From NCBI RefSeq assembly GCF_000821065.1, contig NZ_CDGG01000001.1, forward strand, positions 1,116,001-1,180,000: DNA of 64,000 bases. Reading direction: 5' to 3'. Origin of the DNA: Oceanobacillus oncorhynchi. GTDB lineage: Bacteria; Bacillota; Bacilli; Bacillales; Amphibacillaceae. This document shows positions 1 to 64,000 of this stretch, piece after piece; position 1 is the first letter of the stretch, and every line of letters starts with the position of its first letter. The notes beneath the pieces were generated by a model. The model ran no database searches and was not told where the DNA came from. It worked only from the letters and a program-made list of their open reading frames with translations. Position numbers and translations under genes: made by a program.

Positions 1-6
1 CAACAT

Positions 7-1617
7 ATGAGAAGCTTGAGAGCACTTGCGGCATTCAGCCTGGTTACATTGCTCACAGTCACGACACCAATACATTCTGTTTCAGCAGAGTCTGTAAAAG
101 ATGTAGAAGATGAAATTAACGAACTGGAGAAAGAGAAGTCTGATTTGGAATCGGAAAAAGAGGAAGCAAAGAAAAAGAAAGATGATTCGGAGGAAAAGCT
201 TGAATCAAACAAAAAAGAACAAAGTGACGTGGAAAGTGAAATCTCATCCATAGATGAAGAATTGAGCCGGACACAATCAGATATCGCTGATAAAGAAGGC
301 GAGATTGAAGCAACCAATCAGGAGATTGAAAGTTTAACAGATGAAATAGAGGAATTGTCTAATCGTATAGAGGAATTAGAAGAAGACATAGTAGATTTAG
401 AAGAGCGAATCGAACAGCGAGATGCGCTCATTAAAGACCGTCTCCGCAGTATTCAGCAGAATGGTGGAGAAATTCAATACTTAGAGGTTATTTTTGGTGC
501 ACAAAATTTCAGTGAATTCGTCTCTCGCAGTACCGCGGTGAATAAAGTAATGGATTCTGACAGATCTATTATGGAAGAACAGGCTAATGATAAGGCGCAG
601 CTGGAAGACGATAAAGGGGAACTGGAAGCAAGTAAAGTGACGGTTGAGGAAAATAAGGTTGCTGTAGAAGAAAATAAAGCAGCGCTTGAAGATCAGCATG
701 ATGACCTGCTTGCATTGCAAGACCAATTAGATGAACAAATATCTGATAAAGAAACGTTATTAGCTGACTTAGAAATTGAGTACGATGAAATGGAAGAAGT
801 GAAGTTATCAGCTGAGGAGGAGCAGCAGCTGATTGACGCTCAGGCAGCAGCGAAGCAATCTGCATTAGAGTCTGCTCAAAGTAAAAAGGATGATCTGGAA
901 CAGAAGGAAGCAGAAGAGAAAGCACGTGCTGAGGCAGAAGCCGAAGCAGAGCGCAAGGCAGAAGAAGAACGTCAGGCGGAAGAAGCGCGTCGAGCTGCGG
1001 CAGAAAGTGAACAAGAATCAGAGCAGCAGGAAGAAGAAAGTGAAGAGCAGGAACAAGAGAGCCAGCCGGCAGAGGAAGAATCAGAGAGTGAAGATACTTC
1101 CAGTGAAGAAGAAACAGAACAGCAGGAAGAAGAAAGTGATGTGGACGTGCAAGTAGCCAGCGGAGCTTCTGGTGAGGTGAAATCAGAAGATGCTGCGCCA
1201 AGCAATCGTTCTGGTTTTATTCGACCAACCTCCGGGCCGACCACTTCTCCTTTTGATCCGAATCGTGTACATCCGATACATGGAGATGTCAGACCGCATA
1301 ACGGAATGGATTTTGGGCAAGCCGGAGAAGCGGATAAAGTAATTCGTGCAGCTGCTGATGGTGTGGTGGCTTATACTGGTTCAATGAGTGGTTATGGCAA
1401 TACGGTGATGGTTACGCATAATATAAACGGCCAGGAGTATACGACCTTATATGCACATTTGGATAGCTTTACGGTATCTAATGGCGAGACGGTGAGCCAA
1501 GGCGATCAAATCGCTGTAATGGGCAATACGGGAGGTTCCACTGGTGTCCATCTCCATTTTGAAATTCACCCTGGAGGCTATAAGAACCCGGTTGACCCGG
1601 CAGGCTACTTTAATTAA
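7..1617 (+). CDS. Secreted coiled-coil M23 peptidoglycan hydrolase (EnvC/PcsB-like)
   Basis: Exported murein hydrolase or hydrolase activator. Residues 1-27 form a Sec signal peptide ending near SVSAES. Residues 30-300 are a long Glu/Lys-rich coiled coil, followed by an Ala/Glu/Gln/Ser-rich low-complexity linker to about 395. The C-terminal domain (about 400-536) is an M23 endopeptidase with the zinc motifs HNGMD and HLHFE, so it looks catalytically intact. In relatives such genes lie beside ftsEX and the coiled coil is the FtsX contact; that part is inference because the upstream gene is outside the window. Only six bases precede the ATG, so the ribosome site cannot be seen and a slightly earlier start is possible. 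Confidence 0.85.
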   Translation: MRSLRALAAFSLVTLLTVTTPIHSVSAESVKDVEDEINELEKEKSDLESEKEEAKKKKDDSEEKLESNKKEQSDVESEISSIDEELSRTQSDIADKEGEIEATNQEIESLTDEIEELSNRIEELEEDIVDLEERIEQRDALIKDRLRSIQQNGGEIQYLEVIFGAQNFSEFVSRSTAVNKVMDSDRSIMEEQANDKAQLEDDKGELEASKVTVEENKVAVEENKAALEDQHDDLLALQDQLDEQISDKETLLADLEIEYDEMEEVKLSAEEEQQLIDAQAAAKQSALESAQSKKDDLEQKEAEEKARAEAEAEAERKAEEERQAEEARRAAAESEQESEQQEEESEEQEQESQPAEEESESEDTSSEEETEQQEEESDVDVQVASGASGEVKSEDAAPSNRSGFIRPTSGPTTSPFDPNRVHPIHGDVRPHNGMDFGQAGEADKVIRAAADGVVAYTGSMSGYGNTVMVTHNINGQEYTTLYAHLDSFTVSNGETVSQGDQIAVMGNTGGSTGVHLHFEIHPGGYKNPVDPAGYFN

Positions 1618-1652
1618 TTCAAAGCTAAATAAATAGAAATTTATCAAATAAT

Positions 1653-1711
1653 AAATCCGAACTAGTACTTCATTTGCTTTTAGGCAGAATGTGAATTAGT
1701 TCGGATTTCTT
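1653..1711 (+). terminator. Terminator after the M23 hydrolase gene
   Basis: The arms 1653-1664 and 1697-1708 are perfect 12-base inverted repeats (AAATCCGAACTA), with a 32-base loop and a short T-rich tail. It lies 36 bases after the stop codon. Confidence 0.65.
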
Positions 1712-2011
1712 GTTATTAAATAAAGCTGCCAGAAGAATGTTCTGAATAGTCTATTCAAAAGAAAGGTTCTAGATAATGTTTGTGTGTAAAATCATAGTCA
1801 TTCACTGGATAACATGATATGATTTCTTTATTAGAAAATAAATATGCTTTGTTTTACTTGAGAAGTGTCTTTATTTTTATATAGGAACATACGCTTTTTA
1901 AATGATTTTTACGAATATCAGTTTTTCTAAATGATTTGCTGCTTGTGATAGATATATTAATTCAACTTCGGAGCTGGATGGAAGCTTTTGAAGCAACAAA
2001 GAGGTGTAGAA
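1712..2011. other. AT-rich spacer before ctpB
   Basis: About 300 bases without a convincing gene on either strand. It should hold the ctpB promoter, but no pair of -35 and -10 boxes stands out. No repeat or RNA structure was recognised. Confidence 0.4.
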
Positions 2012-3487
2012 ATGAAGCTTAATCAAACTAAAATCATACTGATATTAATTGGTGCTCTGCTTATCGGTGTGTTAGGGGGCTACGGCGGAGTTAAATTAGC
2101 TCAAAATTCAGAGGGGAACGCTCCTTTGGAAATAACGAATTCAGAAAATGAAACTGATAATGCCGAGGAAGAATCATCTGCTGAATTACCGGCAGATTTA
2201 GACAAGATTTCTCAAACCTTTGATTTAATCAAATCAAACTATATAGAAGATGTTGATGATAATGAACTGGTGGAAGGCGCTATAGAAGGGATGCTTTCGA
2301 CGCTGGAAGACCCGCATACTTCTTACTTAGATAGTGAAATGATGGAGCAGTTCAACGAGCAGATTGAGTCTTCGTTTGAAGGAATTGGTGCGGAGGTCAG
2401 TGAGATAGACGGCTATATAACCATTATGTCGCCAATGAAAGAATCACCTGCGGAAAAAGCAGGGCTGCGTCCAAATGACCAGGTCTTAAGTGTGGACGGA
2501 GAGAGTTTAGAAGGATTGAATGTAAACGAGGCAGTTGCTAAAATCCGCGGAGAAAAAGGAACCGATGTTGTTTTAGAAATACAGCGTTCAGGTACTTCGG
2601 ATCCATTTGAAGTAACGATTCAAAGAGATACGATTCCGGTGGAAACCGTATATAGTGAAGTGGAATCAGAAGATGGCAAGGATACAGGAGTTATTCAAAT
2701 CACAAACTTCTCTGAACATACAGGAGAAGAATTTGAAGAACAGCTGGCAGATCTGGAAGAGCAGGATATTGACGGTCTAGTCATTGATGTTCGCGGGAAC
2801 CCGGGCGGACTGTTAGATGTTGCGGAAGAAATCTTACAGCAATTTGTTCCAAGTGATATGCCTTATCTGCAAATCGAGGATGCGAATGGAAATGCAGAAG
2901 AGTATGTGTCTAATCTGGATGAGGCGAAAGATTATCCAATCAGCGTGTTAATTGATGAAGGCAGTGCCTCTGCTTCTGAAATTGTCGCTGTTGCTATGAA
3001 AGAGCTTGATTATGATGTTGTGGGAGAAACAAGCTTTGGAAAAGGTACCGTACAGCAGGCTATTCCGCTTGGGGATGACAGTTCTATTAAAATGACAACT
3101 CTTAAATGGCTGTCTCCTGGCGGCGAGTGGATTGATGGAAAAGGAGTGGAACCGACCGTCGAACAAAGGCAGGATGATTACTACTACTCTACTCCGATTC
3201 AAGTGACAGATGACGAGCCGCTCACGTTTGACCATACAAGCGAAGCAGTGGCAAATATGCAAGTGATGTTATCTGGACTGGGATATGATACTGGAAGAAC
3301 AGACGGTTATTTCAGTGAAGAAACAGAGCAAGCTGTAGAAGAATTTCAGGAAGATAATGACTTGGAAACAACTGGAGAAGTAGACGAAGAAACAGGCGGT
3401 TTAATTGAAACACAGGTTATTGAAAAGATTCGGGACGGAGAGGACGACCGACAGCTGGAACGCTCTTTAGAAGAACTTTATCAATAA
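2012..3487 (+). CDS. ctpB: Carboxy-terminal processing protease CtpB (S41)
   Basis: Serine protease of the CtpA/CtpB family, 491 residues, acting outside the membrane; in Bacillus CtpB cleaves SpoIVFA during sporulation. An N-terminal membrane anchor (about 7-25) is followed by an acidic linker, a PDZ domain (about 95-175) and the S41 core. The Ser-Lys dyad is visible: serine in GSASASEI near residue 320 and lysine in GKGTVQ near 343. A peptidoglycan-binding domain (about 405-470) ends the protein, as in CtpB. A TTG eight codons upstream is possible, but the ATG at 2012 has GAGGTG at a good distance. Position between an FtsX-type hydrolase gene and minJ matches Bacillus order. Confidence 0.9.
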   Translation: MKLNQTKIILILIGALLIGVLGGYGGVKLAQNSEGNAPLEITNSENETDNAEEESSAELPADLDKISQTFDLIKSNYIEDVDDNELVEGAIEGMLSTLEDPHTSYLDSEMMEQFNEQIESSFEGIGAEVSEIDGYITIMSPMKESPAEKAGLRPNDQVLSVDGESLEGLNVNEAVAKIRGEKGTDVVLEIQRSGTSDPFEVTIQRDTIPVETVYSEVESEDGKDTGVIQITNFSEHTGEEFEEQLADLEEQDIDGLVIDVRGNPGGLLDVAEEILQQFVPSDMPYLQIEDANGNAEEYVSNLDEAKDYPISVLIDEGSASASEIVAVAMKELDYDVVGETSFGKGTVQQAIPLGDDSSIKMTTLKWLSPGGEWIDGKGVEPTVEQRQDDYYYSTPIQVTDDEPLTFDHTSEAVANMQVMLSGLGYDTGRTDGYFSEETEQAVEEFQEDNDLETTGEVDEETGGLIETQVIEKIRDGEDDRQLERSLEELYQ

Positions 3488-3498
3488 AACGAAACTTC

Positions 3499-3573
3499 AT
3501 TCAGCGGGAGTTGTTGCTTTTCTCTCGCTGAATTAGCCTAAATGATTCAGGGAGTTAGCGCCCGTTAACTCCC
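3499..3573 (+). terminator. Two hairpins after ctpB
   Basis: Hairpin one pairs 3499-3510 with 3522-3533 (12 bp, one G-U). Hairpin two pairs 3550-3557 with 3566-3573 (GGGAGTTA / TAACTCCC). Neither is followed by a strong T run, so termination is plausible but not certain. Confidence 0.4.
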
Positions 3574-3649
3574 CTCTGACTAATTATATTTCCACTTTCT
3601 ATTTTGAGACGGAAGATTTACGGGCGATTCTCCGTGATAAAATAAGAGA

Positions 3650-3684
3650 TTTGTTCATCCACCACTATGTGATGGATGAACAAA
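3650..3684 (+). promoter_or_regulatory. Perfect 12-bp hairpin in the minJ leader
   Basis: TTTGTTCATCCA (3650-3661) pairs perfectly with TGGATGAACAAA (3673-3684) around an 11-base loop. It ends 27 bases before the minJ start codon. It has no T run of its own, so it may protect or regulate the mRNA, or be a protein-binding dyad. Confidence 0.45.
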
Positions 3685-3711
3685 TTGTATTTGCAAAGCA
3701 GGTGAAGAGTA

Positions 3712-4911
3712 TTGGCGGAAGCATGGCTTATTGAATTGGCAAAAGGTATAGGCAAATTTTTTCTGAATCCGGCATTATACTGGTTTTTATTTATATTGAC
3801 GATGGCAAGTTATTTTCGAATCAAACGGGAGCGGTACGATTTTGGGATAAAAATATATCCGAAGTTTATGGAGTGGCATCGGACCTGGCTTGTCTCCTTA
3901 ATCAGCGGAATACTGATTTCTGCCGTCATTATTGGCACAGGCATGGTATTCTCTTATGAAACACTTCTCGTTTTAGCGTTAAGCTTTGTTGTATTAAGCA
4001 TCAGTACGCATTTTACATTATTGTCTCCCAGCTATACACTTGGGCTGACTTTTCTTATTTTGTTTTTTGCACCGTATCTTATTGACATGCAAGATGTCAT
4101 TGATTATTCCTTGCTTTACGAAAGCAGTCTTCCGGCGTTAGCTGTATTAGCGGGATTGCTTCTTTTTGTAGAATCCCTGTTCATTAAACGTATTGAAAAG
4201 CAAGATACGTTTCCAAGAATTACGCTGAGTGACCGCGGTGTCTGGGTAGGCGAACAGCAAATCAAACGATTAACGGTTGTTCCTCTGCTGATGCTTGTGC
4301 CTGAAGGATTAATTACTTCCTTTGCTCCCTGGTGGCCGTATTTATCCATTGGAGAATCCAGCTTAGGCTTAGCACTGATTCCATTTTTGATTGGGTTTAA
4401 CTATAAAGCAAAAGGACATTTTCATCAGGATGCGATTTACAAGCTGGCAAAAGCAAATACCTTTTTAGCAATCGGTATTTTACTTATTGCTGTCGGCGGA
4501 GTATTTATCCCGTACCTTTCCCTGGCTGCGATAATTTTGGCGATTATCGGAAAAGAGTATTTGAATTATCGCTATCGCGAAGGAGACCGTTTGCGCCGTC
4601 CGTACTATCAGCCGCATGCCAAAGGCCTGAGAGTGGTTGGCGTGCTGCCTGGCAGTCCGGCAGACAGGCTGGAAATAGAGACTGGCGAGGTCATTTACAG
4701 AGTCGGCGGGAAAAACGTACGGACAAGCCAAGCTTTTTATGAAGCACTGCAGGGAAGCGGAGCTTATATTAAAATGGAAGTTTTGAACCATGAGGAAGAG
4801 GTTCGTTTTGTACAAGGATCTCTGTATGAAGGAGAGCACCATTCCTTAGGCTTTCAATTTGCTGAAGAGCCTTTTAAAGCTAGAAGAGAAAAGAATACAA
4901 ACGCCTCTTAA
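3712..4911 (+). CDS. minJ: MinJ-like polytopic membrane protein with PDZ domain
   Basis: Membrane bridge protein of the Min division-site system; in Bacillus MinJ links DivIVA to MinD at cell poles. The 399-residue length matches the Bacillus protein (397). Many hydrophobic helices fill residues 10-290, and a C-terminal PDZ domain covers about 300-375 (GVLPGSPADRLEIETGE). The start is TTG at 3712 with AGGTGAAG just upstream. The gene follows ctpB and has its own terminator, as in relatives. Orthology is inferred from length, topology and location. Confidence 0.8.
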   Translation: MAEAWLIELAKGIGKFFLNPALYWFLFILTMASYFRIKRERYDFGIKIYPKFMEWHRTWLVSLISGILISAVIIGTGMVFSYETLLVLALSFVVLSISTHFTLLSPSYTLGLTFLILFFAPYLIDMQDVIDYSLLYESSLPALAVLAGLLLFVESLFIKRIEKQDTFPRITLSDRGVWVGEQQIKRLTVVPLLMLVPEGLITSFAPWWPYLSIGESSLGLALIPFLIGFNYKAKGHFHQDAIYKLAKANTFLAIGILLIAVGGVFIPYLSLAAIILAIIGKEYLNYRYREGDRLRRPYYQPHAKGLRVVGVLPGSPADRLEIETGEVIYRVGGKNVRTSQAFYEALQGSGAYIKMEVLNHEEEVRFVQGSLYEGEHHSLGFQFAEEPFKARREKNTNAS

Positions 4912-4913
4912 CA

Positions 4914-4963
4914 TAAGAATGCTTGGAACAGTGGTTTACTGCTGCATCCAAGCATTCTTATTT
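4914..4963 (+). terminator. Terminator after minJ
   Basis: TAAGAATGCTTGGA (4914-4927) pairs perfectly with 4947-4960, followed by a short T run. Confidence 0.75.
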
Positions 4964-5072
4964 GATTATAACAATAAAACGAGGATTGAAAGATTGACAG
5001 AAAGGCTATAATGAAAATAGAGGTTATTTCAATAATAATATAAAAAAATATATAATTTCTTAAAAACAAGAA

Positions 5073-5108
5073 CGAATACTTGTTCGTTTTTTGAGAAAAG
5101 GATATAAT
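5073..5108 (+). promoter_or_regulatory. SOS promoter of uvrBA with LexA box
   Basis: CGAATACTTGTTCG at 5073-5086 matches the Bacillus LexA (DinR) box CGAACRNRYGTTCG with one deviation. The -35 box TTGTTC (5080-5085) lies inside it, and TATAAT follows at 5103-5108 after a 17-base spacer. LexA bound here would cover the -35 element, so DNA damage should induce uvrB-uvrA. Confidence 0.85.
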
Positions 5109-5143
5109 AGAAAATAGCTATGGTATGGAACGGAGGAAATAGG

Positions 5144-7126
5144 ATGAATGAGCAATTTGAGTTAGTTTCTGCTTATGAGCCTGCGGGTGATCAGCCGGCA
5201 GCTATTCAGGAAATTGTAGATAAGGTACTTGCCGGCCAGCATCATCAGACGTTACTCGGTGCTACTGGAACGGGGAAAACATTTACGATGTCCAATGTGG
5301 TGAAAGAAATCAACCGGCCGACGCTTGTTATTGCACATAATAAAACACTGGCAGGACAGCTTTACAGTGAGTTTAAAGAGTTCTTTCCAAACAATGCGGT
5401 AGAGTATTTTGTGAGCTATTATGATTACTATCAGCCGGAAGCGTATGTGCCTTCTACCGATACGTTTATTGAAAAAGACGCCAGCATCAATGATGAAATA
5501 GATAAATTGCGCCACTCTGCGACATCGGCGCTTTTTGAACGAAGCGATGTATTGATCGTAGCGAGTGTGTCGTGTATTTACGGTTTAGGTAACCCGGAAG
5601 AATACAGAAGCCAGGTGCTGTCCCTTAGACTTGGCATGGAAAAAGAAAGAGATCAGCTTCTGCGGGAATTAGTAGATATTCAATATGCAAGAAATGATAT
5701 TAATTTTCAGCGCGGGACGTTTCGTGTGCGCGGGGATTCCGTGGAAATTATCCCGGCATCTCATGAGGAGCATTGTATCCGGGTAGAATTTTTCGGAGAT
5801 GAGATCGACCGGATCCGTGAAGTCGATGCGCTGACGGGAGAAATCATCGGCGACAGAGAGCATGTAGCTATTTTCCCGGCTTCTCACTTTGTGACCCGTG
5901 AAGAGAAAATGAAAATTGCGATTAAAAATATTGAAAAAGAATTAGAAGACCGGTTGAAGGAATTAAACGATGCCGGGAAGCTGCTGGAAGCGCAGCGTCT
6001 CGAGCAGCGGACCAATTATGATTTAGAAATGATGCGGGAAATGGGCTTTTGTTCCGGGATTGAAAACTATTCACGTCCGCTGACACTGCGTGAAGCGGGA
6101 GCAACGCCCTATACACTTCTGGATTTCTTTCCAGAGGACTTTTTAGTAATTATTGATGAGTCCCATGTGACGCTGCCGCAGATTCGCGGTATGTATAACG
6201 GGGACCAGGCCCGGAAACAGGTATTAGTGGATCATGGCTTCCGCTTGCCTTCTGCGATGGATAACCGCCCGCTGCGGTTTGAAGAATTTGAAGAAAAGAC
6301 CAATCAGTTGGTTTATGTTTCGGCGACACCGGGACCGTATGAATTAGATCATTCACCAGAAATGACAGAGCAAATCATCCGTCCGACCGGCTTACTGGAC
6401 CCAGAGGTGGAGGTCCGTCCGATTGAAGGGCAGATCGATGATTTAATAGGTGAAATCAATAAGCGGACGGAACGCAATGAACGCGTGTTGATTACGACGT
6501 TAACGAAGAAAATGTCAGAGGACTTAACAGATTACCTGAAAGAAATCGGGATAAAAGTAGCTTATCTGCATTCGGAAATCAAAACATTAGAGCGGATTGA
6601 AGTAATCCGTGATTTGCGTGTCGGGAAATATGATGTGCTTGTCGGAATCAACCTGCTCCGGGAAGGGCTGGATATTCCGGAAGTATCCTTAGTTTCCATT
6701 TTGGATGCGGATAAAGAAGGCTTCCTTCGTTCCGAGCGTTCGCTGATTCAGACGATGGGTCGTGCCGCACGAAATGAACAGGGTAAAGTTATTATGTATG
6801 CTGATAAGATGACCGATTCGATGCAAAAAGCAATTGATGAAACAGAACGCCGCCGTATGGTTCAGCAGGAATATAACGAAAAACACGGCATTACCCCGCA
6901 AACGATTCGCAAGGAAGTACGCGACGTTATCCAGGCAACAATTGCTGCGGAAGCACCGGAAACGTATGAATCGGAAGCGAAGCAAATGAAGAAGATGACG
7001 AAGAAAGAGAAGCAGAAAGTCATCGAAAATATGGAAAAAGAAATGAAGCAGGCAGCCAAAAATCTAGACTTCGAGAAAGCAGCAGAATTAAGAGATGTTC
7101 TCTTGGAGCTTAAAGCGGAAGGATGA
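5144..7126 (+). CDS. uvrB: Excinuclease ABC subunit B
   Basis: Damage-verifying helicase-like subunit of nucleotide excision repair; it receives DNA from UvrA and recruits UvrC. The protein has 660 residues, the usual length. Walker A GATGTGKT lies at 39-46, the beta-hairpin [10 protein letters not shown] near 93-102, the DESH box near 338, helicase motif VI in the QTMGRAARN region, and a UVR domain at the C-terminus that contacts UvrC. The ATG at 5144 is preferred over one eight codons upstream because GGAGG precedes it closely and family proteins begin this way. It forms an operon with uvrA seven bases downstream. Confidence 0.97.
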
Positions 7127-7133
7127 ATTTTTT

Positions 7134-10007
7134 ATGCCAAGTAAATCTATAAAAATCCAAGGTGCCAGAGCGCATAACTTAAAAAATATCGATGTGGATA
7201 TTCCTAAAAATAAATTAGTGGTTCTTACAGGGCTTTCTGGTTCCGGGAAATCCTCCCTTGCCTTTGATACCGTTTATGCAGAAGGACAGCGCAGATACGT
7301 AGAATCGCTGTCTGCCTATGCAAGACAATTTCTGGGACAGATGGACAAGCCGGATGTGGACGTGATTGAGGGCTTGTCTCCGGCAATTTCGATTGACCAA
7401 AAAACAACCAGCAAAAATCCGAGATCGACAGTCGGAACAGTGACCGAGATTTATGATTATTTGCGTTTGCTTTTTGCACGCGTAGGGAAGCCGACCTGTC
7501 CGAAGCACGGTATCGAGATCAGCTCGCAGACTGTACAGCAGATGGTTGACCGGGTTCTGGAATATCCGGAGAGAACGAAAATGCAGATTTTGGCTCCGGT
7601 CGTATCCGGCAGAAAAGGGGAACATGTTAAAGTATTAGAGGACTTGAAAAAGCAAGGTTATGTGCGTGTTCGAATTGATGGCGATATGATGGAGGTTGCG
7701 GATGATATTAATCTGGAGAAAAATAAAAAGCACTCTATCGAGGTGGTTATCGACCGTATTGTTATTAAAAGCGGCATCGAAAGCCGGCTGAGTGATTCCC
7801 TGGAAGCAGCACTGAAGCTGGGAGAAGGCAATGCAATCGTGGACGTTATTGATGATGAAGAATTGTTATTCAGTGAAAACCATGCCTGTCCGATTTGCGG
7901 TTTCTCTATCGGGAAATTAGAGCCGCGTTTATTCTCCTTTAACAGCCCCTTTGGCGCGTGTCCAAGCTGTGATGGGCTGGGCACCAAGCTGGAGGTCGAT
8001 GTGGAATTGGTTATTCCGGATTGGGATAAGACGTTAAATGAGCATGCTATCGCACCATGGGAGCCAATCAGCTCGCAGTATTACCCGCAGCTATTGAAAA
8101 GCGTCTGCGACCATTATGGCATTTCGATGGATGTTCCAGTGAAGGATATCCCTGAGGAACAAATGGATAAAATTTTATATGGAAGCGGGAAAGAAAAAAT
8201 CCACTTTCATTATGAAAATGATTTTGGCAGCTCCCGTACGAAGGATGTTGCATTTGAAGGTGTGTTAAAGAACGTAGAACGCAGATATAAAGAAACTTCT
8301 TCGGATTTTATCCGTGAGACATTAGAAAAATATATGGCGCAGAAAAATTGTCCAACCTGTAAAGGGAACCGTCTCAATAAAGAGGCGCTTGCTGTATTAA
8401 TTGACGGGAAGCATATCAGTCAGGTAACAGATTTTTCTATCCTGGAATCAATGGATTTCTTTAAGCAGCTTGAATTGAGTGCAAAGGACCGTCAGATTGC
8501 ACGATTGATTTTAAGAGAAATAGATAACCGGCTGTCATTCTTAAATAATGTCGGCTTGGATTATTTAACGCTGTCCCGTTCAGCAGGAACACTTTCCGGA
8601 GGGGAAGCACAGCGGATCCGTCTGGCGACACAAATCGGTTCTGCGTTGACAGGAGTGCTTTATGTGCTGGATGAGCCTTCTATCGGACTGCATCAGCGGG
8701 ATAATGACCGTCTGATTGAAACACTCAAACAGATGCGTGATTTAGATAATACGCTGATTGTGGTGGAGCATGATGAAGATACGATGCTTGCGGCGGACTG
8801 GCTGATTGATATCGGACCTGGCGCCGGTGAGCATGGCGGGGAGATTGTTGCCAGTGATACGCCGGAGAATGTGAAGGCAAATGAGAATTCATTAACGGGC
8901 CGTTATTTATCTGGAAAAGAATTTATTCCTGTGCCGTCAAAACGTAAAAAAGCGGATAAACGCAAAATAAAAGTTACCGGCGCTTCGGAAAATAATTTAA
9001 AAAACGTATCAGCTGAAATTCCGATTGGTCTGATGACCGTTGTCACAGGGGTTTCCGGTTCAGGGAAAAGTACGCTGGTTAATGAGATCATTTATAAATC
9101 CTTAGCAAAAGAATTATATAAAGGAAAAGTAAAACCAGGGAAATATCGAAGCATAAAAGGCATCGAGCATATTGAAAAAGTCATTGATATCGACCAGTCT
9201 CCAATCGGGAGAACACCGCGTTCCAATCCGGCGACGTACACCGGGGTATTTGATGATATTCGTGATGTGTTCGCCCAGACAAATGAGGCGAAGATACGCG
9301 GCTATAAAAAAGGCCGTTTCAGCTTCAACGTTAAAGGCGGACGCTGTGAAGCCTGCCGCGGCGATGGAATCATCAAGATTGAAATGCATTTCCTTCCCGA
9401 TGTGTATGTCCCTTGTGAGGTTTGTGACGGAGCACGTTATAACCGGGAAACATTGGAAGTGAAGTATAAAGGTAAAAGCATATCTGATGTTTTGGAAATG
9501 CGTATTGAAGAAGCACTGGAGTTTTTCTCTGCGATTCCAAAAATTAAACGGAAGCTGCAAACGATCTATGATGTCGGCTTAGGATATATTAAGTTAGGTC
9601 AGCCGGCAACGACATTATCCGGCGGGGAAGCACAGCGTGTGAAATTGGCGAGTGAATTGCATAAACGCTCTAACGGAAAGACATTTTATATTCTGGACGA
9701 GCCGACAACAGGACTTCACTCTGCCGATATCCGCCGTCTGCTGGAGGTTCTGCAGAGACTTGTAGATAATGGGGATTCTGTCTTAATTATCGAACACAAC
9801 CTGGATGTCATCAAAAGTGCGGATCATATTATTGATTTAGGTCCGGAAGGCGGAGACCGCGGCGGTCAGATTATCGCGAAGGGAACGCCGGAAAAAATCG
9901 CAGAACAGGCAGATGTTTCTTATACAGGAAAGTATCTTGGCCCTGTGTTAGAGCGCGATAAGGAACGTATGAAGGACATGCTGAAAGAGAAAGTCAGCAG
10001 TAAATAG
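7134..10007 (+). CDS. uvrA: Excinuclease ABC subunit A
   Basis: DNA-damage recognition ATPase of nucleotide excision repair, 957 residues as in Bacillus. Two ABC modules are present: Walker [10 protein letters not shown] near 31-39 and GVSGSGKST near 640, with two LSGGEAQR signatures. Zinc-binding cysteine clusters CPICG/CPSCDG and [15 protein letters not shown] are intact. The start at 7134 follows AAGGA and gives the normal N-terminus. It is translated right after uvrB, so the LexA-controlled promoter should serve both. Confidence 0.97.
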
Positions 10008-10017
10008 AGGATAGCCG

Positions 10018-10064
10018 GTCCATCTTTAGAGTGCAATTTTGCTCTTTAGATGGACTTTGTTTTA
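10018..10064 (+). terminator. Terminator of the uvrBA operon
   Basis: GTCCATCTTTAGAG (10018-10031) pairs with CTCTTTAGATGGAC (10042-10055) apart from a short internal mismatch, followed by TTTGTTTT. Confidence 0.75.
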
Positions 10065-10165
10065 TCACAGAATCACAGACTGTAAAAACATTTGCAGATA
10101 GATACAATGTTTTTAAGGCAAATCACAATGCTGTTGGAGAAAAAATAGTTTATTTCATCATACAT

Positions 10166-10196
10166 TTGCAATCCAATCAGAATACTATGGTATAAT
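10166..10196 (+). promoter_or_regulatory. Probable promoter for yojF-bshB2
   Basis: TATAAT at 10191-10196 is preceded by TGG, an extended -10. TTGCAA at 10166-10171 could be a -35 with a long 19-base spacer. The remaining 140 bases to the gene show nothing recognisable. Confidence 0.5.
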
Positions 10197-10337
10197 AAAA
10201 CGTAAATATCTTACGAATAGGGTGCAAATGTAATTTTTAAATCAGCTTAAAGCGTTGTTTTCGTATGAATAAGCTATCTAATTGACGATTTGTCCGCATT
10301 TCGATAGAGTAAAAGAATAAGAAGTGGAGGTTGAAAC

Positions 10338-10691
10338 ATGAAGCCGATAGAAATTGAAAAAGTTCAGCAGGCGCTGGACAGTTACTTAAATAAAGAAGTG
10401 TATGTTCATTTGGAAACAACAAATGGAGCTTATGCGAATCATTTAGACGCCAATGCCTATACCGTTGGTGCATATATACGTAATGCAAAAGTAACCTATA
10501 AACAGGCAAAGATTATAGGAGAAGGGAACTCCTATCGTGTTGGTTTGAAAATGGAGCTTGGCTGGATTTATGCAGAAGGACTGACCGACTGGACGATTTA
10601 TCAGGAAGACCAATTGCTGCTGGCCGGTCATGACAGAGAAGGCCGGTTAATGGTGGCATTAGAAATTAGTGAGACGCCTTTTCATCAATAA
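10338..10691 (+). CDS. yojF: YojF family protein (DUF1806)
   Basis: Small cytosolic protein of 117 residues resembling Bacillus YojF, whose function is not established. It sits directly before the bshB2 homologue as in Bacillus, so a link to bacillithiol metabolism is likely but inferred. No catalytic motif is evident. AGTGGAGG precedes the ATG. Confidence 0.8.
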   Translation: MKPIEIEKVQQALDSYLNKEVYVHLETTNGAYANHLDANAYTVGAYIRNAKVTYKQAKIIGEGNSYRVGLKMELGWIYAEGLTDWTIYQEDQLLLAGHDREGRLMVALEISETPFHQ

Positions 10692-10735
10692 AAAACGAAG
10701 GATATAGCTTGATTCTAGAAAGATAGGTGAACGTA

Positions 10736-11419
10736 ATGGAGAAACATGTAGTAGTTATTTATCCGCATCCAGACGATGAAGCATTCGGCGCTTCTGGTTC
10801 CATCGCACAGTTTCGAAGAGATGGAGTGCCAGTAACATATTTATGTGGAACGTTAGGACAAATGGGGAGGAATATGGGGAATCCGACATTTGCAAATCGG
10901 GAATCCTTGCCTGAAATTCGTAAAAAAGAGTTGAAGCAGGCATGTGAAACGTTAGATATGGAACTGAAAATGCTCGGATACCGTGATAAAACGATTGAAT
11001 TTGAAGATAAACAAGAGGTGGCCGATCATTTAAGAAGCTATTTAGAAGAAATTAAACCTTCTCTTGTGATTACACACTATCCCGGCTATGCTGTGCACCC
11101 GGATCATAATTCCTTGGGAGCAGCTGCGATTCAGGCTGTAGAAGATATGACTCCTGAGAAAAGACCAAAAGTATGGGCACAAGCCTTTTCCAATGGTCAT
11201 GAAGAGGATTTAGGAAGCCCTGATATCGTGAATGATGTCCATGATACGTTTGATAAAAAGCTGCAAACGGTTCTGTCTCATGATTCTCAGGTAGCAGGCA
11301 TGTTTGGCTGGTTTAAACAGATGGATGAAATCGATGAAGAAGTGAAAAATGAACTGATTGAGCATCAGGCGATGGAACGTTTTTATACTTGGGATTTTGA
11401 AAAGAACAGCTCCAACTAA
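10736..11419 (+). CDS. bshB2: Bacillithiol biosynthesis deacetylase BshB2
   Basis: Zinc-dependent LmbE/PIG-L-family deacetylase that hydrolyses GlcNAc-malate to GlcN-malate in bacillithiol synthesis. The hallmark PHPDDEAFG occurs at residues 10-18, and a second zinc histidine lies in HPDHNSLG. The ATG at 10736 is preferred over a GTG three codons earlier because AGGTG precedes it. In Bacillus BshB2 is the backup to BshB1. It probably forms one operon with yojF 35 bases upstream. Confidence 0.9.
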   Translation: MEKHVVVIYPHPDDEAFGASGSIAQFRRDGVPVTYLCGTLGQMGRNMGNPTFANRESLPEIRKKELKQACETLDMELKMLGYRDKTIEFEDKQEVADHLRSYLEEIKPSLVITHYPGYAVHPDHNSLGAAAIQAVEDMTPEKRPKVWAQAFSNGHEEDLGSPDIVNDVHDTFDKKLQTVLSHDSQVAGMFGWFKQMDEIDEEVKNELIEHQAMERFYTWDFEKNSSN

Positions 11420-11448
11420 TTGTTTTGTTTAAAAAGAATAGGGAGAGG

Positions 11449-11483
11449 GAAAATAGAAATGAAACTTTTTCATTTCTATTTTC
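11449..11483. terminator. AU-rich hairpin after bshB2
   Basis: GAAAATAGAAATGA pairs perfectly with TCATTTCTATTTTC (14 bp). It has almost no G-C pairs, so it may be a weak bidirectional terminator. Confidence 0.5.
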
Positions 11484-11555
11484 GTATATACCAGTAGAAG
11501 CACACATATCCATGAATAAATAGATGGCAAAACAATTACCTGAGGAGGTACTTTC

Positions 11556-11747
11556 ATGAAAAAATTATATCGTTCCGAAACCAATAAAATATTAGCTGGT
11601 GTCCTTGGCGGAATAGGAGAGTATTTAAATGTGGATCCGACCCTGCTCCGGATTATTTTCTTGATTCTGCTTATCCCGAGCTTTTCTACATTGGCAATTG
11701 TTTATCTGATTGCTGCATTTATTATGCCTAGAGGAGACGTGTATTAA
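11556..11747 (+). CDS. PspC-domain membrane protein, YvlC-like
   Basis: Protein of 63 residues with the PspC pattern LYRSETNKILAGVLGGIGEYL, followed by one or two hydrophobic helices. PspC-type proteins act in envelope stress responses; in Bacillus YvlC lies in the SigW-regulated yvlABCD group. GAGGAGG precedes the ATG. The stop codon overlaps the next start, indicating translational coupling. Confidence 0.8.
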   Translation: MKKLYRSETNKILAGVLGGIGEYLNVDPTLLRIIFLILLIPSFSTLAIVYLIAAFIMPRGDVY

Positions 11748-12103
11748 TGTTACTTCGGGGGGTTATTTCATTAGTATTAAATGCTGTCGCGCTGATAGCA
11801 GTTGCCCAGATTTTTGATTCATTTCAGCTGGATGGATTTGGCACAGCGCTGTTAGCAAGTGTTATTTTAGCCATCCTGAATATGTTTGTGAAGCCGATTT
11901 TGGTTATTTTAACATTGCCCATTACGGTGATCACATTTGGATTGTTTTTAATTGTGGTCAATGCGATTATATTGATGATTACGCAGGCGCTTATCGGACC
12001 TTCCTTTGTCATTGACGGGTTTGGAACGGCGTTTATCGCATCGATTGTGATTTCATTGATTTCGATGATTTTAAACAGTGTTGTCCGGGATATACGACGA
12101 TAG
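11747..12103 (+). CDS. YvlD-like four-helix membrane protein
   Basis: A 118-residue very hydrophobic protein with four predicted membrane helices and the family signature FVKPILVILTLPITVITFG. It belongs to the group annotated as phage holin family/YvlD, which in Bacillus is associated with envelope stress. It is coupled to the PspC gene by a one-base overlap. The molecular function is unknown. Confidence 0.8.
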   Translation: MLLRGVISLVLNAVALIAVAQIFDSFQLDGFGTALLASVILAILNMFVKPILVILTLPITVITFGLFLIVVNAIILMITQALIGPSFVIDGFGTAFIASIVISLISMILNSVVRDIRR

Positions 12104-12110
12104 AAGGGAA

Positions 12111-12136
12111 GGTCAGGTTATTGCCTGGCTTTTTCT
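12111..12136 (+). terminator. Terminator after yvlCD pair
   Basis: GTCAGG (12112-12117) pairs with CCTGGC (12124-12129, one G-U) and is followed by TTTTTCTTT. Confidence 0.6.
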
Positions 12137-12213
12137 TTGTGTACTAAAACGGATATTGTCAAGATACCGCTGCTCTGAGGGCGAGGGGGATAAAAAAGGA
12201 AGGAGAAGAAAAA

Positions 12214-12702
12214 ATGCTAAAATCGATAAACCTAATCAAATCATTGCTTTCTGGCACAGATGATGACATCACAAATATAGTGAATGAGCCGCAAAATATG
12301 GAATATGAAGGGACTACTTTTACGATTCATGAAACGATGTATAGGAGTCGCTTAGCTAAACGAACACCAAAGAAAAAAGGCTACTTTGTTGTTTTCTGGG
12401 AAAAAGATGTAAATCAGCGTAATCAGGCTTATGCGTATAGTGAAAGTCCTGATAAAATAATGATTTCAATTATAGATAAAGACCTGAAAGGTCAGTTTAT
12501 TTTTCCAAAGTCCTTGCTTTTAGAAAAAAGAATATTAAGAACGATTGATAACAAAGGGAAAATGGCAATAAGAGTATATCCTTCTTGGGAAAAGTCGTTA
12601 AATAACGCTGCAAAAAAAACACAAGCATGGCAAGCGCCATACTTTATCAATGTTTCAAATGAAATAGATTGGGGAAGGCTTACAGAATTATATTTTTCTT
12701 GA
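12214..12702 (+). CDS. MepB family protein
   Basis: A 162-residue cytosolic protein resembling Staphylococcus MepB: YRSRLAKRTPKKKGYFVVFW, GQFIFPKSLL, KGKMAIRVYPSW and AKKTQAWQ are all family patterns. MepB is named for its position in the mepRAB drug-efflux locus, but its activity is unknown, and here there is no MepA pump nearby. The ATG at 12214 follows AAGGAGAAG. It ends convergently with a MerR gene. Confidence 0.75.
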   Translation: MLKSINLIKSLLSGTDDDITNIVNEPQNMEYEGTTFTIHETMYRSRLAKRTPKKKGYFVVFWEKDVNQRNQAYAYSESPDKIMISIIDKDLKGQFIFPKSLLLEKRILRTIDNKGKMAIRVYPSWEKSLNNAAKKTQAWQAPYFINVSNEIDWGRLTELYFS

Positions 12703-12726
12703 AAAGTACATATAAAAATATCGAAT

Positions 12727-12778
12727 GAAAAAGTCCGAAGTGATTCAGTGTAGATAGTGAGCTCTTTCGGACTTTTTC
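12727..12778. terminator. Bidirectional terminator between convergent genes
   Basis: GAAAAAGTCCGAA (12727-12739) and TTCGGACTTTTTC (12766-12778) pair perfectly. A-rich and T-rich flanks suit termination on both strands. Confidence 0.8.
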
Positions 12779-12784
12779 AGTCCA

Positions 12785-13558
12785 TTATTTCCCTTCACTC
12801 TCTTTATACTTCTGTTCCATCGCTTTAGCGATTTCCTCCATATAAGCTTCTTCCTCTTTCGACCAAAAAGTCGGAGCTACAAAATCATCAGCTTCAGCAG
12901 ATTCCAATTGCTCCTCCCATTTATCGATATTTTCTGTAATAACATCTTCAGGGACAATCCTCATAAATAAATCATTGATATTTAAAAATACCTGCTGCGC
13001 TTCTGGGGCATGCGGAGGAACATTTTCCCGCATCAGTCTTTTCACCTCGGCCAGAATGGAAAGCCATTCTCTATCTAATTTTTCACGTTTTTTCTTTGGG
13101 ATATCTGTGAAAAGTGATGCAAAATCATCTGGAAAATGCTCCTTCATCCATGCCTTTTGCTCTTCTTCAAATTCCATCCCGTGAAGCAGCGAGGTGAGGA
13201 CCGTCCAATCTAATGGGAAATCATCATCTAAAAGTGCTTGCACATGATCAATAGCTGCAATGGCGCGGTTTAATTCTTCGCGCTTATGCACCAAAACCTT
13301 TCTTTGAACAGGGACGGAGTCTACAAAATTTTCTAAGGTAATTTCTTCTTTATCGAGCAATTCTTTGATTTCCTGAAGCGAATAGCCAATAAACTTTAAC
13401 GATTGAATACGCTGTAAGGCAGCGAGTTCTTCCAAGCCATATAATCGATGACCGCTCTCATTTCTTTTGCTTGGGTAAAGAATTCCAAGCTCTTCATAAA
13501 AACGCAGCGTCCGTGTTGAAAATCCGGTTTTTGCTCCAAATTCTCCAATGGTATACAT
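12785..13558 (-). CDS. MerR-family regulator, TipAL-like
   Basis: Transcription factor of 257 residues. The N-terminal winged helix MYTIGEFGAKTGFSTRTLRFYEELGIL is typical MerR, followed by a dimerisation helix to about 110. The C-terminal half (about 140-255) is helical and acidic with Trp/His residues, like TipAS ligand-binding domains that sense small hydrophobic or peptide drugs. The ATG at 13558 follows AAGGAG at eight bases, so a longer reading frame upstream is rejected. Its own promoter has MerR-type geometry, suggesting autoregulation. The ligand is unknown. Confidence 0.8.
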   Translation of the reverse strand: MYTIGEFGAKTGFSTRTLRFYEELGILYPSKRNESGHRLYGLEELAALQRIQSLKFIGYSLQEIKELLDKEEITLENFVDSVPVQRKVLVHKREELNRAIAAIDHVQALLDDDFPLDWTVLTSLLHGMEFEEEQKAWMKEHFPDDFASLFTDIPKKKREKLDREWLSILAEVKRLMRENVPPHAPEAQQVFLNINDLFMRIVPEDVITENIDKWEEQLESAEADDFVAPTFWSKEEEAYMEEIAKAMEQKYKESEGK

Positions 13559-13581
13559 TTGAATCAACTCCTTTACAGATA

Positions 13582-13612
13582 AGTATAACGGTTTCCGTAA
13601 CGTGAAGTGCAA
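13582..13612 (-). promoter_or_regulatory. MerR-type promoter with 19-bp spacer
   Basis: On the minus strand TTGCAC (13607-13612) and TATACT (13582-13587) are separated by 19 bases. The spacer contains an imperfect dyad centred on ACGGAAACCGT. Long spacers with a central dyad are the hallmark of MerR-activated promoters. Confidence 0.65.
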
Positions 13613-14032
13613 GAGGAAAAAATATAAGTGTTCGTCTGAATCGGAAGCAGGGAAATTTTTAATAGCAGCATGAAAAGACTGGATAAAAATAATGTGAAAA
13701 AGTTAGAGAAATTAATGAAGAGATGACTTTTTTGATCATACTATCACTATTATTTATTGGGGGCTGTAACAGTGAAGCTGGGGCGAAAGGCGCCGCAGCA
13801 CGTAGAATAAGTTTTCAAACGAAGAAGCTGTCAACGAATGCATCCGGTACATTTGTTAACAGCTTCGTTCTATGGGAAGCGCATTTTCAAAATAACACTT
13901 ACTTTCCTCTGTTAAAGCTTATCCTATTCAACAAAAATAATTTAATCACACCAAAACTTCTCCCCTACGTTTTTTAAATGGATTATGCTAAAATGTATAT
14001 CAGTTAGCTTTGTTGAAGAGAGGAGCTTCAAA
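13613..14032. other. Intergenic region before hprK with possible gene remnant
   Basis: A plus-strand reading frame (13723-13977) begins with a lipoprotein-like stretch (LLFIGGCNSEAG) but soon turns into sequence without protein character, so it is probably the start of a decayed lipoprotein gene. An inverted repeat (13824-13835 with 13855-13866, one mismatch) lies within it. A TGCTAAAAT box near 13986 could be an extended -10 for hprK. Confidence 0.35.
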
Positions 14033-14971
14033 ATGGTATCAACCGTCTGTACAAAAGATTTATTGGACAGGTTTCATTTGCAATTGGTAGCAGGAGAAGA
14101 AGGGGTTCACCGTGAGATTATCACAAGTGATATTTCACGTCCGGGATTAGAAATGACTGGCTTTTTTGATTATTATCCCAGAGAACGCCTGCAATTGATC
14201 GGAAAGACAGAATTAGCTTATTTTCTGGGTTTGAATGCAGCGGAGAGAAAGCAGCGTGCTGAAAATCTATGTACGGATGTAACCCCGGGGATCATCATTT
14301 CCCGCGGGATGGATGTACCGGAAGAATTTTTTGAAGCATCGAAGCACTCTGGCGTTCCTATCATACAATCACCGCGGACAACCACGCGTGTATTGAGCCG
14401 TTTAACCAATTACTTAGAATCAAAATTTGCGCCTTTTACTGCGGTACATGGTGTGTTAATCGATATTTATGGTGTCGGCGTCTTGATAATCGGCCAAAGC
14501 GGTGTCGGTAAAAGTGAGACAGCGCTTGAATTAGTAAAGCGGGGGCATCGTCTTGTAGCAGATGATAATGTGGAAATCCGGCAGGAGGATTATGAGAGTC
14601 TGATTGGCAATGCGCCGGCTCTGATTGAGCATTTACTGGAGATTCGGGGACTTGGGATTATCAATGTTATGACATTATTTGGAGCCAGCTCCATCCGCAG
14701 CCAAAAGCGGATCTCGATGGTGATTCAATTGGAAATCTGGGATGAAAAGAAGCAGTACGACCGTTTAGGCTTAGATGAAGATACCATGAAGATCATGGAT
14801 GTTCATTTGCCAAAAGCAACGATACCGGTCAGACCAGGAAGAAACCTTGCTGTTATTATCGAAGTAGCTGCCATGAATTTCCGTCTGAAGCGGATGGGCG
14901 TGAATACAGCAGAGGAATTTTCGGATCGGTTAACTAAAATGATTGAACAAGGTGATTTGGAATCACAATAG
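14033..14971 (+). CDS. hprK: HPr kinase/phosphorylase
   Basis: Bifunctional enzyme that phosphorylates Ser46 of HPr and Crh and removes the phosphate, the master switch of CcpA carbon catabolite control. It has 312 residues (Bacillus 310). Walker [10 protein letters not shown] lies near residue 155, and the HprK signature [14 protein letters not shown] follows near 205. The ATG at 14033 has GAGAGG upstream. It leads the hprK-lgt-yvoD-ppaX-yvoF-glpP cluster. Its partner Crh is encoded at 41.9 kb. Confidence 0.95.
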
Positions 14972-14984
14972 GAGGATGATATAG

Positions 14985-15866
14985 ATGACTGGGACAGACG
15001 CTCCTATTGATCGCGTGTTTTTAGAACTGGGGCCATTAACCATTTATTGGTATGGTATTATTATCGCCGTTGGGGCCGTATTAGCCGTTTATTTAGCAAC
15101 GAGGGAAGCAGAAAGAGTCGGCCTTGGCAAAGAAACCATTATGGATTTCATTATTTTTGCTGTGCCGATTGCGATTATTTCAGCGAGAATCTATTATGTC
15201 ATTTTTGAATTTGAACAATATGCGAATGGTCCGCTTTGGAAGATGATTGCCGTCTGGGAGGGCGGTATCGCTATCCATGGAGCTATTATCGGCGGGGTTC
15301 TCACAGCTATCGTGTTCACAAAAGTAAAGAAAATTTCTTTCTGGCGTCTTGCTGATGTGATTGCACCAAGTTTAATCTTAGGTCAGGCAATTGGACGCTG
15401 GGGGAATTTCGTTAATCAGGAAGCGCATGGCGGGCCAATTTCCGAGGCGGCTTATGAGAGCTTCCATCAGTATTTGCCGGACTTTATTATGAATCAGATG
15501 GTGATTGACGGTGTGATGTATCACCCGACATTTTTATATGAATCCGTCTGGAATTTCCTGATATTTTTCGGACTGCTGTTTTTCCGCAGGATCAATCCAA
15601 AACGCGGCATGGTATTTTTAATGTATGCCGTTACCTATTCGATTGGAAGGTTCTATATCGAAGGACTCCGGACAGACAGTTTATATGTTATTGGTGAACT
15701 GCGAACGGCGCAGGTTGTTTCCATACTAACGATTGTAGCAGGAGTTATCATGATGCTGTATCTGATAAAAACATCCAACGACCGTTACCTTGACGTGCCT
15801 GCGAAAAAGAAACAGGCAAAGCCGTCGAATAAAAATAAAGGTAAAAAGAAGAAGAAAAAGAAGTAA
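14985..15866 (+). CDS. lgt: Prolipoprotein diacylglyceryl transferase
   Basis: Integral membrane enzyme that transfers diacylglycerol from phosphatidylglycerol to the lipobox cysteine of prolipoproteins. At 293 residues it has seven hydrophobic helices, the WEGGIAIHGAIIGG loop and the Lgt signature GRWGNFVNQEAHG with catalytic-region Arg/His. A Lys-rich tail ends it. AGGAGGA precedes the ATG 13 bases after hprK, so it is in the same operon. Confidence 0.95.
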   Translation: MTGTDAPIDRVFLELGPLTIYWYGIIIAVGAVLAVYLATREAERVGLGKETIMDFIIFAVPIAIISARIYYVIFEFEQYANGPLWKMIAVWEGGIAIHGAIIGGVLTAIVFTKVKKISFWRLADVIAPSLILGQAIGRWGNFVNQEAHGGPISEAAYESFHQYLPDFIMNQMVIDGVMYHPTFLYESVWNFLIFFGLLFFRRINPKRGMVFLMYAVTYSIGRFYIEGLRTDSLYVIGELRTAQVVSILTIVAGVIMMLYLIKTSNDRYLDVPAKKKQAKPSNKNKGKKKKKKK

Positions 15867-15898
15867 TGGAATTGTCTAAGTTGAAATGAGGTAAGAAA

Positions 15899-16846
15899 AT
15901 GAAAGGGATGCTTTACAGGGGATTGAAAGAGGGGTTAAAGACCACACTAAAGCTTGGAAAGGTTATTTTCCCCATTACATTAATTATAACGATTTTACAG
16001 TTTACACCAGTTTTCCCCTGGTTTATGAATATCATCTCCCCGCTTATGGGGTTATTCGGTTTGTCAGGTGAAGCCGCTGTTCCGCTTGTTTTAGGGAATG
16101 GCTTGAATTTATATGCAGGTATTGCAGCGATTATTTCCTTTGATTTTACAGTGAAGGAAGTCTTTATTATGGCAGTCATGCTGTCGTTCTCTCATAATCT
16201 TTTTATTGAATCTGCTGTAGCAACCAGTGTCGGAGTAAGATGGTGGGTCATCGTCGGTATTCGGGTCGGACTGGCTGTCATTTCCGGGCTACTGATTAAT
16301 TTATTCTGGAATGGCGGTTCAGAGCTTGCTCAATATGGATTCATTTCCAGTAATGAAGTAGTGCTGGATAATTGGTGGGAGATTGCACTCCATGGCGCGC
16401 AGGCTGCGCTGACAGCAATTGTTCAACTAGCTTGTATCGTTATTCCGTTAATGATTATTATGCAGGTTATGCGGGAGCTGGGCTGGATGACAGCTTTATC
16501 CAATAAATTCGCTCCGTTTATGAAGCTGCTGGGGATAGATAAACGGGCTTCCATGACGATGGTTGCCGGGTTGACGATTGGACTTGCTTATGGAGCAGGT
16601 CTTATGATGCAGGCAGTAAAGGAAGATAATGTGCCAAAGAAGGATATGTATTTAGCCTTGATTTTTCTGGTATCCTGCCATGCGGTCGTCGAAGATACAC
16701 TAGTCTTTATTCCGCTTGGTATTCCAGTTTGGCCATTATTGATTATCCGGTTATCGGTAGCGATTATTTTAACGATGACGCTTGCTTATTTCTGGAAAAA
16801 AGAAGAAAGGAAAATGCATCATGAGCATTCGTACCATTCTGTTTGA
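15899..16846 (+). CDS. yvoD: Nucleoside-recognition (Gate) domain membrane protein YvoD
   Basis: A 315-residue polytopic membrane protein with two homologous nucleoside-recognition/Gate-type halves (LVLGNGLNLYAGIAAI in the first, GLTIGLAYGAGLMMQAVKE in the second). The same gene follows lgt in Bacillus. Substrate and function are unknown. GAGGTAAG precedes the ATG. Confidence 0.85.
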   Translation: MKGMLYRGLKEGLKTTLKLGKVIFPITLIITILQFTPVFPWFMNIISPLMGLFGLSGEAAVPLVLGNGLNLYAGIAAIISFDFTVKEVFIMAVMLSFSHNLFIESAVATSVGVRWWVIVGIRVGLAVISGLLINLFWNGGSELAQYGFISSNEVVLDNWWEIALHGAQAALTAIVQLACIVIPLMIIMQVMRELGWMTALSNKFAPFMKLLGIDKRASMTMVAGLTIGLAYGAGLMMQAVKEDNVPKKDMYLALIFLVSCHAVVEDTLVFIPLGIPVWPLLIIRLSVAIILTMTLAYFWKKEERKMHHEHSYHSV

Positions 16847-17456
16847 TCTGGACGGAACGTTGATTGATACAAATGAGCTGATACGTGCTTCATTTGAACA
16901 TACATTTCAACAATTTGATATGCAGTTTACACCGGAAGAAATAAAACATCTTAACGGACCGCCGCTAAATGAAACCTTTTATGAAATAAATCCGGGGCTG
17001 TCTGAGCAAATGGTCGCTGCGTACCGGGAGTATAATATGAGAGAGCATGACCGTTATGTAGAAGCTTTTCCGGATGTATATGAAACAATCAAACAGCTGT
17101 ATGAAAAGGATATTACATTAGGAATCGTCAGCACAAAAATTAAAAAAACGGTGATGATGGGGCTGGATTTAACCAAGCTGACGGGTTTCTTTTCGGTCAT
17201 CATTACCTATGATGATGTAGTAAATAAAAAGCCTGATCCGGAACCGGTGGAAAAAGCGATGAGTTTGCTGGATGCCGATCCGGAGACAACGTTAATGGTC
17301 GGAGATAATTTTCATGACATTGTTTCCGGACAGCGGGCAGGCACACAAACGGCGGCAGTAAGCTGGTCAGAGAAAACGGAAGCCTTTTTAAAAAGCTATC
17401 ATCCAACCTATTATTTGGATACAATGAGGGATTTATTAACAGTGGCAGGTGAATAG
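16821..17456 (+). CDS. ppaX: Pyrophosphatase PpaX (HAD family)
   Basis: HAD hydrolase of 211 residues. In Bacillus PpaX cleaves pyrophosphate released by the HprK phosphorylase reaction, matching its place in the hprK operon. Motif I DLDGTLIDT, a Ser/Thr motif II in GIVSTK, Lys in KKPDPEP and motif IV GDNFHD are all intact. The ATG at 16821 follows GAAAGGAAA and overlaps the yvoD end by 26 bases. Confidence 0.92.
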   Translation: MSIRTILFDLDGTLIDTNELIRASFEHTFQQFDMQFTPEEIKHLNGPPLNETFYEINPGLSEQMVAAYREYNMREHDRYVEAFPDVYETIKQLYEKDITLGIVSTKIKKTVMMGLDLTKLTGFFSVIITYDDVVNKKPDPEPVEKAMSLLDADPETTLMVGDNFHDIVSGQRAGTQTAAVSWSEKTEAFLKSYHPTYYLDTMRDLLTVAGE

Positions 17457-17458
17457 GC

Positions 17459-17995
17459 ATGCGGAGAACGGAAAGGTATAAGGTTCATCATAAAGCAAAT
17501 TCTCTATGGCAGATGTACAGTACCGTATCTTTTTTTAAAATAGTGAAGAATTTTATTGTCATTCAGGTTGCGCGATATACCCCTTTTTTAAGAATGAAAA
17601 ATTGGCTGTATCGGCATCTGTTGCGCATGAAAGTAGGCGAACGTACATCCTTTGCTTTAATGGCGATGCCTGATTCCATGTTCCCTGAAAAAATCAAGGT
17701 TGGAGATAACAGCATTATCGGTTATAACACCACCATTTTAGCACATGAATATTTAATTACAGAATATCGTCTGGGCGAGGTGCATATTGGCAATGAGGTT
17801 ATGATCGGAGCCAATTCGACGATATTGCCGGGGGTGCATATCGGTGATGGAGCGATTGTCTCGGCTGCGACACTTGTTCATAAAGATGTCCCGGCTGGAG
17901 CTTTTGCAGGGGGGAATCCAATGCGGATTATTTATACCAAGGAAGAAATGGAATCGCGTCAATCACCGGATGGGCATGAAGGGAGGAATTCTTGA
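17459..17995 (+). CDS. yvoF: Hexapeptide-repeat acyltransferase YvoF
   Basis: A 178-residue left-handed beta-helix acyltransferase: hexapeptide repeats run through IKVGDNSIIGYNTTILAH and VMIGANSTILPGVHIGDGA. Such proteins acetylate sugars or other hydroxyl acceptors; the substrate is unknown. It lies two bases after ppaX and its stop overlaps the glpP start, as in the Bacillus cluster. Confidence 0.85.
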   Translation: MRRTERYKVHHKANSLWQMYSTVSFFKIVKNFIVIQVARYTPFLRMKNWLYRHLLRMKVGERTSFALMAMPDSMFPEKIKVGDNSIIGYNTTILAHEYLITEYRLGEVHIGNEVMIGANSTILPGVHIGDGAIVSAATLVHKDVPAGAFAGGNPMRIIYTKEEMESRQSPDGHEGRNS

Positions 17996-18528
17996 TGCAT
18001 GGGGTATTGCCTGCTGTACGGCGGATGAAGGACTTTGAGAAAGTATTGGAAAGTAATCACGAACATATTATTATTTTAGAATCCAGATTAGTTCAGCTCA
18101 AGAGTATGATTGATTACGCTCATCGCGCAAATAAAAAGGTATTAGTCCATTTTGATTTGATCCAAGGATTGAAAGCAGACGAGTACGGCATGGAATTTCT
18201 GCAGCGTGAAATAAAGCCGGATGGAATTTTAACAACTCGCGGCAATGTGATTGCCGCTGCTAAGAAGCATAAATTGCTGGCAATCCAGCGTGTTTTTATC
18301 TTGGACAGTGCGGCGTTAGAACAGAGCATTAAGCTTATTCAGCGATTTCATCCGGATTATGTTGAAATCTTGCCTGGACTGATGCCTGAAGTGATTGAAG
18401 AGATAACGGGAGAAATTGATATTCCTGTCATTGCCGGCGGTTTGATTAAAGAGGAAGAGCAGGTGAAAGCAGCATTAGATACTGGAGCGGTTGCTGTTTC
18501 TACTTCAAGCCGGAAGCTTTGGGATTAA
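17995..18528 (+). CDS. glpP: Glycerol uptake antiterminator GlpP
   Basis: RNA-binding regulator that, with glycerol 3-phosphate, prevents termination in glp leader mRNAs. It has 177 residues with the family's beta/alpha-barrel patterns: ILESRLVQLKSM, VLVHFDLIQGL, GILTTRGNVI, VEILPGLMPEV and VIAGGLI. GGGAGGA precedes the ATG at 17995. In Bacillus it directly precedes glpF-glpK-glpD; here glpK lies 14 kb away beyond an accessory block. A target leader is visible before glpD. Confidence 0.95.
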   Translation: MHGVLPAVRRMKDFEKVLESNHEHIIILESRLVQLKSMIDYAHRANKKVLVHFDLIQGLKADEYGMEFLQREIKPDGILTTRGNVIAAAKKHKLLAIQRVFILDSAALEQSIKLIQRFHPDYVEILPGLMPEVIEEITGEIDIPVIAGGLIKEEEQVKAALDTGAVAVSTSSRKLWD

Positions 18529-18554
18529 AGGTAGCGGCGGCGATTTAGATGGGC

Positions 18555-18583
18555 GGGTTGGAAGAAGTTACAACACCCTTTTT
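18555..18583 (+). terminator. Terminator after glpP
   Basis: GGGTTG pairs with CAAC-CCC (one bulged A) and is followed by TTTTT. The group II intron fragment begins at the very next base. Confidence 0.65.
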
Positions 18584-18985
18584 GTGTACGAGGCATGCGT
18601 ATACTCTGTAGGGTTAAAGTCCCGATCTGCGAAGGGAGTAGTAGTGGTTAACCTTAGGAACACGAACTTCATAGAAGGCTAGAGGTGCTTGGGTAAGACT
18701 GCAAAACAAGCCTTACTGCGAAAGGGTGCATAGAGTAAATGAAGTGGGGACATGAAGAAGAAGAGTGTGTAATTACCCTGGGAGGCCTGATAGAAATGCG
18801 GTACACAGTCGTAACTGAACATGCGAATGTTCACTGAACTATCAGAAGTCAGCCGGGGGCCGTAGTACAAGATGCTTCTATAATATCTGGGAAGGCTTAA
18901 TCATTTAAGGAGAATTGCCACTCTGCGTACGCAATACTCGGTGAAACAGAAACATAAAACCCTTCCTAATGGAGGAATATATAGT
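18584..18985 (+). mobile_element. Truncated group IIC-like intron (5' part, domain I)
   Basis: The segment starts GTGTACGAGGCATGC and carries typical bacterial group II domain I blocks: AGGGTTAAAGTCCCGA, GGAACACGAACTTCATA, AGAGTAAATGAAG, ACCCTGGGAGGCCTGATAG and ATCAGAAGTCAGC. These resemble, from memory, the Oceanobacillus iheyensis IIC intron. No reverse transcriptase reading frame and no domain V (GAGCCGTATG-type hairpin) follow, so it is a dead fragment. Its position immediately behind the T run of a terminator is the classic IIC target. The 3' boundary is approximate. Confidence 0.8.
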
Positions 18986-19232
18986 TAATTTGTATCGGAG
19001 TGTAAATAAAAAATGCCAATTGTTTCTATTTATAGAACCTGTTTTAAAATTAGTTTACGAAATTTATGCTCCTTTCTCTTCTTCTGCTTTGTTCCCTTCA
19101 TATTCTTTTACTGCGGTTTCCATATGCAATAATTCCAACACATAAACAAATCGAGAAAATACAGATGATAATAAAAGAATTGTTTCAACCATTTTTGCAT
19201 ATGCTATTAAAATAAATGTGTTAGGTGGTTTA
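18986..19232. other. Spacer with a possible gene remnant on the minus strand
   Basis: A 42-codon minus-strand frame (19064-19192) reads as a hydrophobic then charged peptide ending in EEEKGA. It lacks a ribosome site and may be the C-terminal relic of a lost gene. Nothing else is recognisable. Confidence 0.25.
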
Positions 19233-19262
19233 TTGTATACTGTAAATGGATACAGTTAATAT
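19233..19262 (+). promoter_or_regulatory. Promoter of the 216-residue membrane protein gene
   Basis: TTGTAT (19233-19238) and TAATAT (19257-19262) are 18 bases apart. An inverted repeat ACTGT...ACAGT fills the spacer and could be a repressor site. Confidence 0.5.
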
Positions 19263-19308
19263 AAGCAAGATATATTGGCTAAAAACTTAGGAACAAAAGG
19301 AAAACCCA

Positions 19309-19959
19309 ATGGATACTATTTTCTTTGCTATTTTTTCGATCAGTTATTTCATATTACTCCTATTAGTCATAAGGTTATTAAAGAAACCTTATGTTGAAAG
19401 CTCCATATACTTATTACCTGTTATCGCAGGTCTATTCTATGATAATACCATCCTTACTATAGGCCGTATTATTGGTGAAGGAGATTTCTTAGAAAACCTA
19501 AATATTGCAAGGTATTGGATACATGCTTTCTTTACGCCATTGCTTGTATTATTCGCTTGGAAAACACTTGAGCAAGCAAACATGCAATGGGCAAGAAAGA
19601 CTTCTATCCGAATTTTGGCTATAGGTTTAACTGCATTACTCGTGTTTTTGGAATTATTTACTGAAGTATTTAATCTTAACATCGAAGCAAAATGGGAATT
19701 TGGAGTGCTGAGTTATAGGAGCTTAGATCCTTCAAGCGGTCCCCCATTCATGATATTGGTTGTCTCATTCGTATTAGTTGTAGTTTCTATCCTCATATGG
19801 ATTAAACAGAAATGGGCTTGTTTTTTTATTGGCTCTTTATTAATGATAATTGGAAGTGCTATTCAGTGGCCTATAAAGAGCGGTGCTATTACCAATCTTT
19901 TTGAGTTGATATTAATCATTTCATTACTTGGAACAGCTTACTTTCAGAGGAAAACTTAA
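19309..19959 (+). CDS. Polytopic membrane protein of unknown function
   Basis: I do not recognise this 216-residue protein. It has about six or seven hydrophobic helices, the first starting at residue 5, with polar loops such as RKTS and LDPSSGPP. No transporter or enzyme signature was seen. It has its own promoter and a terminator, lies right after the intron fragment, and is probably an accessory gene. Confidence 0.6.
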   Translation: MDTIFFAIFSISYFILLLLVIRLLKKPYVESSIYLLPVIAGLFYDNTILTIGRIIGEGDFLENLNIARYWIHAFFTPLLVLFAWKTLEQANMQWARKTSIRILAIGLTALLVFLELFTEVFNLNIEAKWEFGVLSYRSLDPSSGPPFMILVVSFVLVVVSILIWIKQKWACFFIGSLLMIIGSAIQWPIKSGAITNLFELILIISLLGTAYFQRKT

Positions 19960-20033
19960 CTCAATATATAGACGGCTTTATTAAAGTCAATTTTATAAAC
20001 ATGAGTTTAAATAATGGAAGCATTTTTAAAGAA

Positions 20034-20090
20034 GGAGGTAGCAACAGTTCTTCACAAATAAACGGTGTGCTACCTCCTCATTTTTCATTT
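20034..20090. terminator. Bidirectional terminator
   Basis: GGAGGTAGCA (20034-20043) pairs perfectly with TGCTACCTCC (20068-20077). A T-rich tail follows on the plus strand and an A-rich stretch precedes it, so it can serve both convergent genes. Confidence 0.75.
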
Positions 20091-20104
20091 AGCTAAATTA
20101 AGAA

Positions 20105-20836
20105 TCATAACTGCTCTAGCCAATTAATGATTTTTTCAATGACCAAATCCTGCTGTTTCTTCGGAGATATAGATGCATCTAAATCATTTTTTTGCTCACC
20201 ATACATACCAAATTGCGCATGATTTCCACCTTTAATTTCAAAGTACTCAGTTGATTTCGGATTATAGATACGATTTTTTTCGATTTTATTCAAGGTACTT
20301 AATCCATCAAATTCTGCATAGATAGAAAGAGAAGGAATAGTTAGCTCTGATAAATTATTGCTATCGTTTGTATACGATCCCAGAAAGAATAATCCATCAA
20401 CGTTGTCAGGATTTTTTTTTGTATAAGCCGCTGCCATTGATCCACCTAATGAATGTCCGCCAATATACCAAGTTGTAATTGATTCATCAAGTTGCATGAC
20501 TTCATCCGCTCTATCTATCCCGAATATGGCAAAATTTAATGGCATTGATGGTATGAACACATTATAGCCTTCGTTTGCTAGTTGTTCCGCGAGATAGCTA
20601 TATGCCAGTGTTTCTACTTTAGCACCAGGATATAATATAATTCCAACTTTGGATGGTTCTTCTGGTGTAAAAACATAAGTAGAGCCTTCCTCATTATTAG
20701 TTACCTCGGAAAGATTAACAAGCTCTTTAAGTTCATTAGTAGGCTTATATGTGATTTGTGACCAGATAAAAAAACATATAGCTGCTAGAGAGACTAGTCC
20801 TCCAACGATTAACATAGTTCTTTTGAAAATTTTCAA
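20105..20836 (-). CDS. Membrane-anchored or secreted alpha/beta hydrolase
   Basis: A 243-residue hydrolase with an N-terminal hydrophobic segment (about 8-27) that should anchor it outside the membrane. The nucleophile elbow GHSLGG, an acid in YAEFDGLS and a histidine in GGNHAQFG form a plausible Ser-Asp-His triad. It resembles the dienelactone-hydrolase-like alpha/beta family (PF12695). The start is TTG with AAGGAG upstream. Substrate unknown; nothing links it to its neighbours. Confidence 0.75.
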   Translation of the reverse strand: MKIFKRTMLIVGGLVSLAAICFFIWSQITYKPTNELKELVNLSEVTNNEEGSTYVFTPEEPSKVGIILYPGAKVETLAYSYLAEQLANEGYNVFIPSMPLNFAIFGIDRADEVMQLDESITTWYIGGHSLGGSMAAAYTKKNPDNVDGLFFLGSYTNDSNNLSELTIPSLSIYAEFDGLSTLNKIEKNRIYNPKSTEYFEIKGGNHAQFGMYGEQKNDLDASISPKKQQDLVIEKIINWLEQL

Positions 20837-21047
20837 AGAAAAATCTCCTTCATTTTAACTCATCCATTATAAAAGTATATAACGTTTAAAATCCAAAATG
20901 CTTATTATTCCTTGTAAATCTTATCATATTATTGTTACGTATACTATTCCATATGTATCTTTTGTTAATTATTTGACTACTTCTAAGTTCTGATTTAATA
21001 ATACTTGATAAGTAGGCTTACGTGCTTATCTTGAAAGGGGTAACGTT

Positions 21048-21600
21048 GTTTCAAGTTTTCACCATGCCAATAACATCAAGCCCTTGGTCTTTATCTCTAT
21101 CCGAGAGGCTGGTACGTGAATCAATAATCCATCAGCACATAAGAGGCATCCACGCTTGTTTTCATGGCACGCTCAATCTTACCAGGTATTTGTTCGGCTG
21201 TAGTTTGAAGTGCTTCTACTCTGCGTTTATAGCCTGAACTACGCTTGTCAATCTTTGATGAAATGTCGTTAATTTGGCTTTTCTTCGAGCTTAATAAAGA
21301 AAAGTCTACTGGAATGAAAGTGGCGCCATCGGGCCACCCAAGAGTAAGCATGCGAAATCCTTTATAAAAGCGCATTTTTTGGGATGAATGGTTAAAATAG
21401 CGAGCCAATAATTCAACCAATTTACTGTGGTTACGGTTATGCGAACAATCGTCTACAATCAATGTTTTCGGCCAATTATGATCGGTTAAGTTTGTTAACT
21501 TTTTGATGGTATGATTGCTCAGGTACAATAAAAATCTTCTCCCGGCAAAGGTGGACTTGTTTAAAAGTCGATAAACCGTATTCTTTATTTCATTTGTCAA
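21048..21600 (-). pseudogene. IS4-family transposase fragment, frameshifted
   Basis: The minus strand encodes IS4-type patterns: STFAGRRFLLYLS, IVDDCSHNRNHSKLVELLAR, GFRMLTLGWPDGATFIPVDFSLLSS and a run ending ASYVLMD. A stop follows, but after a shift the sequence continues (DSRTSLSDRDKDQGLDVIGMVK), giving the expected DS...GLDVIGMVK pattern of this family. Both the N-terminal start and the C-terminal half with the last catalytic residue are missing, and no terminal inverted repeats were found. Confidence 0.75.
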
Positions 21601-21795
21601 TGGCCGTAATGGAACAGATATAAGCTTTACAGCTAATTAATTTGAACGTTGTTTCTAGCTGCGAAAGTTGAGTAATAAAGAAAAAATAATAATCGAAATG
21701 CAGTTCTTTATCTGACCTTTGTCTGAATCTGCAACAGTTTTCTATATAAATATGCCCTGTTAAACTATAATTCATTAAAAAAATTAAAAAAAAGC
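21601..21795. other. AT-rich spacer between IS remnant and catabolic cluster
   Basis: No coding signal was seen on either strand. The stretch is probably degenerate insertion-sequence or boundary DNA. Confidence 0.3.
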
Positions 21796-21825
21796 TTGCA
21801 TTTTTGAATACGTTTCCAATATAAT
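21796..21825 (+). promoter_or_regulatory. Promoter of the catabolic cluster with cre-like site
   Basis: TTGCAT (21796-21801) and TATAAT (21820-21825) are 18 bases apart. Between them TGAATACGTTTCCA (21805-21818) resembles the CcpA cre consensus with two mismatches around an intact CG core. Binding there would block transcription under catabolite repression. Confidence 0.6.
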
Positions 21826-21841
21826 ATGTTTAAAGATAGTG

Positions 21842-21857
21842 ATGTTTTTTAAAACAT
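21842..21857. promoter_or_regulatory. Palindrome downstream of the cluster promoter
   Basis: ATGTTTT-TT-AAAACAT has perfect 7-base arms and lies just after the expected transcription start. It is a candidate operator for the GntR-family regulator encoded at 28.4 kb. GATGTT half-sites flank it. Confidence 0.45.
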
Positions 21858-21980
21858 AATGATGTTAACTAGGGGGTAGATTTAAATTTGAGTAATTAAA
21901 AATGGATAACAAATAAAACAGTCGAGGGGCAGGACGTTTAAAAATACGAAATAACGTGTTATCTAAAAGGAGGAGCAAGG

Positions 21981-23747
21981 ATGGGGAGTATTGCATTTAC
22001 ATTAATAACATGTGCTTTCTTTATGGGACTGGTGGCTTGGTATTCTTATCATAAAACAAAGAATACAGTAAGTGATTCAACAGGTTATTTTTTAGCTGGC
22101 AGAGGATTGACCGGCGGGTTTATAGCCGGATCATTAATTTTAACAAACCTATCTGCCGAACAATTAATTGGTTTAAATGGACAAGGATATAGTGCAAACT
22201 TATCAAATATGGCCTGGGAAGTTACAGCTGGATTCTCTGTTATTATGCTGGCTCTTGTGTTACTTCCAAGATATTTGGGCGGAGCCTTCACAACACTTCC
22301 TGGGTTTATCAATAACCGATTTGACCAGGGTACGAGATTGTTGATTGTGTTATTGTTTATGCTGGGATATGGATTGATTACAATCCCTTCTGTACTTTAT
22401 TCGGGATCTATTGCGGTATTACAATTATTCGATATACCTAATATGCTTGGGATTAGTTTTGAGCAATCGATGTGGGTAGTAGTTTGGGTTATCGGTATTA
22501 TTGGTTCTATCTATGCTATTTTTGGCGGTTTAAAAGCTGTAGCTATTTCGGATACAATCAATGGAATTGGATTATTGATTGTTGGTTTGCTTGTACCAGT
22601 TCTGGGTTTCATTGCTCTAGGTGATGGTAATTTATTCGAAGGAATGAAAACGATTACGACAGAACATCCGGAAAAAATGAATGCTATCGGATCAAGTGAT
22701 GATGGAGTTCCCTTTGGAGCTATTTTTACAGGAATGCTATTTGCTAATTTATTTTATTGGGGCACAAATCAGTATGTTATTCAAAGAACACTGGGTGCAA
22801 AAAGTTTGGCAGAAGGTCAAAAAGGAGCGTTATTTACAGGTTTCCTAAAAATTTTAGTTCCATTCTTGATGATGATTCCAGGTATTATTGCTTTCCATTT
22901 ATATGGACCGGGGTTAGAGACAATGGATCTGGCATATCCAACATTAATCAGTGATATCTTCCCTACATTTTTAAATGGATTTTTCTTAGCTGTATTATTA
23001 GGAGCTGTTTTTTCCAGCTTTAACTCCTTATTAAATAGTGCTTCTACGTTGTTTGTATATGATGTCTATAAGGTAGTTATTAACAAAGATGCCAGTGATA
23101 GAAAAATGATACGTGTCAGTCAGTGGTTTGGAACGATTTTGGCATTAATAACGTTTTTTATTTCTCCGTTGTTAATCAATGCTCCTGACGGGTTATGGAC
23201 TCTGATTCGTCAGTTTACTGGATTTTTCAATATTCCAATTATTGCAATTGTGTTAGTGGGGATTTTTTCTAAACGTGTTCCTTCCATAGCGCCGAAAGTT
23301 ACGATTATACTCCATGTAATAGCATATTATTTCTTGATTTGGGGGTTGCCAACATTCTTTAATGTGGAATTAGCTATCAACTTCATTCACATTCAAGGGT
23401 TAATGTTTGTAATTGAAGTTGCGCTTATGCTTGTGATTGGAATGGTAAAGCCTTTAGAAGAGCCATTTGTATTTAAAGTTAACGCGCAGGTTAGCATGGT
23501 TCCTTGGAAATATGCATTGCCAGTAACGATTCTGTTATTAAGTGCAATGGTATTCAGTTATATTTTATTCTCGCCAATTGGCGTGGCTTCGCCGGAAAAT
23601 ATTATCTCAGGCTGGTTCTGGCCGGCAACGATTGCTCTTATCGTTGTAACGATCATTCTTTATCTTATTGCACTTAAATCGTGGAATAAAAAATATGCAG
23701 ACAAACTGTTAAGCAGTCATGAAGAGCAACTAAAGAAAGAAGCTTAG
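21981..23747 (+). CDS. Na+/solute symporter (SSS family, YidK-like)
   Basis: A 588-residue integral membrane transporter with about 14 helices. SSS signatures include GYFLAGRGLTGGFIAGSLILTNLSAEQLIGLNGQ at 35-70 and the sodium-site region GAVFSSFNSLLNSAST near 350. It resembles YidK-type sugar symporters and would import the cluster's substrate without phosphorylating it. AGGAGG precedes the ATG. It is the first gene of the cluster, behind a promoter with a cre-like site. Only the substrate is unknown. Confidence 0.88.
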   Translation: MGSIAFTLITCAFFMGLVAWYSYHKTKNTVSDSTGYFLAGRGLTGGFIAGSLILTNLSAEQLIGLNGQGYSANLSNMAWEVTAGFSVIMLALVLLPRYLGGAFTTLPGFINNRFDQGTRLLIVLLFMLGYGLITIPSVLYSGSIAVLQLFDIPNMLGISFEQSMWVVVWVIGIIGSIYAIFGGLKAVAISDTINGIGLLIVGLLVPVLGFIALGDGNLFEGMKTITTEHPEKMNAIGSSDDGVPFGAIFTGMLFANLFYWGTNQYVIQRTLGAKSLAEGQKGALFTGFLKILVPFLMMIPGIIAFHLYGPGLETMDLAYPTLISDIFPTFLNGFFLAVLLGAVFSSFNSLLNSASTLFVYDVYKVVINKDASDRKMIRVSQWFGTILALITFFISPLLINAPDGLWTLIRQFTGFFNIPIIAIVLVGIFSKRVPSIAPKVTIILHVIAYYFLIWGLPTFFNVELAINFIHIQGLMFVIEVALMLVIGMVKPLEEPFVFKVNAQVSMVPWKYALPVTILLLSAMVFSYILFSPIGVASPENIISGWFWPATIALIVVTIILYLIALKSWNKKYADKLLSSHEEQLKKEA

Positions 23748-23771
23748 CATTATATATGAGGGAGGTAGAGG

Positions 23772-24449
23772 ATGAATAATCTACTAAAGAAATTGCAAGA
23801 AAATAATTCAAATAAGACGATTCACTCTATTACAGCGGATAAATTTAAAAAATATGGCAGGATTCTAACGGGATTTGATTGGAGCGAATGGAATGAAACC
23901 ATGAAGCAGATAGAGATTCCTCAGGATGTAAATCAATATATTGCTTCTGATACAGCTTTAGAAAAAGCAAAGCTGACAGAAAAAATCCAAACAACCCTGT
24001 TTGGAGGAATGGAGATACAGGTTGGATATTGTAATGGTCCCAATAGTCATTTGAATGGGTTAGAATATCATAAAGGCAGTGAAATCAACATTGCTGTTAC
24101 CGATTTAATTCTTATTTTAGGACACACCGGAGATATTCACAAAAATAAGTATAAAACGGAAAATCTGGATATTTTCTATTTGCCTAAAGGAACAATGATA
24201 GAAATTTATCAGACTACATTGCATTTTGCACCTTGTAAAGTGAATGAGGAAGGTTTTAAGTGTATGGTTATCTTACCTAAAGGAACCAATGAACCTATTG
24301 ATTTCAGCAAATCAGTGATAACCGAAGAGGACAAACTGCTATTTATGAAAAATAAATGGCTGCTTGCACATCCAGATAGAACACCGCTTATTTCTAAAGG
24401 TGCCTATCCTGGAATTATTGGAGAAAATTTTAAATTAGAAACGATATAA
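23772..24449 (+). CDS. DUF4867-like protein, possible sugar isomerase or mutarotase
   Basis: A 225-residue cytosolic protein matching my recollection of DUF4867. The middle carries a cupin-like beta pattern with candidate metal ligands: GLEYHKGSEINI, LILGHTGDIH and TLHFAPCKV. GGGAGGTAG precedes the ATG, 24 bases after the symporter gene. The metal-site-like His/Glu residues and the context suggest an isomerase for the imported sugar; this is inference, as I know of no proven function for certain. Confidence 0.65.
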   Translation: MNNLLKKLQENNSNKTIHSITADKFKKYGRILTGFDWSEWNETMKQIEIPQDVNQYIASDTALEKAKLTEKIQTTLFGGMEIQVGYCNGPNSHLNGLEYHKGSEINIAVTDLILILGHTGDIHKNKYKTENLDIFYLPKGTMIEIYQTTLHFAPCKVNEEGFKCMVILPKGTNEPIDFSKSVITEEDKLLFMKNKWLLAHPDRTPLISKGAYPGIIGENFKLETI

Positions 24450-24480
24450 GATTTACTAAATTTAAAGGAGAGATGGAGAA

Positions 24481-25710
24481 ATGACAGTAGAAAGACAGGA
24501 ATTAGATATTTTAGCGGGTTTCGATAAATCAAAATTTGATTATTTACCAGGGGAAGATCGTTATCTGACCGTAGAGAATCAGCCTAAATTAAAATTCAAT
24601 TTAATAGGTACAGGGAATATTGGGCAGGAACATATGAAAGTAACCATACTGGAAGGCCGGGCAACCATTAATGGATTATATGATCCAAATGAAAAAAGTA
24701 TTGAGCAGGCGAAAGACGTATTTGTTAATGAATTGCAGGCTGGAGATATAAACGTATTTGAATCGTTAGAAGAAGCATGTAATGATCCGGAAGCGGATGC
24801 ATTGTTAATCTGTACGCCAAACTATACGCATATAGATGTTGTGCGGGTAGCGGCGAAATCGAAAAAACATATTTTTTTAGAAAAACCAATGACCACAAAT
24901 CTGGAAGATGCATACGAAATCATGGAGATTGCTAAAGATTACCCAAGTATTTTTCAAATAGGTTTGCAATACCGTTATAAACCAATCTATGTAGAAGCAA
25001 TTCATGAAGCACTGGAAAGAAAATCAGTTGGTGACATTAAAACGATTTCCATTATGGAGCATCGTGTACCTTTCCTTGATAAAGTAGGGCAATGGAATAA
25101 ATTCTCCGAAAAATCAGGGGGAACATTTGTAGAGAAATGCTGTCATTACTTCGATTTATTTAATTTATTTGCGCAATCGAAGCCTGTAGAAGTATATGCA
25201 ACAGGAAGCCAGGCAGTAAACTTTCAAACCTTCCAATATGAGGGGGAAAGTTCAGATATTATTGATAGCGGCTTTGTCATTGTAAAATATGAAAATGGTA
25301 TTCAATGTAATTTTAATTTATCTATGTTTTCACCTATGTTTTATGAAGAATTAGTGCTTTGTGGAAATGAAGGACGTCTGAAAGCTACTGAAACAGAACG
25401 GTTTGTACCATTAGAAGGACCAGATAACTATTTGGAGGTTATTCGTGCAGGAGGAAGTCCTTCGAAAACTTCTACGCCGGTTTATCCGACAGAGATTCAA
25501 AAAAGTGGACATGGCGGAGCAACTTATTATGAACATGTTTACTTTGTAGATAATATTTTAGGAAAAACAACTTCGACTGCCACTGTAGAGGAAGGTTTCT
25601 GGTCTATCGTTGTAGGATTGGCGGCAGAAGAATCATTAAGAACCGGTGAAAAAGTAATTATAAATGATTTTTTAGCTGCAAATCCGAAAGACACGGTGGT
25701 GAATAACTAA
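24481..25710 (+). CDS. Gfo/Idh/MocA-family NAD-dependent protein
   Basis: A 409-residue protein with an NAD-binding Rossmann fold (FNLIGTGNIGQEHM near 40), the EKP motif FLEKPMTTN near 138 and the histidine signature EKCCHYFDL near 222. The family includes sugar dehydrogenases, and also NAD-dependent glycosidases such as GH109 and the sulfoquinovosidases of GH188. Beside a kinase, an aldolase and an aldehyde dehydrogenase, it could release the free sugar from a glycoside. A plain dehydrogenase is the default alternative. AAAGGAG precedes the ATG. Confidence 0.8.
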   Translation: MTVERQELDILAGFDKSKFDYLPGEDRYLTVENQPKLKFNLIGTGNIGQEHMKVTILEGRATINGLYDPNEKSIEQAKDVFVNELQAGDINVFESLEEACNDPEADALLICTPNYTHIDVVRVAAKSKKHIFLEKPMTTNLEDAYEIMEIAKDYPSIFQIGLQYRYKPIYVEAIHEALERKSVGDIKTISIMEHRVPFLDKVGQWNKFSEKSGGTFVEKCCHYFDLFNLFAQSKPVEVYATGSQAVNFQTFQYEGESSDIIDSGFVIVKYENGIQCNFNLSMFSPMFYEELVLCGNEGRLKATETERFVPLEGPDNYLEVIRAGGSPSKTSTPVYPTEIQKSGHGGATYYEHVYFVDNILGKTTSTATVEEGFWSIVVGLAAEESLRTGEKVIINDFLAANPKDTVVNN

Positions 25711-25827
25711 GAAGAATCTGATAGAAAGAATCCTTCTATAAAGAAGGTGTTCAAAAAGCTGAGTTACTTTGAAGTTCAATTTCTAATTCAGTGTTTATAA
25801 AATGTTTTTGGAAAGAGGGGAAATTAC

Positions 25828-27267
25828 ATGGTTAATAAAATAGTATATATTCCAATTGGAAGAAAAACGTTTGATTTAAAAGCTGCTGAAGAGCAGAGGG
25901 AACAAAGCTCAAAACTCTTACGTGAATTGGCTGATACGTTAATAGAACCAAATGAGATTATTACGTCTACTGAAGATGTAATGGATTTTCTGAATACAGA
26001 GGATTTAAATGATATATCCTACGTTGTCTATCAACATGCAACTTTTGCTGATGCTGCTGCTGTGGAAGAACTGATTCAAGTAGTGAAAGCTCCGATTATA
26101 GTCTGGAGTGTCAGAGAGCCTAGTGTTGGCGGAAGATTACGGTTAAATTCTCTAACTGGAGGAAATGCAACCAGCCATCACCTAAAAGCTGCGAAACATC
26201 CGTATGTCTTTGTATTTGGCAATGCAGGAGAATTAAGAGTCAAAGAAATATTATCGAACTATCTAAATGGGGTTCAAGAAGAAAAGGAAAGAAACGTAAA
26301 AACAATTAATACCCTGATTGAAGTAAATACGAAACAAAAATCAGAAGTAGAAAAAGTTATTAAAGATCTTCAAAATATTAAAATTGGCGTTTTTGGAGAT
26401 CATCCACCAGGATTCTTTTTCTCTGGTACAAATGAAGAAAAACTTGGAGAACAGCTGGGGGTTTCGGTGAAATTTTTTGATTTAAATGAAGCGTTTGAGA
26501 AATGTGTGGAGCTCCCGAAGGAAAAATGGATTGGAGCCATTGAGAGAGCTGAGAAGCAGGTGATTGGATTAAACAGATCTGATGAAACAGTAGAACGATT
26601 TGCACAATTCACCACCTATGTCAAAGAGCAAATTGATCAAGAGGAACTTACAGGAACAGCAGTACGTTGTTACCCGGAATTTTTCAATAAATTAGGTGCT
26701 GCAGCCTGCTCAACACTATCACAATTTACTGAAGACGGTATCGTTTCAGCTTGTGAATCGGATATTCATGGGGCTATCTCGATGTCAATTCTGCAGCAGC
26801 TGTCAGGAGGAAGTGCTCCTTATTTAGGAGATATGGTACATGTTAATGAAGAAAGCAATTCTGTGGTATTTTGGCATTGCGGGGCAGGTGCATATTCTTT
26901 AGCAAATCCAAAAACTGGAGCACGTCCCGGGGTCCATCCAAATAGAAAACTGGGATTTACCATGGAATTTGGTTTAAAACCGGGAAAAGTAACTATTTTC
27001 AGAGTAAGCTATACACCGGAAGGATACCGCATGCTTATCATGTCAGGAGAAGCATTGGATACACCGCAGCGTTTTAATGGAACCTCTGTAGAAGTAGAAT
27101 TGGGAACAAACGTAACAGATACGCTTTATGATTTAATGGATGAAGGATTTGAACCACATTACGCCCTTGTATATGCAGATATAACGGATGAATTAATCGA
27201 GTTGGGCAAACAGCTGAATATTGAAACTGTGGTATATAACAGTCGTTCGGAAGAAGTTCTTTCATGA
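25828..27267 (+). CDS. L-fucose/L-arabinose isomerase-like protein
   Basis: A 479-residue protein with FucI/AraA-type architecture. The Mn-site signatures CESDIHGAIS (about 310-320) and FWHCGAGA (about 350) are intact. It probably interconverts an aldose and a ketose. A 117-base gap with no obvious terminator precedes it, and GAGGGG lies before the ATG. Its stop codon overlaps the next start (ATGA). With the DUF4867-like protein there are two candidate isomerases in this cluster. Confidence 0.78.
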   Translation: MVNKIVYIPIGRKTFDLKAAEEQREQSSKLLRELADTLIEPNEIITSTEDVMDFLNTEDLNDISYVVYQHATFADAAAVEELIQVVKAPIIVWSVREPSVGGRLRLNSLTGGNATSHHLKAAKHPYVFVFGNAGELRVKEILSNYLNGVQEEKERNVKTINTLIEVNTKQKSEVEKVIKDLQNIKIGVFGDHPPGFFFSGTNEEKLGEQLGVSVKFFDLNEAFEKCVELPKEKWIGAIERAEKQVIGLNRSDETVERFAQFTTYVKEQIDQEELTGTAVRCYPEFFNKLGAAACSTLSQFTEDGIVSACESDIHGAISMSILQQLSGGSAPYLGDMVHVNEESNSVVFWHCGAGAYSLANPKTGARPGVHPNRKLGFTMEFGLKPGKVTIFRVSYTPEGYRMLIMSGEALDTPQRFNGTSVEVELGTNVTDTLYDLMDEGFEPHYALVYADITDELIELGKQLNIETVVYNSRSEEVLS

Positions 27268-28436
27268 AAAAGGTTGTTATAGGACAGGCAGGCGGTCCAA
27301 CTTCTGTTATCAATGCAACATTAGCGGGTTTTGTAGAGGAAGTGATGGATGAATACAACCTTACCTTTTTACAAAACGGCTACGAAGGCCTGGTTTACGG
27401 AAATTTTTTGGATGGAACAGATGAAATAAACAGCTGGATTGTAGAAAACAAACATGTGCCGGGAGCCTGCCTTGGGTCTGGACGATTTCCTTTGGAAGCT
27501 GAGCATATCGAACAATGTGTTCAGCAATTAAGAAACATACAGGCAGATGCGCTTGTCGTAATCGGTGGTAACGGCACAATGGAAGCTTTAAGTAAAATTG
27601 AACAGGAAGCGGCAAATACAGGGTATGAATTACAAGTTATCGGGTTACCGAAAACAGTGGATAATGATTTGGGAGGAACGGATCATGCGCCGGGTTTTGG
27701 CAGTGCGGTAAGGTATGTTGCTCAATCAACCTTAGATATCAGCAGAGATCTTTATTCCATGAGAAATTTTGAACAGGTCCGAATCTTAGAAACGATGGGT
27801 AGAAATGCCGGCTGGCTGGCGCTGGCTACTGGATTTCTTCGCAGATATGAAGAGGACGGTCCGCATATCATCTTAATTCCGGAAAGACCTGTAAAAAAAG
27901 AAATATTCTTAAAAGAAGTTGATAAAATAATTCAGAAGAATGGTTGTGCTGTAATCGTAGTGAGTGAGGGGGTGAAATGGGAAGGAGCAGATCAAATTGA
28001 GAAGGAAGTTGTTGATGGCAGAAAGATACTTGGCGGGATTTCCTCAGAAATCGAGTTTTTAATAAAAAAGGAATTAAAGATAATGGCAAGAGCAGAGCTG
28101 CTGGGGATGAACCAGCGCAGTTCTTCCATGTCTGTTTCACCAGTGGACTATAAGGAAGCATCTCAAGCTGGAATCTGTGGGGGCAAATGGTTAAGAGAAG
28201 GCAAAAATAAAATCATGGTTTCCCTACAAAGAACGAAACAATTCGACTATAATATAAATAAAATACCAGTCGATTTGAAGGAAGTAGTTCAAGAGGGAGA
28301 AAGGTTGCTGCCGGATTATTTTATTGATAATCATCAGGCATATTATGAGTGGTTGACTCCATTAATTGGAGAAGACCTTCCTTCTTATCCTTCACCGATT
28401 CCTAGGAGAGATAGTTATGTCAGGGAGCCGTTTTGA
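27264..28436 (+). CDS. PfkA-family 6-phosphofructokinase-like sugar kinase
   Basis: A 390-residue kinase of the PFK superfamily. GQAGGPTSVINAT binds nucleotide at the N-terminus. The segment corresponding to GGDGS of E. coli PFK reads GGNGT: glycine at position 104 suggests ATP use, while the Mg-binding Asp103 is Asn. PKTVDNDL carries the lysine found in PPi-type and atypical ATP-type enzymes, and the catalytic TVDND aspartates are intact. MGRNAGWLA and LGMNQRSS are the other family boxes. It would phosphorylate C1 of a 6-anionic ketohexose. It overlaps both neighbouring genes, so it is tightly coupled. Confidence 0.85.
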   Translation: MKKVVIGQAGGPTSVINATLAGFVEEVMDEYNLTFLQNGYEGLVYGNFLDGTDEINSWIVENKHVPGACLGSGRFPLEAEHIEQCVQQLRNIQADALVVIGGNGTMEALSKIEQEAANTGYELQVIGLPKTVDNDLGGTDHAPGFGSAVRYVAQSTLDISRDLYSMRNFEQVRILETMGRNAGWLALATGFLRRYEEDGPHIILIPERPVKKEIFLKEVDKIIQKNGCAVIVVSEGVKWEGADQIEKEVVDGRKILGGISSEIEFLIKKELKIMARAELLGMNQRSSSMSVSPVDYKEASQAGICGGKWLREGKNKIMVSLQRTKQFDYNINKIPVDLKEVVQEGERLLPDYFIDNHQAYYEWLTPLIGEDLPSYPSPIPRRDSYVREPF

Positions 28437-29151
28437 GCCTAAAAAAGGCGAGGCATTGTATTTACAAGTGAAGAAAGAATTATATAAACGTATTCAGGAA
28501 GGTATCTGGAAGGCGGATACGCTTATTCCTACAGAGCAAGAATTAATTTCAGAATTTGATGTCAGCCGAACGACCATAAGACAAGCAATAAACTTGCTTG
28601 TTCAGGATAATTTACTTGAAAAGAAACAGGGACGAGGGACTGTTGTCCGGCCGCAAAATCTGGTAGGGCACTTGGGCAAGCTAAAAGGGTTTACAGAAGA
28701 AGCAAGAGAAAGAGGACAAATCCCTAGAGCAAAGGTTTTACGAAGCGAATTTAAATCAACGTTTTTTTTCGAAAAGGATATATTAGAGGTTTCTGAAAAA
28801 GATCCTATCCTGCTGGTGGAAAGAATCAGGCTGGCAGATGATATTCCAATAGCGATTGAAAGATCCTGCTGGCCAAAGGACATTGGAGAATTATTGCAGA
28901 CACATAATCTGAATGAAGCGCATTACTATGAAATTTTAGAGCAGCATAATATTTATTTGAAGCGTGCAAAAGAAACCATCAGAGCAATTAACGCAACAAT
29001 GGATGAAGCGGATTATTTAGGGATTCGTCCGGGGGAAGCTCTGTTAGAAATGACAAAAGTCAGCTATGGAATGGACGATCGTCCAATTGAATATACCAAA
29101 ACAAGATATCGAAGCGATAAATATCAATATAGTATTGAATTAAAAAGATAG
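28417..29151 (+). CDS. GntR-family regulator (HutC subfamily)
   Basis: A 244-residue transcription factor. The winged helix (about 10-75) shows IPTEQELISEFDVSRTTIRQA, and a UTRA effector domain of the HutC type fills about 95-240 (LLVERIRLADDIPIAIERSCW). It probably represses the surrounding cluster, with the substrate or a phosphorylated intermediate as inducer. The ATG at 28417 follows AGGAGAG and overlaps the kinase gene by 20 bases. Confidence 0.85.
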   Translation: MSGSRFEPKKGEALYLQVKKELYKRIQEGIWKADTLIPTEQELISEFDVSRTTIRQAINLLVQDNLLEKKQGRGTVVRPQNLVGHLGKLKGFTEEARERGQIPRAKVLRSEFKSTFFFEKDILEVSEKDPILLVERIRLADDIPIAIERSCWPKDIGELLQTHNLNEAHYYEILEQHNIYLKRAKETIRAINATMDEADYLGIRPGEALLEMTKVSYGMDDRPIEYTKTRYRSDKYQYSIELKR

Positions 29152-29165
29152 GGAGTGGACACAGC

Positions 29166-30029
29166 ATGTCATTTATAAACGGAAAGGTAATGCTTCAGCA
29201 TGCTTATGAGAATGGATATGGCGTTGGAGCTTTCAGTGCGCATAATGCAGAAACCATTTTAGGGATTTTAGAGGCGGCAGAAGAAGAACAGGCGCCAATT
29301 ATGATCCAAGTGGGGCAAAAGGTTATTCAGACATTAGGAATGGAATCAATGAAAGCATTGATAGATATCTATGCAAAACAATTTACAATTCCGGTCGCTA
29401 TCCACTTGGATCACAGCAGGAGTTTTGAGCAAACAATGCAGGCTGTTCAGCTTGGCTTTCAATCTGTCATGTTTGATGGTTCTGCAAGATCTTTTGAAGA
29501 AAACAGCAGCATTACACGTGATGTCGTTCAGGTAGCAAAAGCGCTTCATATCGGTTCTGAAGGAGAAATTGGCAAAATAGGCGGAACAGAAGATGATATT
29601 TCTGTCGATGAAAAAGATGCCCTTATTACAACGACAGAAGAAGCAGTTGCCTTTGTAGAAGCAACAGACGTAGATTATTTAGCTGTTTCTATTGGTACTG
29701 CTCATGGGCTGTATAAACAAACACCTCAATTACGATTTGAGAGATTAGATGCTATTTCAAAGGCTGTTCAACGTCCCGTAGTGCTCCATGGAGGCTCAGA
29801 TGTTCCTGATGAACAGGTTCAAAAAGCAATCCAATTAGGTGTTGCCAAAATTAATGTAGATACAGAATTGCGTCAGGCGTTTACAAATGGTGTAAAAGAA
29901 ACTTTTAAACAGAATCCGGATGAAATTGTTTTAGCCAATTCATTAGGAAACGGAAAAGATTATTTAAAGAAAAAAGTTCAGGAAAAAATAAAGGTATTTG
30001 GAAGCAAAGGAAAAGCAAAGGATTTATAA
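29166..30029 (+). CDS. Class II (zinc) ketose-bisphosphate aldolase
   Basis: A 287-residue FbaA/GatY-family aldolase that cleaves a ketose 1-phosphate or bisphosphate to DHAP and an aldehyde. HLDHS near 80 carries the catalytic Asp and a zinc His; GSEGEIGKIGG, GTAHGLY and HGGSD supply the remaining zinc and phosphate ligands, and NVDTELR is intact. HGGSD replaces the usual HGGSG. The DHAP phosphate site is conserved; specificity for the other half cannot be read from the sequence. GGGAG precedes the ATG. Confidence 0.88.
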   Translation: MSFINGKVMLQHAYENGYGVGAFSAHNAETILGILEAAEEEQAPIMIQVGQKVIQTLGMESMKALIDIYAKQFTIPVAIHLDHSRSFEQTMQAVQLGFQSVMFDGSARSFEENSSITRDVVQVAKALHIGSEGEIGKIGGTEDDISVDEKDALITTTEEAVAFVEATDVDYLAVSIGTAHGLYKQTPQLRFERLDAISKAVQRPVVLHGGSDVPDEQVQKAIQLGVAKINVDTELRQAFTNGVKETFKQNPDEIVLANSLGNGKDYLKKKVQEKIKVFGSKGKAKDL

Positions 30030-30072
30030 GAAAACAAAAGATAGTAACCTTATGTTATGAAAGGATGATGTT

Positions 30073-31506
30073 ATGATGAATAATGTATTGTTAAAAAATA
30101 TCTATGGTCTTTTCATTGATGGAAAATGGACAGAGAGGGATAGAAAGCTTCCGGTTTTCAATAAATATTCACAAGAAGTGATTGCTGAAATTTCTGTAGC
30201 GGAAGAAAGCGATGTAACTGCAAGTGCTGCAGCAGCTAAAAAGGCTTTAAAAAAACCATTTCCACCTTACGAGCGCTTTCATGTTTTAAAAAAAGCTTCT
30301 GAATTATTATTGGAACGAAAAGAGAGCGTTGCTAATGTCCTTGTTCAAGAAGTTGGGAAGCCTTTAACAGAATCAATTGGTGAAGTGGAAAGAGCGGCGT
30401 TAACATTGGAAGTTTCGGCAGAAGAAGCAAAGCGTATCCATGGAGAGGGAGTGCCAATAGAGTCAGCACCGGGTTCGGAAAATAGGAAAGCTTTGACAAT
30501 AAAAGCACCAGTTGGGGTCGTAGCTGCCATCACACCATTTAACGTTCCTTTAAATCTAGTTTGTCATAAAGTTGGGCCAGGTCTTGCTGCGGGAAATAGT
30601 GTGATATTAAAACCAGCTGAAGAAACATCTATATCCGCGCTGTTGCTGGCGGAAATATTTGAAGAGGCTGGTCTTCCTGTCGGACGTTTAAACGTGTTAA
30701 CTGGAGAGGGAGCAGAAATCGGTGAGTACCTGACCTCCAATCAAGAAATAAACATGTACACCTTTACCGGCAGCCCGAGCGTAGGTCAAATTATACGTGA
30801 AAATACTGGAATAAGAAAAGTAGCATTAGAACTGGGGAATAATTCAGCAACGATTGTTCATCGAGATGCTGATATTGAGATCAGTGCAGCAGCGGCTGCG
30901 CAAAAAAGCTTTAATAATGCCGGTCAGGTTTGTATTTCGGTTCAACGTGTTTTTGTGCATGAAGCCATTTATGAATCCTTTTTGGAGAAAATGGTTGAAA
31001 CAACAAAAGCTCTCAAGGTAGGTGACCCTGCGGATGCTTCAACAAATATTGGTCCAATGATTGCCGAAAAAGAAGCTGTCCGTGTTGAAAATTGGGTGGA
31101 TGAAGCGATAAGCCAAGGTGCTAAGCTGCAGGTTGGCGGGAAACGCGACGGGGTTTTTTATCAGCCGACTATTTTGACAAATGTAAATCAGGAAATGAAA
31201 GTATGCAGAAATGAAGTCTTTGGACCAGTAGTTGCGGTAGATACGTATCATGATGAAGATGAAGTGATTGAAAAAGTAAATGATTCCGAGTATGGACTGC
31301 AGGCAGGGTTATTTACAAATGATTTAAGCTTTGTGATGAAAGCAGCCGAGAAGATTGAAGTAGGCGGATTGATTATTAATGATACTTCTGGTTACAGAGT
31401 AGACCACATGCCTTATGGCGGTGTGAAAAAGAGCGGCACCGGTAAAGAAGGTCCGAAGTATGCGATGGAAGAAATGACAGAGGAAAAATTAATCGTATTT
31501 CAATAA
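30073..31506 (+). CDS. NAD(P)-dependent aldehyde dehydrogenase
   Basis: A 477-residue ALDH with the catalytic Cys in NNAGQVCIS near 290, the general base Glu in ALELGNNSA near 255 and the cofactor loop TFTGSPSVG. The N-terminal PVGVVAAITPFNVPLN block resembles the lactaldehyde, phosphonoacetaldehyde and sulfolactaldehyde dehydrogenase branch. Following an aldolase, it should oxidise the non-DHAP aldehyde to an acid. Last gene before a strong hairpin. AAGGATGATG precedes the start. Confidence 0.85.
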   Translation: MMNNVLLKNIYGLFIDGKWTERDRKLPVFNKYSQEVIAEISVAEESDVTASAAAAKKALKKPFPPYERFHVLKKASELLLERKESVANVLVQEVGKPLTESIGEVERAALTLEVSAEEAKRIHGEGVPIESAPGSENRKALTIKAPVGVVAAITPFNVPLNLVCHKVGPGLAAGNSVILKPAEETSISALLLAEIFEEAGLPVGRLNVLTGEGAEIGEYLTSNQEINMYTFTGSPSVGQIIRENTGIRKVALELGNNSATIVHRDADIEISAAAAAQKSFNNAGQVCISVQRVFVHEAIYESFLEKMVETTKALKVGDPADASTNIGPMIAEKEAVRVENWVDEAISQGAKLQVGGKRDGVFYQPTILTNVNQEMKVCRNEVFGPVVAVDTYHDEDEVIEKVNDSEYGLQAGLFTNDLSFVMKAAEKIEVGGLIINDTSGYRVDHMPYGGVKKSGTGKEGPKYAMEEMTEEKLIVFQ

Positions 31507-31523
31507 TTACGTTAACGCAAGAC

Positions 31524-31562
31524 GGATAACAGGGCTATTCTAAGCGGATAGCCCTGTTATCC
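31524..31562 (+). other. Perfect 15-bp hairpin without T run
   Basis: GGATAACAGGGCTAT (31524-31538) and its exact complement (31548-31562) surround a 9-base loop. No T tract follows on either strand, so it may be a processing or stability element between the dehydrogenase and exporter cistrons rather than a terminator. Confidence 0.6.
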
Positions 31563-31592
31563 ATCAATAAATAAAATAAGCAAGGTGATCAA

Positions 31593-32492
31593 GTGTTTAT
31601 TCTATCAATTATGCTACCTATTTTCTTTGTGTTTGTTGTCGGCTACATTGCGCAGTCCTTTCTCAAGTTAGAAACTGTCATGATATCGAGATTGGCGATT
31701 TACATACTTGTTCCCTTTTTAGTTTTTCGTACCTTTTATTTACAGACGATTGATAGTTCCTTTATGTATTTTATTATTTTTTTACTTGGACTTTGCTTTT
31801 TGAGTATTTTATTCATTACTTTATTTACAAAGGTCTTGAAATATTCTGAGGAACAACGTTGTGGATTAATATTATCCAGTGCGTTTATGAATAATGGGAA
31901 TTATGGTACGCCGCTAGTTCTCTTTTTGTTTGGGCCAGAAGGGATGAAGGTAGCCATTGTATTAATGGTTTTACAGCAATTACTAATGAGCACATTAGGA
32001 GTCTATTATGCGGCGAAAGGGAGTCCATTTAATGTAGGGAGCATAGATGCAGCAGGACAGATTTTGCGCATGCCGATGATTTACGGGGCAACACTTGGAA
32101 TCGTATTTAACTGGTTGAATATTCCCTTGGGAACTTTAATGAAAGGGATTGATTTTATGGCAGATGCTGCAATTCCAGTGATTATGATTGCCTTAGGAAT
32201 GCAACTAGCAAACATGACAATCAGAAAAGTGGATTGGAAATTACTTTCATTCAGTCTTTCTATGCGGCTGATGCTGTCTCCTTTATTAGCATTATTTATC
32301 GTATGGCAGTTGCCGCTTGATGAATTGACGAAGCAAATAATGGTTATTGTAGCTGCTACACCAACTGCTGCAAATACGACAATGTATGCTATCCAGTTTC
32401 GGGTACAAGAGAATAATGTGTCTGCTGCAACCTTGATATCAACAGTGCTGAGTCTGGTTACTGTTCCTGTTGTCATTTATCTAATGACCTAA
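31593..32492 (+). CDS. AEC-family (auxin efflux carrier-like) exporter
   Basis: A 299-residue membrane protein with about ten helices and the MNNGNYGTPL box near 95, characteristic of AEC transporters, which export organic acids such as malate. After an aldehyde dehydrogenase, it may release the acid end product. The start is GTG with AAGGTGAT upstream, 86 bases after the dehydrogenase gene. Confidence 0.8.
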   Translation: MFILSIMLPIFFVFVVGYIAQSFLKLETVMISRLAIYILVPFLVFRTFYLQTIDSSFMYFIIFLLGLCFLSILFITLFTKVLKYSEEQRCGLILSSAFMNNGNYGTPLVLFLFGPEGMKVAIVLMVLQQLLMSTLGVYYAAKGSPFNVGSIDAAGQILRMPMIYGATLGIVFNWLNIPLGTLMKGIDFMADAAIPVIMIALGMQLANMTIRKVDWKLLSFSLSMRLMLSPLLALFIVWQLPLDELTKQIMVIVAATPTAANTTMYAIQFRVQENNVSAATLISTVLSLVTVPVVIYLMT

Positions 32493-32536
32493 TTAATCTT
32501 AACTTTATAACAGATTAATAAGAAGGTTTGAAATTA

Positions 32537-32563
32537 TTTACACCGCTTTCAATTTATTATAAT
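32537..32563 (+). promoter_or_regulatory. glpK promoter with overlapping cre site
   Basis: TATAAT lies at 32558-32563 and TTTACA at 32537-32542 (short 15-base spacer). The minus-strand sequence TGAAAGCGGTGTAA (32538-32551) matches the cre consensus with one mismatch, overlapping the -35. CcpA with phosphorylated HPr or Crh should repress here. No clear GlpP leader terminator was found between this and glpK. Confidence 0.7.
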
Positions 32564-32689
32564 GTATAAATAAATAGGATAAAGCATGTGCATAAGTAAA
32601 GCGCATTCATCATGTGCCAGAATATCTTTTAAAAGATTATGGTTTTGTCTTTGTGAACTTTTTTTGATCCCTGTTTTATTTTAGTTTAG

Positions 32690-34222
<1,533 letters not shown>

Positions 34223-34309
34223 TCGGCAACGTAGTAATATACCGGCTGTGCAATAGATAAAATCCGAATCGAGCAAGTGACTATACAATAAAAGTCATCT
34301 GTGTTAAGA

Positions 34310-34397
34310 TATAATCAAGTTAATATAAAGGACGGAGAAGCAGGAGAGACCGCAAAGTATCTGGTGTATAGACACCAGTGCATTTGTGGTCTTTTTT
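34310..34397 (+). promoter_or_regulatory. glpD leader with GlpP-type antiterminator/terminator
   Basis: A -10 box TATAAT lies at 34310-34315. The leader reads GGACGGAGAAGCAGGAGAGACC, then a terminator in which GACCGCAAA (34348-34356) pairs with TTTGTGGTC (34383-34391) enclosing an inner hairpin CTGGTG/CACCAG, ending in TTTTTT. The position and the sequence just before the stem fit the glp leaders bound by GlpP, giving glycerol 3-phosphate-dependent readthrough. Confidence 0.75.
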
Positions 34398-34531
34398 ATT
34401 GTGCTGGAAATGAAGCCGCCCGCCAATGTTCGTCGGGCAGATTCATGCTTTTCATCTGTATTTGATGAATAACCGTCTTCAATAAAGGGAATAAAAACAA
34501 TAGATCATTACTGGGAGTGGGAGTGGAAATA

Positions 34532-36193
34532 ATGCATAATTTTTCAAGTAAAGAACGTAAAGAAACACTAGGGGCCTTAGAAAGTAATCAACTGGATTTA
34601 TTAGTTATCGGCGGCGGTATTACCGGATCAGGAATTTCTCTGGATGCTGCGACAAGAGGCCTGCGTACGGGCCTGATTGAAATGCAGGATTTTGCAGCCG
34701 GTACTTCAAGCCGTTCTACCAAATTGGTGCATGGCGGCCTGCGCTATCTGCAGCAATTTGAAGTGAAGATGGTAGCAGAGGTAGGAAAAGAACGTGCGGT
34801 TGTTTATGAAAATGGCCCGCATGTGACGACACCAGAATGGATGCTGCTGCCATTCCATAAAGGAAGTAATTTAGGACCGTTTACATCAAGTATTGGTTTG
34901 CGTGTATATGACTTTTTAGCAGGGGTAAAAAAATCAGAGCGTCGGGAGATGTTAAAGCCGGCAGAGGTATTAGAACGTGAGCCGCTTGTAAAAAAAGAGG
35001 AGCTTCGCGGCGGAGGCTTTTATGTAGAATATAAAACCGATGATGCACGTTTAACGATTGAAGTGCTTAAAAAAGCTGTGGAAAACGGCGTGAAAGCAGT
35101 CAACTACACCAAAGCAGTTGAATTCATCTATGAAGAAGGCAAAGTAGTCGGCGTTGTAGCCGAGGATCAAATCAGCAAAGAAAAGCATCCAATCTATGCA
35201 AAGAAAATTATTAACGCTGGCGGGCCTTGGGTGGATGATGTCCGTGAATTAGATGGTTCCAAAAAAGGAAAAACCCTTCATTTAACAAAAGGTGTCCATC
35301 TTGTATTCGATGAATCGGTCTTCCCGTTGAAGCAAGCAGTGTATTTCGATACACCGGATGGCCGGATGGTTTTTGCTATTCCGCGTGACGGCAAAACATA
35401 TGTAGGTACAACCGATACCGATTATAAAGGGGATATTGCGCATCCGACGATGACAGAGAAGGACCGGGATTATATTTTAGATGCCATTAATTATATGTTC
35501 CCATCTGTTGGTATTGATGCAAGTAAAGTCGAATCAAGCTGGGCCGGCATCCGTCCGTTAATTGCGGAAGAAGGGGCAAGCAGTCCAAGTGAAATTTCCC
35601 GTAAGGATGAGATTTTCCAATCAGATTCCGGGTTACTTTCTATGGCAGGCGGTAAATTAACTGGTTACCGCAAAATGGGCGAGCATGTTGTCAATATGGT
35701 AGCAAAACAGTTAAAAGAAGAAGAAGGCATCCTATATACAGAGAGCCAAACGAAGCACCTGCCTATTTCCGGCGGAGAAGTCGGCGGATCCAAAGGCTTC
35801 AAGAATTTTAAAGCAGAAAAAGTCAAAGAAGGCAGCAGCCTTGGGTTATCAGAAAATGAAGCAGCAGAGCTGACACAGCGTTATGGCGCAAATGTAGATA
35901 AAATTTTTACACTATATAAAGAGAATAAAGAAGCAGCTGCAAAAGAAAACATCGAACCGGCAGTATTTGCACAGGTAATATATGCAATAAATGAAGAAAT
36001 GGCATATAAAGCAGTAGACTTCTTCATTCGCCGCTCCGGTGCATTATTCTTCAACCGTCCATGGGTGGAGACGCATATGGATACTGTCCTGCCATTTATG
36101 GAAAAAGAGCTCGGCTGGACCAGGGAAGAAGCAGCAGTCTATCGAAAAGAACTCGAGCAGCTATTATACGAAACAACGCATCCAGATAAATAA
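34532..36193 (+). CDS. glpD: Aerobic glycerol-3-phosphate dehydrogenase
   Basis: Membrane-associated FAD enzyme that oxidises glycerol 3-phosphate to DHAP and feeds electrons to quinone. It has 553 residues with the FAD motif VIGGGITGSGISLDAATRG near 22-40, TSSRSTKLVHGGLRYL, and TDTDYKGD. The ATG at 34532 follows GGGAG at eight bases and is preferred over an in-frame GTG upstream. It has its own promoter and antiterminator leader. Confidence 0.96.
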   Translation: MHNFSSKERKETLGALESNQLDLLVIGGGITGSGISLDAATRGLRTGLIEMQDFAAGTSSRSTKLVHGGLRYLQQFEVKMVAEVGKERAVVYENGPHVTTPEWMLLPFHKGSNLGPFTSSIGLRVYDFLAGVKKSERREMLKPAEVLEREPLVKKEELRGGGFYVEYKTDDARLTIEVLKKAVENGVKAVNYTKAVEFIYEEGKVVGVVAEDQISKEKHPIYAKKIINAGGPWVDDVRELDGSKKGKTLHLTKGVHLVFDESVFPLKQAVYFDTPDGRMVFAIPRDGKTYVGTTDTDYKGDIAHPTMTEKDRDYILDAINYMFPSVGIDASKVESSWAGIRPLIAEEGASSPSEISRKDEIFQSDSGLLSMAGGKLTGYRKMGEHVVNMVAKQLKEEEGILYTESQTKHLPISGGEVGGSKGFKNFKAEKVKEGSSLGLSENEAAELTQRYGANVDKIFTLYKENKEAAAKENIEPAVFAQVIYAINEEMAYKAVDFFIRRSGALFFNRPWVETHMDTVLPFMEKELGWTREEAAVYRKELEQLLYETTHPDK

Positions 36194-36204
36194 ATGAAGG
36201 AAAC

Positions 36205-36244
36205 AAAAAATAAGATGCACGCCAGATCGTGCGTCTTATTTTTT
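36205..36244 (+). terminator. Terminator after glpD
   Basis: AATAAGATGCACG pairs with CGTGCGTCTTATT (one G-U) and is followed by TTTTT. Confidence 0.8.
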
Positions 36245-36309
36245 ATGGGAATCTGCTATATTCTATGGTATACTTTTCTCGACTGTCTTTAAGAACGGGG
36301 GATTGATTC

Positions 36310-37308
36310 ATGCTAAGAAGGAAAAATAAGAAGACAACTGCAAATAACGTAACCCCATTTATTCCTGAAGGCGACTTTTACTATACAAAGGGTGTCGAAG
36401 CATTTAAGAAAAGGAAGTTTGATATTGCGATTAAATGGATTCAAAAAGCAATTGAGGACAAGCCTCATTTTCCTTTATATAAATGTCAGTTATCCATTAT
36501 TTATACAGAAACCGGTGCTTATCATAAAGCCAATCAGCTGCTGACAGAAGTGCTGCAGACTGGAGAGTATATTGATTGTTATTATTTAGCTGCCAACAAC
36601 TATGCGCATCTTGGATTGCTTCAAGATGCCAAAAAGTATGCGCAGATGTATTTAGATAAAAAACCAGAAGGCGACTTCAGTAATGATGCTGCGCAGCTTC
36701 TTGACTTCATTGAAATAGAGGATGAAGAGGAAGAAAATTTTTCTCTGGAGGATGAGGATGAACTGATTGTCCTGCAGGAGACTGCATTTTATCATATGGA
36801 GCATGATGAATGGGAAAAAGCAATTCCGTTTATTGAGGAGCTCATGGAAAACTTTCCGGAGCAGAAGCTGGCTGTCCATGATTATGCCCAGGCCTTATTC
36901 TATACAGGAAGAAAAGAACAGGCGATGCATATTGAAGAAGATATGCTCGTGGACTATCCCAACAATTTGCACAGCCATTTGAATTTAGCCCTGTTTTATT
37001 ATGAAACGGGAGAGGCAGATTATCAGACGCATATCGACATTATAAACAATATTTATCCGATGCATGAAGAACAAAAGCTGCGGATTGCGGAAGTCTTTGC
37101 GAAAACAGCAAATTATGGTTTAGCTTATGAACGGTATCAAAATATTTCTGGGGAGCAAGCTAAAAGAAGAGCATCCTATTATAAATGGTATAGCATCACA
37201 GCTTATCAATCGGGGAACCCAAGCAAGGCATTGCGTTTATGGGAAGAGGGTTTGAAGCGGCATCCCAAGCTGTCAGAAGAAGAAGGGCCTTGGGCGATAA
37301 AAAAATGA
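36310..37308 (+). CDS. TPR-repeat protein
   Basis: A 332-residue cytosolic protein. Tetratricopeptide-type helix pairs are visible near 25-60 (YTKGVEAFKKRKFDIAIKW), 60-100 and 155-215, separated by an acidic stretch (IEIEDEEEENF near 137-150). TPR proteins are scaffolds; its partner is unknown. Bacillus has a TPR gene (yvcD) close to trxB, so this may be its counterpart, though much shorter. GGGGGA precedes the ATG. Confidence 0.75.
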   Translation: MLRRKNKKTTANNVTPFIPEGDFYYTKGVEAFKKRKFDIAIKWIQKAIEDKPHFPLYKCQLSIIYTETGAYHKANQLLTEVLQTGEYIDCYYLAANNYAHLGLLQDAKKYAQMYLDKKPEGDFSNDAAQLLDFIEIEDEEEENFSLEDEDELIVLQETAFYHMEHDEWEKAIPFIEELMENFPEQKLAVHDYAQALFYTGRKEQAMHIEEDMLVDYPNNLHSHLNLALFYYETGEADYQTHIDIINNIYPMHEEQKLRIAEVFAKTANYGLAYERYQNISGEQAKRRASYYKWYSITAYQSGNPSKALRLWEEGLKRHPKLSEEEGPWAIKK

Positions 37309-37391
37309 GCAAAAAGATAGACGTTAAATCTTAATTTCATTACACTATACGGTGGAATAAGAATATTATAAGGATAAAGGGGCGGGATTGA

Positions 37392-38324
<933 letters not shown>

Positions 38325-38438
38325 TTAGCAAAATTGTCGTATTTTAGGAGATGCATAATACGATAGTTATTGGAAATTGTCGAAAATACAAATCATATCC
38401 ATCTTTGGTTAGGATTTGTATAAAAAAATTAATCTATG

Positions 38439-38495
38439 GTAACTGCATCTTAACGTTGCTGTAACACGCATGAAACAATGAAAGGGTATTATAGA
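38439..38495 (+). promoter_or_regulatory. Pho-box-like promoter between trxB and rapZ
   Basis: Four hexamers at strict 11-base spacing (GTAACT 38439, TTAACG 38450, GTAACA 38461, GAAACA 38472) match the layout of Bacillus PhoP boxes (TTNANA-type repeats with 5-base gaps). A -10 (TATTAT 38487-38492 or TATAGA 38490-38495) follows. It points to phosphate-starvation control, but no phosphate gene lies downstream. Confidence 0.55.
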
Positions 38496-38536
38496 GTTAA
38501 CTAATTGACCCCCTTTTAATAGATAGATTAGTTTTG

Positions 38537-38565
38537 GGACAGGTGACTCACCTGTCCATTTTTTT
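38537..38565 (+). terminator. Terminator 40 bases after the Pho-like promoter
   Basis: GGACAGGTG (38537-38545) pairs perfectly with CACCTGTCC (38549-38557), followed by seven T. It could end a transcript of about 60-70 bases from the preceding promoter, or terminate trxB mRNA. Confidence 0.75.
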
Positions 38566-38845
38566 GTTTAAATGGAAAAAGGGAGAGTGTCTCAGCTGCG
38601 GCGAAGTTTCACAGGTCAGCTATATAAGAGAAGGGATATCTTCGTACCGGTGTTCGCAGCCCAAACGAAGGCATTCACTCAAAGGCTTGGCGAATGTCAG
38701 GTTTTCTAATATAATTAAAATAAGATATAAGAAGCACGATAAAAAGGGGTGAGCTGCTAAAGTCTCAGACAACTTTTTTGAGACTGCAGTCTCCGTACCT
38801 GCTAAAAGCCAATGTGTTGGAAGAGGACTGAAAGGGGAGAGTTTA
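38566..38845. other. Unexplained region upstream of rapZ
   Basis: About 280 bases without a credible gene. It is locally richer in G+C than other spacers and holds a 7-bp inverted repeat AGTCTCA/TGAGACT near 38771-38795. In Bacillus a Nudix gene (yvcI) occupies this place; no trace of one was recognised. rapZ's promoter should be here. Confidence 0.35.
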
Positions 38846-39733
38846 GTGAATCAGGAAAAAGAAACAAAGCTCGTTATTATTACGGGGATGTCAGGAGCCG
38901 GAAAAACAGTTGCAGTGCAAAGCTTTGAAGATTTAGGTTATTATTGTGTAGATAATTTACCTCCTGCGCTTCTTCCCAAATTTCTAGAATTAATGAAGGA
39001 TGCTTCGAACACCATTCAAAAAGTGGCGCTCGTCATGGACCTGCGGGGAAGAGAATTTTTTGATTCCTTATACAAGGCATTGGATGCAATCAGCCATACA
39101 CCATGGATTCAAAGCCATATCCTGTTTTTAGATGCGGAGGATGAAACGCTGGTGACAAGATATAAAGAAACCAGACGCTCTCATCCATTAGCTGTCGGCG
39201 GACTTCCTTTAAACGGCATCCATCAAGAGCGAATTATTATCGATGAGCTGCGCGGCCGTTCCCAGCGGATTATTGATACGTCAAAACTCAAGCCGAGAGA
39301 TTTGCGTGAAAAGATTCTTCAATTGTACAAGGAAGAAAAACAAGAAGTATTTTCCACTCATTTTGTATCCTTTGGGTTTAAATATGGCATTCCAATTGAT
39401 GCGGATTTAGTTTTCGATGTACGTTTTCTGCCGAATCCGCATTATGTATCTGCACTGCAGCCATTGACCGGACTAAATCAGGAAGTAAATTCCTATGTGT
39501 TTAAATGGTCAGATACGAAATTGTTTGTAGAGAAATTAAATGATTTATTCCGTTTTATGCTCCCGCAGTATAAAAAAGAGGGGAAGTCACAGTTAGTTAT
39601 TGCCATTGGCTGTACGGGCGGACAGCACCGTTCTGTTGCTTTAGCCGAATACTTCTCCAAGCAATTCAGCGATGATTATATTACCCATGTCAGCCACAGA
39701 GATATTGAAAAGAGAAAGGCCAAAACCTCATGA
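38846..39733 (+). CDS. rapZ: RNase adapter RapZ/YvcJ, nucleotide-binding protein
   Basis: A 295-residue protein with Walker A GMSGAGKT near 14-21 and the C-terminal signature [10 protein letters not shown] near 255. In E. coli RapZ controls glucosamine-6-phosphate synthase mRNA through a small RNA; in Bacillus YvcJ affects competence. The start is GTG with AGGGGAGAG upstream. It overlaps yvcK by four bases in the conserved yvcJ-yvcK-whiA-crh cluster. Confidence 0.93.
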
Positions 39734-40680
39734 GCGATATCCCGAAAATAACAGCGATTGGCGGAGGGACAGGAATGCCGGTTTTGCTTCGCGGGTTGAA
39801 GGATTTGCCCGTAGATCTGACTGCTGTTGTGACGGTAGCAGATGACGGGGGAAGTACAGGAAGAATTCGTTCCGAGATGGAAATGCCGGCACCAGGAGAT
39901 ATCCGGAATGTGATTGCAGCTCTGTCTGATGCAGAGCCGATGCTTTTAGAGCTTTTTCAACATCGGTTTCAGCAGGGAAACGGGTTGACAGGGCATTCAT
40001 TAGGTAATCTATTATTGGCAGCAATGACTTCCATGACTGGTAATTTTAATCAAGGAATAAAAGAAATTTCCCGGGTGCTTAATGTAAAAGGAAATATCTA
40101 TCCGATTTCAAACGATAACATGTCTTTGCATGCGATTATGGAGGATGGAGAGATTATTCATGGGGAATCCAATATTCCTCTGTCCGGCAAACGGATTAAA
40201 CGGGTCTTTCTAGAGCCGCAGCCGCTGCAGCCATTACCTAACGCTGTGGAATCAATTCAAAAAGCAGATTTAATCGTAATTTCTCCAGGGAGCCTTTATA
40301 CCTCAATTATGCCGAATTTAATTGTTCCAGAAGTGAAGGAAGCATTATTAAATACAAAAGCAAAGATTGTGTACGTTTGTAATATCATGACACAATATGG
40401 AGAAACAACGAATTATTCTGCAGCAGATCATGTCCAAGCGATTCATGATCATGTCGGCGATGATTGTGTTGATTATGTGATTGTTCATGATCAGCCAATC
40501 GATGCAGAAACGCAGGAGATTTATAAAGAAGAGCAGGCGTTTCCGGTAGTAGCAGATAGTTCCCGTTTAGAAGCGATGAATGTCCAGGTTTTTCCTGGTA
40601 ATATTGTCGTGAAGCATAAAGATGGAACTCTCCGTCATAATAATGATAAAATAGCTAAAATGCTTTATAAATTTTTATAG
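39730..40680 (+). CDS. yvcK: Gluconeogenesis and cell-wall factor YvcK/GlmR
   Basis: A 316-residue CofD/YvcK-family protein that binds UDP-GlcNAc; in Bacillus it stimulates GlmS and is needed on gluconeogenic carbon sources. [14 protein letters not shown] lies at 12-25, with [10 protein letters not shown] near 41 and the NDNMSLHA and SPGSLYTS boxes further on. Its ATG overlaps the rapZ stop. Confidence 0.93.
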
Positions 40681-40686
40681 TAGTGA

Positions 40687-40799
40687 GTGTTCAAAAAGTA
40701 CGATGAAAAAGACAAGGAAGTCAGATTCAGCGGGGTATGCAGGATTATTCCGCTGAATACAGTTTCATTGAATAAACGTATCAAGGCGTGTTCGAAAAG
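40687..40799 (+). repeat. Spacer flanked by GTGTTCAAAAAG-like direct repeats
   Basis: GTGTTCAAAAAG (40687-40698) and GTGTTCGAAAAG (40788-40799) bracket about 90 bases that contain an inverted repeat ATTCAGCGG/CCGCTGAAT. The first repeat also occurs at 25747-25758, and ATTCAGCGGG recurs after ctpB (3499-3508). These may be copies of a small dispersed element. Confidence 0.35.
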
Positions 40800-40817
40800 G
40801 GGAAGGAGCGTGATACA

Positions 40818-41768
40818 ATGTCCTTCGCATCAGATATTAAGAAAGAACTAACCGCTATTCAATCGGATTCTTGCTGTCAGTTTGCTGAACTAGCTGCATT
40901 AGTTCGAATGAATGGCGTTATTTCTATATCAAAGCAAGGTTATGTACTGGATGTTCAAACAGAGAATGCAGCAATTGCAAGGCGTATTTACACATTAATC
41001 AAACAAAATTATACGTTGCCGGTGGAGCTGCTTGTCCGTAAAAAAATGAAGCTGAAGAAAAATAATGTATATATCGTCCGTATGAAAAATGGTGTTCAAT
41101 CTTTATTAGAGGATTTGAATCTAATGGAAAATCAATACCAGATTGTCCGGACCATTTCAGAGAAATACTTAAGAAAAGAATGCTGCCGAAAAGCATATTT
41201 ACGCGGAGCGTTTTTAGCTGGCGGGTCAATGAATAACCCGGAAACCTCCTCCTATCATTTGGAGATTTTTAATTATTATGAGGAGCATGCAGAAGCATTA
41301 AAAACATTGTTTAATGCATATGATTTACATGCAAGAACCTTAGAGCGCAAAAATGGTTATATCGTCTACATCAAAGAAGCCGAAAAAATTACTACGTTTT
41401 TAAGTGTCATTGGAGCACATCAAGCATTATTAAAATTTGAAGATGTACGCATTGTCCGTGATATGCGTAATTCTGTCAATAGACTGGTGAATTGTGAAAC
41501 CGCGAACTTAAATAAAACCATCGGCGCAGCATTCCGTCAAATTGAAAACATTAAATTGATTGAACGGACAGTTGGATTGGATCAGCTGCCGGAAAAATTA
41601 CAGGAAATAGCTAAGCTCCGTATTCAATATGAAGAAGTTTCCTTAAAAGAATTAGGGGAACTTGTTACCAGCGGGACGATTTCTAAATCAGGCGTGAATC
41701 ATCGTTTGAAAAAAATTGATGAATTTGCAGAGAAAATCAAACGTGGTGAACTGCAGCTTGGTAATTAA
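40818..41768 (+). CDS. whiA: WhiA-family DNA-binding protein
   Basis: A 316-residue protein with a LAGLIDADG-like N-terminal domain ([15 protein letters not shown] and [16 protein letters not shown]) and a C-terminal helix-turn-helix ([25 protein letters not shown]). It has no nuclease function; WhiA affects division and chromosome segregation in Bacillus. The ATG at 40818 follows AAGGAG, so a frame start ten codons upstream is rejected. Confidence 0.93.
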
Positions 41769-41789
41769 TGCTAGTATCCGAAGAATATG

Positions 41790-41848
41790 ATATAATGCAG
41801 TAAATATCATGGAACATCGCCGAAAGAAAGACGCAGAATTTTTTCTGC
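41790..41848 (+). promoter_or_regulatory. crh promoter region and leader hairpin
   Basis: A TATAAT lies at 41790-41795 without an obvious -35. A hairpin GCAGAA/TTCTGC (41833-41848) precedes the crh ribosome site; its T-rich loop and a following CTTCC give no firm terminator. Confidence 0.4.
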
Positions 41849-41895
41849 TTCCTAAAAAAATGGAGGCGTTTACTTAAGACAGGAGAGTGAATTTA

Positions 41896-42153
41896 TTGGT
41901 TGAGAAAACAGTGAAAATCGAATTAGATTCAGGACTACAAGCGAGGCCAGCTGCCTATTTTGTACAAGAGGCCAATCGATTTGATTCACACATATTTTTA
42001 GAGAATGATCATAAAAAGGTTAATGCCAAAAGCATTATGGGATTAATGAGCCTGGCTCTGACAAAAGGAGAAGAAATCAAGCTTATTATCGAAGGAGAAG
42101 ATGAAGAAGAGGCGCTGGAATATTTAACAAGCCTTGTACGTGAAAAAGTTTAA
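41896..42153 (+). CDS. crh: Catabolite repression HPr-like protein Crh
   Basis: An 85-residue HPr paralogue. The phosphotransfer His15 of HPr is replaced by Gln (SGLQARPAA), so it cannot serve in the PTS, while the regulatory Ser46 in KSIMGLMSL is kept and is the HprK target. Phospho-Crh is a CcpA co-effector. The start is TTG at 41896, with AGGAGAG at eight bases and the N-terminus matching Bacillus Crh; a GTG three codons earlier overlaps the ribosome site. It ends the yvcJ-yvcK-whiA-crh cluster. Confidence 0.95.
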   Translation: MVEKTVKIELDSGLQARPAAYFVQEANRFDSHIFLENDHKKVNAKSIMGLMSLALTKGEEIKLIIEGEDEEEALEYLTSLVREKV

Positions 42154-42226
42154 AGCTATCCGTATAACGAACTTTGCTTTATTTAACAGATAAACAAAGT
42201 ACCAAATATTAAAACCTCAGCTAAAA

Positions 42227-42275
42227 AAGTCCTTCTTAAAGGCGAGTTACATTGCTCAATTTTAAGGGGGCTTTT
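42227..42275 (+). terminator. Terminator after crh
   Basis: AAGTCCTTCTTAAA pairs imperfectly (G-U pairs, one bulge) with TTTAAGGGGGCTT, followed by TTATTTA. Confidence 0.55.
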
Positions 42276-42561
42276 ATTTATATAGCATTATATAATTTCT
42301 GGTGCACCTATAAGTATTACAATTTGACTGCTTCAAATATAAATAAACTTAATTTTCTGTTATTAAAAAGTGACTTCATTTCCATAGAAACAGGAGTTGA
42401 CCGTATCTTGGATAAATCCCTATCTAAATAATAGAAGGTGAAGTGTAAAGCGCCGCTGCGGCGGACTATTTTGCTTTCCATTCTTCATGGTAACTTGTTG
42501 AATCTTCGCAAAAGTTATGTTAGGTTGAGAGACAAATCATTATATAAAGGGAGTGCCTGTG
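42276..42561. other. Spacer upstream of the bacteriocin gene
   Basis: No gene was seen on either strand, in particular no immunity-protein frame. A GC-rich palindrome CGCCGCTGCGGCG lies near 42451-42463. AAAGGGAG directly precedes the bacteriocin start; the promoter is not clear. Confidence 0.35.
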
Positions 42562-42864
42562 ATGAAAAAGAGAATGAAATTAGGGTTAGCAGCCTTAACG
42601 TTAGGATTATCCGCTATTTCAACCTCAGGAGTTCAAGCAGCCTCGACAGATTATGGAAATGGTGTTCATTGCGATGAAAAAACTTGTTCAGTAAACTGGA
42701 GCGAAACATTTCAACAATCAACAGATAGAGCGATAGAAAGCTGGGCAACGGGACTGACATCAGCGCCTGCTAAAGCTAAATCTGCTATTGAGTCCAACTA
42801 TAAATCAAGTAATGATTCTAACCGGCCAGAGTCAGGTACGACAACTGGCAGTCCCTCTTTTTAA
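42562..42864 (+). CDS. Pediocin-like (class IIa) bacteriocin precursor with Sec signal
   Basis: A 100-residue secreted peptide. Residues 1-26 form a Sec signal peptide ending VQA. The mature part opens with the class IIa pediocin box YGNGVHC (31-37), then four residues, the second Cys (42) and CSVNW, closely matching the leucocin A type. The helical part ends in SWATG. Class IIa peptides bind the mannose PTS and kill related Gram-positives. The odd points are a Ser/Thr-rich tail, making the mature peptide about 74 residues instead of 37-48, and no adjacent immunity or ABC export gene. The ATG at 42562 has AAAGGGAG at eight bases. It lies outside the prophage, next to its left end. Confidence 0.8.
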   Translation: MKKRMKLGLAALTLGLSAISTSGVQAASTDYGNGVHCDEKTCSVNWSETFQQSTDRAIESWATGLTSAPAKAKSAIESNYKSSNDSNRPESGTTTGSPSF

Positions 42865-42982
42865 TTAGGCAAGGGGTATCACGGTATCACATATAGGAAA
42901 ATAGAGTATTCATTCGCAACCGAGTGGAAAAGCCTGGTGGTGTTTGAGGAAAGATAGCACCAAACTTCTGGAAGACAGAAAA

Positions 42983-43022
42983 AAAGACAAGGGAAGCAAA
43001 CATCTTTATCCCTTGTCTTTTT
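42983..43022. terminator. Strong terminator between bacteriocin gene and tRNA remnant
   Basis: AAAGACAAGGGA (42983-42994) pairs perfectly with TCCCTTGTCTTT (43009-43020), flanked by A and T runs, so it can act for both the bacteriocin gene and the oppositely oriented tRNA gene. Confidence 0.85.
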
Positions 43023-43037
43023 ATTAACTTTATCTAG

Positions 43038-43075
43038 CGCGCCCAGAGGGATTCGAACCCCCGGCAAACCTGGTA
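43038..43075 (-). tRNA. Displaced 3' end of a tRNA gene (attL), probably tRNA-Arg
   Basis: Read on the minus strand, the sequence holds a T arm (GGGGG-TTCGAAT-CCCTC) and an acceptor half TGGGCGC with discriminator G, without an encoded CCA. The D arm and anticodon are absent. The GCGCCCA acceptor suits tRNA-Arg, but identity cannot be proven from the fragment. The integrase gene lies next to it, so this is the host 3' end displaced by prophage insertion; the complete tRNA should stand beyond the right end. Confidence 0.75.
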
Positions 43076-43166
43076 CCGGAAACCAAAAAGAGATATTACA
43101 CACACGTACAACGTATGATAAGCAATACTTTTAAACTCCCAAAATACGTTATGGATGACAGTTAAT

Positions 43167-44336
43167 TCACTTCCTGTTAGCAGATGCGTTAGCAATCGAG
43201 TTTGCGGATTTCCCCTTATCATTATTTCCATATAACGACTTTTGTATACTTGTTGCGGCGATTTTTTGAATACCGGGGATAACATGTGAATAAGTATCTA
43301 AAGTCGTTTGGATGGAACGATGCCCTAAACGCTCTTGTACAACTTTTGGATGTACCCCAGATTTTAATAATAATGTGGCGTGCGTATGTCGTAATCCATG
43401 AAAACTAATCTTTTTCACGCTACTTCTCTCTAGTGTACGATTAAAAACAGTCCTTAAATACGTCGGCCGGATATACCCTCCGGTTGACGTTGCGCACACT
43501 AAATCAAGGTCCTCATAGTCACCACCGCAGCTTAACCTATCCTTTTGTTGTTGCCGTTTATGTTCTTTTAAAATTTCAATCGTATCATCATCTATTTCAA
43601 TGGTTCGGTAACTGGTAGAGGTTTTTAATTGAGACGACAAATCCCATTCTCCTTCATCGTCTTTCTTTAATTGATGTGTAACGGAAATAGTATTGTTAGC
43701 AAAGTCGACTTTATTCCATTTTAATCCTAAGACTTCACCTCTGCGCATCCCGGTGGCAAGTGATAATAATATCGGCATTGCATGATTCTTGCTTTTTAAA
43801 TTGCTCATAAAGTCTATCACTTCATCTTCTGACCAATACTCTATCTCTTGCTTATCGACTTTAGGGGGTTCTATATCTTCCATTATTCCCTCTTTGATTC
43901 CGTATTTTTTACCTTTTAAAAGAGCACTTGATAAGATACGATAAATATGTTTTTTACTTCGTTGAGACAGTTCTTTATCATTAACTTCATCGATAAACGA
44001 TTCAATGTGATAACTTTCCAACTTACTTATTTTCCACCGCCCCAAACCAGGAATAATATGCTTTCTCATATACGATTCATAATGTTCATATGTTCCTGGG
44101 GCAACGGTGCTCTTTTTTCTATCTAACCATTGGTTAAAATATTCTTCCATCGTCATATTTGCCGGGTCTGTATATCCTTTTTTTAACTTACTAATAATTA
44201 TAGGTAAATCATTTTCCGCATCCTTTTTTCTCTCATAGCCCGAAAACCATTTCTGTTTTCTTTTATTGTTATGATCTCTGCCTATATCAACTACGACGGA
44301 ATACTTATTACCTCGTTTAATGATATGACCTCTCAT
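43167..44336 (-). CDS. int: Phage tyrosine integrase
   Basis: A 389-residue site-specific recombinase. It has an N-terminal arm-binding domain (about 1-60), a SAM-like core-binding domain (about 65-160) and a catalytic domain with Arg in ATGMRRGE, HGLRHTH, LGHRSIQTT and the nucleophile Tyr in TLDTYSHV. Its 3' end points at the tRNA remnant about 90 bases away, the typical int-att arrangement. Confidence 0.95.
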   Translation of the reverse strand: MRGHIIKRGNKYSVVVDIGRDHNNKRKQKWFSGYERKKDAENDLPIIISKLKKGYTDPANMTMEEYFNQWLDRKKSTVAPGTYEHYESYMRKHIIPGLGRWKISKLESYHIESFIDEVNDKELSQRSKKHIYRILSSALLKGKKYGIKEGIMEDIEPPKVDKQEIEYWSEDEVIDFMSNLKSKNHAMPILLSLATGMRRGEVLGLKWNKVDFANNTISVTHQLKKDDEGEWDLSSQLKTSTSYRTIEIDDDTIEILKEHKRQQQKDRLSCGGDYEDLDLVCATSTGGYIRPTYLRTVFNRTLERSSVKKISFHGLRHTHATLLLKSGVHPKVVQERLGHRSIQTTLDTYSHVIPGIQKIAATSIQKSLYGNNDKGKSANSIANASANRK

Positions 44337-44503
44337 TATAAATCATCCTCCTCCAGCATGTATTTAGGAACTTCTTTATAAGCTACAATTTCTCCAACTA
44401 ATTCACCTTCATCATTAACCCGTATTGAATCATATACAGGTAGCACCACTATTTCTTCCATAGCTTTCTGTTTTCTTTTAGCTTCTAGTGACGTGATTTT
44501 CAA
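44336..44503 (-). CDS. Small phage protein between int and ImmA-like gene
   Basis: A 55-residue charged peptide (start TTG, AAGGAGTG upstream) whose ends overlap both neighbours: its start overlaps the ImmA-like gene end and its stop overlaps the integrase start. The coupling argues it is a real gene. It contains no known motif; the C-terminus is very acidic (LEEDDL). Confidence 0.65.
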   Translation of the reverse strand: MKITSLEAKRKQKAMEEIVVLPVYDSIRVNDEGELVGEIVAYKEVPKYMLEEDDL

Positions 44504-44943
44504 AACGATACACTCCTTGTATATTGCTTATTTTCGTACATTTCCAGTCTTCTTAAAGCGAACTCATAATCAACATCAAAATGCTTTATAATATCCTCCG
44601 CACAATTAATTTCTAGCTTATCCAACATAAATGTAGGGACACAGAAATGATAGGAGAAATAGTCTGCTTGATACTCCTGTAAGTCTATAAATAATTTATT
44701 CATAGCTAATTGGATTCCAACATGCCTGAGGTAATGGCATATTTCATGACCGAACATCATCCATTCACTTCTAATTGTTCCTTTATCTATCACAATTTCC
44801 TTTTCTGTTCTGAATGGCCTTTTTCTATAAGAAATCACCACTCCTAATAATTTAGCGATTAAATACATATCCATGTCAGACGGTTTGGTAATTCCGATTT
44901 TCGTATAAAGCTCATAAATGTAATCCTCTAGGTGTGAATACAA
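44500..44943 (-). CDS. ImmA/IrrE-family metalloprotease
   Basis: A 147-residue protein with the zinc motif HEICH near residue 88, preceded by WMMFG, typical of ImmA/IrrE peptidases. In ICEBs1 ImmA cleaves the repressor ImmR and triggers excision; here it lies upstream of int and could act on the CI-like repressor at 45.8 kb during induction. That role is inference. Confidence 0.85.
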   Translation of the reverse strand: MYSHLEDYIYELYTKIGITKPSDMDMYLIAKLLGVVISYRKRPFRTEKEIVIDKGTIRSEWMMFGHEICHYLRHVGIQLAMNKLFIDLQEYQADYFSYHFCVPTFMLDKLEINCAEDIIKHFDVDYEFALRRLEMYENKQYTRSVSF

Positions 44944-45033
44944 ACAAAAACCCCCCCAGTTTAAGAATGTATGTTCGTTTCGTGGTTATAATAGAAGGCA
45001 TGCTTGCGCACACCCTCAGTTGATTTATTTAGT

Positions 45034-45723
45034 TTATTCTCTGTGAAATTCTAGTTCAACTATTAAGTGTTCTTCTTTGAATTCCTCAAATGCTTCATCG
45101 AATTTTCTACCCCAGTCATCTCCGAAAACAGCATCATCCCCATCGCCTTCTAAAGAAGGGTCAATTATTGTTAAAGCAAATGCTTCTGGTATATCATATT
45201 CTAATGGAAAGTCATCGATAAATTTTGATTTTTGGTTCGCTCGCCAAGCCCCATTTAAATCAAATGATAAACTTGATTCTTCGTTCTCATCTGTTTTAAT
45301 AAAGAATCTGTTTTTATCAAAATGATAATCTTGGTCAGTATTATTGATAATCTCTCCGAGAATCATCAGCCTTCTTTCGCCTTGCACTTCAGCCTCAGCT
45401 ATGTTTTCGGTTTCAACGATAGCATAACGCATCAAGAATTCGCCATCTTCATAAGTATTAAAACCTTGTTCATCTGTATCGTCACTGACATAATAACTTT
45501 CAATAACATATTCATTCATGCCATCTATTAATACTTTTGCGTTTTCATCTGTTTTATCTGCGAACGCTAATGGGTCATCTGTAGAAACATCCTCTGTTTC
45601 TTCCTCTTCTGTCAGTTCGGATTCGTTGTCTTCTGGCTCTTCATTTTCCGCTCCAGCATCTCCGTCCTCGCAAGCTGCTAAAAATATCATCATTCCTACT
45701 AATAAAAATAATAACTTCTTCAA
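45034..45723 (-). CDS. Prophage lipoprotein in the lysogeny module
   Basis: A 229-residue lipoprotein precursor: start TTG with GAGGGG upstream, hydrophobic signal, lipobox LAAC at about residue 15-18, then a very acidic linker and a folded domain resembling DUF4352/DUF5067-type extracellular domains (ILGEIINNTDQDYHF). Lipoproteins expressed from lysogeny modules often block superinfection at the cell surface; this is an inference from location. Confidence 0.75.
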   Translation of the reverse strand: MKKLLFLLVGMMIFLAACEDGDAGAENEEPEDNESELTEEEETEDVSTDDPLAFADKTDENAKVLIDGMNEYVIESYYVSDDTDEQGFNTYEDGEFLMRYAIVETENIAEAEVQGERRLMILGEIINNTDQDYHFDKNRFFIKTDENEESSLSFDLNGAWRANQKSKFIDDFPLEYDIPEAFALTIIDPSLEGDGDDAVFGDDWGRKFDEAFEEFKEEHLIVELEFHRE

Positions 45724-45766
45724 ACTATCGACCCCTCTATGCATTTTATATCTATAATAATAGCCA

Positions 45767-46114
45767 TTATTTATCTTTCTGGCTTTTTTTGAACTTTATA
45801 AACTCATATACATCCTGTAAATCGTCAGCTGTGAGAGACTCCATATCGTGGAACATTAAATCTATGTTAGGGAACTCTGTCACTATCTTATTTCTGTAGT
45901 ATTCAAATTTACTTTCTTCTGTTTCATGACCTAATAAGTAATCTGTGGAAACGTTATAAAATATTGCTAATTGTATAAGTGTGTCGTAATCAGGTTGACG
46001 ACTACCCTGTTCGTAATTAGATAATTTACCTCTAGAAAAGCCCAATCTATCTGCGGCTTCGTATTGAGATAACCCTTTTTGTTTACGTAATTTAATTAGT
46101 TTATCCTTTAGCAT
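45767..46114 (-). CDS. CI-like phage repressor (XRE family)
   Basis: A 115-residue repressor. A helix-turn-helix (LRKQKGLSQYEAADRLGFSRGKLSNYEQG) occupies 8-36, followed by a short helical tail and no protease domain, so it is not LexA-like self-cleaving. The ATG at 46114 has AAGGGTGAT before it; longer frames upstream run through the operators and are rejected. It is transcribed divergently from the Cro-like gene and should bind the AGAAAC/GTTTCT operators. Confidence 0.88.
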   Translation of the reverse strand: MLKDKLIKLRKQKGLSQYEAADRLGFSRGKLSNYEQGSRQPDYDTLIQLAIFYNVSTDYLLGHETEESKFEYYRNKIVTEFPNIDLMFHDMESLTADDLQDVYEFIKFKKSQKDK

Positions 46115-46137
46115 TTTTATCACCCTTATTTCATTAT

Positions 46138-46154
46138 AGAAACAATAAGTTTCC
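46138..46154. promoter_or_regulatory. Lysogeny operator 1 at the repressor promoter
   Basis: AGAAAC-AATAA-GTTTCC is a dyad with one mismatch. A minus-strand TATAAT (46133-46138) abuts it, so it probably controls the repressor gene. Further GTTTCT half-sites lie at 46155-46160 and 46177-46182. Confidence 0.7.
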
Positions 46155-46191
46155 GTTTCTATAAAATAAACAAAAAGTTTCTTAAAAAGCA

Positions 46192-46220
46192 TTGACAGAA
46201 ACGAAGTGTTTCTGTATAGT
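46192..46220 (+). promoter_or_regulatory. Early rightward promoter with internal operator
   Basis: Consensus TTGACA (46192-46197) and TATAGT (46215-46220) at 17 bases. The dyad AGAAAC-GAAGT-GTTTCT (46197-46213) lies between them, so repressor binding would directly exclude RNA polymerase. Confidence 0.9.
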
Positions 46221-46231
46221 TGTATTCATGA

Positions 46232-46248
46232 AGAAACAAAACGTTTCT
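46232..46248. promoter_or_regulatory. Lysogeny operator downstream of the early promoter
   Basis: AGAAAC-AAAAC-GTTTCT repeats the same perfect dyad as at 46197, just upstream of the Cro-like gene's ribosome site. Confidence 0.8.
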
Positions 46249-46265
46249 GGAAGGAGGTTTTTATC

Positions 46266-46493
46266 ATGGTTAGACACAAGCTAATTGACTGCCGTGGAAA
46301 CAAAACGCGACAAGATGTTTCTGAAGCCTTAGAAATAACTCCTCAAATGCTTGGCGCTATTGAAAGAGGAGACCGTACACCATCTTTAAAATTAGCTAAA
46401 CGAATAGCGGATTATTACAAGTTATCAGTAGATGAAATTTTTTTTAATCAAAATGGACACGATTCGTTTCTTGATAAAGAAAAAATCATCTAA
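46266..46493 (+). CDS. Cro-like XRE regulator
   Basis: A 75-residue DNA-binding protein (helix-turn-helix TRQDVSEALEITPQMLGAIERGDRTPS). It is the first gene of the rightward early operon and should compete with the CI-like repressor. The ATG at 46266 follows AAGGAGG; an upstream in-frame ATG lies within the operator region. Confidence 0.85.
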   Translation: MVRHKLIDCRGNKTRQDVSEALEITPQMLGAIERGDRTPSLKLAKRIADYYKLSVDEIFFNQNGHDSFLDKEKII

Positions 46494-46526
46494 TACATCA
46501 AAACAAACAGTATAGGAGGTTATCTA

Positions 46527-47264
46527 ATGAACCAATTAAAGACAATTGCTAATGAAATGTTGCCTGTATACGAAAATGAAACTGGCGAAAAGTTAGTAAG
46601 TGCAAGAGAATTGCACAAACAACTTTTTAGCAGACAAGAATTTACGAATTGGATTAAACGCCGCATTGAAAATTATGGATTCGTAGAAGGTGATGACTTT
46701 TTGACAACTTTATCAAAAAGCACTGGTGGCAGACCTTCAACTGAATATTTACTCCTTATTGATACTGCAAAAGAAATTGCGATGGTTGAAAACAATGAAC
46801 AAGGTCGAGTGATTCGTAAATACTTCATTGAAGTTGAAAAGCGTTCCAGAGCAAAACAGCCACAATCTATTGAAGATTTAATAATTATGCAAGCTAATAG
46901 TGTTAAAGAACTGAAGCAAGAAGTTGCGACAACTAAGCAAGAATTAATAACTGTTAAGAATCGTGTTGATAACTGGGACAAGGTTAATCCGGACGGAAAC
47001 GAACAACAGAAATTAAATAATATGATTCGGAAGTATGCAGCTGATAACGGAATAGCTTTTCCTGAATCTTGGAGACATTTCAGAAAATCATTTAATAACG
47101 CTTATAAAACAAATATAAAAGCGCTAATGAAAAATTATCAAACAAAACATGGACTTAAAAGTATCACAGCACCTCAATACCTTTCGATGATAGATAGGTT
47201 AGACGATGGTATTAGAGTAGCTGACAAAATGCTTAATAGCCAAACATTTTTAACTACCAGATAA
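46527..47264 (+). CDS. Phage antirepressor (AntA/AntB plus ORF6C-type domain)
   Basis: A 245-residue protein. The N-terminal domain (about 15-105) has the AntA/AntB pattern LVSARELHKQLFSRQEFTNWIKRRI; the middle (about 115-165) is coiled coil and the C-terminal part resembles ORF6C. Antirepressors bind the CI repressor and favour lytic growth. TAGGAGG precedes the ATG. Confidence 0.88.
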   Translation: MNQLKTIANEMLPVYENETGEKLVSARELHKQLFSRQEFTNWIKRRIENYGFVEGDDFLTTLSKSTGGRPSTEYLLLIDTAKEIAMVENNEQGRVIRKYFIEVEKRSRAKQPQSIEDLIIMQANSVKELKQEVATTKQELITVKNRVDNWDKVNPDGNEQQKLNNMIRKYAADNGIAFPESWRHFRKSFNNAYKTNIKALMKNYQTKHGLKSITAPQYLSMIDRLDDGIRVADKMLNSQTFLTTR

Positions 47265-47276
47265 GGATGTGATTTG

Positions 47277-47477
47277 ATGTTATACCACAAAATAACTTCC
47301 AATAATGGAACAACCAAGATGGTGGATTTATACGAAGATGAAATATTCACATACTGCCCATCTTGCGGCGTTGAACAAAATGTCGATACCGAGTTACTAC
47401 AATCAATACTAATTGATGGTGATTTCGGTGGAACAAGTATTTATTGTACAAAATGCGCCATAAAAGGAGTGGTCTAA
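47277..47477 (+). CDS. Small zinc-ribbon phage protein
   Basis: A 66-residue protein with two Cys pairs (CPSCG and CTKCA) that should bind one zinc ion. AAGGATGTG precedes the ATG at 47277. The function is unknown. Confidence 0.65.
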   Translation: MLYHKITSNNGTTKMVDLYEDEIFTYCPSCGVEQNVDTELLQSILIDGDFGGTSIYCTKCAIKGVV

Positions 47478-47771
47478 ATGTCCATGGAAGAATCTCTTCG
47501 CAAAATCATCCAGGAAGAGAATAAAAAGCACCTGGAAGATATTGAAAGAATGCTCCAATCTCATGGTTATAAAGCACAACCTAAATTTCTGACTGTTGAA
47601 GAAACGGCTAAAATTTTAAGGATTGGAAGGACTGCCACTTATGAACTTTGTAGACAGTCCGAACACAATGGCCTGCCGGTCGTTAAAGACGGATATAAAA
47701 TTCGTATCCCTTATAACGGTCTTATGACCTGGATCGACCAACAGGCTAAACCTACTAAACAAGCAAACTAG
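47478..47771 (+). CDS. Excisionase-like helix-turn-helix protein
   Basis: A 97-residue protein with a MerR-like/HTH_17 domain (FLTVEETAKILRIGRTATYELCRQ) followed by a basic beta wing (IRIPYNGLMTWI), as in Xis-type proteins. It could direct excision together with the integrase or act as an early regulator. It abuts the preceding gene. Confidence 0.75.
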   Translation: MSMEESLRKIIQEENKKHLEDIERMLQSHGYKAQPKFLTVEETAKILRIGRTATYELCRQSEHNGLPVVKDGYKIRIPYNGLMTWIDQQAKPTKQAN

Positions 47772-47842
47772 AAACCAACTGAGGGTTGTCGGTAATTACA
47801 TTATAACTCTAACAATCTATGAATACTGGTCTCCCTTTGAAC

Positions 47843-47861
47843 ATGTTCACGTCATGAACAT
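47843..47861. promoter_or_regulatory. Palindrome before the second XRE gene
   Basis: ATGTTCA-CGTCA-TGAACAT is a perfect 7-base dyad, unlike the CI operators. It lies 20 bases before the next regulator gene and is a candidate autoregulatory site. Confidence 0.5.
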
Positions 47862-47880
47862 TCGGAGGAGGTGAGAAAAA

Positions 47881-48174
47881 TTGAATGTTGAAGAATCACT
47901 GAAATTCATGCGTAAAAGGAGAGGATTGAGCCAAGAACAACTTGCTCCCAAGCTGCATATGTCCAGAGTAAATTTATCAAAAATTGAGCGAGGGCTAGTT
48001 TCAATTCGAACAGAAGATTATTTCCGATGGGCGAAGGTGACTAATTCGCAAGACGTACTAATAGCGATTGCTTGTAACATCGATTTGACAATTGCAGCTG
48101 ATCTAATTTCAAATGTCACAGATACGATGCATAGTTTAGGAGCAATAATAATGACAATAGGAGGGATTTTGTGA
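47881..48174 (+). CDS. XRE-family regulator
   Basis: A 97-residue protein with a helix-turn-helix (MRKRRGLSQEQLAPKLHMSRVNLSKIERG) and a hydrophobic C-terminus. The start is TTG behind GGAGGAGGTGAG. It probably regulates the following early genes through the palindrome just upstream. Confidence 0.75.
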   Translation: MNVEESLKFMRKRRGLSQEQLAPKLHMSRVNLSKIERGLVSIRTEDYFRWAKVTNSQDVLIAIACNIDLTIAADLISNVTDTMHSLGAIIMTIGGIL

Positions 48175-48248
48175 ACAAAAAAAGTGATAGCGGACTTGCT
48201 TATATCGGAATTATTTTAGCTGTATTTATTATCATTTCACACATTTAG
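48171..48248 (+). CDS. 25-residue single-helix membrane peptide
   Basis: GTG start overlapping the previous stop, with GGAGGG upstream. The peptide is a short polar head followed by one hydrophobic helix (IGIILAVFIIIS). Function unknown. Confidence 0.5.
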   Translation: MNKKSDSGLAYIGIILAVFIIISHI

Positions 48249-48258
48249 GAGGGTTTGT

Positions 48259-48540
48259 ATGACGGATATTATCGCAAGATTCGAAATTGAAAAGCAATGT
48301 TATATCGATTGTCACTTGAGAGGGATTTCAGCAATTCACCGGGGCGACTATCAAGAAATGGACCTTTGTTTAAAGGATGCGAGGAAGTCACTTATAGCAA
48401 TGCAAAATTTAGAGATTGAGTACAAGCTGCATAAAGAAATAAAGGATTTGGCTCAATGTGCAACTACAGGAATCGTTTTGCAAAATATTGTTGATTCCAT
48501 TGAACAAAATCACCAGCAATTCATGAGGTCCCGCATATGA
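48259..48540 (+). CDS. Hypothetical phage early protein, 93 residues
   Basis: Mostly helical, with several Cys and His residues; no recognised domain. AGGAGGG precedes the ATG. Confidence 0.6.
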   Translation: MTDIIARFEIEKQCYIDCHLRGISAIHRGDYQEMDLCLKDARKSLIAMQNLEIEYKLHKEIKDLAQCATTGIVLQNIVDSIEQNHQQFMRSRI

Positions 48541-48626
48541 GCAGCGAACGCTTTATCAAATGGTTCTACGGCTTAGGGTTTATAGGAGCAATGACGTTTT
48601 TGTATTACATGATGATTAATGTATAG
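48537..48626 (+). CDS. 29-residue membrane peptide
   Basis: The ATG overlaps the preceding stop. A basic start (SERFIKW) leads into one hydrophobic helix. Function unknown. Confidence 0.5.
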   Translation: MSSERFIKWFYGLGFIGAMTFLYYMMINV

Positions 48627-48638
48627 GAGGGAATTGAA

Positions 48639-48737
48639 ATGAATATCAAAGCGGGAGCTTGGCAGTCGCTAAACAGCCGGCAAAAACAGATTGTTTTAAA
48701 ACTTTGGTCAGAAAAATCTCAAAGAAAGGGTGCTTAA
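48639..48737 (+). CDS. 32-residue basic peptide
   Basis: ATG behind AGGAGGG. A helical, Lys/Arg-rich peptide containing LNSRQKQIVLKLW. Function unknown. Confidence 0.5.
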   Translation: MNIKAGAWQSLNSRQKQIVLKLWSEKSQRKGA

Positions 48738-48738
48738 T

Positions 48739-48918
48739 ATGAATCAACCAACAGTAACACTGAAAGGTGAGCAATATAAAGTTTTGGTAATTGATTGGTC
48801 ACGCGATGGCAGTATTAATCACATTGTGGTTGATAAACCAAATGAGCCATTTTCATCGGCTGTGACAGTGATATTTAGAAAAGATACAGACCTAGAAAAA
48901 TTATTAGAGGAGGGATAA
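48739..48918 (+). CDS. Hypothetical phage protein, 59 residues
   Basis: Beta-rich small protein with acidic C-terminus. The ATG at 48739 is one base after the previous stop; the ribosome site AAAGGGTG lies inside the preceding gene. Confidence 0.55.
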   Translation: MNQPTVTLKGEQYKVLVIDWSRDGSINHIVVDKPNEPFSSAVTVIFRKDTDLEKLLEEG

Positions 48919-48920
48919 AC

Positions 48921-49133
48921 ATGGACCATCCAGCAATTGAAAGGACTCGACGCACTGGATACCCATACAGCGAACGCAGGCAGATGTTTGTAACTGATGG
49001 ATTGGGAAACGACGTACATTCTGGCGATGAAATACTGGAGTTTGACGGTGAATTTTATCTGGTGGATGAACTATCAGTGGACGCTAGAGAAATATTGGAG
49101 AAACATGGTGCAGATTATGTTACGGCAAAATAA
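48921..49133 (+). CDS. YqaI-like small phage protein
   Basis: A 70-residue acidic protein in which GDEILEFDGEFYLVDEL resembles YqaI of the Bacillus skin element, which also lies just before yqaJ. AGGAGGG precedes the ATG. Function unknown. Confidence 0.6.
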   Translation: MDHPAIERTRRTGYPYSERRQMFVTDGLGNDVHSGDEILEFDGEFYLVDELSVDAREILEKHGADYVTAK

Positions 49134-49217
49134 AAAACGCCTTGGCAGAGGCGCTTTAAAAATTCTTAACAAATATATTTATGTGCCTATTATACGGCAT
49201 CTAGGAGGATTAATCAA

Positions 49218-50159
49218 ATGGCTAAAAACACAATCGAAATGAGCCATCAAGAGTGGCTGCAAGAACGAACTAAAGGAATCGGCGGAAGTGATGCCTCTGT
49301 CATATTGGGTTTCAATCCTTGGAAATCACCATTTGAGCTATATATGGATAAGACAGGTGGAAGAGTTGAAGAAATAGATAACGAAGCCATCTACTGGGGC
49401 AATGCTTTAGAGGATAAAGTAGCTCAACGATTTATGGAATTGACAGGTAAAAAAGTGCGGCGGCGAAACCAGATGTTCCAACACCCTGAATACGATTTTA
49501 TGATGGCGAACATCGATCGTGACGTAATTGGTGAAAAATCGCTGCTTGAGTGCAAAACAACCAATGCATTTAATGCGGACGCTTGGGAGGGGGAACAAGT
49601 CCCGCCGGCCTATATCTGTCAACTGCAACACTATATGGCTGTTCTGGATTATGAGAAAGCATATATAGCTGTTTTGATTGGTGGTCAGAAGTTCGTTTGG
49701 AAAGAAGTTGATCGTGATGATGAATTTATCGAATTAATGATTGAGCAAGAGAAGCATTTTTGGGAAGAGCATGTACTCAAAGAAATACCACCAGAAATTG
49801 ATGGAACAAAATCAGCAAGTGAGTTATTAAACAAAATGTATCCAGAAGATAACGGAGAAACAATCTTGTTGAAATCTGATGATGCTGAAATGCTCATTGA
49901 AGCAATTGAGAGCATCAAAGCAGAAGTAAAAGAAAAAGAGTCACTACAAAAAGAGTATGAAAATAAACTAAAACTTATGATGGGAGAGGCCCAGTTAGGG
50001 GTAACTCCAAGGTTTGAAGTTAAATTAAAATCCTTTTCACAAAACAGACTGAATAGTAAAGCGTTGAAGAAAGACTTGCCTAAAATTGCTGAAAAGTACA
50101 CCAATCAAACTACTGGTAGAAGGTTAACTATAAAGCAAATTGAACAGGAGGCTATTTAA
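49218..50159 (+). CDS. yqaJ: YqaJ-family phage recombination exonuclease
   Basis: A 313-residue lambda-exonuclease-type nuclease. The fold's motifs are visible: GIGGSDAS near 20, EDKVAQRF, then ANIDRDVIGE with LLECKTT near 110-118 (the D...ExK core) and QLQHYMAV. It digests 5' ends to give single strands for the RecT partner next door. TAGGAGG precedes the ATG. Confidence 0.93.
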   Translation: MAKNTIEMSHQEWLQERTKGIGGSDASVILGFNPWKSPFELYMDKTGGRVEEIDNEAIYWGNALEDKVAQRFMELTGKKVRRRNQMFQHPEYDFMMANIDRDVIGEKSLLECKTTNAFNADAWEGEQVPPAYICQLQHYMAVLDYEKAYIAVLIGGQKFVWKEVDRDDEFIELMIEQEKHFWEEHVLKEIPPEIDGTKSASELLNKMYPEDNGETILLKSDDAEMLIEAIESIKAEVKEKESLQKEYENKLKLMMGEAQLGVTPRFEVKLKSFSQNRLNSKALKKDLPKIAEKYTNQTTGRRLTIKQIEQEAI

Positions 50160-51023
50160 ATGGCTACAGCAGAGGAAATGAAAAACCAAATGGCAGCAAA
50201 GAAAAATAATAGTGGTGCAGTTGCAACGGATAAACCTAAAACTATTGAGGATTATCTAAAGCAAATGGCTCCAGCTATGTCTCAAGCGTTACCTAAACAC
50301 ATGGATGTTGATAGGTTGTTGCGTTTAACAATGACAACAATCCGTACTACACCGGAATTAAAAAAAGCAGATCCAGGGAGTTTGTTAGGCGGTGTAATGC
50401 AAGCTGCACAATTAGGTCTTGAGCCGGGTCTTTTAGGTCAATGCTATCTGTTGCCTTTCAAAAACAATAAAAAAGGCATTACAGAGGTCCAATTCATTAT
50501 TGGATATAAAGGCATGATTGATTTAGCAAGACGATCTGGACACATTCAATCAATTTATGCTCATGCAGTATATGAGAATGATGCCTTCGAATATGAGTTA
50601 GGCCTTAATCCAACTTTGAAACACACACCAACAATGGATGAGGATAAAGGGGAGTTTATCGGTTCTTATGCAGTTGCACATTTTAAAGATGGCGGATACC
50701 AAATGGAGTTCATGCCAAAGTCAGAGATTGAAAAACGTCGCACGTCTAGTCCCGGAGGTCGCTCTAAATATAGCCCTTGGAACAATTTTTATGAGGAAAT
50801 GGCAAATAAAACAGTGATTCGTCACATGTGGAAATACCTTCCTATCAGTGTTGAGCTGCAGGAGCAAGTAGCTAACGATGAAGGAACAGCAAGGAGCGTT
50901 AAAGATATTACACCAGATGATGATATTTTCATTGATGCCCCAGATTACATTAACGCAGAAGCGACAGAGGGAGTAGAGGAATCCGAAAATAAAGATTTCC
51001 CGATTGATGCAAATGCACAATAA
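50160..51023 (+). CDS. recT: RecT-family single-strand annealing protein
   Basis: A 287-residue RecT homologue with the typical PKTIEDYLKQMAPAMSQALPKHM start, GLEPGLLGQCYLLPF and FIIGYKGMIDLARRSG. It anneals strands for phage recombination and circularisation. It starts at the base after the exonuclease stop, so both form one functional pair. Confidence 0.94.
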   Translation: MATAEEMKNQMAAKKNNSGAVATDKPKTIEDYLKQMAPAMSQALPKHMDVDRLLRLTMTTIRTTPELKKADPGSLLGGVMQAAQLGLEPGLLGQCYLLPFKNNKKGITEVQFIIGYKGMIDLARRSGHIQSIYAHAVYENDAFEYELGLNPTLKHTPTMDEDKGEFIGSYAVAHFKDGGYQMEFMPKSEIEKRRTSSPGGRSKYSPWNNFYEEMANKTVIRHMWKYLPISVELQEQVANDEGTARSVKDITPDDDIFIDAPDYINAEATEGVEESENKDFPIDANAQ

Positions 51024-51174
51024 ATCAAACGTCTTGCTGCCTGCTTGGATATTCGAGCAGGCTCAGGACAAAAGTGAACTAAAGCAACTGATTATCAGAT
51101 ATATGGACAGATACCCAGGCTACACCATTTTAGAAGTAAAAGGCAGATTCGCAATCTGTGAGATACCAAGATAA
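51013..51174 (+). CDS. Small phage protein overlapping the recT end
   Basis: A 53-residue peptide starting 11 bases before the recT stop in another frame. It has a protein-like composition (FEQAQDKSELKQLIIRYM). No strong ribosome site, probably coupled to recT. Function unknown. Confidence 0.5.
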   Translation: MHNKSNVLLPAWIFEQAQDKSELKQLIIRYMDRYPGYTILEVKGRFAICEIPR

Positions 51175-51190
51175 GGAAAGGTGATCCCTA

Positions 51191-51970
51191 ATGAAAGGTG
51201 CATTCCAGACAAGCAGAGAAATTTTCGAAAACCCCATATGGACTGACATACCGAAATTTAGAATCTTCTTCTATATATACGGAAATGCTGTCTTTGCCAA
51301 AGAAGGAACAACAGTTGCTGGAATGCATCTGAAAAGGGGGCAGTTCCTTAGATCATATCGAAATTTAAGAGAAGATTTAGCTTATATAGAGAATCGGAGT
51401 GTAAAAAAATATTCGCTTGCAGTTATAAAAAGGAAGATTGACTCGTTAGTTAAAGAAAATCGATTGAAAACTGAAGAGTCCGAACTTGGAACACTCTTCA
51501 CAGTCGTCAATTACGAGATATATCAAGGATTAGACAATTATAAAAAAGAGAACTTGGAACAGCGTTGGAACGCAGGTGGAACAGAGTTGGAACAGGGATG
51601 GAACAATAATAAGAATGTAAAGAATGATAAGAATGTAAAGAAAGAAGAAGAGGTGAGCCCGTTCAAACTTTTTGAAGAAAATATCTGCATGCTGAATCCA
51701 TTAAACAGAGATTCTTTGATTGACTGGTGTGAAGATCTTGGTGATGACCTGGTAATTGCAGCTATAAAGTTAGGCGCTAAGTATAACGCCCGTTCTTATA
51801 AATACGTGGAAGATATTTTCAAAGAATGGGTTCAGCACAATATAAAAACAGTAGAAGAGGCCAGGATTTATGTGAAAGAAAAAAACAAACGCACAAGTAA
51901 TATTGTAGATTTTTCATCTAAGAAGAAAGCCAACGGCGTTGATTGGGGAGGATTTGATATCAGTGACTAA
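51191..51970 (+). CDS. DnaD-domain replication initiation protein
   Basis: A 259-residue primosome protein. The N-terminal winged-helix part (about 1-110) is typical (SREIFENPIWTDIPKFRIFFYIYGNA), a Lys/Asn-rich linker follows, and a DnaD domain (about 155-225) ends with YKYVEDIFKEW. It should bind the phage origin and recruit the helicase loader. AAAGGTGAT precedes the ATG. Confidence 0.88.
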   Translation: MKGAFQTSREIFENPIWTDIPKFRIFFYIYGNAVFAKEGTTVAGMHLKRGQFLRSYRNLREDLAYIENRSVKKYSLAVIKRKIDSLVKENRLKTEESELGTLFTVVNYEIYQGLDNYKKENLEQRWNAGGTELEQGWNNNKNVKNDKNVKKEEEVSPFKLFEENICMLNPLNRDSLIDWCEDLGDDLVIAAIKLGAKYNARSYKYVEDIFKEWVQHNIKTVEEARIYVKEKNKRTSNIVDFSSKKKANGVDWGGFDISD

Positions 51971-52286
51971 AGCAGAGGTATTAGAACTTTTTAAACTAAT
52001 CAAGTCTATATATCCAAATTTTGAAGTTACACAAGAAAAAATTGATATGTGGGCAGATGTTATGAAAGGTATGGATTTCGACAGAGTGATGGCGAGGGCG
52101 AAGGAACATGTAACAACGAATAAGTTTCCGCCGACTATCGCAGAAATATCAGCTTATGCACCAGAAAAGAATGAACACCTAGAGAAGTTCGAAAGATGGA
52201 AAAGAGAAGCTGCACAGGTCCCGGAATCCAAGAAACGTGAATTCTACGAAGCTGTAAAAAAACTGGTTGAGGATAAAAGCAAATGA
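51963..52286 (+). CDS. Helicase loader/inhibitor (G39P-like)
   Basis: A 107-residue protein with the pattern of SPP1 G39P: TKAEVLELFKLIKSIYPNFEVT and WADVMKGMDFDRVMARAKEHV. It delivers the replicative helicase to the origin. The GTG at 51963 behind GGGGAGG gives the family N-terminus; an upstream TTG is less likely. It overlaps both neighbours. Confidence 0.82.
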   Translation: MTKAEVLELFKLIKSIYPNFEVTQEKIDMWADVMKGMDFDRVMARAKEHVTTNKFPPTIAEISAYAPEKNEHLEKFERWKREAAQVPESKKREFYEAVKKLVEDKSK

Positions 52287-53572
52287 ATTATAAAGAAACA
52301 GCAGAACAATCAGTAATAGGCTCTTTGCTACTGGAAGGCAGCCTGATTGGAAACTTAACCATTGAATCAAAACATTTCTATTCAGCGAGACATAAACGCA
52401 TCTATGAAGCGATGCAGAAGGTAGATGCTAAAGGGATTGAGATTAATGTTGTCACTGTCGTAACGGAATTAGGTGATTCAATAAGCGAGGTTGGCGGTGT
52501 AACTTACCTCACTGAGTTGGCTGAATCCGTACCAAGCACTGCGCCAATCAAAAACTATGAATCTAGTATTTATGAGGATTATCGATTGCGAGAAAGTCAG
52601 AAATTAGCCTCTGAGTACATGAAATCACCTAGCGAGGAATCACTTCATAAACTCATGGTGGATTTAGACAAAGTGAAGGATGAAGGCATCCAAACTGACG
52701 AAAAGACAGTGAAAGACTATCTCATGGAGATTGCAGAAGAATTGATGCATCCGGATGAATCGCAAAGTAAAGGGCATCCAACAGGTTATAAAGATTTGGA
52801 TGAAATGACAGGCGGCACGCAATCGGGAGACTTAATTATCATCGCTGCGCGACCAAGCGTTGGAAAGACCGCATTTGCTTTGAATATTGGCTCTGGACAC
52901 TGCAAAAACGGCGGCATGTCACACATATACAGTTTGGAAATGGGACCGGCAGCACTTTTGAAACGGATGATTTCAACTGAGGGTCGTGTGGACATTCAAA
53001 AATGGCAGTCAATGGTTTTTTCTCAAGAGGATTACGACAAGGCGATGACAGCTATTGGTGTTATATCTAACTGGAAGCTAGAAATTTATAAGCAGACAAA
53101 CACAATCAATCAGATCAAAGCATCTATCCGTAAAGCTGTACAAGACAATCCGAATGAAAAACATCTTGTCATCATTGATTACCTGCAGCTGATAGCTTCA
53201 ACAGGGAAACACGAGCGCCGGGACCTTGAAGTCGGAGCGATGACCAGAGATTTAAAACTGTTAGCACAAGAACTGAATATACCAATCATTTTACTATCAC
53301 AGCTTTCCAGAGGCGTTGAACAAAGGCAAGACAAGCGACCAATGATGTCAGACCTTAGGGAATCCGGAAATATTGAGCAGGATGCGGATTTAATCGGTTT
53401 TCTGTACAGGGACGATTACTACGATAAGGAATCAGAGAAACAGAACATCATTGAAATTATCATATCCAAGCAAAGGCAGGGACCGACCGGAACAGTGGAA
53501 TTAGCTTTCTTGAAGGAATATGGGGAGTTTGTGAGTTTAGCTAGAAAATATGAGGAGGTTGCGCATGGGTAG
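52283..53572 (+). CDS. Phage replicative DNA helicase (DnaB family)
   Basis: A 429-residue hexameric helicase: N-terminal DnaB domain (about 1-100), linker and RecA-like core with Walker A ARPSVGKTAFAL near 190, Walker B VIIDYLQL near 295 and SQLSRGVEQRQDKRP. It unwinds DNA at phage forks. The ATG overlaps the loader gene's stop. Confidence 0.94.
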   Translation: MNYKETAEQSVIGSLLLEGSLIGNLTIESKHFYSARHKRIYEAMQKVDAKGIEINVVTVVTELGDSISEVGGVTYLTELAESVPSTAPIKNYESSIYEDYRLRESQKLASEYMKSPSEESLHKLMVDLDKVKDEGIQTDEKTVKDYLMEIAEELMHPDESQSKGHPTGYKDLDEMTGGTQSGDLIIIAARPSVGKTAFALNIGSGHCKNGGMSHIYSLEMGPAALLKRMISTEGRVDIQKWQSMVFSQEDYDKAMTAIGVISNWKLEIYKQTNTINQIKASIRKAVQDNPNEKHLVIIDYLQLIASTGKHERRDLEVGAMTRDLKLLAQELNIPIILLSQLSRGVEQRQDKRPMMSDLRESGNIEQDADLIGFLYRDDYYDKESEKQNIIEIIISKQRQGPTGTVELAFLKEYGEFVSLARKYEEVAHG

Positions 53573-53780
53573 TTTGATAGGTCATGCAGAGCACAAGGAA
53601 CAGGAATTTGATGAACTGGTAAAGATCGTTGTCGCTGAATTTAATAAAGGATCTTTAACAGAACTACAGCTGCGGCAAGCAATGAAAAAGTCTTTCATGT
53701 TGGGTCACAGTGCTGGTCATGCTCGAGGAGAAATTTATCTCGAGAGACGTTTGAGCGAATTAGGAGGTATTGATCAATGA
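53565..53780 (+). CDS. Hypothetical phage protein, 71 residues
   Basis: Helical protein with a His/Gly segment (MLGHSAGHARGE). The ATG at 53565 follows GAGGAGG and overlaps the helicase end. A 16-codon frame (53777-53827) bridges to the next gene and may only couple translation. Confidence 0.6.
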   Translation: MGSLIGHAEHKEQEFDELVKIVVAEFNKGSLTELQLRQAMKKSFMLGHSAGHARGEIYLERRLSELGGIDQ

Positions 53781-53826
53781 ATCGAAATGCACAGGAAACA
53801 CAAGAATATCTTAGGAGGTATGCGTG

Positions 53827-54285
53827 ATGGTTTCAAATGAATTTTACGCTTGGGATGAAGAATTAAACAAAATGTATAACGGCGATGAAATAGAAGAACG
53901 TGATGATTTAGATGCTTGGTTATCTTATGGAACCCTGGCTATTTATAGAATTGATGAAGGTGAATATACGCAATTGGACCCTTTGAAAGTCATTTATAAA
54001 GATACAAAGCACAAAAGTTGGCTTGTTGAAGGAGATGTGCTCACATCTAATCGTTATCCATATCAGGATGAAGGCAAATACAACTATCACGGCGTTGTTG
54101 AATGGGATGAAGAATACGGGGCATTTGTACTTGTTAAATGTTGCGTGGACAAAGATAAAGCAGGGATATCCGACGGAATGGCAGATCTTTTAGGCGAGCT
54201 TGATTTAACAGAGTTTGAAGTGCTAGGGAATTCCTTTGAGAATCCAGCGTTATTGAAATCGGAAGGAACAATCAATGAGCGCTGA
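53827..54285 (+). CDS. YopX-family phage protein
   Basis: A 152-residue protein with YopX-like patterns (FYAWDEELNKMY, GDVLTSNRYPY, GVVEWDEEYGAFVL). YopX occurs in SPbeta and many phages; function unknown. AGGAGG lies eight bases before the ATG. Confidence 0.75.
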   Translation: MVSNEFYAWDEELNKMYNGDEIEERDDLDAWLSYGTLAIYRIDEGEYTQLDPLKVIYKDTKHKSWLVEGDVLTSNRYPYQDEGKYNYHGVVEWDEEYGAFVLVKCCVDKDKAGISDGMADLLGELDLTEFEVLGNSFENPALLKSEGTINER

Positions 54286-54538
54286 AATGATACCAACGGA
54301 TAACCAACCACTGCATTTAAAGGCTGGACTAGATTATGTATATGCCTTTGAGGACTTGGAATTGACCTTCACAAAGAAACAACTTGATCGCATAGCTTTT
54401 CGTTGGGAGTCAGGTGAATCACTGGAGGATATAGCAAAGAAAGAGCGCCGGAAAGACTTAGAAATCCTATTAGGTTTAATCCATTTAGCAAGGCGCAGAG
54501 TTTTTGAAAGACCTTTTGCTTTTAGACCGTCAAATTAA
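54275..54538 (+). CDS. Hypothetical phage DNA-binding-like protein
   Basis: An 87-residue protein whose second half (RWESGESLEDIAKKERRKDLEILL) looks like a helix-turn-helix. It overlaps the YopX-like gene by 11 bases. Function unknown. Confidence 0.55.
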   Translation: MSAEMIPTDNQPLHLKAGLDYVYAFEDLELTFTKKQLDRIAFRWESGESLEDIAKKERRKDLEILLGLIHLARRRVFERPFAFRPSN

Positions 54539-54641
54539 ACAAATATGAAGCGCTAGTGAAGAGATTAATAAATTCGAGATTAAATATATACAAAGATGTT
54601 AAAACGTCTCAGAGATGGCTTATTTTGATTGGAGGGATAGC

Positions 54642-54872
54642 ATGAAACAAAAGATATTAGATGCTGGATTGGCTGTTTTATTGGTTGGTGCTGTTATAGC
54701 AATGTTTGTTATGGCTAATGCGGTGAAGGAAGTACATGCGGAGAATGAGGAACTGCAGCAGGAGAATACAGAATTGCTACTGGATAATATCAATCTTGAA
54801 ATCGATTTAGAAAATATCACTGATGCTTATTGGCAGTTGAATAATCAGTTGGAAAAGGAGGGTGCTGAATGA
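54642..54872 (+). CDS. Membrane-anchored coiled-coil phage protein
   Basis: A 76-residue protein: a hydrophobic helix (LAVLLVGAVIAMFVMA) followed by a Glu/Asn-rich coiled coil. It resembles FtsL/spanin-like small anchored coils only in layout. GGAGGG precedes the ATG at 54642. Confidence 0.6.
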   Translation: MKQKILDAGLAVLLVGAVIAMFVMANAVKEVHAENEELQQENTELLLDNINLEIDLENITDAYWQLNNQLEKEGAE

Positions 54873-55330
54873 CAAAAATACTAGATGCTTGCTGCGGCAG
54901 CAAAATGTTTTGGTTTGATAAAAATCACCAGCATGTCACTTACATGGATAACAGGGAACTATCGGATACACTCTGTGACGGCAGAACATTAAATGTGCAT
55001 CCAGATGTAATTGCCGATTTCAGAGATATGCCTTTTGAAGATAATAGCTTTCACATGGTCGTGTTTGACCCTCCTCATCTTGAAAGGATTGGAGATAATT
55101 CTTGGATGGCAAAGAAATATGGAAAGCTAAACGAGGATTGGCCAATTGATTTAAAACAGGGGTTTGATGAATGTATGAGGGTTCTAAAACCTAATGGAAC
55201 GCTGATTTTTAAGTGGAATGAAGATCAAATCAAATTGAGCCAGATATTAAAAGTTATTGGATTTAAGCCTTTGTTTGGTAATAGACGGAGCAAGACGCAT
55301 TGGATGGTGTTCATGAAGGGTGTTGATTAG
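54869..55330 (+). CDS. Phage SAM-dependent methyltransferase
   Basis: A 153-residue class I methyltransferase-like protein with ILDACCGSKMFWF at the N-terminus and the catalytic-type VVFDPPH near 68-74, followed by LKPNGTLIFKWNE. The small size and DPPH motif suggest modification of DNA or another planar amine, perhaps to evade host restriction; the target is not known. It overlaps the previous gene. Confidence 0.78.
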   Translation: MTKILDACCGSKMFWFDKNHQHVTYMDNRELSDTLCDGRTLNVHPDVIADFRDMPFEDNSFHMVVFDPPHLERIGDNSWMAKKYGKLNEDWPIDLKQGFDECMRVLKPNGTLIFKWNEDQIKLSQILKVIGFKPLFGNRRSKTHWMVFMKGVD

Positions 55331-55390
55331 CATAAAACATCTAACTTCATAAATGTTCGAGGGATTAATCAAATAGGAGGTTGAGAGAAA

Positions 55391-55633
55391 TTGAGTGAGT
55401 TAGAACTATATAAATTTGTACAAGATAAAGAAATTGATTGGAGAGGTGAAACTCTCATGCTTTGGTTAGATGGTGATGATTTAGAAGCATTCTCTGAATT
55501 AGAAGGTGATGTCATCGTTGATGATGGTGGATACGAAGTCACTTTGCTTCAAGGTGGAATGATATGCATTGAACTAAATGATGTATGTGAAATTCATGAA
55601 ATTGAACCGACTAATATTCTCGAAAAGGAGTGA
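55391..55633 (+). CDS. Hypothetical acidic phage protein, 80 residues
   Basis: TTG start behind AGGAGG. Very acidic and beta-rich (DGDDLEAFSELEGDVIVDDGGYEV). Function unknown. Confidence 0.55.
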   Translation: MSELELYKFVQDKEIDWRGETLMLWLDGDDLEAFSELEGDVIVDDGGYEVTLLQGGMICIELNDVCEIHEIEPTNILEKE

Positions 55634-55639
55634 ATCGTG

Positions 55640-55942
55640 ATGGATGAACGGTTGGAAGAGATAAAAAATAAATATAAGAATGTTCAGCGCCATTTTAGTT
55701 TGTTTAATATTGAATTAACTGACTTCGAGTACCTTATCCAACAAGCTGAAAAGGTGGAGGGGTTGGAATCAGATATTAAAGCAAATAAAAAGTCCGTTGA
55801 TTGGTTGTTATACCAAAACCAGCGCTATAAAGAGGTTTTAGAAAACGCATTATACTTCGTTAAATACTCCAGACACGAGCCAGATAAAGCGATGATTATG
55901 CAGCAGCAATTAGAAAAAACGCTGAAAGGAGAATCAGAATGA
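55640..55942 (+). CDS. Coiled-coil phage protein A
   Basis: A 100-residue helical protein. Its segment NQRYKEVLENAL resembles NKRYKEALEFYG in the next gene, suggesting tandem duplication. AAAAGGAG precedes the start; a GTG at 55637 is an alternative. Confidence 0.55.
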   Translation: MDERLEEIKNKYKNVQRHFSLFNIELTDFEYLIQQAEKVEGLESDIKANKKSVDWLLYQNQRYKEVLENALYFVKYSRHEPDKAMIMQQQLEKTLKGESE

Positions 55943-56181
55943 TGGATTATAAAATGCTAATTAATGAAATACAGGCACATAACAAAGATTTAATTGAGCA
56001 AGTAAAAGAAAAGAATGTTGAATTACAAAGGTTGCGAGAAGAAAACAAGCGCTATAAAGAGGCTTTGGAGTTTTATGGAAATGAAATTAATTACCAAGTT
56101 TTTATTCAAAACGGAAAATCCAACATCGAACGTGATGGCGGAGAAAAAGCACGTCAAGAATTGAAAGGAGACTCGAAATGA
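55939..56181 (+). CDS. Coiled-coil phage protein B
   Basis: An 80-residue helical protein (VELQRLREENKRYKEALEF) related in part to its upstream neighbour, which it overlaps by four bases. Function unknown. Confidence 0.55.
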   Translation: MMDYKMLINEIQAHNKDLIEQVKEKNVELQRLREENKRYKEALEFYGNEINYQVFIQNGKSNIERDGGEKARQELKGDSK

Positions 56182-56417
56182 TACCACTAAAAGAATACGG
56201 CCGGGTAGAGGTCGGAATGACAATCATTGACGCTAACGGGATTGAAGCTACTGTGGAGTCGATTGGAGAAGGTGCTCTAGTTAAGTTGAACGGTGAAACA
56301 TTTGTCTGGGATTGGGAGAGATTGCATCCTAATGTGATGGTGAAAGAAACGGCTGCAGAACGTGATGAACGGTTGAATGCGAAAATTGTTAAAGGTCCAG
56401 AACAAGAATGGTTTTAA
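56178..56417 (+). CDS. Hypothetical phage protein, 79 residues
   Basis: The first half is a small beta domain (VEVGMTIIDANGIEATVESIG), the second is helical and charged. It overlaps the preceding gene by four bases. Function unknown. Confidence 0.55.
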   Translation: MIPLKEYGRVEVGMTIIDANGIEATVESIGEGALVKLNGETFVWDWERLHPNVMVKETAAERDERLNAKIVKGPEQEWF

Positions 56418-56441
56418 TTTAAAAAAAGGGAGGTGTGATGA

Positions 56442-56999
56442 ATGGAGGTATGGAAAAACGTGGTTGGTTATGAAGGAATTTATGAAGTTAGTAGTTTAGG
56501 GAAGGTAAGAACGCATGCTAAAAATACAGGTTATTTGGATAGGCGATCCACTAAGAGCAGGAAACAAAGAATTATCAAACCACAAAAGTCACTTGCCGCC
56601 AACCAAAAATGCCTTAGGGCCAATGTTGAATTATACAAAGAAGGCAGCAGAAAACGAGTTCGAGTTCACCGATTGGTAGCGGAAGCGTTTATCCCAAATC
56701 CTGAAAAATTACCTCAAGTAAATCATAAGGACGGGAATCCGTTAAATAATCATGTAGAGAATTTAGAATGGTGCACCCATAAGGAAAACGTTAATCATGG
56801 ATTTGATAACGGTCTTTTTTCGCAAAGTAAACCAATCATTTTAACGAATGAAAAGACATGTGAGGAACACTTTTTTAGAAGTCAAACAAAAGCAAGTCAC
56901 TTCCTGGGGAAAAGAGATAAATTTATTTCAGAAAAACTGCAGCAAGGTGTCGATAAAGTGGATGGCTACCGCATCACAAGATATGGTGGTAGGTCATGA
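56442..56999 (+). CDS. HNH homing endonuclease (NUMOD4-HNH)
   Basis: A 185-residue endonuclease. NUMOD4 (VWKNVVGYEGIYEVSSLGKV) is followed by an HNH core (VNHKDGNPLNNHVENLEW near 97-114) and a NUMOD1-like DNA-binding tail (TKASHFLGKRDKF). Such genes are selfish free-standing elements in phage genomes. GGGAGGTG precedes the ATG. Confidence 0.88.
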   Translation: MEVWKNVVGYEGIYEVSSLGKVRTHAKNTGYLDRRSTKSRKQRIIKPQKSLAANQKCLRANVELYKEGSRKRVRVHRLVAEAFIPNPEKLPQVNHKDGNPLNNHVENLEWCTHKENVNHGFDNGLFSQSKPIILTNEKTCEEHFFRSQTKASHFLGKRDKFISEKLQQGVDKVDGYRITRYGGRS

Positions 57000-57337
57000 A
57001 ACACTACGAAGCATATGACGGAACGGATCTGATTGCAGAGGGAACTGCTAAAGCGATTAAAAAGAAGTTAGGTATTACGACTGGCGAATTTCAGACTGGT
57101 CGGAGAAGAGCGAAAAAAGGTTATGACGAAGAGTTTAATGTCATTGAAGTAGATAAACCAGAAGAATATGCAGTTTATAAAGGCGATGAATATTTGTTTA
57201 TCGATACAAAAGAAAACGTTATGCAAAGGCTGGGAATCAGTCAAGGGACATTTACTTTTTACATGTCTCCAGCAAATGCAAAAAGAGACGGTGGAGACAA
57301 GTTGATTATAGTCAATCTGGATAAGGTAGTGGATTGA
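56996..57337 (+). CDS. Phage protein with internal duplication
   Basis: A 113-residue protein made of two similar halves: each has Y-x-x-Y-x-G-(D)-x-LI/LF, then a helix and LGI(T/S)xGxF, then Ala-Lys with basic residues. The repeated helix pair looks like a DNA-binding helix-turn-helix. Overlaps the HNH gene by four bases. Function unknown. Confidence 0.55.
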   Translation: MKHYEAYDGTDLIAEGTAKAIKKKLGITTGEFQTGRRRAKKGYDEEFNVIEVDKPEEYAVYKGDEYLFIDTKENVMQRLGISQGTFTFYMSPANAKRDGGDKLIIVNLDKVVD

Positions 57338-57684
57338 TGCCTAAAAAGAAGCCTTATAAATTCCATTGGTGCAAGGATTGTGAGATTGATTTTATCGTAG
57401 CAAGGAAAGTAAAGCATCCGAGTTGCCCTAATTGCGCTGATTCGATACGTGTGGAAGGCGTTCGTGAAATTTGGATGGAAAGACCTTTCAACTACAAACG
57501 ACGCTGGACAAAGGACGAGGACGACTTTTTAACGGAGGGCGTCTCAAGAGGAATGACACACGCTGAGATAGGCAAAGAAGTCAATCGGACAGGAAAGGCG
57601 GTTACCAGGAGATTAAGCCAATTAAGGAGGTCTCGCGATGAAAAAAATTTACGTCAAAGAAACCACCAAGAAAACGCACGATGA
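57337..57684 (+). CDS. Zinc-ribbon and Myb/SANT-like DNA-binding phage protein
   Basis: A 115-residue protein with two Cys pairs (CKDC, CPNC) near 13-34, then a Trp-containing helical region (RRWTKDEDDFLTEGVSRG, TGKAVTRRLSQLRR) of the Myb/SANT type. A role in early regulation is plausible. The ATG overlaps the preceding stop (TGATG). Confidence 0.65.
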   Translation: MPKKKPYKFHWCKDCEIDFIVARKVKHPSCPNCADSIRVEGVREIWMERPFNYKRRWTKDEDDFLTEGVSRGMTHAEIGKEVNRTGKAVTRRLSQLRRSRDEKNLRQRNHQENAR

Positions 57685-57754
57685 CGATGTATCGATTGTT
57701 GTTAAAACGTATCACAGCAAGGTAAGGGATTATGATTATGTGATTTTTAGATAG
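57638..57754 (+). CDS. Small phage protein, 38 residues
   Basis: ATG behind AAGGAGG, overlapping the end of the previous gene in another frame. Basic start and aromatic C-terminus (DYDYVIFR). The strong ribosome site argues it is real. Function unknown. Confidence 0.55.
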   Translation: MKKIYVKETTKKTHDDDVSIVVKTYHSKVRDYDYVIFR

Positions 57755-57765
57755 GGGGAGAAGGA

Positions 57766-58074
57766 ATGAAAGCAAGTGAATTAACGGATTTGATAAAAAT
57801 ATGGGCTATGGATAGAGATTTGCATAAAGCTGCGCCGGAAAAACAGATGCTTAAACTCATGGAAGAAGTAGGAGAGTTAGCGCAAGGGATGGCTAAAGGT
57901 AATCAAGAGCAAGTGATTGATTCAGTAGGTGATGTTTACGTGGTGCTTACGATTTTATCTATGCAGATAGATTTAGACATTGAGGATTGCATTGAACAGG
58001 CTTATGTGGAGATTGCAGATAGAAAAGGAAAAATGGTAAACGGCGTATTTGTTAAAGAGGAGGACTTGCAATGA
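57766..58074 (+). CDS. MazG-like nucleotide pyrophosphohydrolase
   Basis: A 102-residue all-alpha NTP-PPase with the metal motif MEEVGELAQG near 32-41 and a second acidic pair in DSVGDVYVV near 55-63. Phage MazG enzymes cleave (d)NTPs or lower ppGpp during infection. GGGGGAGAAGG precedes the ATG. Confidence 0.82.
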   Translation: MKASELTDLIKIWAMDRDLHKAAPEKQMLKLMEEVGELAQGMAKGNQEQVIDSVGDVYVVLTILSMQIDLDIEDCIEQAYVEIADRKGKMVNGVFVKEEDLQ

Positions 58075-58247
58075 GCGAAACCGATGTACAGCAACGCAAA
58101 TCAGAGCTTATCAGAGGACTTCGGCGCATCGGAATCTTTTACACTAGCGATGGTAGAAAGCTAGAAGAATGCAGCCTGTACACGCTGGAATGGACAAATA
58201 TATCTGTAAGGTACGAGCTTGCCAATGAAAGGATGACAAAACTATGA
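58071..58247 (+). CDS. Small phage protein, 58 residues
   Basis: ATG overlaps the MazG-like gene's stop; AGGAGG lies just upstream. It resembles short Fur-regulated-type phage proteins only in size (LRRIGIFYTSDGRKLEECSL). Function unknown. Confidence 0.55.
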   Translation: MSETDVQQRKSELIRGLRRIGIFYTSDGRKLEECSLYTLEWTNISVRYELANERMTKL

Positions 58248-58471
58248 AAATAACATATTCAATTCTTTATAAAAATGGGCATGAAGATATCGTAGTACAG
58301 CCATTAAATGATGATAATTTTAAAAGGATTCAGAAGATTAATGGAGTTATTCAAACATCTATAGAAAATAATCTAGATGGACGTGTAACTATAGGTGATG
58401 AAAGCACTGATGTGAAAACCATTAGGTTATCAGAAGTTGCACGAGTTCATTACCAGTTCAGCGAGGAATAG
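58244..58471 (+). CDS. Hypothetical phage protein, 75 residues
   Basis: A small beta-rich protein that overlaps the previous gene (ATGA). No motif recognised. Confidence 0.55.
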   Translation: MKITYSILYKNGHEDIVVQPLNDDNFKRIQKINGVIQTSIENNLDGRVTIGDESTDVKTIRLSEVARVHYQFSEE

Positions 58472-58475
58472 AGCC

Positions 58476-58682
58476 ATGAGAGCTGTTAGCAGGGTTAGAC
58501 ATCCCAACAAGCGCAGATGTCTGATGTTGTGTATCGATAAGGAAAAATCGGGGTTCGAGTGTAAGAAACCTATCAAGGAAATACGTTCGCATGAAAAGAT
58601 TTTTAACAAGAAGGGTCAATACATCAGGACGATTGAAGAAACGTACTACGAGGCTGTTTATGTAAAAGAGGTGGTTAAGTGA
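58476..58682 (+). CDS. Small basic phage protein with Cys residues
   Basis: A 68-residue Arg/Lys-rich protein. GAGGAA precedes the ATG at 58476; an in-frame start 13 codons upstream overlaps the previous gene and is less likely. Function unknown. Confidence 0.5.
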   Translation: MRAVSRVRHPNKRRCLMLCIDKEKSGFECKKPIKEIRSHEKIFNKKGQYIRTIEETYYEAVYVKEVVK

Positions 58683-59041
58683 TTAAATTCGTTATTCCAT
58701 TAAAACCAGTGCCGGCAGTTCGGATGACCCAAAAAAGCATGTATGCCAATAAATACGCTAAGCGTTACCTCCAGTATAAAAAGCAGGTTGCTTGGATTGC
58801 CAAGGCGAGTATGAAAACAAATCCGATCGATGGAGATGTAGGTGTTAAATTAACGCATTATGCACATGGTAATCGTGCTGATATAGATAACTTATTCAAG
58901 GGAGTTACGGATGCTCTTAACAAGGTCGTATATAACGATGACAGACAGGTTAAGCACATGGAGTCGAGTATTATTAAGTGCGGTAAAGAAGAAGAGCGCA
59001 CAGAGGTTGAGGTTTATCGATTGGAGGCAGTTAAACAATGA
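58679..59041 (+). CDS. rusA: RusA-family Holliday junction resolvase
   Basis: A 120-residue resolvase with the RusA signature RADIDNLFKGVTDALNKVVYNDDRQV near 64-90, whose Asp residues bind Mg. It cuts four-way junctions left by phage recombination and replication. The start is GTG, overlapping the previous stop. Confidence 0.92.
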   Translation: MIKFVIPLKPVPAVRMTQKSMYANKYAKRYLQYKKQVAWIAKASMKTNPIDGDVGVKLTHYAHGNRADIDNLFKGVTDALNKVVYNDDRQVKHMESSIIKCGKEEERTEVEVYRLEAVKQ

Positions 59042-59250
59042 ATGAAATACGGCTTCAAGTAATGAAAGGGGTATTAGAAGTACAAGGATATGACGGTAAT
59101 TGGAATTATGACGATTATATGCATGGCATGTATAACGGTATGGAAATGATGTTGGCTATTGCAGAAAATAGAGCTCCTGTTTTTAAAAAAGCACCTGATG
59201 AATGGTTGCTAGGAAAAGAAACAGATGTCAAAACTAAGGAACAAGGGTGA
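59038..59250 (+). CDS. Hypothetical phage protein, 70 residues
   Basis: It contains a Tyr/Met-rich segment (DYMHGMYNGMEMMLAIAENR) common in small siphophage proteins. Its ATG overlaps the rusA stop. Function unknown. Confidence 0.6.
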   Translation: MNEIRLQVMKGVLEVQGYDGNWNYDDYMHGMYNGMEMMLAIAENRAPVFKKAPDEWLLGKETDVKTKEQG

Positions 59251-59254
59251 TTGC

Positions 59255-59422
59255 GTGAGAACAAGCAAAGTAGAAATCAATTTATCTGAGGACAAGGTTT
59301 TAGTAGTTAAAGGCGGTAAGCTAAAGGAATATCCGAAGCCAGACAGTGGTTTTGGGAAACAGATTATCAACTGGAATGACGGAAAGATTTGTAACGAGGA
59401 AATACGTTATACGGTGAAATAG
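59255..59422 (+). CDS. Small phage protein, 55 residues
   Basis: GTG at 59255 with AAGGGTGA upstream; an ATG ten codons earlier overlaps the preceding gene and is an alternative. Function unknown. Confidence 0.5.
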   Translation: MRTSKVEINLSEDKVLVVKGGKLKEYPKPDSGFGKQIINWNDGKICNEEIRYTVK

Positions 59423-59427
59423 GAGGA

Positions 59428-59571
59428 ATGAAAATAAAACGTTTAAAGAAACTATTTTATGAGGATATGTATGAATTTAAATTAAACGGCGCGGCACTTG
59501 CCGGATGGTTATCAGCAAGCATTTATGGAGTAATAGCTTTAATCAAAAATGTTATAGATATCTTTAATTAA
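59428..59571 (+). CDS. Small membrane peptide, 47 residues
   Basis: A basic start (KIKRLKKLF) followed by one hydrophobic helix (LAGWLSASIYGVIALI). AGGAGG is only two bases before the ATG, so translation may be weak. Function unknown. Confidence 0.45.
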   Translation: MKIKRLKKLFYEDMYEFKLNGAALAGWLSASIYGVIALIKNVIDIFN

Positions 59572-59599
59572 ATAACAAGCAGTCTATCAGAAAAACTGA

Positions 59600-59642
59600 G
59601 GACAGATTTGGATTTGAGGGAATCCAGTCTGTCCTTTTTTAT
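59600..59642 (+). terminator. Terminator of the early phage operon
   Basis: GGACAGA (59600-59606) pairs with TCTGTCC (59628-59634), with inner GGATT/AATCC pairs, followed by TTTTTT. It separates early genes from the late regulator. Confidence 0.8.
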
Positions 59643-59672
59643 TTGAATTGAAACGTTGAGGGGAGTCGGTGA

Positions 59673-60134
59673 ATGATGAACAGCAAGCAAATTGAAGAAA
59701 CACTGAGGGATTACAGCTGGATGTTGAATGAGATTAAAAGACAAAGGCAGCTGATGGATTATGAGGGTGGTAATATGGTGGCTCAATCCGGAATCGAATC
59801 AACTATGCCAAAATCGAAAGGAGGTACCAGCGATCCGATTGCACTGGAAGTGATTAGACGTGACAAGAATAGCAAATGGCTGGATAAGTTAGAAACTAAA
59901 GTGTTGTTTATTCAAAAGAGAATCCACCTTATTACCGATGAAAGGGAAAAAGCAGTGCTGGAGTGCATGTTAGATGGGTTGAGCATGAGTTCCATTGGTC
60001 ATCACATGGGGCTTTCAAGGCGGCATATATACACAATTAAAAACTCTATTGTTGATAAAATTTCACAGAATGCACAGACTTCACACTTTGCACATTCTTC
60101 CCAAGATGTGACAAATAATAAGCAGTGCGTGTAG
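59673..60134 (+). CDS. ArpU/RinA-like phage late transcription regulator
   Basis: A 153-residue protein. The N-terminal half is helical; the C-terminal half has a sigma-region-4-like helix-turn-helix (EREKAVLECMLDGLSMSSIGHHMGLSRRHIYTIKNSI). Proteins of this kind sit just before terminase and switch on packaging and late genes. GAGGGGAG precedes the ATG. Confidence 0.82.
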   Translation: MMNSKQIEETLRDYSWMLNEIKRQRQLMDYEGGNMVAQSGIESTMPKSKGGTSDPIALEVIRRDKNSKWLDKLETKVLFIQKRIHLITDEREKAVLECMLDGLSMSSIGHHMGLSRRHIYTIKNSIVDKISQNAQTSHFAHSSQDVTNNKQCV

Positions 60135-60406
60135 AATAGGAGACAGGACGGTGTGGAATACAATAACGGTATTAAGTTTTGCTGCGCCATAAGCACTTAC
60201 GTGCTATTTATAGAGACCAAGCGCAGTTCCTTACAAGGGCTGTGCTTTCTTACATTTACAAATGAAATTGATAATATTACAATAAGAACAAAAGTTTCTA
60301 ACGAGTCATTTTGTCTTAAATTTGTAATTTTATTAGAAAAAAGAAGGAATATTTACCCCTTTTGTCGAAAGAAGTATTCGAAGACAGTAAGAGGGGGACA
60401 ATAATT
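60135..60406 (+). other. Spacer before the cargo genes
   Basis: No supported gene. It includes a small hairpin (AAGCACTTACGTGCT, about 60189-60203) and AT-rich DNA with possible promoter elements (TTGTCT near 60311). AGAGGGG precedes the next start. A late-regulator binding site could be here. Confidence 0.35.
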
Positions 60407-61405
60407 ATGGCAATAAAATATGTTCGGTTCAATTATTTTGAACCTATTTTAGTTCCGGCTGACACTTTTTTTAGAGATCAAATAGAAGGAGAAGACGGTA
60501 TTAGGAATTTCTATGCTGAAGAAGTTCCTGCTGAAAGATGGGATATGAGTATAATTCTAGATTATTTTATGGTGAACACAGAGCATAATACTTCTGTGGA
60601 AATCGGAGATGAATTTGCGGAAATTGAACCTGGTTCTTATCATTACCACGAGCGAGATGATTATTATTATTTTCAAATCTCCAAATTAAGAGACAATAAT
60701 ATACCAGCGAAAAAAAGAGTTAATGAAATTAAAGAAGACATATTATTAAATCAAGATGAATTCATTGGAGAGTTTGTTTCTTTATTATTCGATAATGCAT
60801 ATGGCGCGATTGCTATGCAATCGAATTTATATGGCGTATCATCAAAACAAGCAGAGATAGTATTAACTAATCTTAGACAAATTTATATGTATGAAAATGA
60901 TATTACTGAAGAGATACCTTTAGTGGTTCAATTAAGTCCAATTATTGATAGAGGACAAATTAATAAAGTATTTAATTCTGATTACTATAAGAAGGTTAGA
61001 ATAAAAGGATCTGATGTAATGTTAGATGCTAATATAGGAGAAAATAATTTGTTGTCTGAAGCAACAAGTCTAGTAAATAGAACGGCAGGGATTAATTTTG
61101 ATATTACAGTATCCCTAGGGAGATCTGAAAAAACTGCTAGTTTAAATGAAGATGTTATTAGAGAACTCATTGAAGTTTATCAAGGTCTTGAAGATGAAGT
61201 AAAGCCTAAAGTTGAATTAACTGCTCTTGAAAATGAGGAAGCGCAAATTGAAACTGTTAATTTGTTAGAACCAAGAATGACTGATAGGTTTACAATAAAT
61301 ATTGCACCAAGGACTACTGTTGGGCATGAATATTTAATAAACACGTTTATTGAAAAGTCCTTTAATCGCAGGAGACCAGAAATGAGAAGAGTGATGCGCC
61401 CTTAA
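60407..61405 (+). CDS. Phage cargo protein, possibly DUF6731-like
   Basis: A 332-residue cytosolic protein that I recognise only weakly; the start (YVRFNYFEPILVP) and the FQISKLRDNNIPAKKR segment recall DUF6731-type proteins. It has a His/Tyr-rich stretch (SYHYHERDDYYYF) near 83-95 and no membrane helix. It is much richer in A+T than the early genes. With the membrane protein 17 bases downstream it forms a two-gene unit between late regulator and terminase, a usual place for defence or fitness cargo. Confidence 0.55.
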   Translation: MAIKYVRFNYFEPILVPADTFFRDQIEGEDGIRNFYAEEVPAERWDMSIILDYFMVNTEHNTSVEIGDEFAEIEPGSYHYHERDDYYYFQISKLRDNNIPAKKRVNEIKEDILLNQDEFIGEFVSLLFDNAYGAIAMQSNLYGVSSKQAEIVLTNLRQIYMYENDITEEIPLVVQLSPIIDRGQINKVFNSDYYKKVRIKGSDVMLDANIGENNLLSEATSLVNRTAGINFDITVSLGRSEKTASLNEDVIRELIEVYQGLEDEVKPKVELTALENEEAQIETVNLLEPRMTDRFTINIAPRTTVGHEYLINTFIEKSFNRRRPEMRRVMRP

Positions 61406-61422
61406 TATATAGGAGGTCTCTT

Positions 61423-61911
61423 ATGAAAGCAAAGACAAATAAAATGGAGATTATTTGGGAGAGATATTCTTTTTTTATTTCCTTTTTATTAGGTTTGTTT
61501 ACTGGAATATTGTATTATTTCCAATTAATAACTAATATTAGAAGTGTACTCTCAGAAGTTATCTCTTTTGCTTCAATAGTTGTAGGGATTAACGGTGTTT
61601 TTATTACATTAGTAATTTCTATAAAAACAACAACAGCCTTTAAAAGATTGATTAAATATTTACCGGATTTTGAAGATAGATTAATAAAACTGTTGAAAAG
61701 TCAAGTGATGGTGGGTTTGATAGTGGTGTTATTATCTATATTGATATTGTTACTACCAATATCATCTAATTTAATACTTTCGTCAATCGGGGTAGTTATT
61801 TGGTCTTTCTTTTTTATATTGATGAGTATAGGTTCTTTTTTTACTATGAATATTATAATGAAAATCATTTCAGCAAATCATGAGGACCCAAAAGCTTCAA
61901 AAAGACCCTAG
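61423..61911 (+). CDS. Four-helix membrane protein paired with the cargo gene
   Basis: A 162-residue protein with hydrophobic helices near 13-35, 43-65, 93-112 and 117-145, separated by a charged cytoplasmic loop (TTTAFKRLIKYLPDFEDRLIKLL). TAGGAGG precedes the ATG. Pairing with a soluble partner recalls effector/sensor defence modules, but there is no direct evidence. Confidence 0.6.
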   Translation: MKAKTNKMEIIWERYSFFISFLLGLFTGILYYFQLITNIRSVLSEVISFASIVVGINGVFITLVISIKTTTAFKRLIKYLPDFEDRLIKLLKSQVMVGLIVVLLSILILLLPISSNLILSSIGVVIWSFFFILMSIGSFFTMNIIMKIISANHEDPKASKRP

Positions 61912-61932
61912 TAATATTGAAGGCAATTATTT

Positions 61933-61959
61933 AGACGTCCATAATGGATGTCTTTTTTT
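61933..61959 (+). terminator. Terminator after the two-gene cargo unit
   Basis: AGACGTCCA pairs with TGGATGTCT (one G-U), followed by seven T. Confidence 0.75.
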
Positions 61960-62051
61960 ATTAAGCACTATAAATATTATGTAATAAGCAGGAATATTGT
62001 CTCCTTTTGGCGAATAATAGTATGTTAGAAATAAAAAGGAGGCTAAATAAA

Positions 62052-62624
62052 ATGACATGGACTAATGTTTTTGTTGAAACGCTAAAGGAATGGGGAGAAG
62101 CAATTCCAGAAGGGACAATTACCTCAGAAGATTTAGCAATATATTTAGGTATGACCCTAGGAACAGGGACCGGTTTAGATGACCCGGAAGGCAGTATTGA
62201 AAATCTAAAAGATAGAATAGATTATTTAGTAAACGAACAATCAATAGTGGAGCAGTTTCTAATTGAGTCCTTATTAAAATTCACTTCCGACTATTTGGAG
62301 AGCTTAAATAATAACAGAGGATTTAGAATAATTTCAGAAGAAAATGTGATTAAAACGTTTGAAAAAAATGAATCTGAAATTCCCAAAGCTGTTAAAAAAA
62401 CATTCGAGAAAGCCAAAAGCGTTGAAGATTATTACAAATGTGAGGTAGTGATATCACAATGGGAGAAGATTGTCGCCAATAATTTTTCGAGAATTAAAAG
62501 AACTGAGTTGGTTAGGAAAGATATGCAGTCAAGTATGGATAGACACGATAGGTTCATGGATTCGTTATCAGAAGAAGATAAAGATAAGACAATAGGAGAA
62601 TTACGCGATAAGCTGAAAGGGTAA
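62052..62624 (+). CDS. Hypothetical protein, third cargo gene
   Basis: A 190-residue helical, acidic, soluble protein with no domain I recognise (ITSEDLAIYLGMTLGTGTGLDDPEG near the start). The ATG at 62052 has AAAAGGAGG upstream; a TTG at 62007 would add 15 residues. It is bounded by terminators on both sides, so it is its own transcription unit. Confidence 0.6.
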   Translation: MTWTNVFVETLKEWGEAIPEGTITSEDLAIYLGMTLGTGTGLDDPEGSIENLKDRIDYLVNEQSIVEQFLIESLLKFTSDYLESLNNNRGFRIISEENVIKTFEKNESEIPKAVKKTFEKAKSVEDYYKCEVVISQWEKIVANNFSRIKRTELVRKDMQSSMDRHDRFMDSLSEEDKDKTIGELRDKLKG

Positions 62625-62632
62625 ATAATTGA

Positions 62633-62663
62633 TTAAAAAGCACTTGAGTAGGTGCTTTTTTAA
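62633..62663 (+). terminator. Terminator before terminase
   Basis: TTAAAAAGCAC pairs with GTGCTTTTTTAA, giving an 11-bp stem with a T run. Confidence 0.75.
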
Positions 62664-62695
62664 TTTTCCTAAAAAGGAGGGAGTGACTATGTGAC

Positions 62696-63151
62696 ATGGC
62701 TAAGGGAAAATATGCCGAATGGATAACGGAAGAAGGATTAATCAAGATTGAAGGATGGGCTAGAGACGGACTTACTGATGAACAGATAGCACATAACATA
62801 GGTATAAAAAGACAAACCTTATATGATTGGATAAAACGTTTCCCAGACATTTCTGACGCCTTAAAAAGGGGTAAAGAGGTTATTGACCGACAAGTAGAGA
62901 ACGCTCTTTTAAAACGTGCTCTTGGATATAAATACGATGAAATAACCTATGAATTTGACGAAGAAACAAAAAGAGTAACCAAAGAAGTCCAGCCAGATAC
63001 AACAGCGCAGATATTCTGGTTGAAAAATCGCAAGCCGAATGAGTGGCGAGATAAACAAGATGTAGAACATTCCGGCAATATGAATGTCAACAATGCCTTT
63101 TCTGAACTAACAACAGAAGAATTAAGAAAGCTGGCTGCCAAAGATGATTAG
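62696..63151 (+). CDS. terS: Terminase small subunit
   Basis: A 151-residue DNA-recognition subunit of the packaging motor, of the phBC6A51-like type: helix-turn-helix GLTDEQIAHNIGIKRQTLYDWIKRFP near 25-50, then DALKRGKEVIDRQVENALLKRALGY and a tail typical of TerS (FWLKNRKPNEWRDKQ). AAAAAGGAGGG lies upstream. It overlaps terL. Confidence 0.92.
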   Translation: MAKGKYAEWITEEGLIKIEGWARDGLTDEQIAHNIGIKRQTLYDWIKRFPDISDALKRGKEVIDRQVENALLKRALGYKYDEITYEFDEETKRVTKEVQPDTTAQIFWLKNRKPNEWRDKQDVEHSGNMNVNNAFSELTTEELRKLAAKDD

Positions 63152-64000
63152 CATTGCTAAAAGAGCAAAAATAGAGTTGGCAAAGCGTGACTTCTTTGAT
63201 TATTGTAATCTTACTGCAGGTGATTTTTATAAACGAGATAGACAGTTCCTTGTTGATTTAGCAAGTGATCTACAATCTTTTTCAGAATCAGATGATGATG
63301 TTCTTGTTATTAATATGCCACCAAGGTTTGGGAAGAGTAGAACAGCAGGTAAATTCGTTGAATGGTTACTGGGTAGCAATCCGAGGTTGAAAATCATGAC
63401 TGGTTCTTATAACGAGACGCTTTCAACCATGTTCTCAAAGAATGTTCGTAATACTATCCAAGAAATTAAAGCGCAGGCTGAGACAGTTGTTTATTCAGAT
63501 ATATTCCCAAGCACGCGCATTAAACATGGTGATGGCGCTATGAACTTATGGTCACTTGAAGGCGGATATAATAACTATCTTGCAACCTCCCCAACTGGTA
63601 CAGCAACTGGTTTTGGTGCTGATTACATTATCATAGATGACTTGATTAAAAACGCCGAAGAAGCTTATAACGATAGAATTCTTGAATCACATTGGGAATG
63701 GTTCACTAACACAATGCTCTCCCGGTTAGAAACAGGCGGGAAAATCATTATCATAATGACAAGATGGAATAGTAATGATTTAGCCGGGAAAGCGTTAGAT
63801 GAACTGCCAAGCCTTGGGTATTCCGTTAAACACGTGTCGATGAAGGCGCTGGAAAATGACAAGATGCTCTGCGAGGAAATTCTTAGTAAGAAAGAATATG
63901 GTCAAAAAACAAAAACAATGGGGATTGAGATTGCAGAAGCTAACTACAATCAGAATCCTATTGATATTAAAGGGAAGTTATATACTTCCTTTAAGACATA
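63144..64000 (+). CDS. terL: Terminase large subunit, truncated by window end
   Basis: Packaging ATPase and nuclease. The first 285 residues are visible: adenine-binding region (KRDRQFLVDLASDL), the Walker A variant MPPRFGKSRT near 60, Walker B YIIIDDLI near 160 and the coupling motif MTRWN near 207. The nuclease domain lies outside. The ATG at 63144 overlaps the terS end by eight bases. Confidence 0.93.
   Translation, partial: MISIAKRAKIELAKRDFFDYCNLTAGDFYKRDRQFLVDLASDLQSFSESDDDVLVINMPPRFGKSRTAGKFVEWLLGSNPRLKIMTGSYNETLSTMFSKNVRNTIQEIKAQAETVVYSDIFPSTRIKHGDGAMNLWSLEGGYNNYLATSPTGTATGFGADYIIIDDLIKNAEEAYNDRILESHWEWFTNTMLSRLETGGKIIIIMTRWNSNDLAGKALDELPSLGYSVKHVSMKALENDKMLCEEILSKKEYGQKTKTMGIEIAEANYNQNPIDIKGKLYTSFKT

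What the first reader, a model, noticed from the sequence alone, without database searches (positions are those of the whole stretch)
21981..32492. Candidate sulfoglycolysis-type catabolic cluster
Seen: symporter, DUF4867-like protein, Gfo/Idh/MocA protein, FucI-like isomerase, PfkA-type kinase, GntR regulator, class II aldolase, aldehyde dehydrogenase and AEC exporter, all on one strand with short gaps. There is no PTS, hexokinase or fructokinase. A PFK-type enzyme needs a ketohexose already negatively charged at C6. If the sugar enters unphosphorylated, a sulfonate at C6 (sulfoquinovose) would satisfy this. The order import, isomerise, 1-phosphorylate, cleave to DHAP plus sulfolactaldehyde, oxidise to sulfolactate and export then uses every gene. 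Variants of the sulfo-EMP pathway with PfkA-type kinases and class II aldolases are known. Another 6-modified or deoxy sugar remains possible.
Basis: partly seen in the sequence, partly recalled or inferred. Interest (0 to 1): 0.82.

Follow-up and report, generated by a model that had tools for sequence, protein, structure and literature searches.

The report
Operon for eating plant sulfo-sugar
This stretch of a Bacillus-like bacterium's genome most likely encodes a known kind of pathway that takes up sulfoquinovose, the sulfur-carrying sugar of plant sulfolipids, burns half of it and discards the rest as sulfolactate; here it carries a newer type of sugar-releasing enzyme and sits inside the glycerol-use genes.

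Summary
All nine genes exist at 21981-32492. The isomerase passes the curated sulfoquinovose isomerase model (749.9 bits, cut-off 700). The aldolase's four best solved structures are sulfofructose-phosphate aldolases (62-63% identity; no other listed row exceeds 42%). The DUF4867 protein matches B. megaterium SqvB. The aldehyde dehydrogenase has the His/Asn residues reported for B. urumqiensis sulfolactaldehyde dehydrogenase. Isomerase, kinase, regulator, aldolase and dehydrogenase keep the same order in Alkalicoccus (Bacillus) urumqiensis, a sulfo-EMP2 reference species.

It stands where A. urumqiensis has a GH31 enzyme, so sulfoquinovosyl glycerol is the likely substrate.

Extra: here and in one sister species the operon lies between glpP and glpK, where three of four relatives examined have glpF. 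The other twelve clusters compared show no glp genes nearby, so any glycerol link is lineage-specific.

The genome lacks the PF04295 lyase domain; sulfolactate is probably exported, perhaps by the AEC protein (inferred). New member of a known kind; nothing was tested biochemically.

The parts
21804..21818 (+). cre-like site TTGAATACGTTTCCA (one mismatch to the CcpA consensus, which is recalled) between a weak -35 (TTGCAT 21796-21801) and a -10 (TATAAT 21820-21825)
   Evidence: Read by eye; block conserved in L003. The generic promoter scan did not list this promoter, its -35 being weak.
21839..21862 (+). candidate GntR operator, palindrome ATGTTT-N4-AAACAT with conserved flanks, just downstream of the -10
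   Evidence: palindrome kept in L003 although three of the four central bases differ. 1 match in the window against a mean of 0.02 in 100 shuffles, but the pattern was written from this very site and its relative, so that figure is not an independent test. The more distant loci show other palindromes.
21981..23747 (+). SSS-family sodium:solute symporter; proposed importer of sulfoquinovose or its glyceryl glycoside
   Evidence: Pfam SSF 162.6 bits; an 81% identical copy lies in the GH31-type cluster L043 of the genome of Virgibacillus sp. YIM 98842; a solute-binding protein of ABC type takes its place in 11 of 14 clusters. Substrate inferred.
23772..24449 (+). SqvB/SftX, DUF4867 cupin; role unsettled in the literature (mutarotase or ring-opening proposed)
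   Evidence: DUF4867 270.5 bits; best PDB match 9gyy, 4.8e-77, which is B. megaterium SqvB; metal ligands E98, H100, E104, H151 invariant in 5 sequences.
24481..25710 (+). GH188 NAD-dependent sulfoquinovosidase (SqgA); by Pfam only a Gfo/Idh/MocA protein
   Evidence: Best PDB matches 8zn9 (3.1e-63), 8qc2 (3.6e-63), 8qc3 (3e-61); next 6.8e-21. 8qc2 and 8qc3 are named GH188 SqgA in PMC10755693; no call names the family of 8zn9. K135, Y164, R195, L199, K201, E218, H222, H344 correspond to the contact residues listed there and are invariant in 7 sequences.
25828..27267 (+). SqvD/SftI sulfoquinovose isomerase (FucI-related), with an insert of about 26 residues also present in L003
   Evidence: NF048012 749.9 bits against cut-off 700; 53% identical to the A. 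urumqiensis enzyme; insert seen.
27264..28436 (+). SqiK sulfofructose 1-kinase (PFK family)
   Evidence: 46% identical to the A. urumqiensis kinase; GGNGTM, NFEQVR and LGMNQR shared by all 8 cluster kinases aligned, with two positions changed against the genome's own PfkA.
28417..29151 (+). GntR/UTRA regulator, overlapping the end of the kinase gene
   Evidence: UTRA 115.2 and GntR 67.8 bits; 55-94% identical copies in 12 of the 13 other clusters (the stretch of the thirteenth, L041, ends just past its GH188 gene).
29166..30029 (+). SqiA class II sulfofructose-1-phosphate aldolase
30073..31506 (+). SlaB sulfolactaldehyde dehydrogenase
   Evidence: 60% identical to the A. urumqiensis enzyme; F156-N157-V158, H165 and N281 (6 before C287) match the B. 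megaterium/B. urumqiensis pattern of PMC10599462. None of the 25 curated models shown (of 45 that match) passes its cut-off.
31593..32492 (+). AEC-family permease; proposed sulfolactate exporter
   Evidence: Mem_trans 110 bits; a 44% identical Mem_trans protein lies downstream of the ALDH gene in A. urumqiensis. Substrate inferred only.
17992..18528 (+). glpP, glycerol-3-phosphate responsive antiterminator, left of the insertion
   Evidence: G3P_antiterm 229.7 bits.
32720..34222 (+). glpK glycerol kinase, right neighbour
   Evidence: FGGY_N/FGGY_C; second, 88% identical copy at G000:C1:2118197. The name glpK is from recall and similarity, not from a curated model.
34517..36193 (+). glpD glycerol-3-phosphate dehydrogenase
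   Evidence: DAO and DAO_C domains.

Best explanation
A sulfo-EMP2 operon for growth on sulfoquinovose (SQ) and its glycosides, chiefly sulfoquinovosyl glycerol (SQGro). The Na+ symporter imports SQ or SQGro; GH188 SqgA uses a bound NAD+ to cut SQGro into SQ and glycerol; SqvD isomerises SQ to sulfofructose (perhaps helped by the DUF4867 cupin SqvB); SqiK phosphorylates it at C1; SqiA cleaves sulfofructose-1-phosphate to DHAP and sulfolactaldehyde; SlaB oxidises sulfolactaldehyde to sulfolactate, yielding NAD(P)H; the AEC protein exports sulfolactate. The GntR protein represses the operon until substrate appears. Glycerol can go to the adjacent GlpK and GlpD, so both halves meet at DHAP. Shown by sequence: identity of the isomerase, aldolase and GH188 protein, relationship and synteny of the kinase and dehydrogenase with the reference species, and gene order. 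Inferred: transport substrates, operator, repression, glycerol coupling, and all activities in this organism.
For: Isomerase over the curated SftI cut-off. Aldolase nearest to sulfofructose-phosphate aldolases by sequence and fold. GH188 match with eight of eight mapped contact residues. DUF4867 = SqvB with its four metal ligands. SlaB residues of the B. urumqiensis type. Order isomerase-kinase-GntR-aldolase-ALDH the same as in A. urumqiensis, where sulfo-EMP2 was described. A. urumqiensis has a GH31 protein where the window has GH188; 12 of 14 clusters carry GH188, 2 of 14 GH31, none both or neither within the stretches held. Own genome: no GH31 match over cut-off (one below it, 21.8 bits against 23.5), no PF04295 domain.
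Against: No biochemical or growth data for this organism. The kinase is only 46% identical to the reference, and curated models and solved structures place it nearest PPi-dependent phosphofructokinases. Five of six genomes of genus g18 (Lentibacillus, by two named members) keep isomerase, kinase, GntR and GH188 but lack a SqiA-type aldolase, so these genes can occur without the rest. AEC of 44% identity or more is in only 3 of 14 clusters. Glp genes flank only 2 of 14 clusters.
Confidence: 0.93

Rival explanations
1. The operon degrades a different C6-sulfonated sugar (for example sulfofucose, via sulfotagatose) with the same enzyme families.
For: Enzymes of these families can tolerate epimers (recalled). 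The isomerase, GH188 and aldolase tests had SQ-type references only.
Against: Isomerase passes the SQ isomerase equivalog model, and the GH188 residues that contact the SQ hydroxyls are kept. The one described sulfofucose pathway (PMC12421959, passages) uses a dehydrogenase, lactonase, dehydratase and an aldolase of another family, with no isomerase activity detected.
Confidence: 0.03
2. An ordinary phosphosugar pathway (tagatose- or fructose-bisphosphate type) in which the PFK-like and KbaY-like enzymes act on phosphorylated sugars.
For: NCBIfam places the kinase over the cut-off of a PPi-PFK subfamily, and the aldolase over the cut-off of the general ketose-bisphosphate aldolase subfamily TIGR00167 (293.2 vs 215.6); the specific FBA and tagatose models are below cut-off.
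Against: No PTS or hexokinase among the nine proteins to supply the phosphate. Aldolase 62-63% identical to sulfofructose-phosphate aldolases against at most 42% for other listed structures. In the kinase, the residues aligned with PfkA Arg162 and His249 (recalled numbers) are Gln171 and Met282 in all 8 cluster kinases, not in the genome's own PfkA. SQ isomerase and a sulfoquinovosidase lie in the same operon.
Confidence: 0.02
3. A sulfo-EMP2 operon as described, but the glycerol-locus position is chance, with no functional coupling to glpK-glpD; free SQ may be the main substrate.
For: The placement is seen in the window and one sister species only, probably one event; 12 of 12 other clusters checked show no close glpP, glpK or glpD match within the stretches held.
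Against: GH188 contact residues are conserved, an SQase is present in 14 of 14 clusters, and glpF is missing from the site, its usual occupant in 3 of 4 relatives.
Confidence: 0.4

Closest known systems
Sulfo-EMP2 pathway of Bacillus (Alkalicoccus) urumqiensis (SqvB, SqvD, SqiK, SqiA, SLA dehydrogenase)
   Same: Related isomerase (53%), kinase (46%), GntR (62%), aldolase (67%), ALDH (60%), DUF4867 (43%), AEC (44%); isomerase-kinase-GntR-aldolase-ALDH in identical order.
   Different: GH188 instead of GH31 at the same place; SSS symporter instead of an ABC-type solute-binding protein; inserted in the glycerol locus.
GH188 NAD+-dependent sulfoquinovosidases (FlSqgA 8qc2, ArSqgA 8qc3)
   Same: Sequence match at 3.6e-63 and 3e-61; eight mapped contact residues kept, including the sulfonate Arg, Leu and Lys.
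   Different: The passages read tie GH188 to sulfo-EMP, -ED, -SFT, -SMO and -SDO clusters; the term sulfo-EMP2 does not occur in that text, though its 'sulfo-EMP' may cover it. Here GH188 goes with the sulfo-EMP2 enzyme set.
Sulfo-TAL/sulfo-SFT clusters of B. megaterium and E. rectale
   Same: Share the SqvD-type isomerase, the DUF4867 protein and, in Bacillus, the SlaB-type dehydrogenase.
   Different: No transaldolase among the nine proteins; cleavage by kinase plus class II aldolase instead.
Sulfo-EMP of E. coli (YihS, YihV, YihT, YihU)
   Same: Same intermediates.
   Different: Non-orthologous enzymes, and here oxidation to sulfolactate rather than reduction to DHPS.

Membership tests
Sulfo-EMP2 pathway | SqvD-type (FucI-related) sulfoquinovose isomerase | tested here: met
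   NF048012 749.9 bits, cut-off 700.
Sulfo-EMP2 pathway | PFK-family (PF00365) sulfofructose kinase SqiK | tested here: met
   PF00365 180 bits; 46% identical and syntenic with the A. urumqiensis gene. Substrate not tested.
Sulfo-EMP2 pathway | Class II (PF01116) SFP aldolase SqiA | tested here: met
   PF01116 324 bits; best PDB rows are the Yersinia aldovae and Hafnia paralvei SqiA structures.
Sulfo-EMP2 pathway | SLA dehydrogenase giving sulfolactate, as in aerobic Bacilli | tested here: met
   60% identical to the A. urumqiensis ALDH; His165/Asn281 pattern. Activity not tested.
Sulfo-EMP2 pathway | Growth on sulfoquinovose with sulfolactate release | not testable with these tools
   Needs culture.
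GH188 (SqgA) | Sequence membership | tested here: met
   8qc2 and 8qc3 at 3.6e-63 and 3e-61; first relative outside the top three 6.8e-21.
GH188 (SqgA) | Sulfonate-binding Arg166, Leu170 (backbone), Lys172 and contact residues Lys107, Tyr136, Glu189, His193, His321 (ArSqgA numbers) | tested here: met
   R195, L199, K201, K135, Y164, E218, H222, H344, mapped by hand from the alignment to 8qc2 (constant offset assumed between ArSqgA and that chain) and invariant in 7 sequences.
GH188 (SqgA) | NAD+-dependent hydrolysis of SQ glycosides | not testable with these tools
   Needs enzyme assay.
DUF4867 (SqvB/SftX) | Cupin with 2His-2Glu metal site | tested here: met
   9gyy match; E98, H100, E104, H151 invariant in 5, matching Glu97, His99, Glu103, His150 of the paper.
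Sulfo-TAL pathway | Sulfofructose transaldolase (PF00923) in the cluster | tested here: not met
   None of the nine proteins matches it.
Sulfolactate mineralisation (SuyAB) | SuyB-type lyase domain (PF04295; its link to SuyB is recalled) in the genome | tested here: not met
   0 of 1 genome; the same search finds the domain in 5 of 14 control genomes.

The most novel reading that the evidence does not exclude
The operon is a dedicated sulfoquinovosyl-glycerol unit built into the glycerol regulon: the SSS symporter imports intact SQGro, cytoplasmic GH188 splits it, GlpK-GlpD and SqiK-SqiA turn the two halves into DHAP, glpF has been displaced because glycerol now arises inside the cell, GlpP-dependent control may couple the two, and the AEC protein is a sulfolactate exporter (the paper searches showed no paper in their listings that joins an AEC transporter to sulfolactate).
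Probability: 0.3. Interest if true: 0.5.

Novelty: new member of a known kind. Interest (0 to 1): 0.36.

Why it matters
[quoted passage not shown] This case adds an Oceanobacillus-type genome. In 12 of 14 clusters examined the sulfoquinovosidase is GH188 rather than GH31; sulfo-EMP2 was found by searching around GH31-type YihQ genes, an approach that would miss those 12. The sample was drawn by likeness to the window's isomerase and from its own family, so the proportion may not hold elsewhere. The placement between glpP and glpK gives a testable link between SQ and glycerol use, and the AEC protein is a candidate sulfolactate exporter.

Tried and rejected
[quoted passage not shown] Sulfofucose reading: enzymes differ. 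Ordinary tagatose/FBP reading: rejected on aldolase and isomerase evidence. 'Gfo/Idh/MocA as an inositol dehydrogenase': that model is far below cut-off (140.8 against 355), and the top three solved relatives score 130 bits or more above the next.

Operator: the palindrome AAAGGTNCGTACCTTT seen upstream of the Salibacterium and Lentibacillus clusters is not in the window's promoter; the single match with 3 mismatches at 25397 is within chance (1 against a mean of 1.84). Promoter and terminator scans gave no excess over shuffles (39 found against 39.3; 9 against 8.5), so promoter and operator are read by eye and from conservation with one close relative. Horizontal transfer: cluster G+C (0.380) is like the window's (0.390), so composition says nothing. 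No match in plasmids by near search.

Kinase residues: the genome's second PFK-like protein (L014) also departs from PfkA at the same two positions, so the change is compatible with, but not proof of, sulfonate specificity. PfkA residue numbers and the rule that Gly at position 104 means ATP rather than PPi are recalled.

Generality of the glycerol link: tested and not found; 12 of 12 other stretches checked (L004-L009, L041, L043, L044, L045, L047, L049) have no close glpP, glpK or glpD match.

Genus g18 (Lentibacillus): a search for class I aldolases (PF01791) did not show which enzyme replaces SqiA there.

Papers: PMC9594981, PMC11968277, PMC13219744, PMC10755693, PMC10599462, PMC12890257, PMC12421959 and PMC11659671 were seen as passages; PMC8873060 as abstract and section list; PMC11465081 as part 1 of 2 of the whole text. 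The primary sulfo-EMP2 paper (Liu et al. 2021) and the class II SFP aldolase paper (Sharma et al. 2023) were not read; they are known here through reviews and PDB titles.
Full report
Observation. Spacing is -20 to 117 bases. The window is bases 1116001-1180000 of a 4.6 Mb single-contig genome. The closest named relative found is Oceanobacillus sp. CFH 90083, whose nine-gene cluster is 80-94% identical in the same order.

Isomerase. It scores 749.9 bits against the curated NCBIfam equivalog for sulfoquinovose isomerase SftI, cut-off 700. The A. urumqiensis isomerase scores 702.5 on the same model. No PDB sequence matches the window isomerase at 0.001.

Kinase. It is 46% identical to the PFK-family gene in the same position in A. 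urumqiensis. Curated models put it over the cut-off of a PPi-PFK subfamily, and its best solved relatives are PPi-dependent phosphofructokinases. All 8 cluster kinases aligned share GGNGTM, NFEQVR and LGMNQR. Against the genome's own PfkA, the residues aligned with Arg162 and His249, which hold the 6-phosphate of fructose-6-phosphate (recalled), are Gln171 and Met282, while Arg243 and Arg252 remain as Arg276 and Arg285. This fits a singly charged 6-substituent. The genome's second PFK-like protein also differs at these two positions, so the point is suggestive only. Gly104 is kept, which predicts ATP rather than PPi (recalled rule).

Dehydrogenase. PMC10599462 (passages) reports that B. megaterium and B. 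urumqiensis SLA dehydrogenases carry His and Asn where the Rhizobium enzyme has Arg171 and Arg289, a Phe-Asn-Val tripeptide in B. megaterium, and no second cysteine. The window enzyme has F156-N157-V158, H165, N281 and Cys-Ile-Ser at the nucleophile, as do the five other cluster enzymes aligned, one of them the A. urumqiensis enzyme.

The unexplained gene. The Gfo/Idh/MocA protein matches 8zn9, 8qc2 and 8qc3 at 3.1e-63 to 3e-61, against 6.8e-21 for the next relative. 8qc2 and 8qc3 are GH188 sulfoquinovosidases (PMC10755693, passages); the family of 8zn9 is not named in any call. That paper lists Arg166, Lys172 and the Leu170 amide for the sulfonate, and Lys107, Tyr136, Glu189, His193 and His321 for the sugar. 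By the alignment these are R195, K201, L199, K135, Y164, E218, H222 and H344, all invariant in seven cluster proteins. A. urumqiensis has at this place a 671-residue protein with GH31 domains that scores 999.6 bits on NF007746 (that model being the YihQ type is recalled) and no GH188 match in the stretch held. The window genome has one GH31 match, below cut-off (21.8 against 23.5 bits).

DUF4867. The closest solved structure is 9gyy, B. megaterium SqvB, whose 2His-2Glu metal site is kept here as E98, H100, E104 and H151. Its function is unsettled: mutarotase and kinase assays of its E. rectale relative were negative (PMC11968277, passages).

Comparison of clusters. One search examined 18 stretches. 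That leaves 13, or 14 with the window. GH188 is in 12 of 14 and GH31 in 2 of 14; none has both or neither within the stretch. The SSS symporter is in 3 of 14; a solute-binding protein like that of L009, beside two binding-protein-dependent permease genes there, is in the other 11. DUF4867 is in 7 of 14, SqiA in 9 of 14, a SlaB of 59% identity or more in 6 of 14, GntR in 13 of 14, and AEC of 44% or more in 3 of 14. Virgibacillus sp. YIM 98842 holds both forms on one contig. So isomerase and kinase are constant while sulfoquinovosidase and importer are exchanged. The sample was chosen by likeness to the window's isomerase and from its family.

Rarity. Within the genus, 2 of 28 genomes have the isomerase over cut-off (3 of 28 at E up to 0.001); within the family, 10 of 159 (25 of 159 at E up to 0.001). 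Two of 14 control genomes gave matches below cut-off.

Place in the chromosome. Left of the operon lie genes that I name ppaX and yvoF from recall (HAD and hexapeptide families) and glpP, then an ORF without a Pfam match, an alpha/beta hydrolase and a transposase fragment; right lie glpK, glpD, a TPR gene and a trxB-like gene. Four relatives without the cluster were looked at. In G008, G027 and G004 the order is ppaX-yvoF-glpP-glpK-glpD-TPR-trxB with a MIP-family gene (glpF) between glpP and glpK; in the fourth, G022, the glpK stretch holds none of these neighbours. In CFH 90083 the operon sits between glpP and glpK too. The only MIP gene of the window's genome lies about a megabase away beside a second glpK. 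The operon therefore occupies the glpF position. GH188 would release glycerol inside the cell, so the arrangement makes sense; but this is inference from two sister species, and 12 of 12 other clusters checked have no such neighbours.

Fate of sulfolactate. The genome has no PF04295 domain, the domain of SuyB-type lyases (recalled), in a search that rang in 5 of 14 controls. Sulfolactate is then probably a waste product. An AEC permease follows the ALDH gene here and in A. urumqiensis (44%). The listing of a search for AEC or auxin efflux carrier together with sulfolactate or sulfoquinovose showed no paper joining them in this sense (20 of 37 papers listed).

Regulation. A -10 with a cre-like site, followed by the palindrome ATGTTT-N4-AAACAT, is conserved between the window and L003, where three of the four central bases differ. 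This is the best candidate for the GntR operator, on the evidence of two close relatives.

Verdict. The pathway is known (PMC9594981, PMC12890257, passages), so this is a new member of a known kind. Its modest interest lies in the GH188 exchange, the glycerol-locus placement and the exporter candidate.

Noticed in passing
L051:4116-11104 and L071:12252-18988 (G026, same genus): A decayed copy of the operon: AEC, ALDH, aldolase, GntR and kinase remain (79-94% identical), but symporter, DUF4867 and GH188 are not found in the stretch and the isomerase is a short remnant near a DDE transposase gene. On the AEC side lie Dak1, Dak2, triosephosphate isomerase and glpK genes.
   Followed up: partly
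L042 and L043 (G156, Virgibacillus sp. YIM 98842): Two sulfo-EMP2 clusters on one contig, one with GH188 and an ABC-type solute-binding protein, one with GH31 and an SSS symporter 81% identical to the window's.
   Followed up: partly
L006, L009, L044, L045, L047 (genus g18, Lentibacillus by two named members): Five of six genomes keep isomerase, kinase, GntR, GH188 and an ABC-type solute-binding protein but have no SqiA-type aldolase (none at 1e-40 in four, 36% identity in one) and no close SlaB (best 46-48%). How they would cleave sulfofructose phosphate is unexplained; a class I aldolase search was inconclusive.
   Followed up: partly
upstream of the clusters in L004, L005, L006, L009: A shared palindrome close to AAAGGTACGTACCTTT near a cre-like AAAGCGCT site, perhaps the GntR operator of that subgroup; different from the window's palindrome although the GntR proteins are about 63% identical.
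   Followed up: partly
window 25828-27267, about residues 148-175 of the isomerase: An insert of about 26 residues present in the window and CFH 90083 isomerases and absent from the A. urumqiensis and L. persicus ones shown; the curated model matches in two stretches.
   Followed up: no
window 21121-21600 (-): Fragment of a DDE_5 endonuclease (transposase-like) gene just upstream of the operon.
   Followed up: no
L003:16999-18927: In the sister species an extra alpha/beta hydrolase of 642 residues sits between the AEC gene and glpK; whether it acts on sulfolipid is untested.
   Followed up: no
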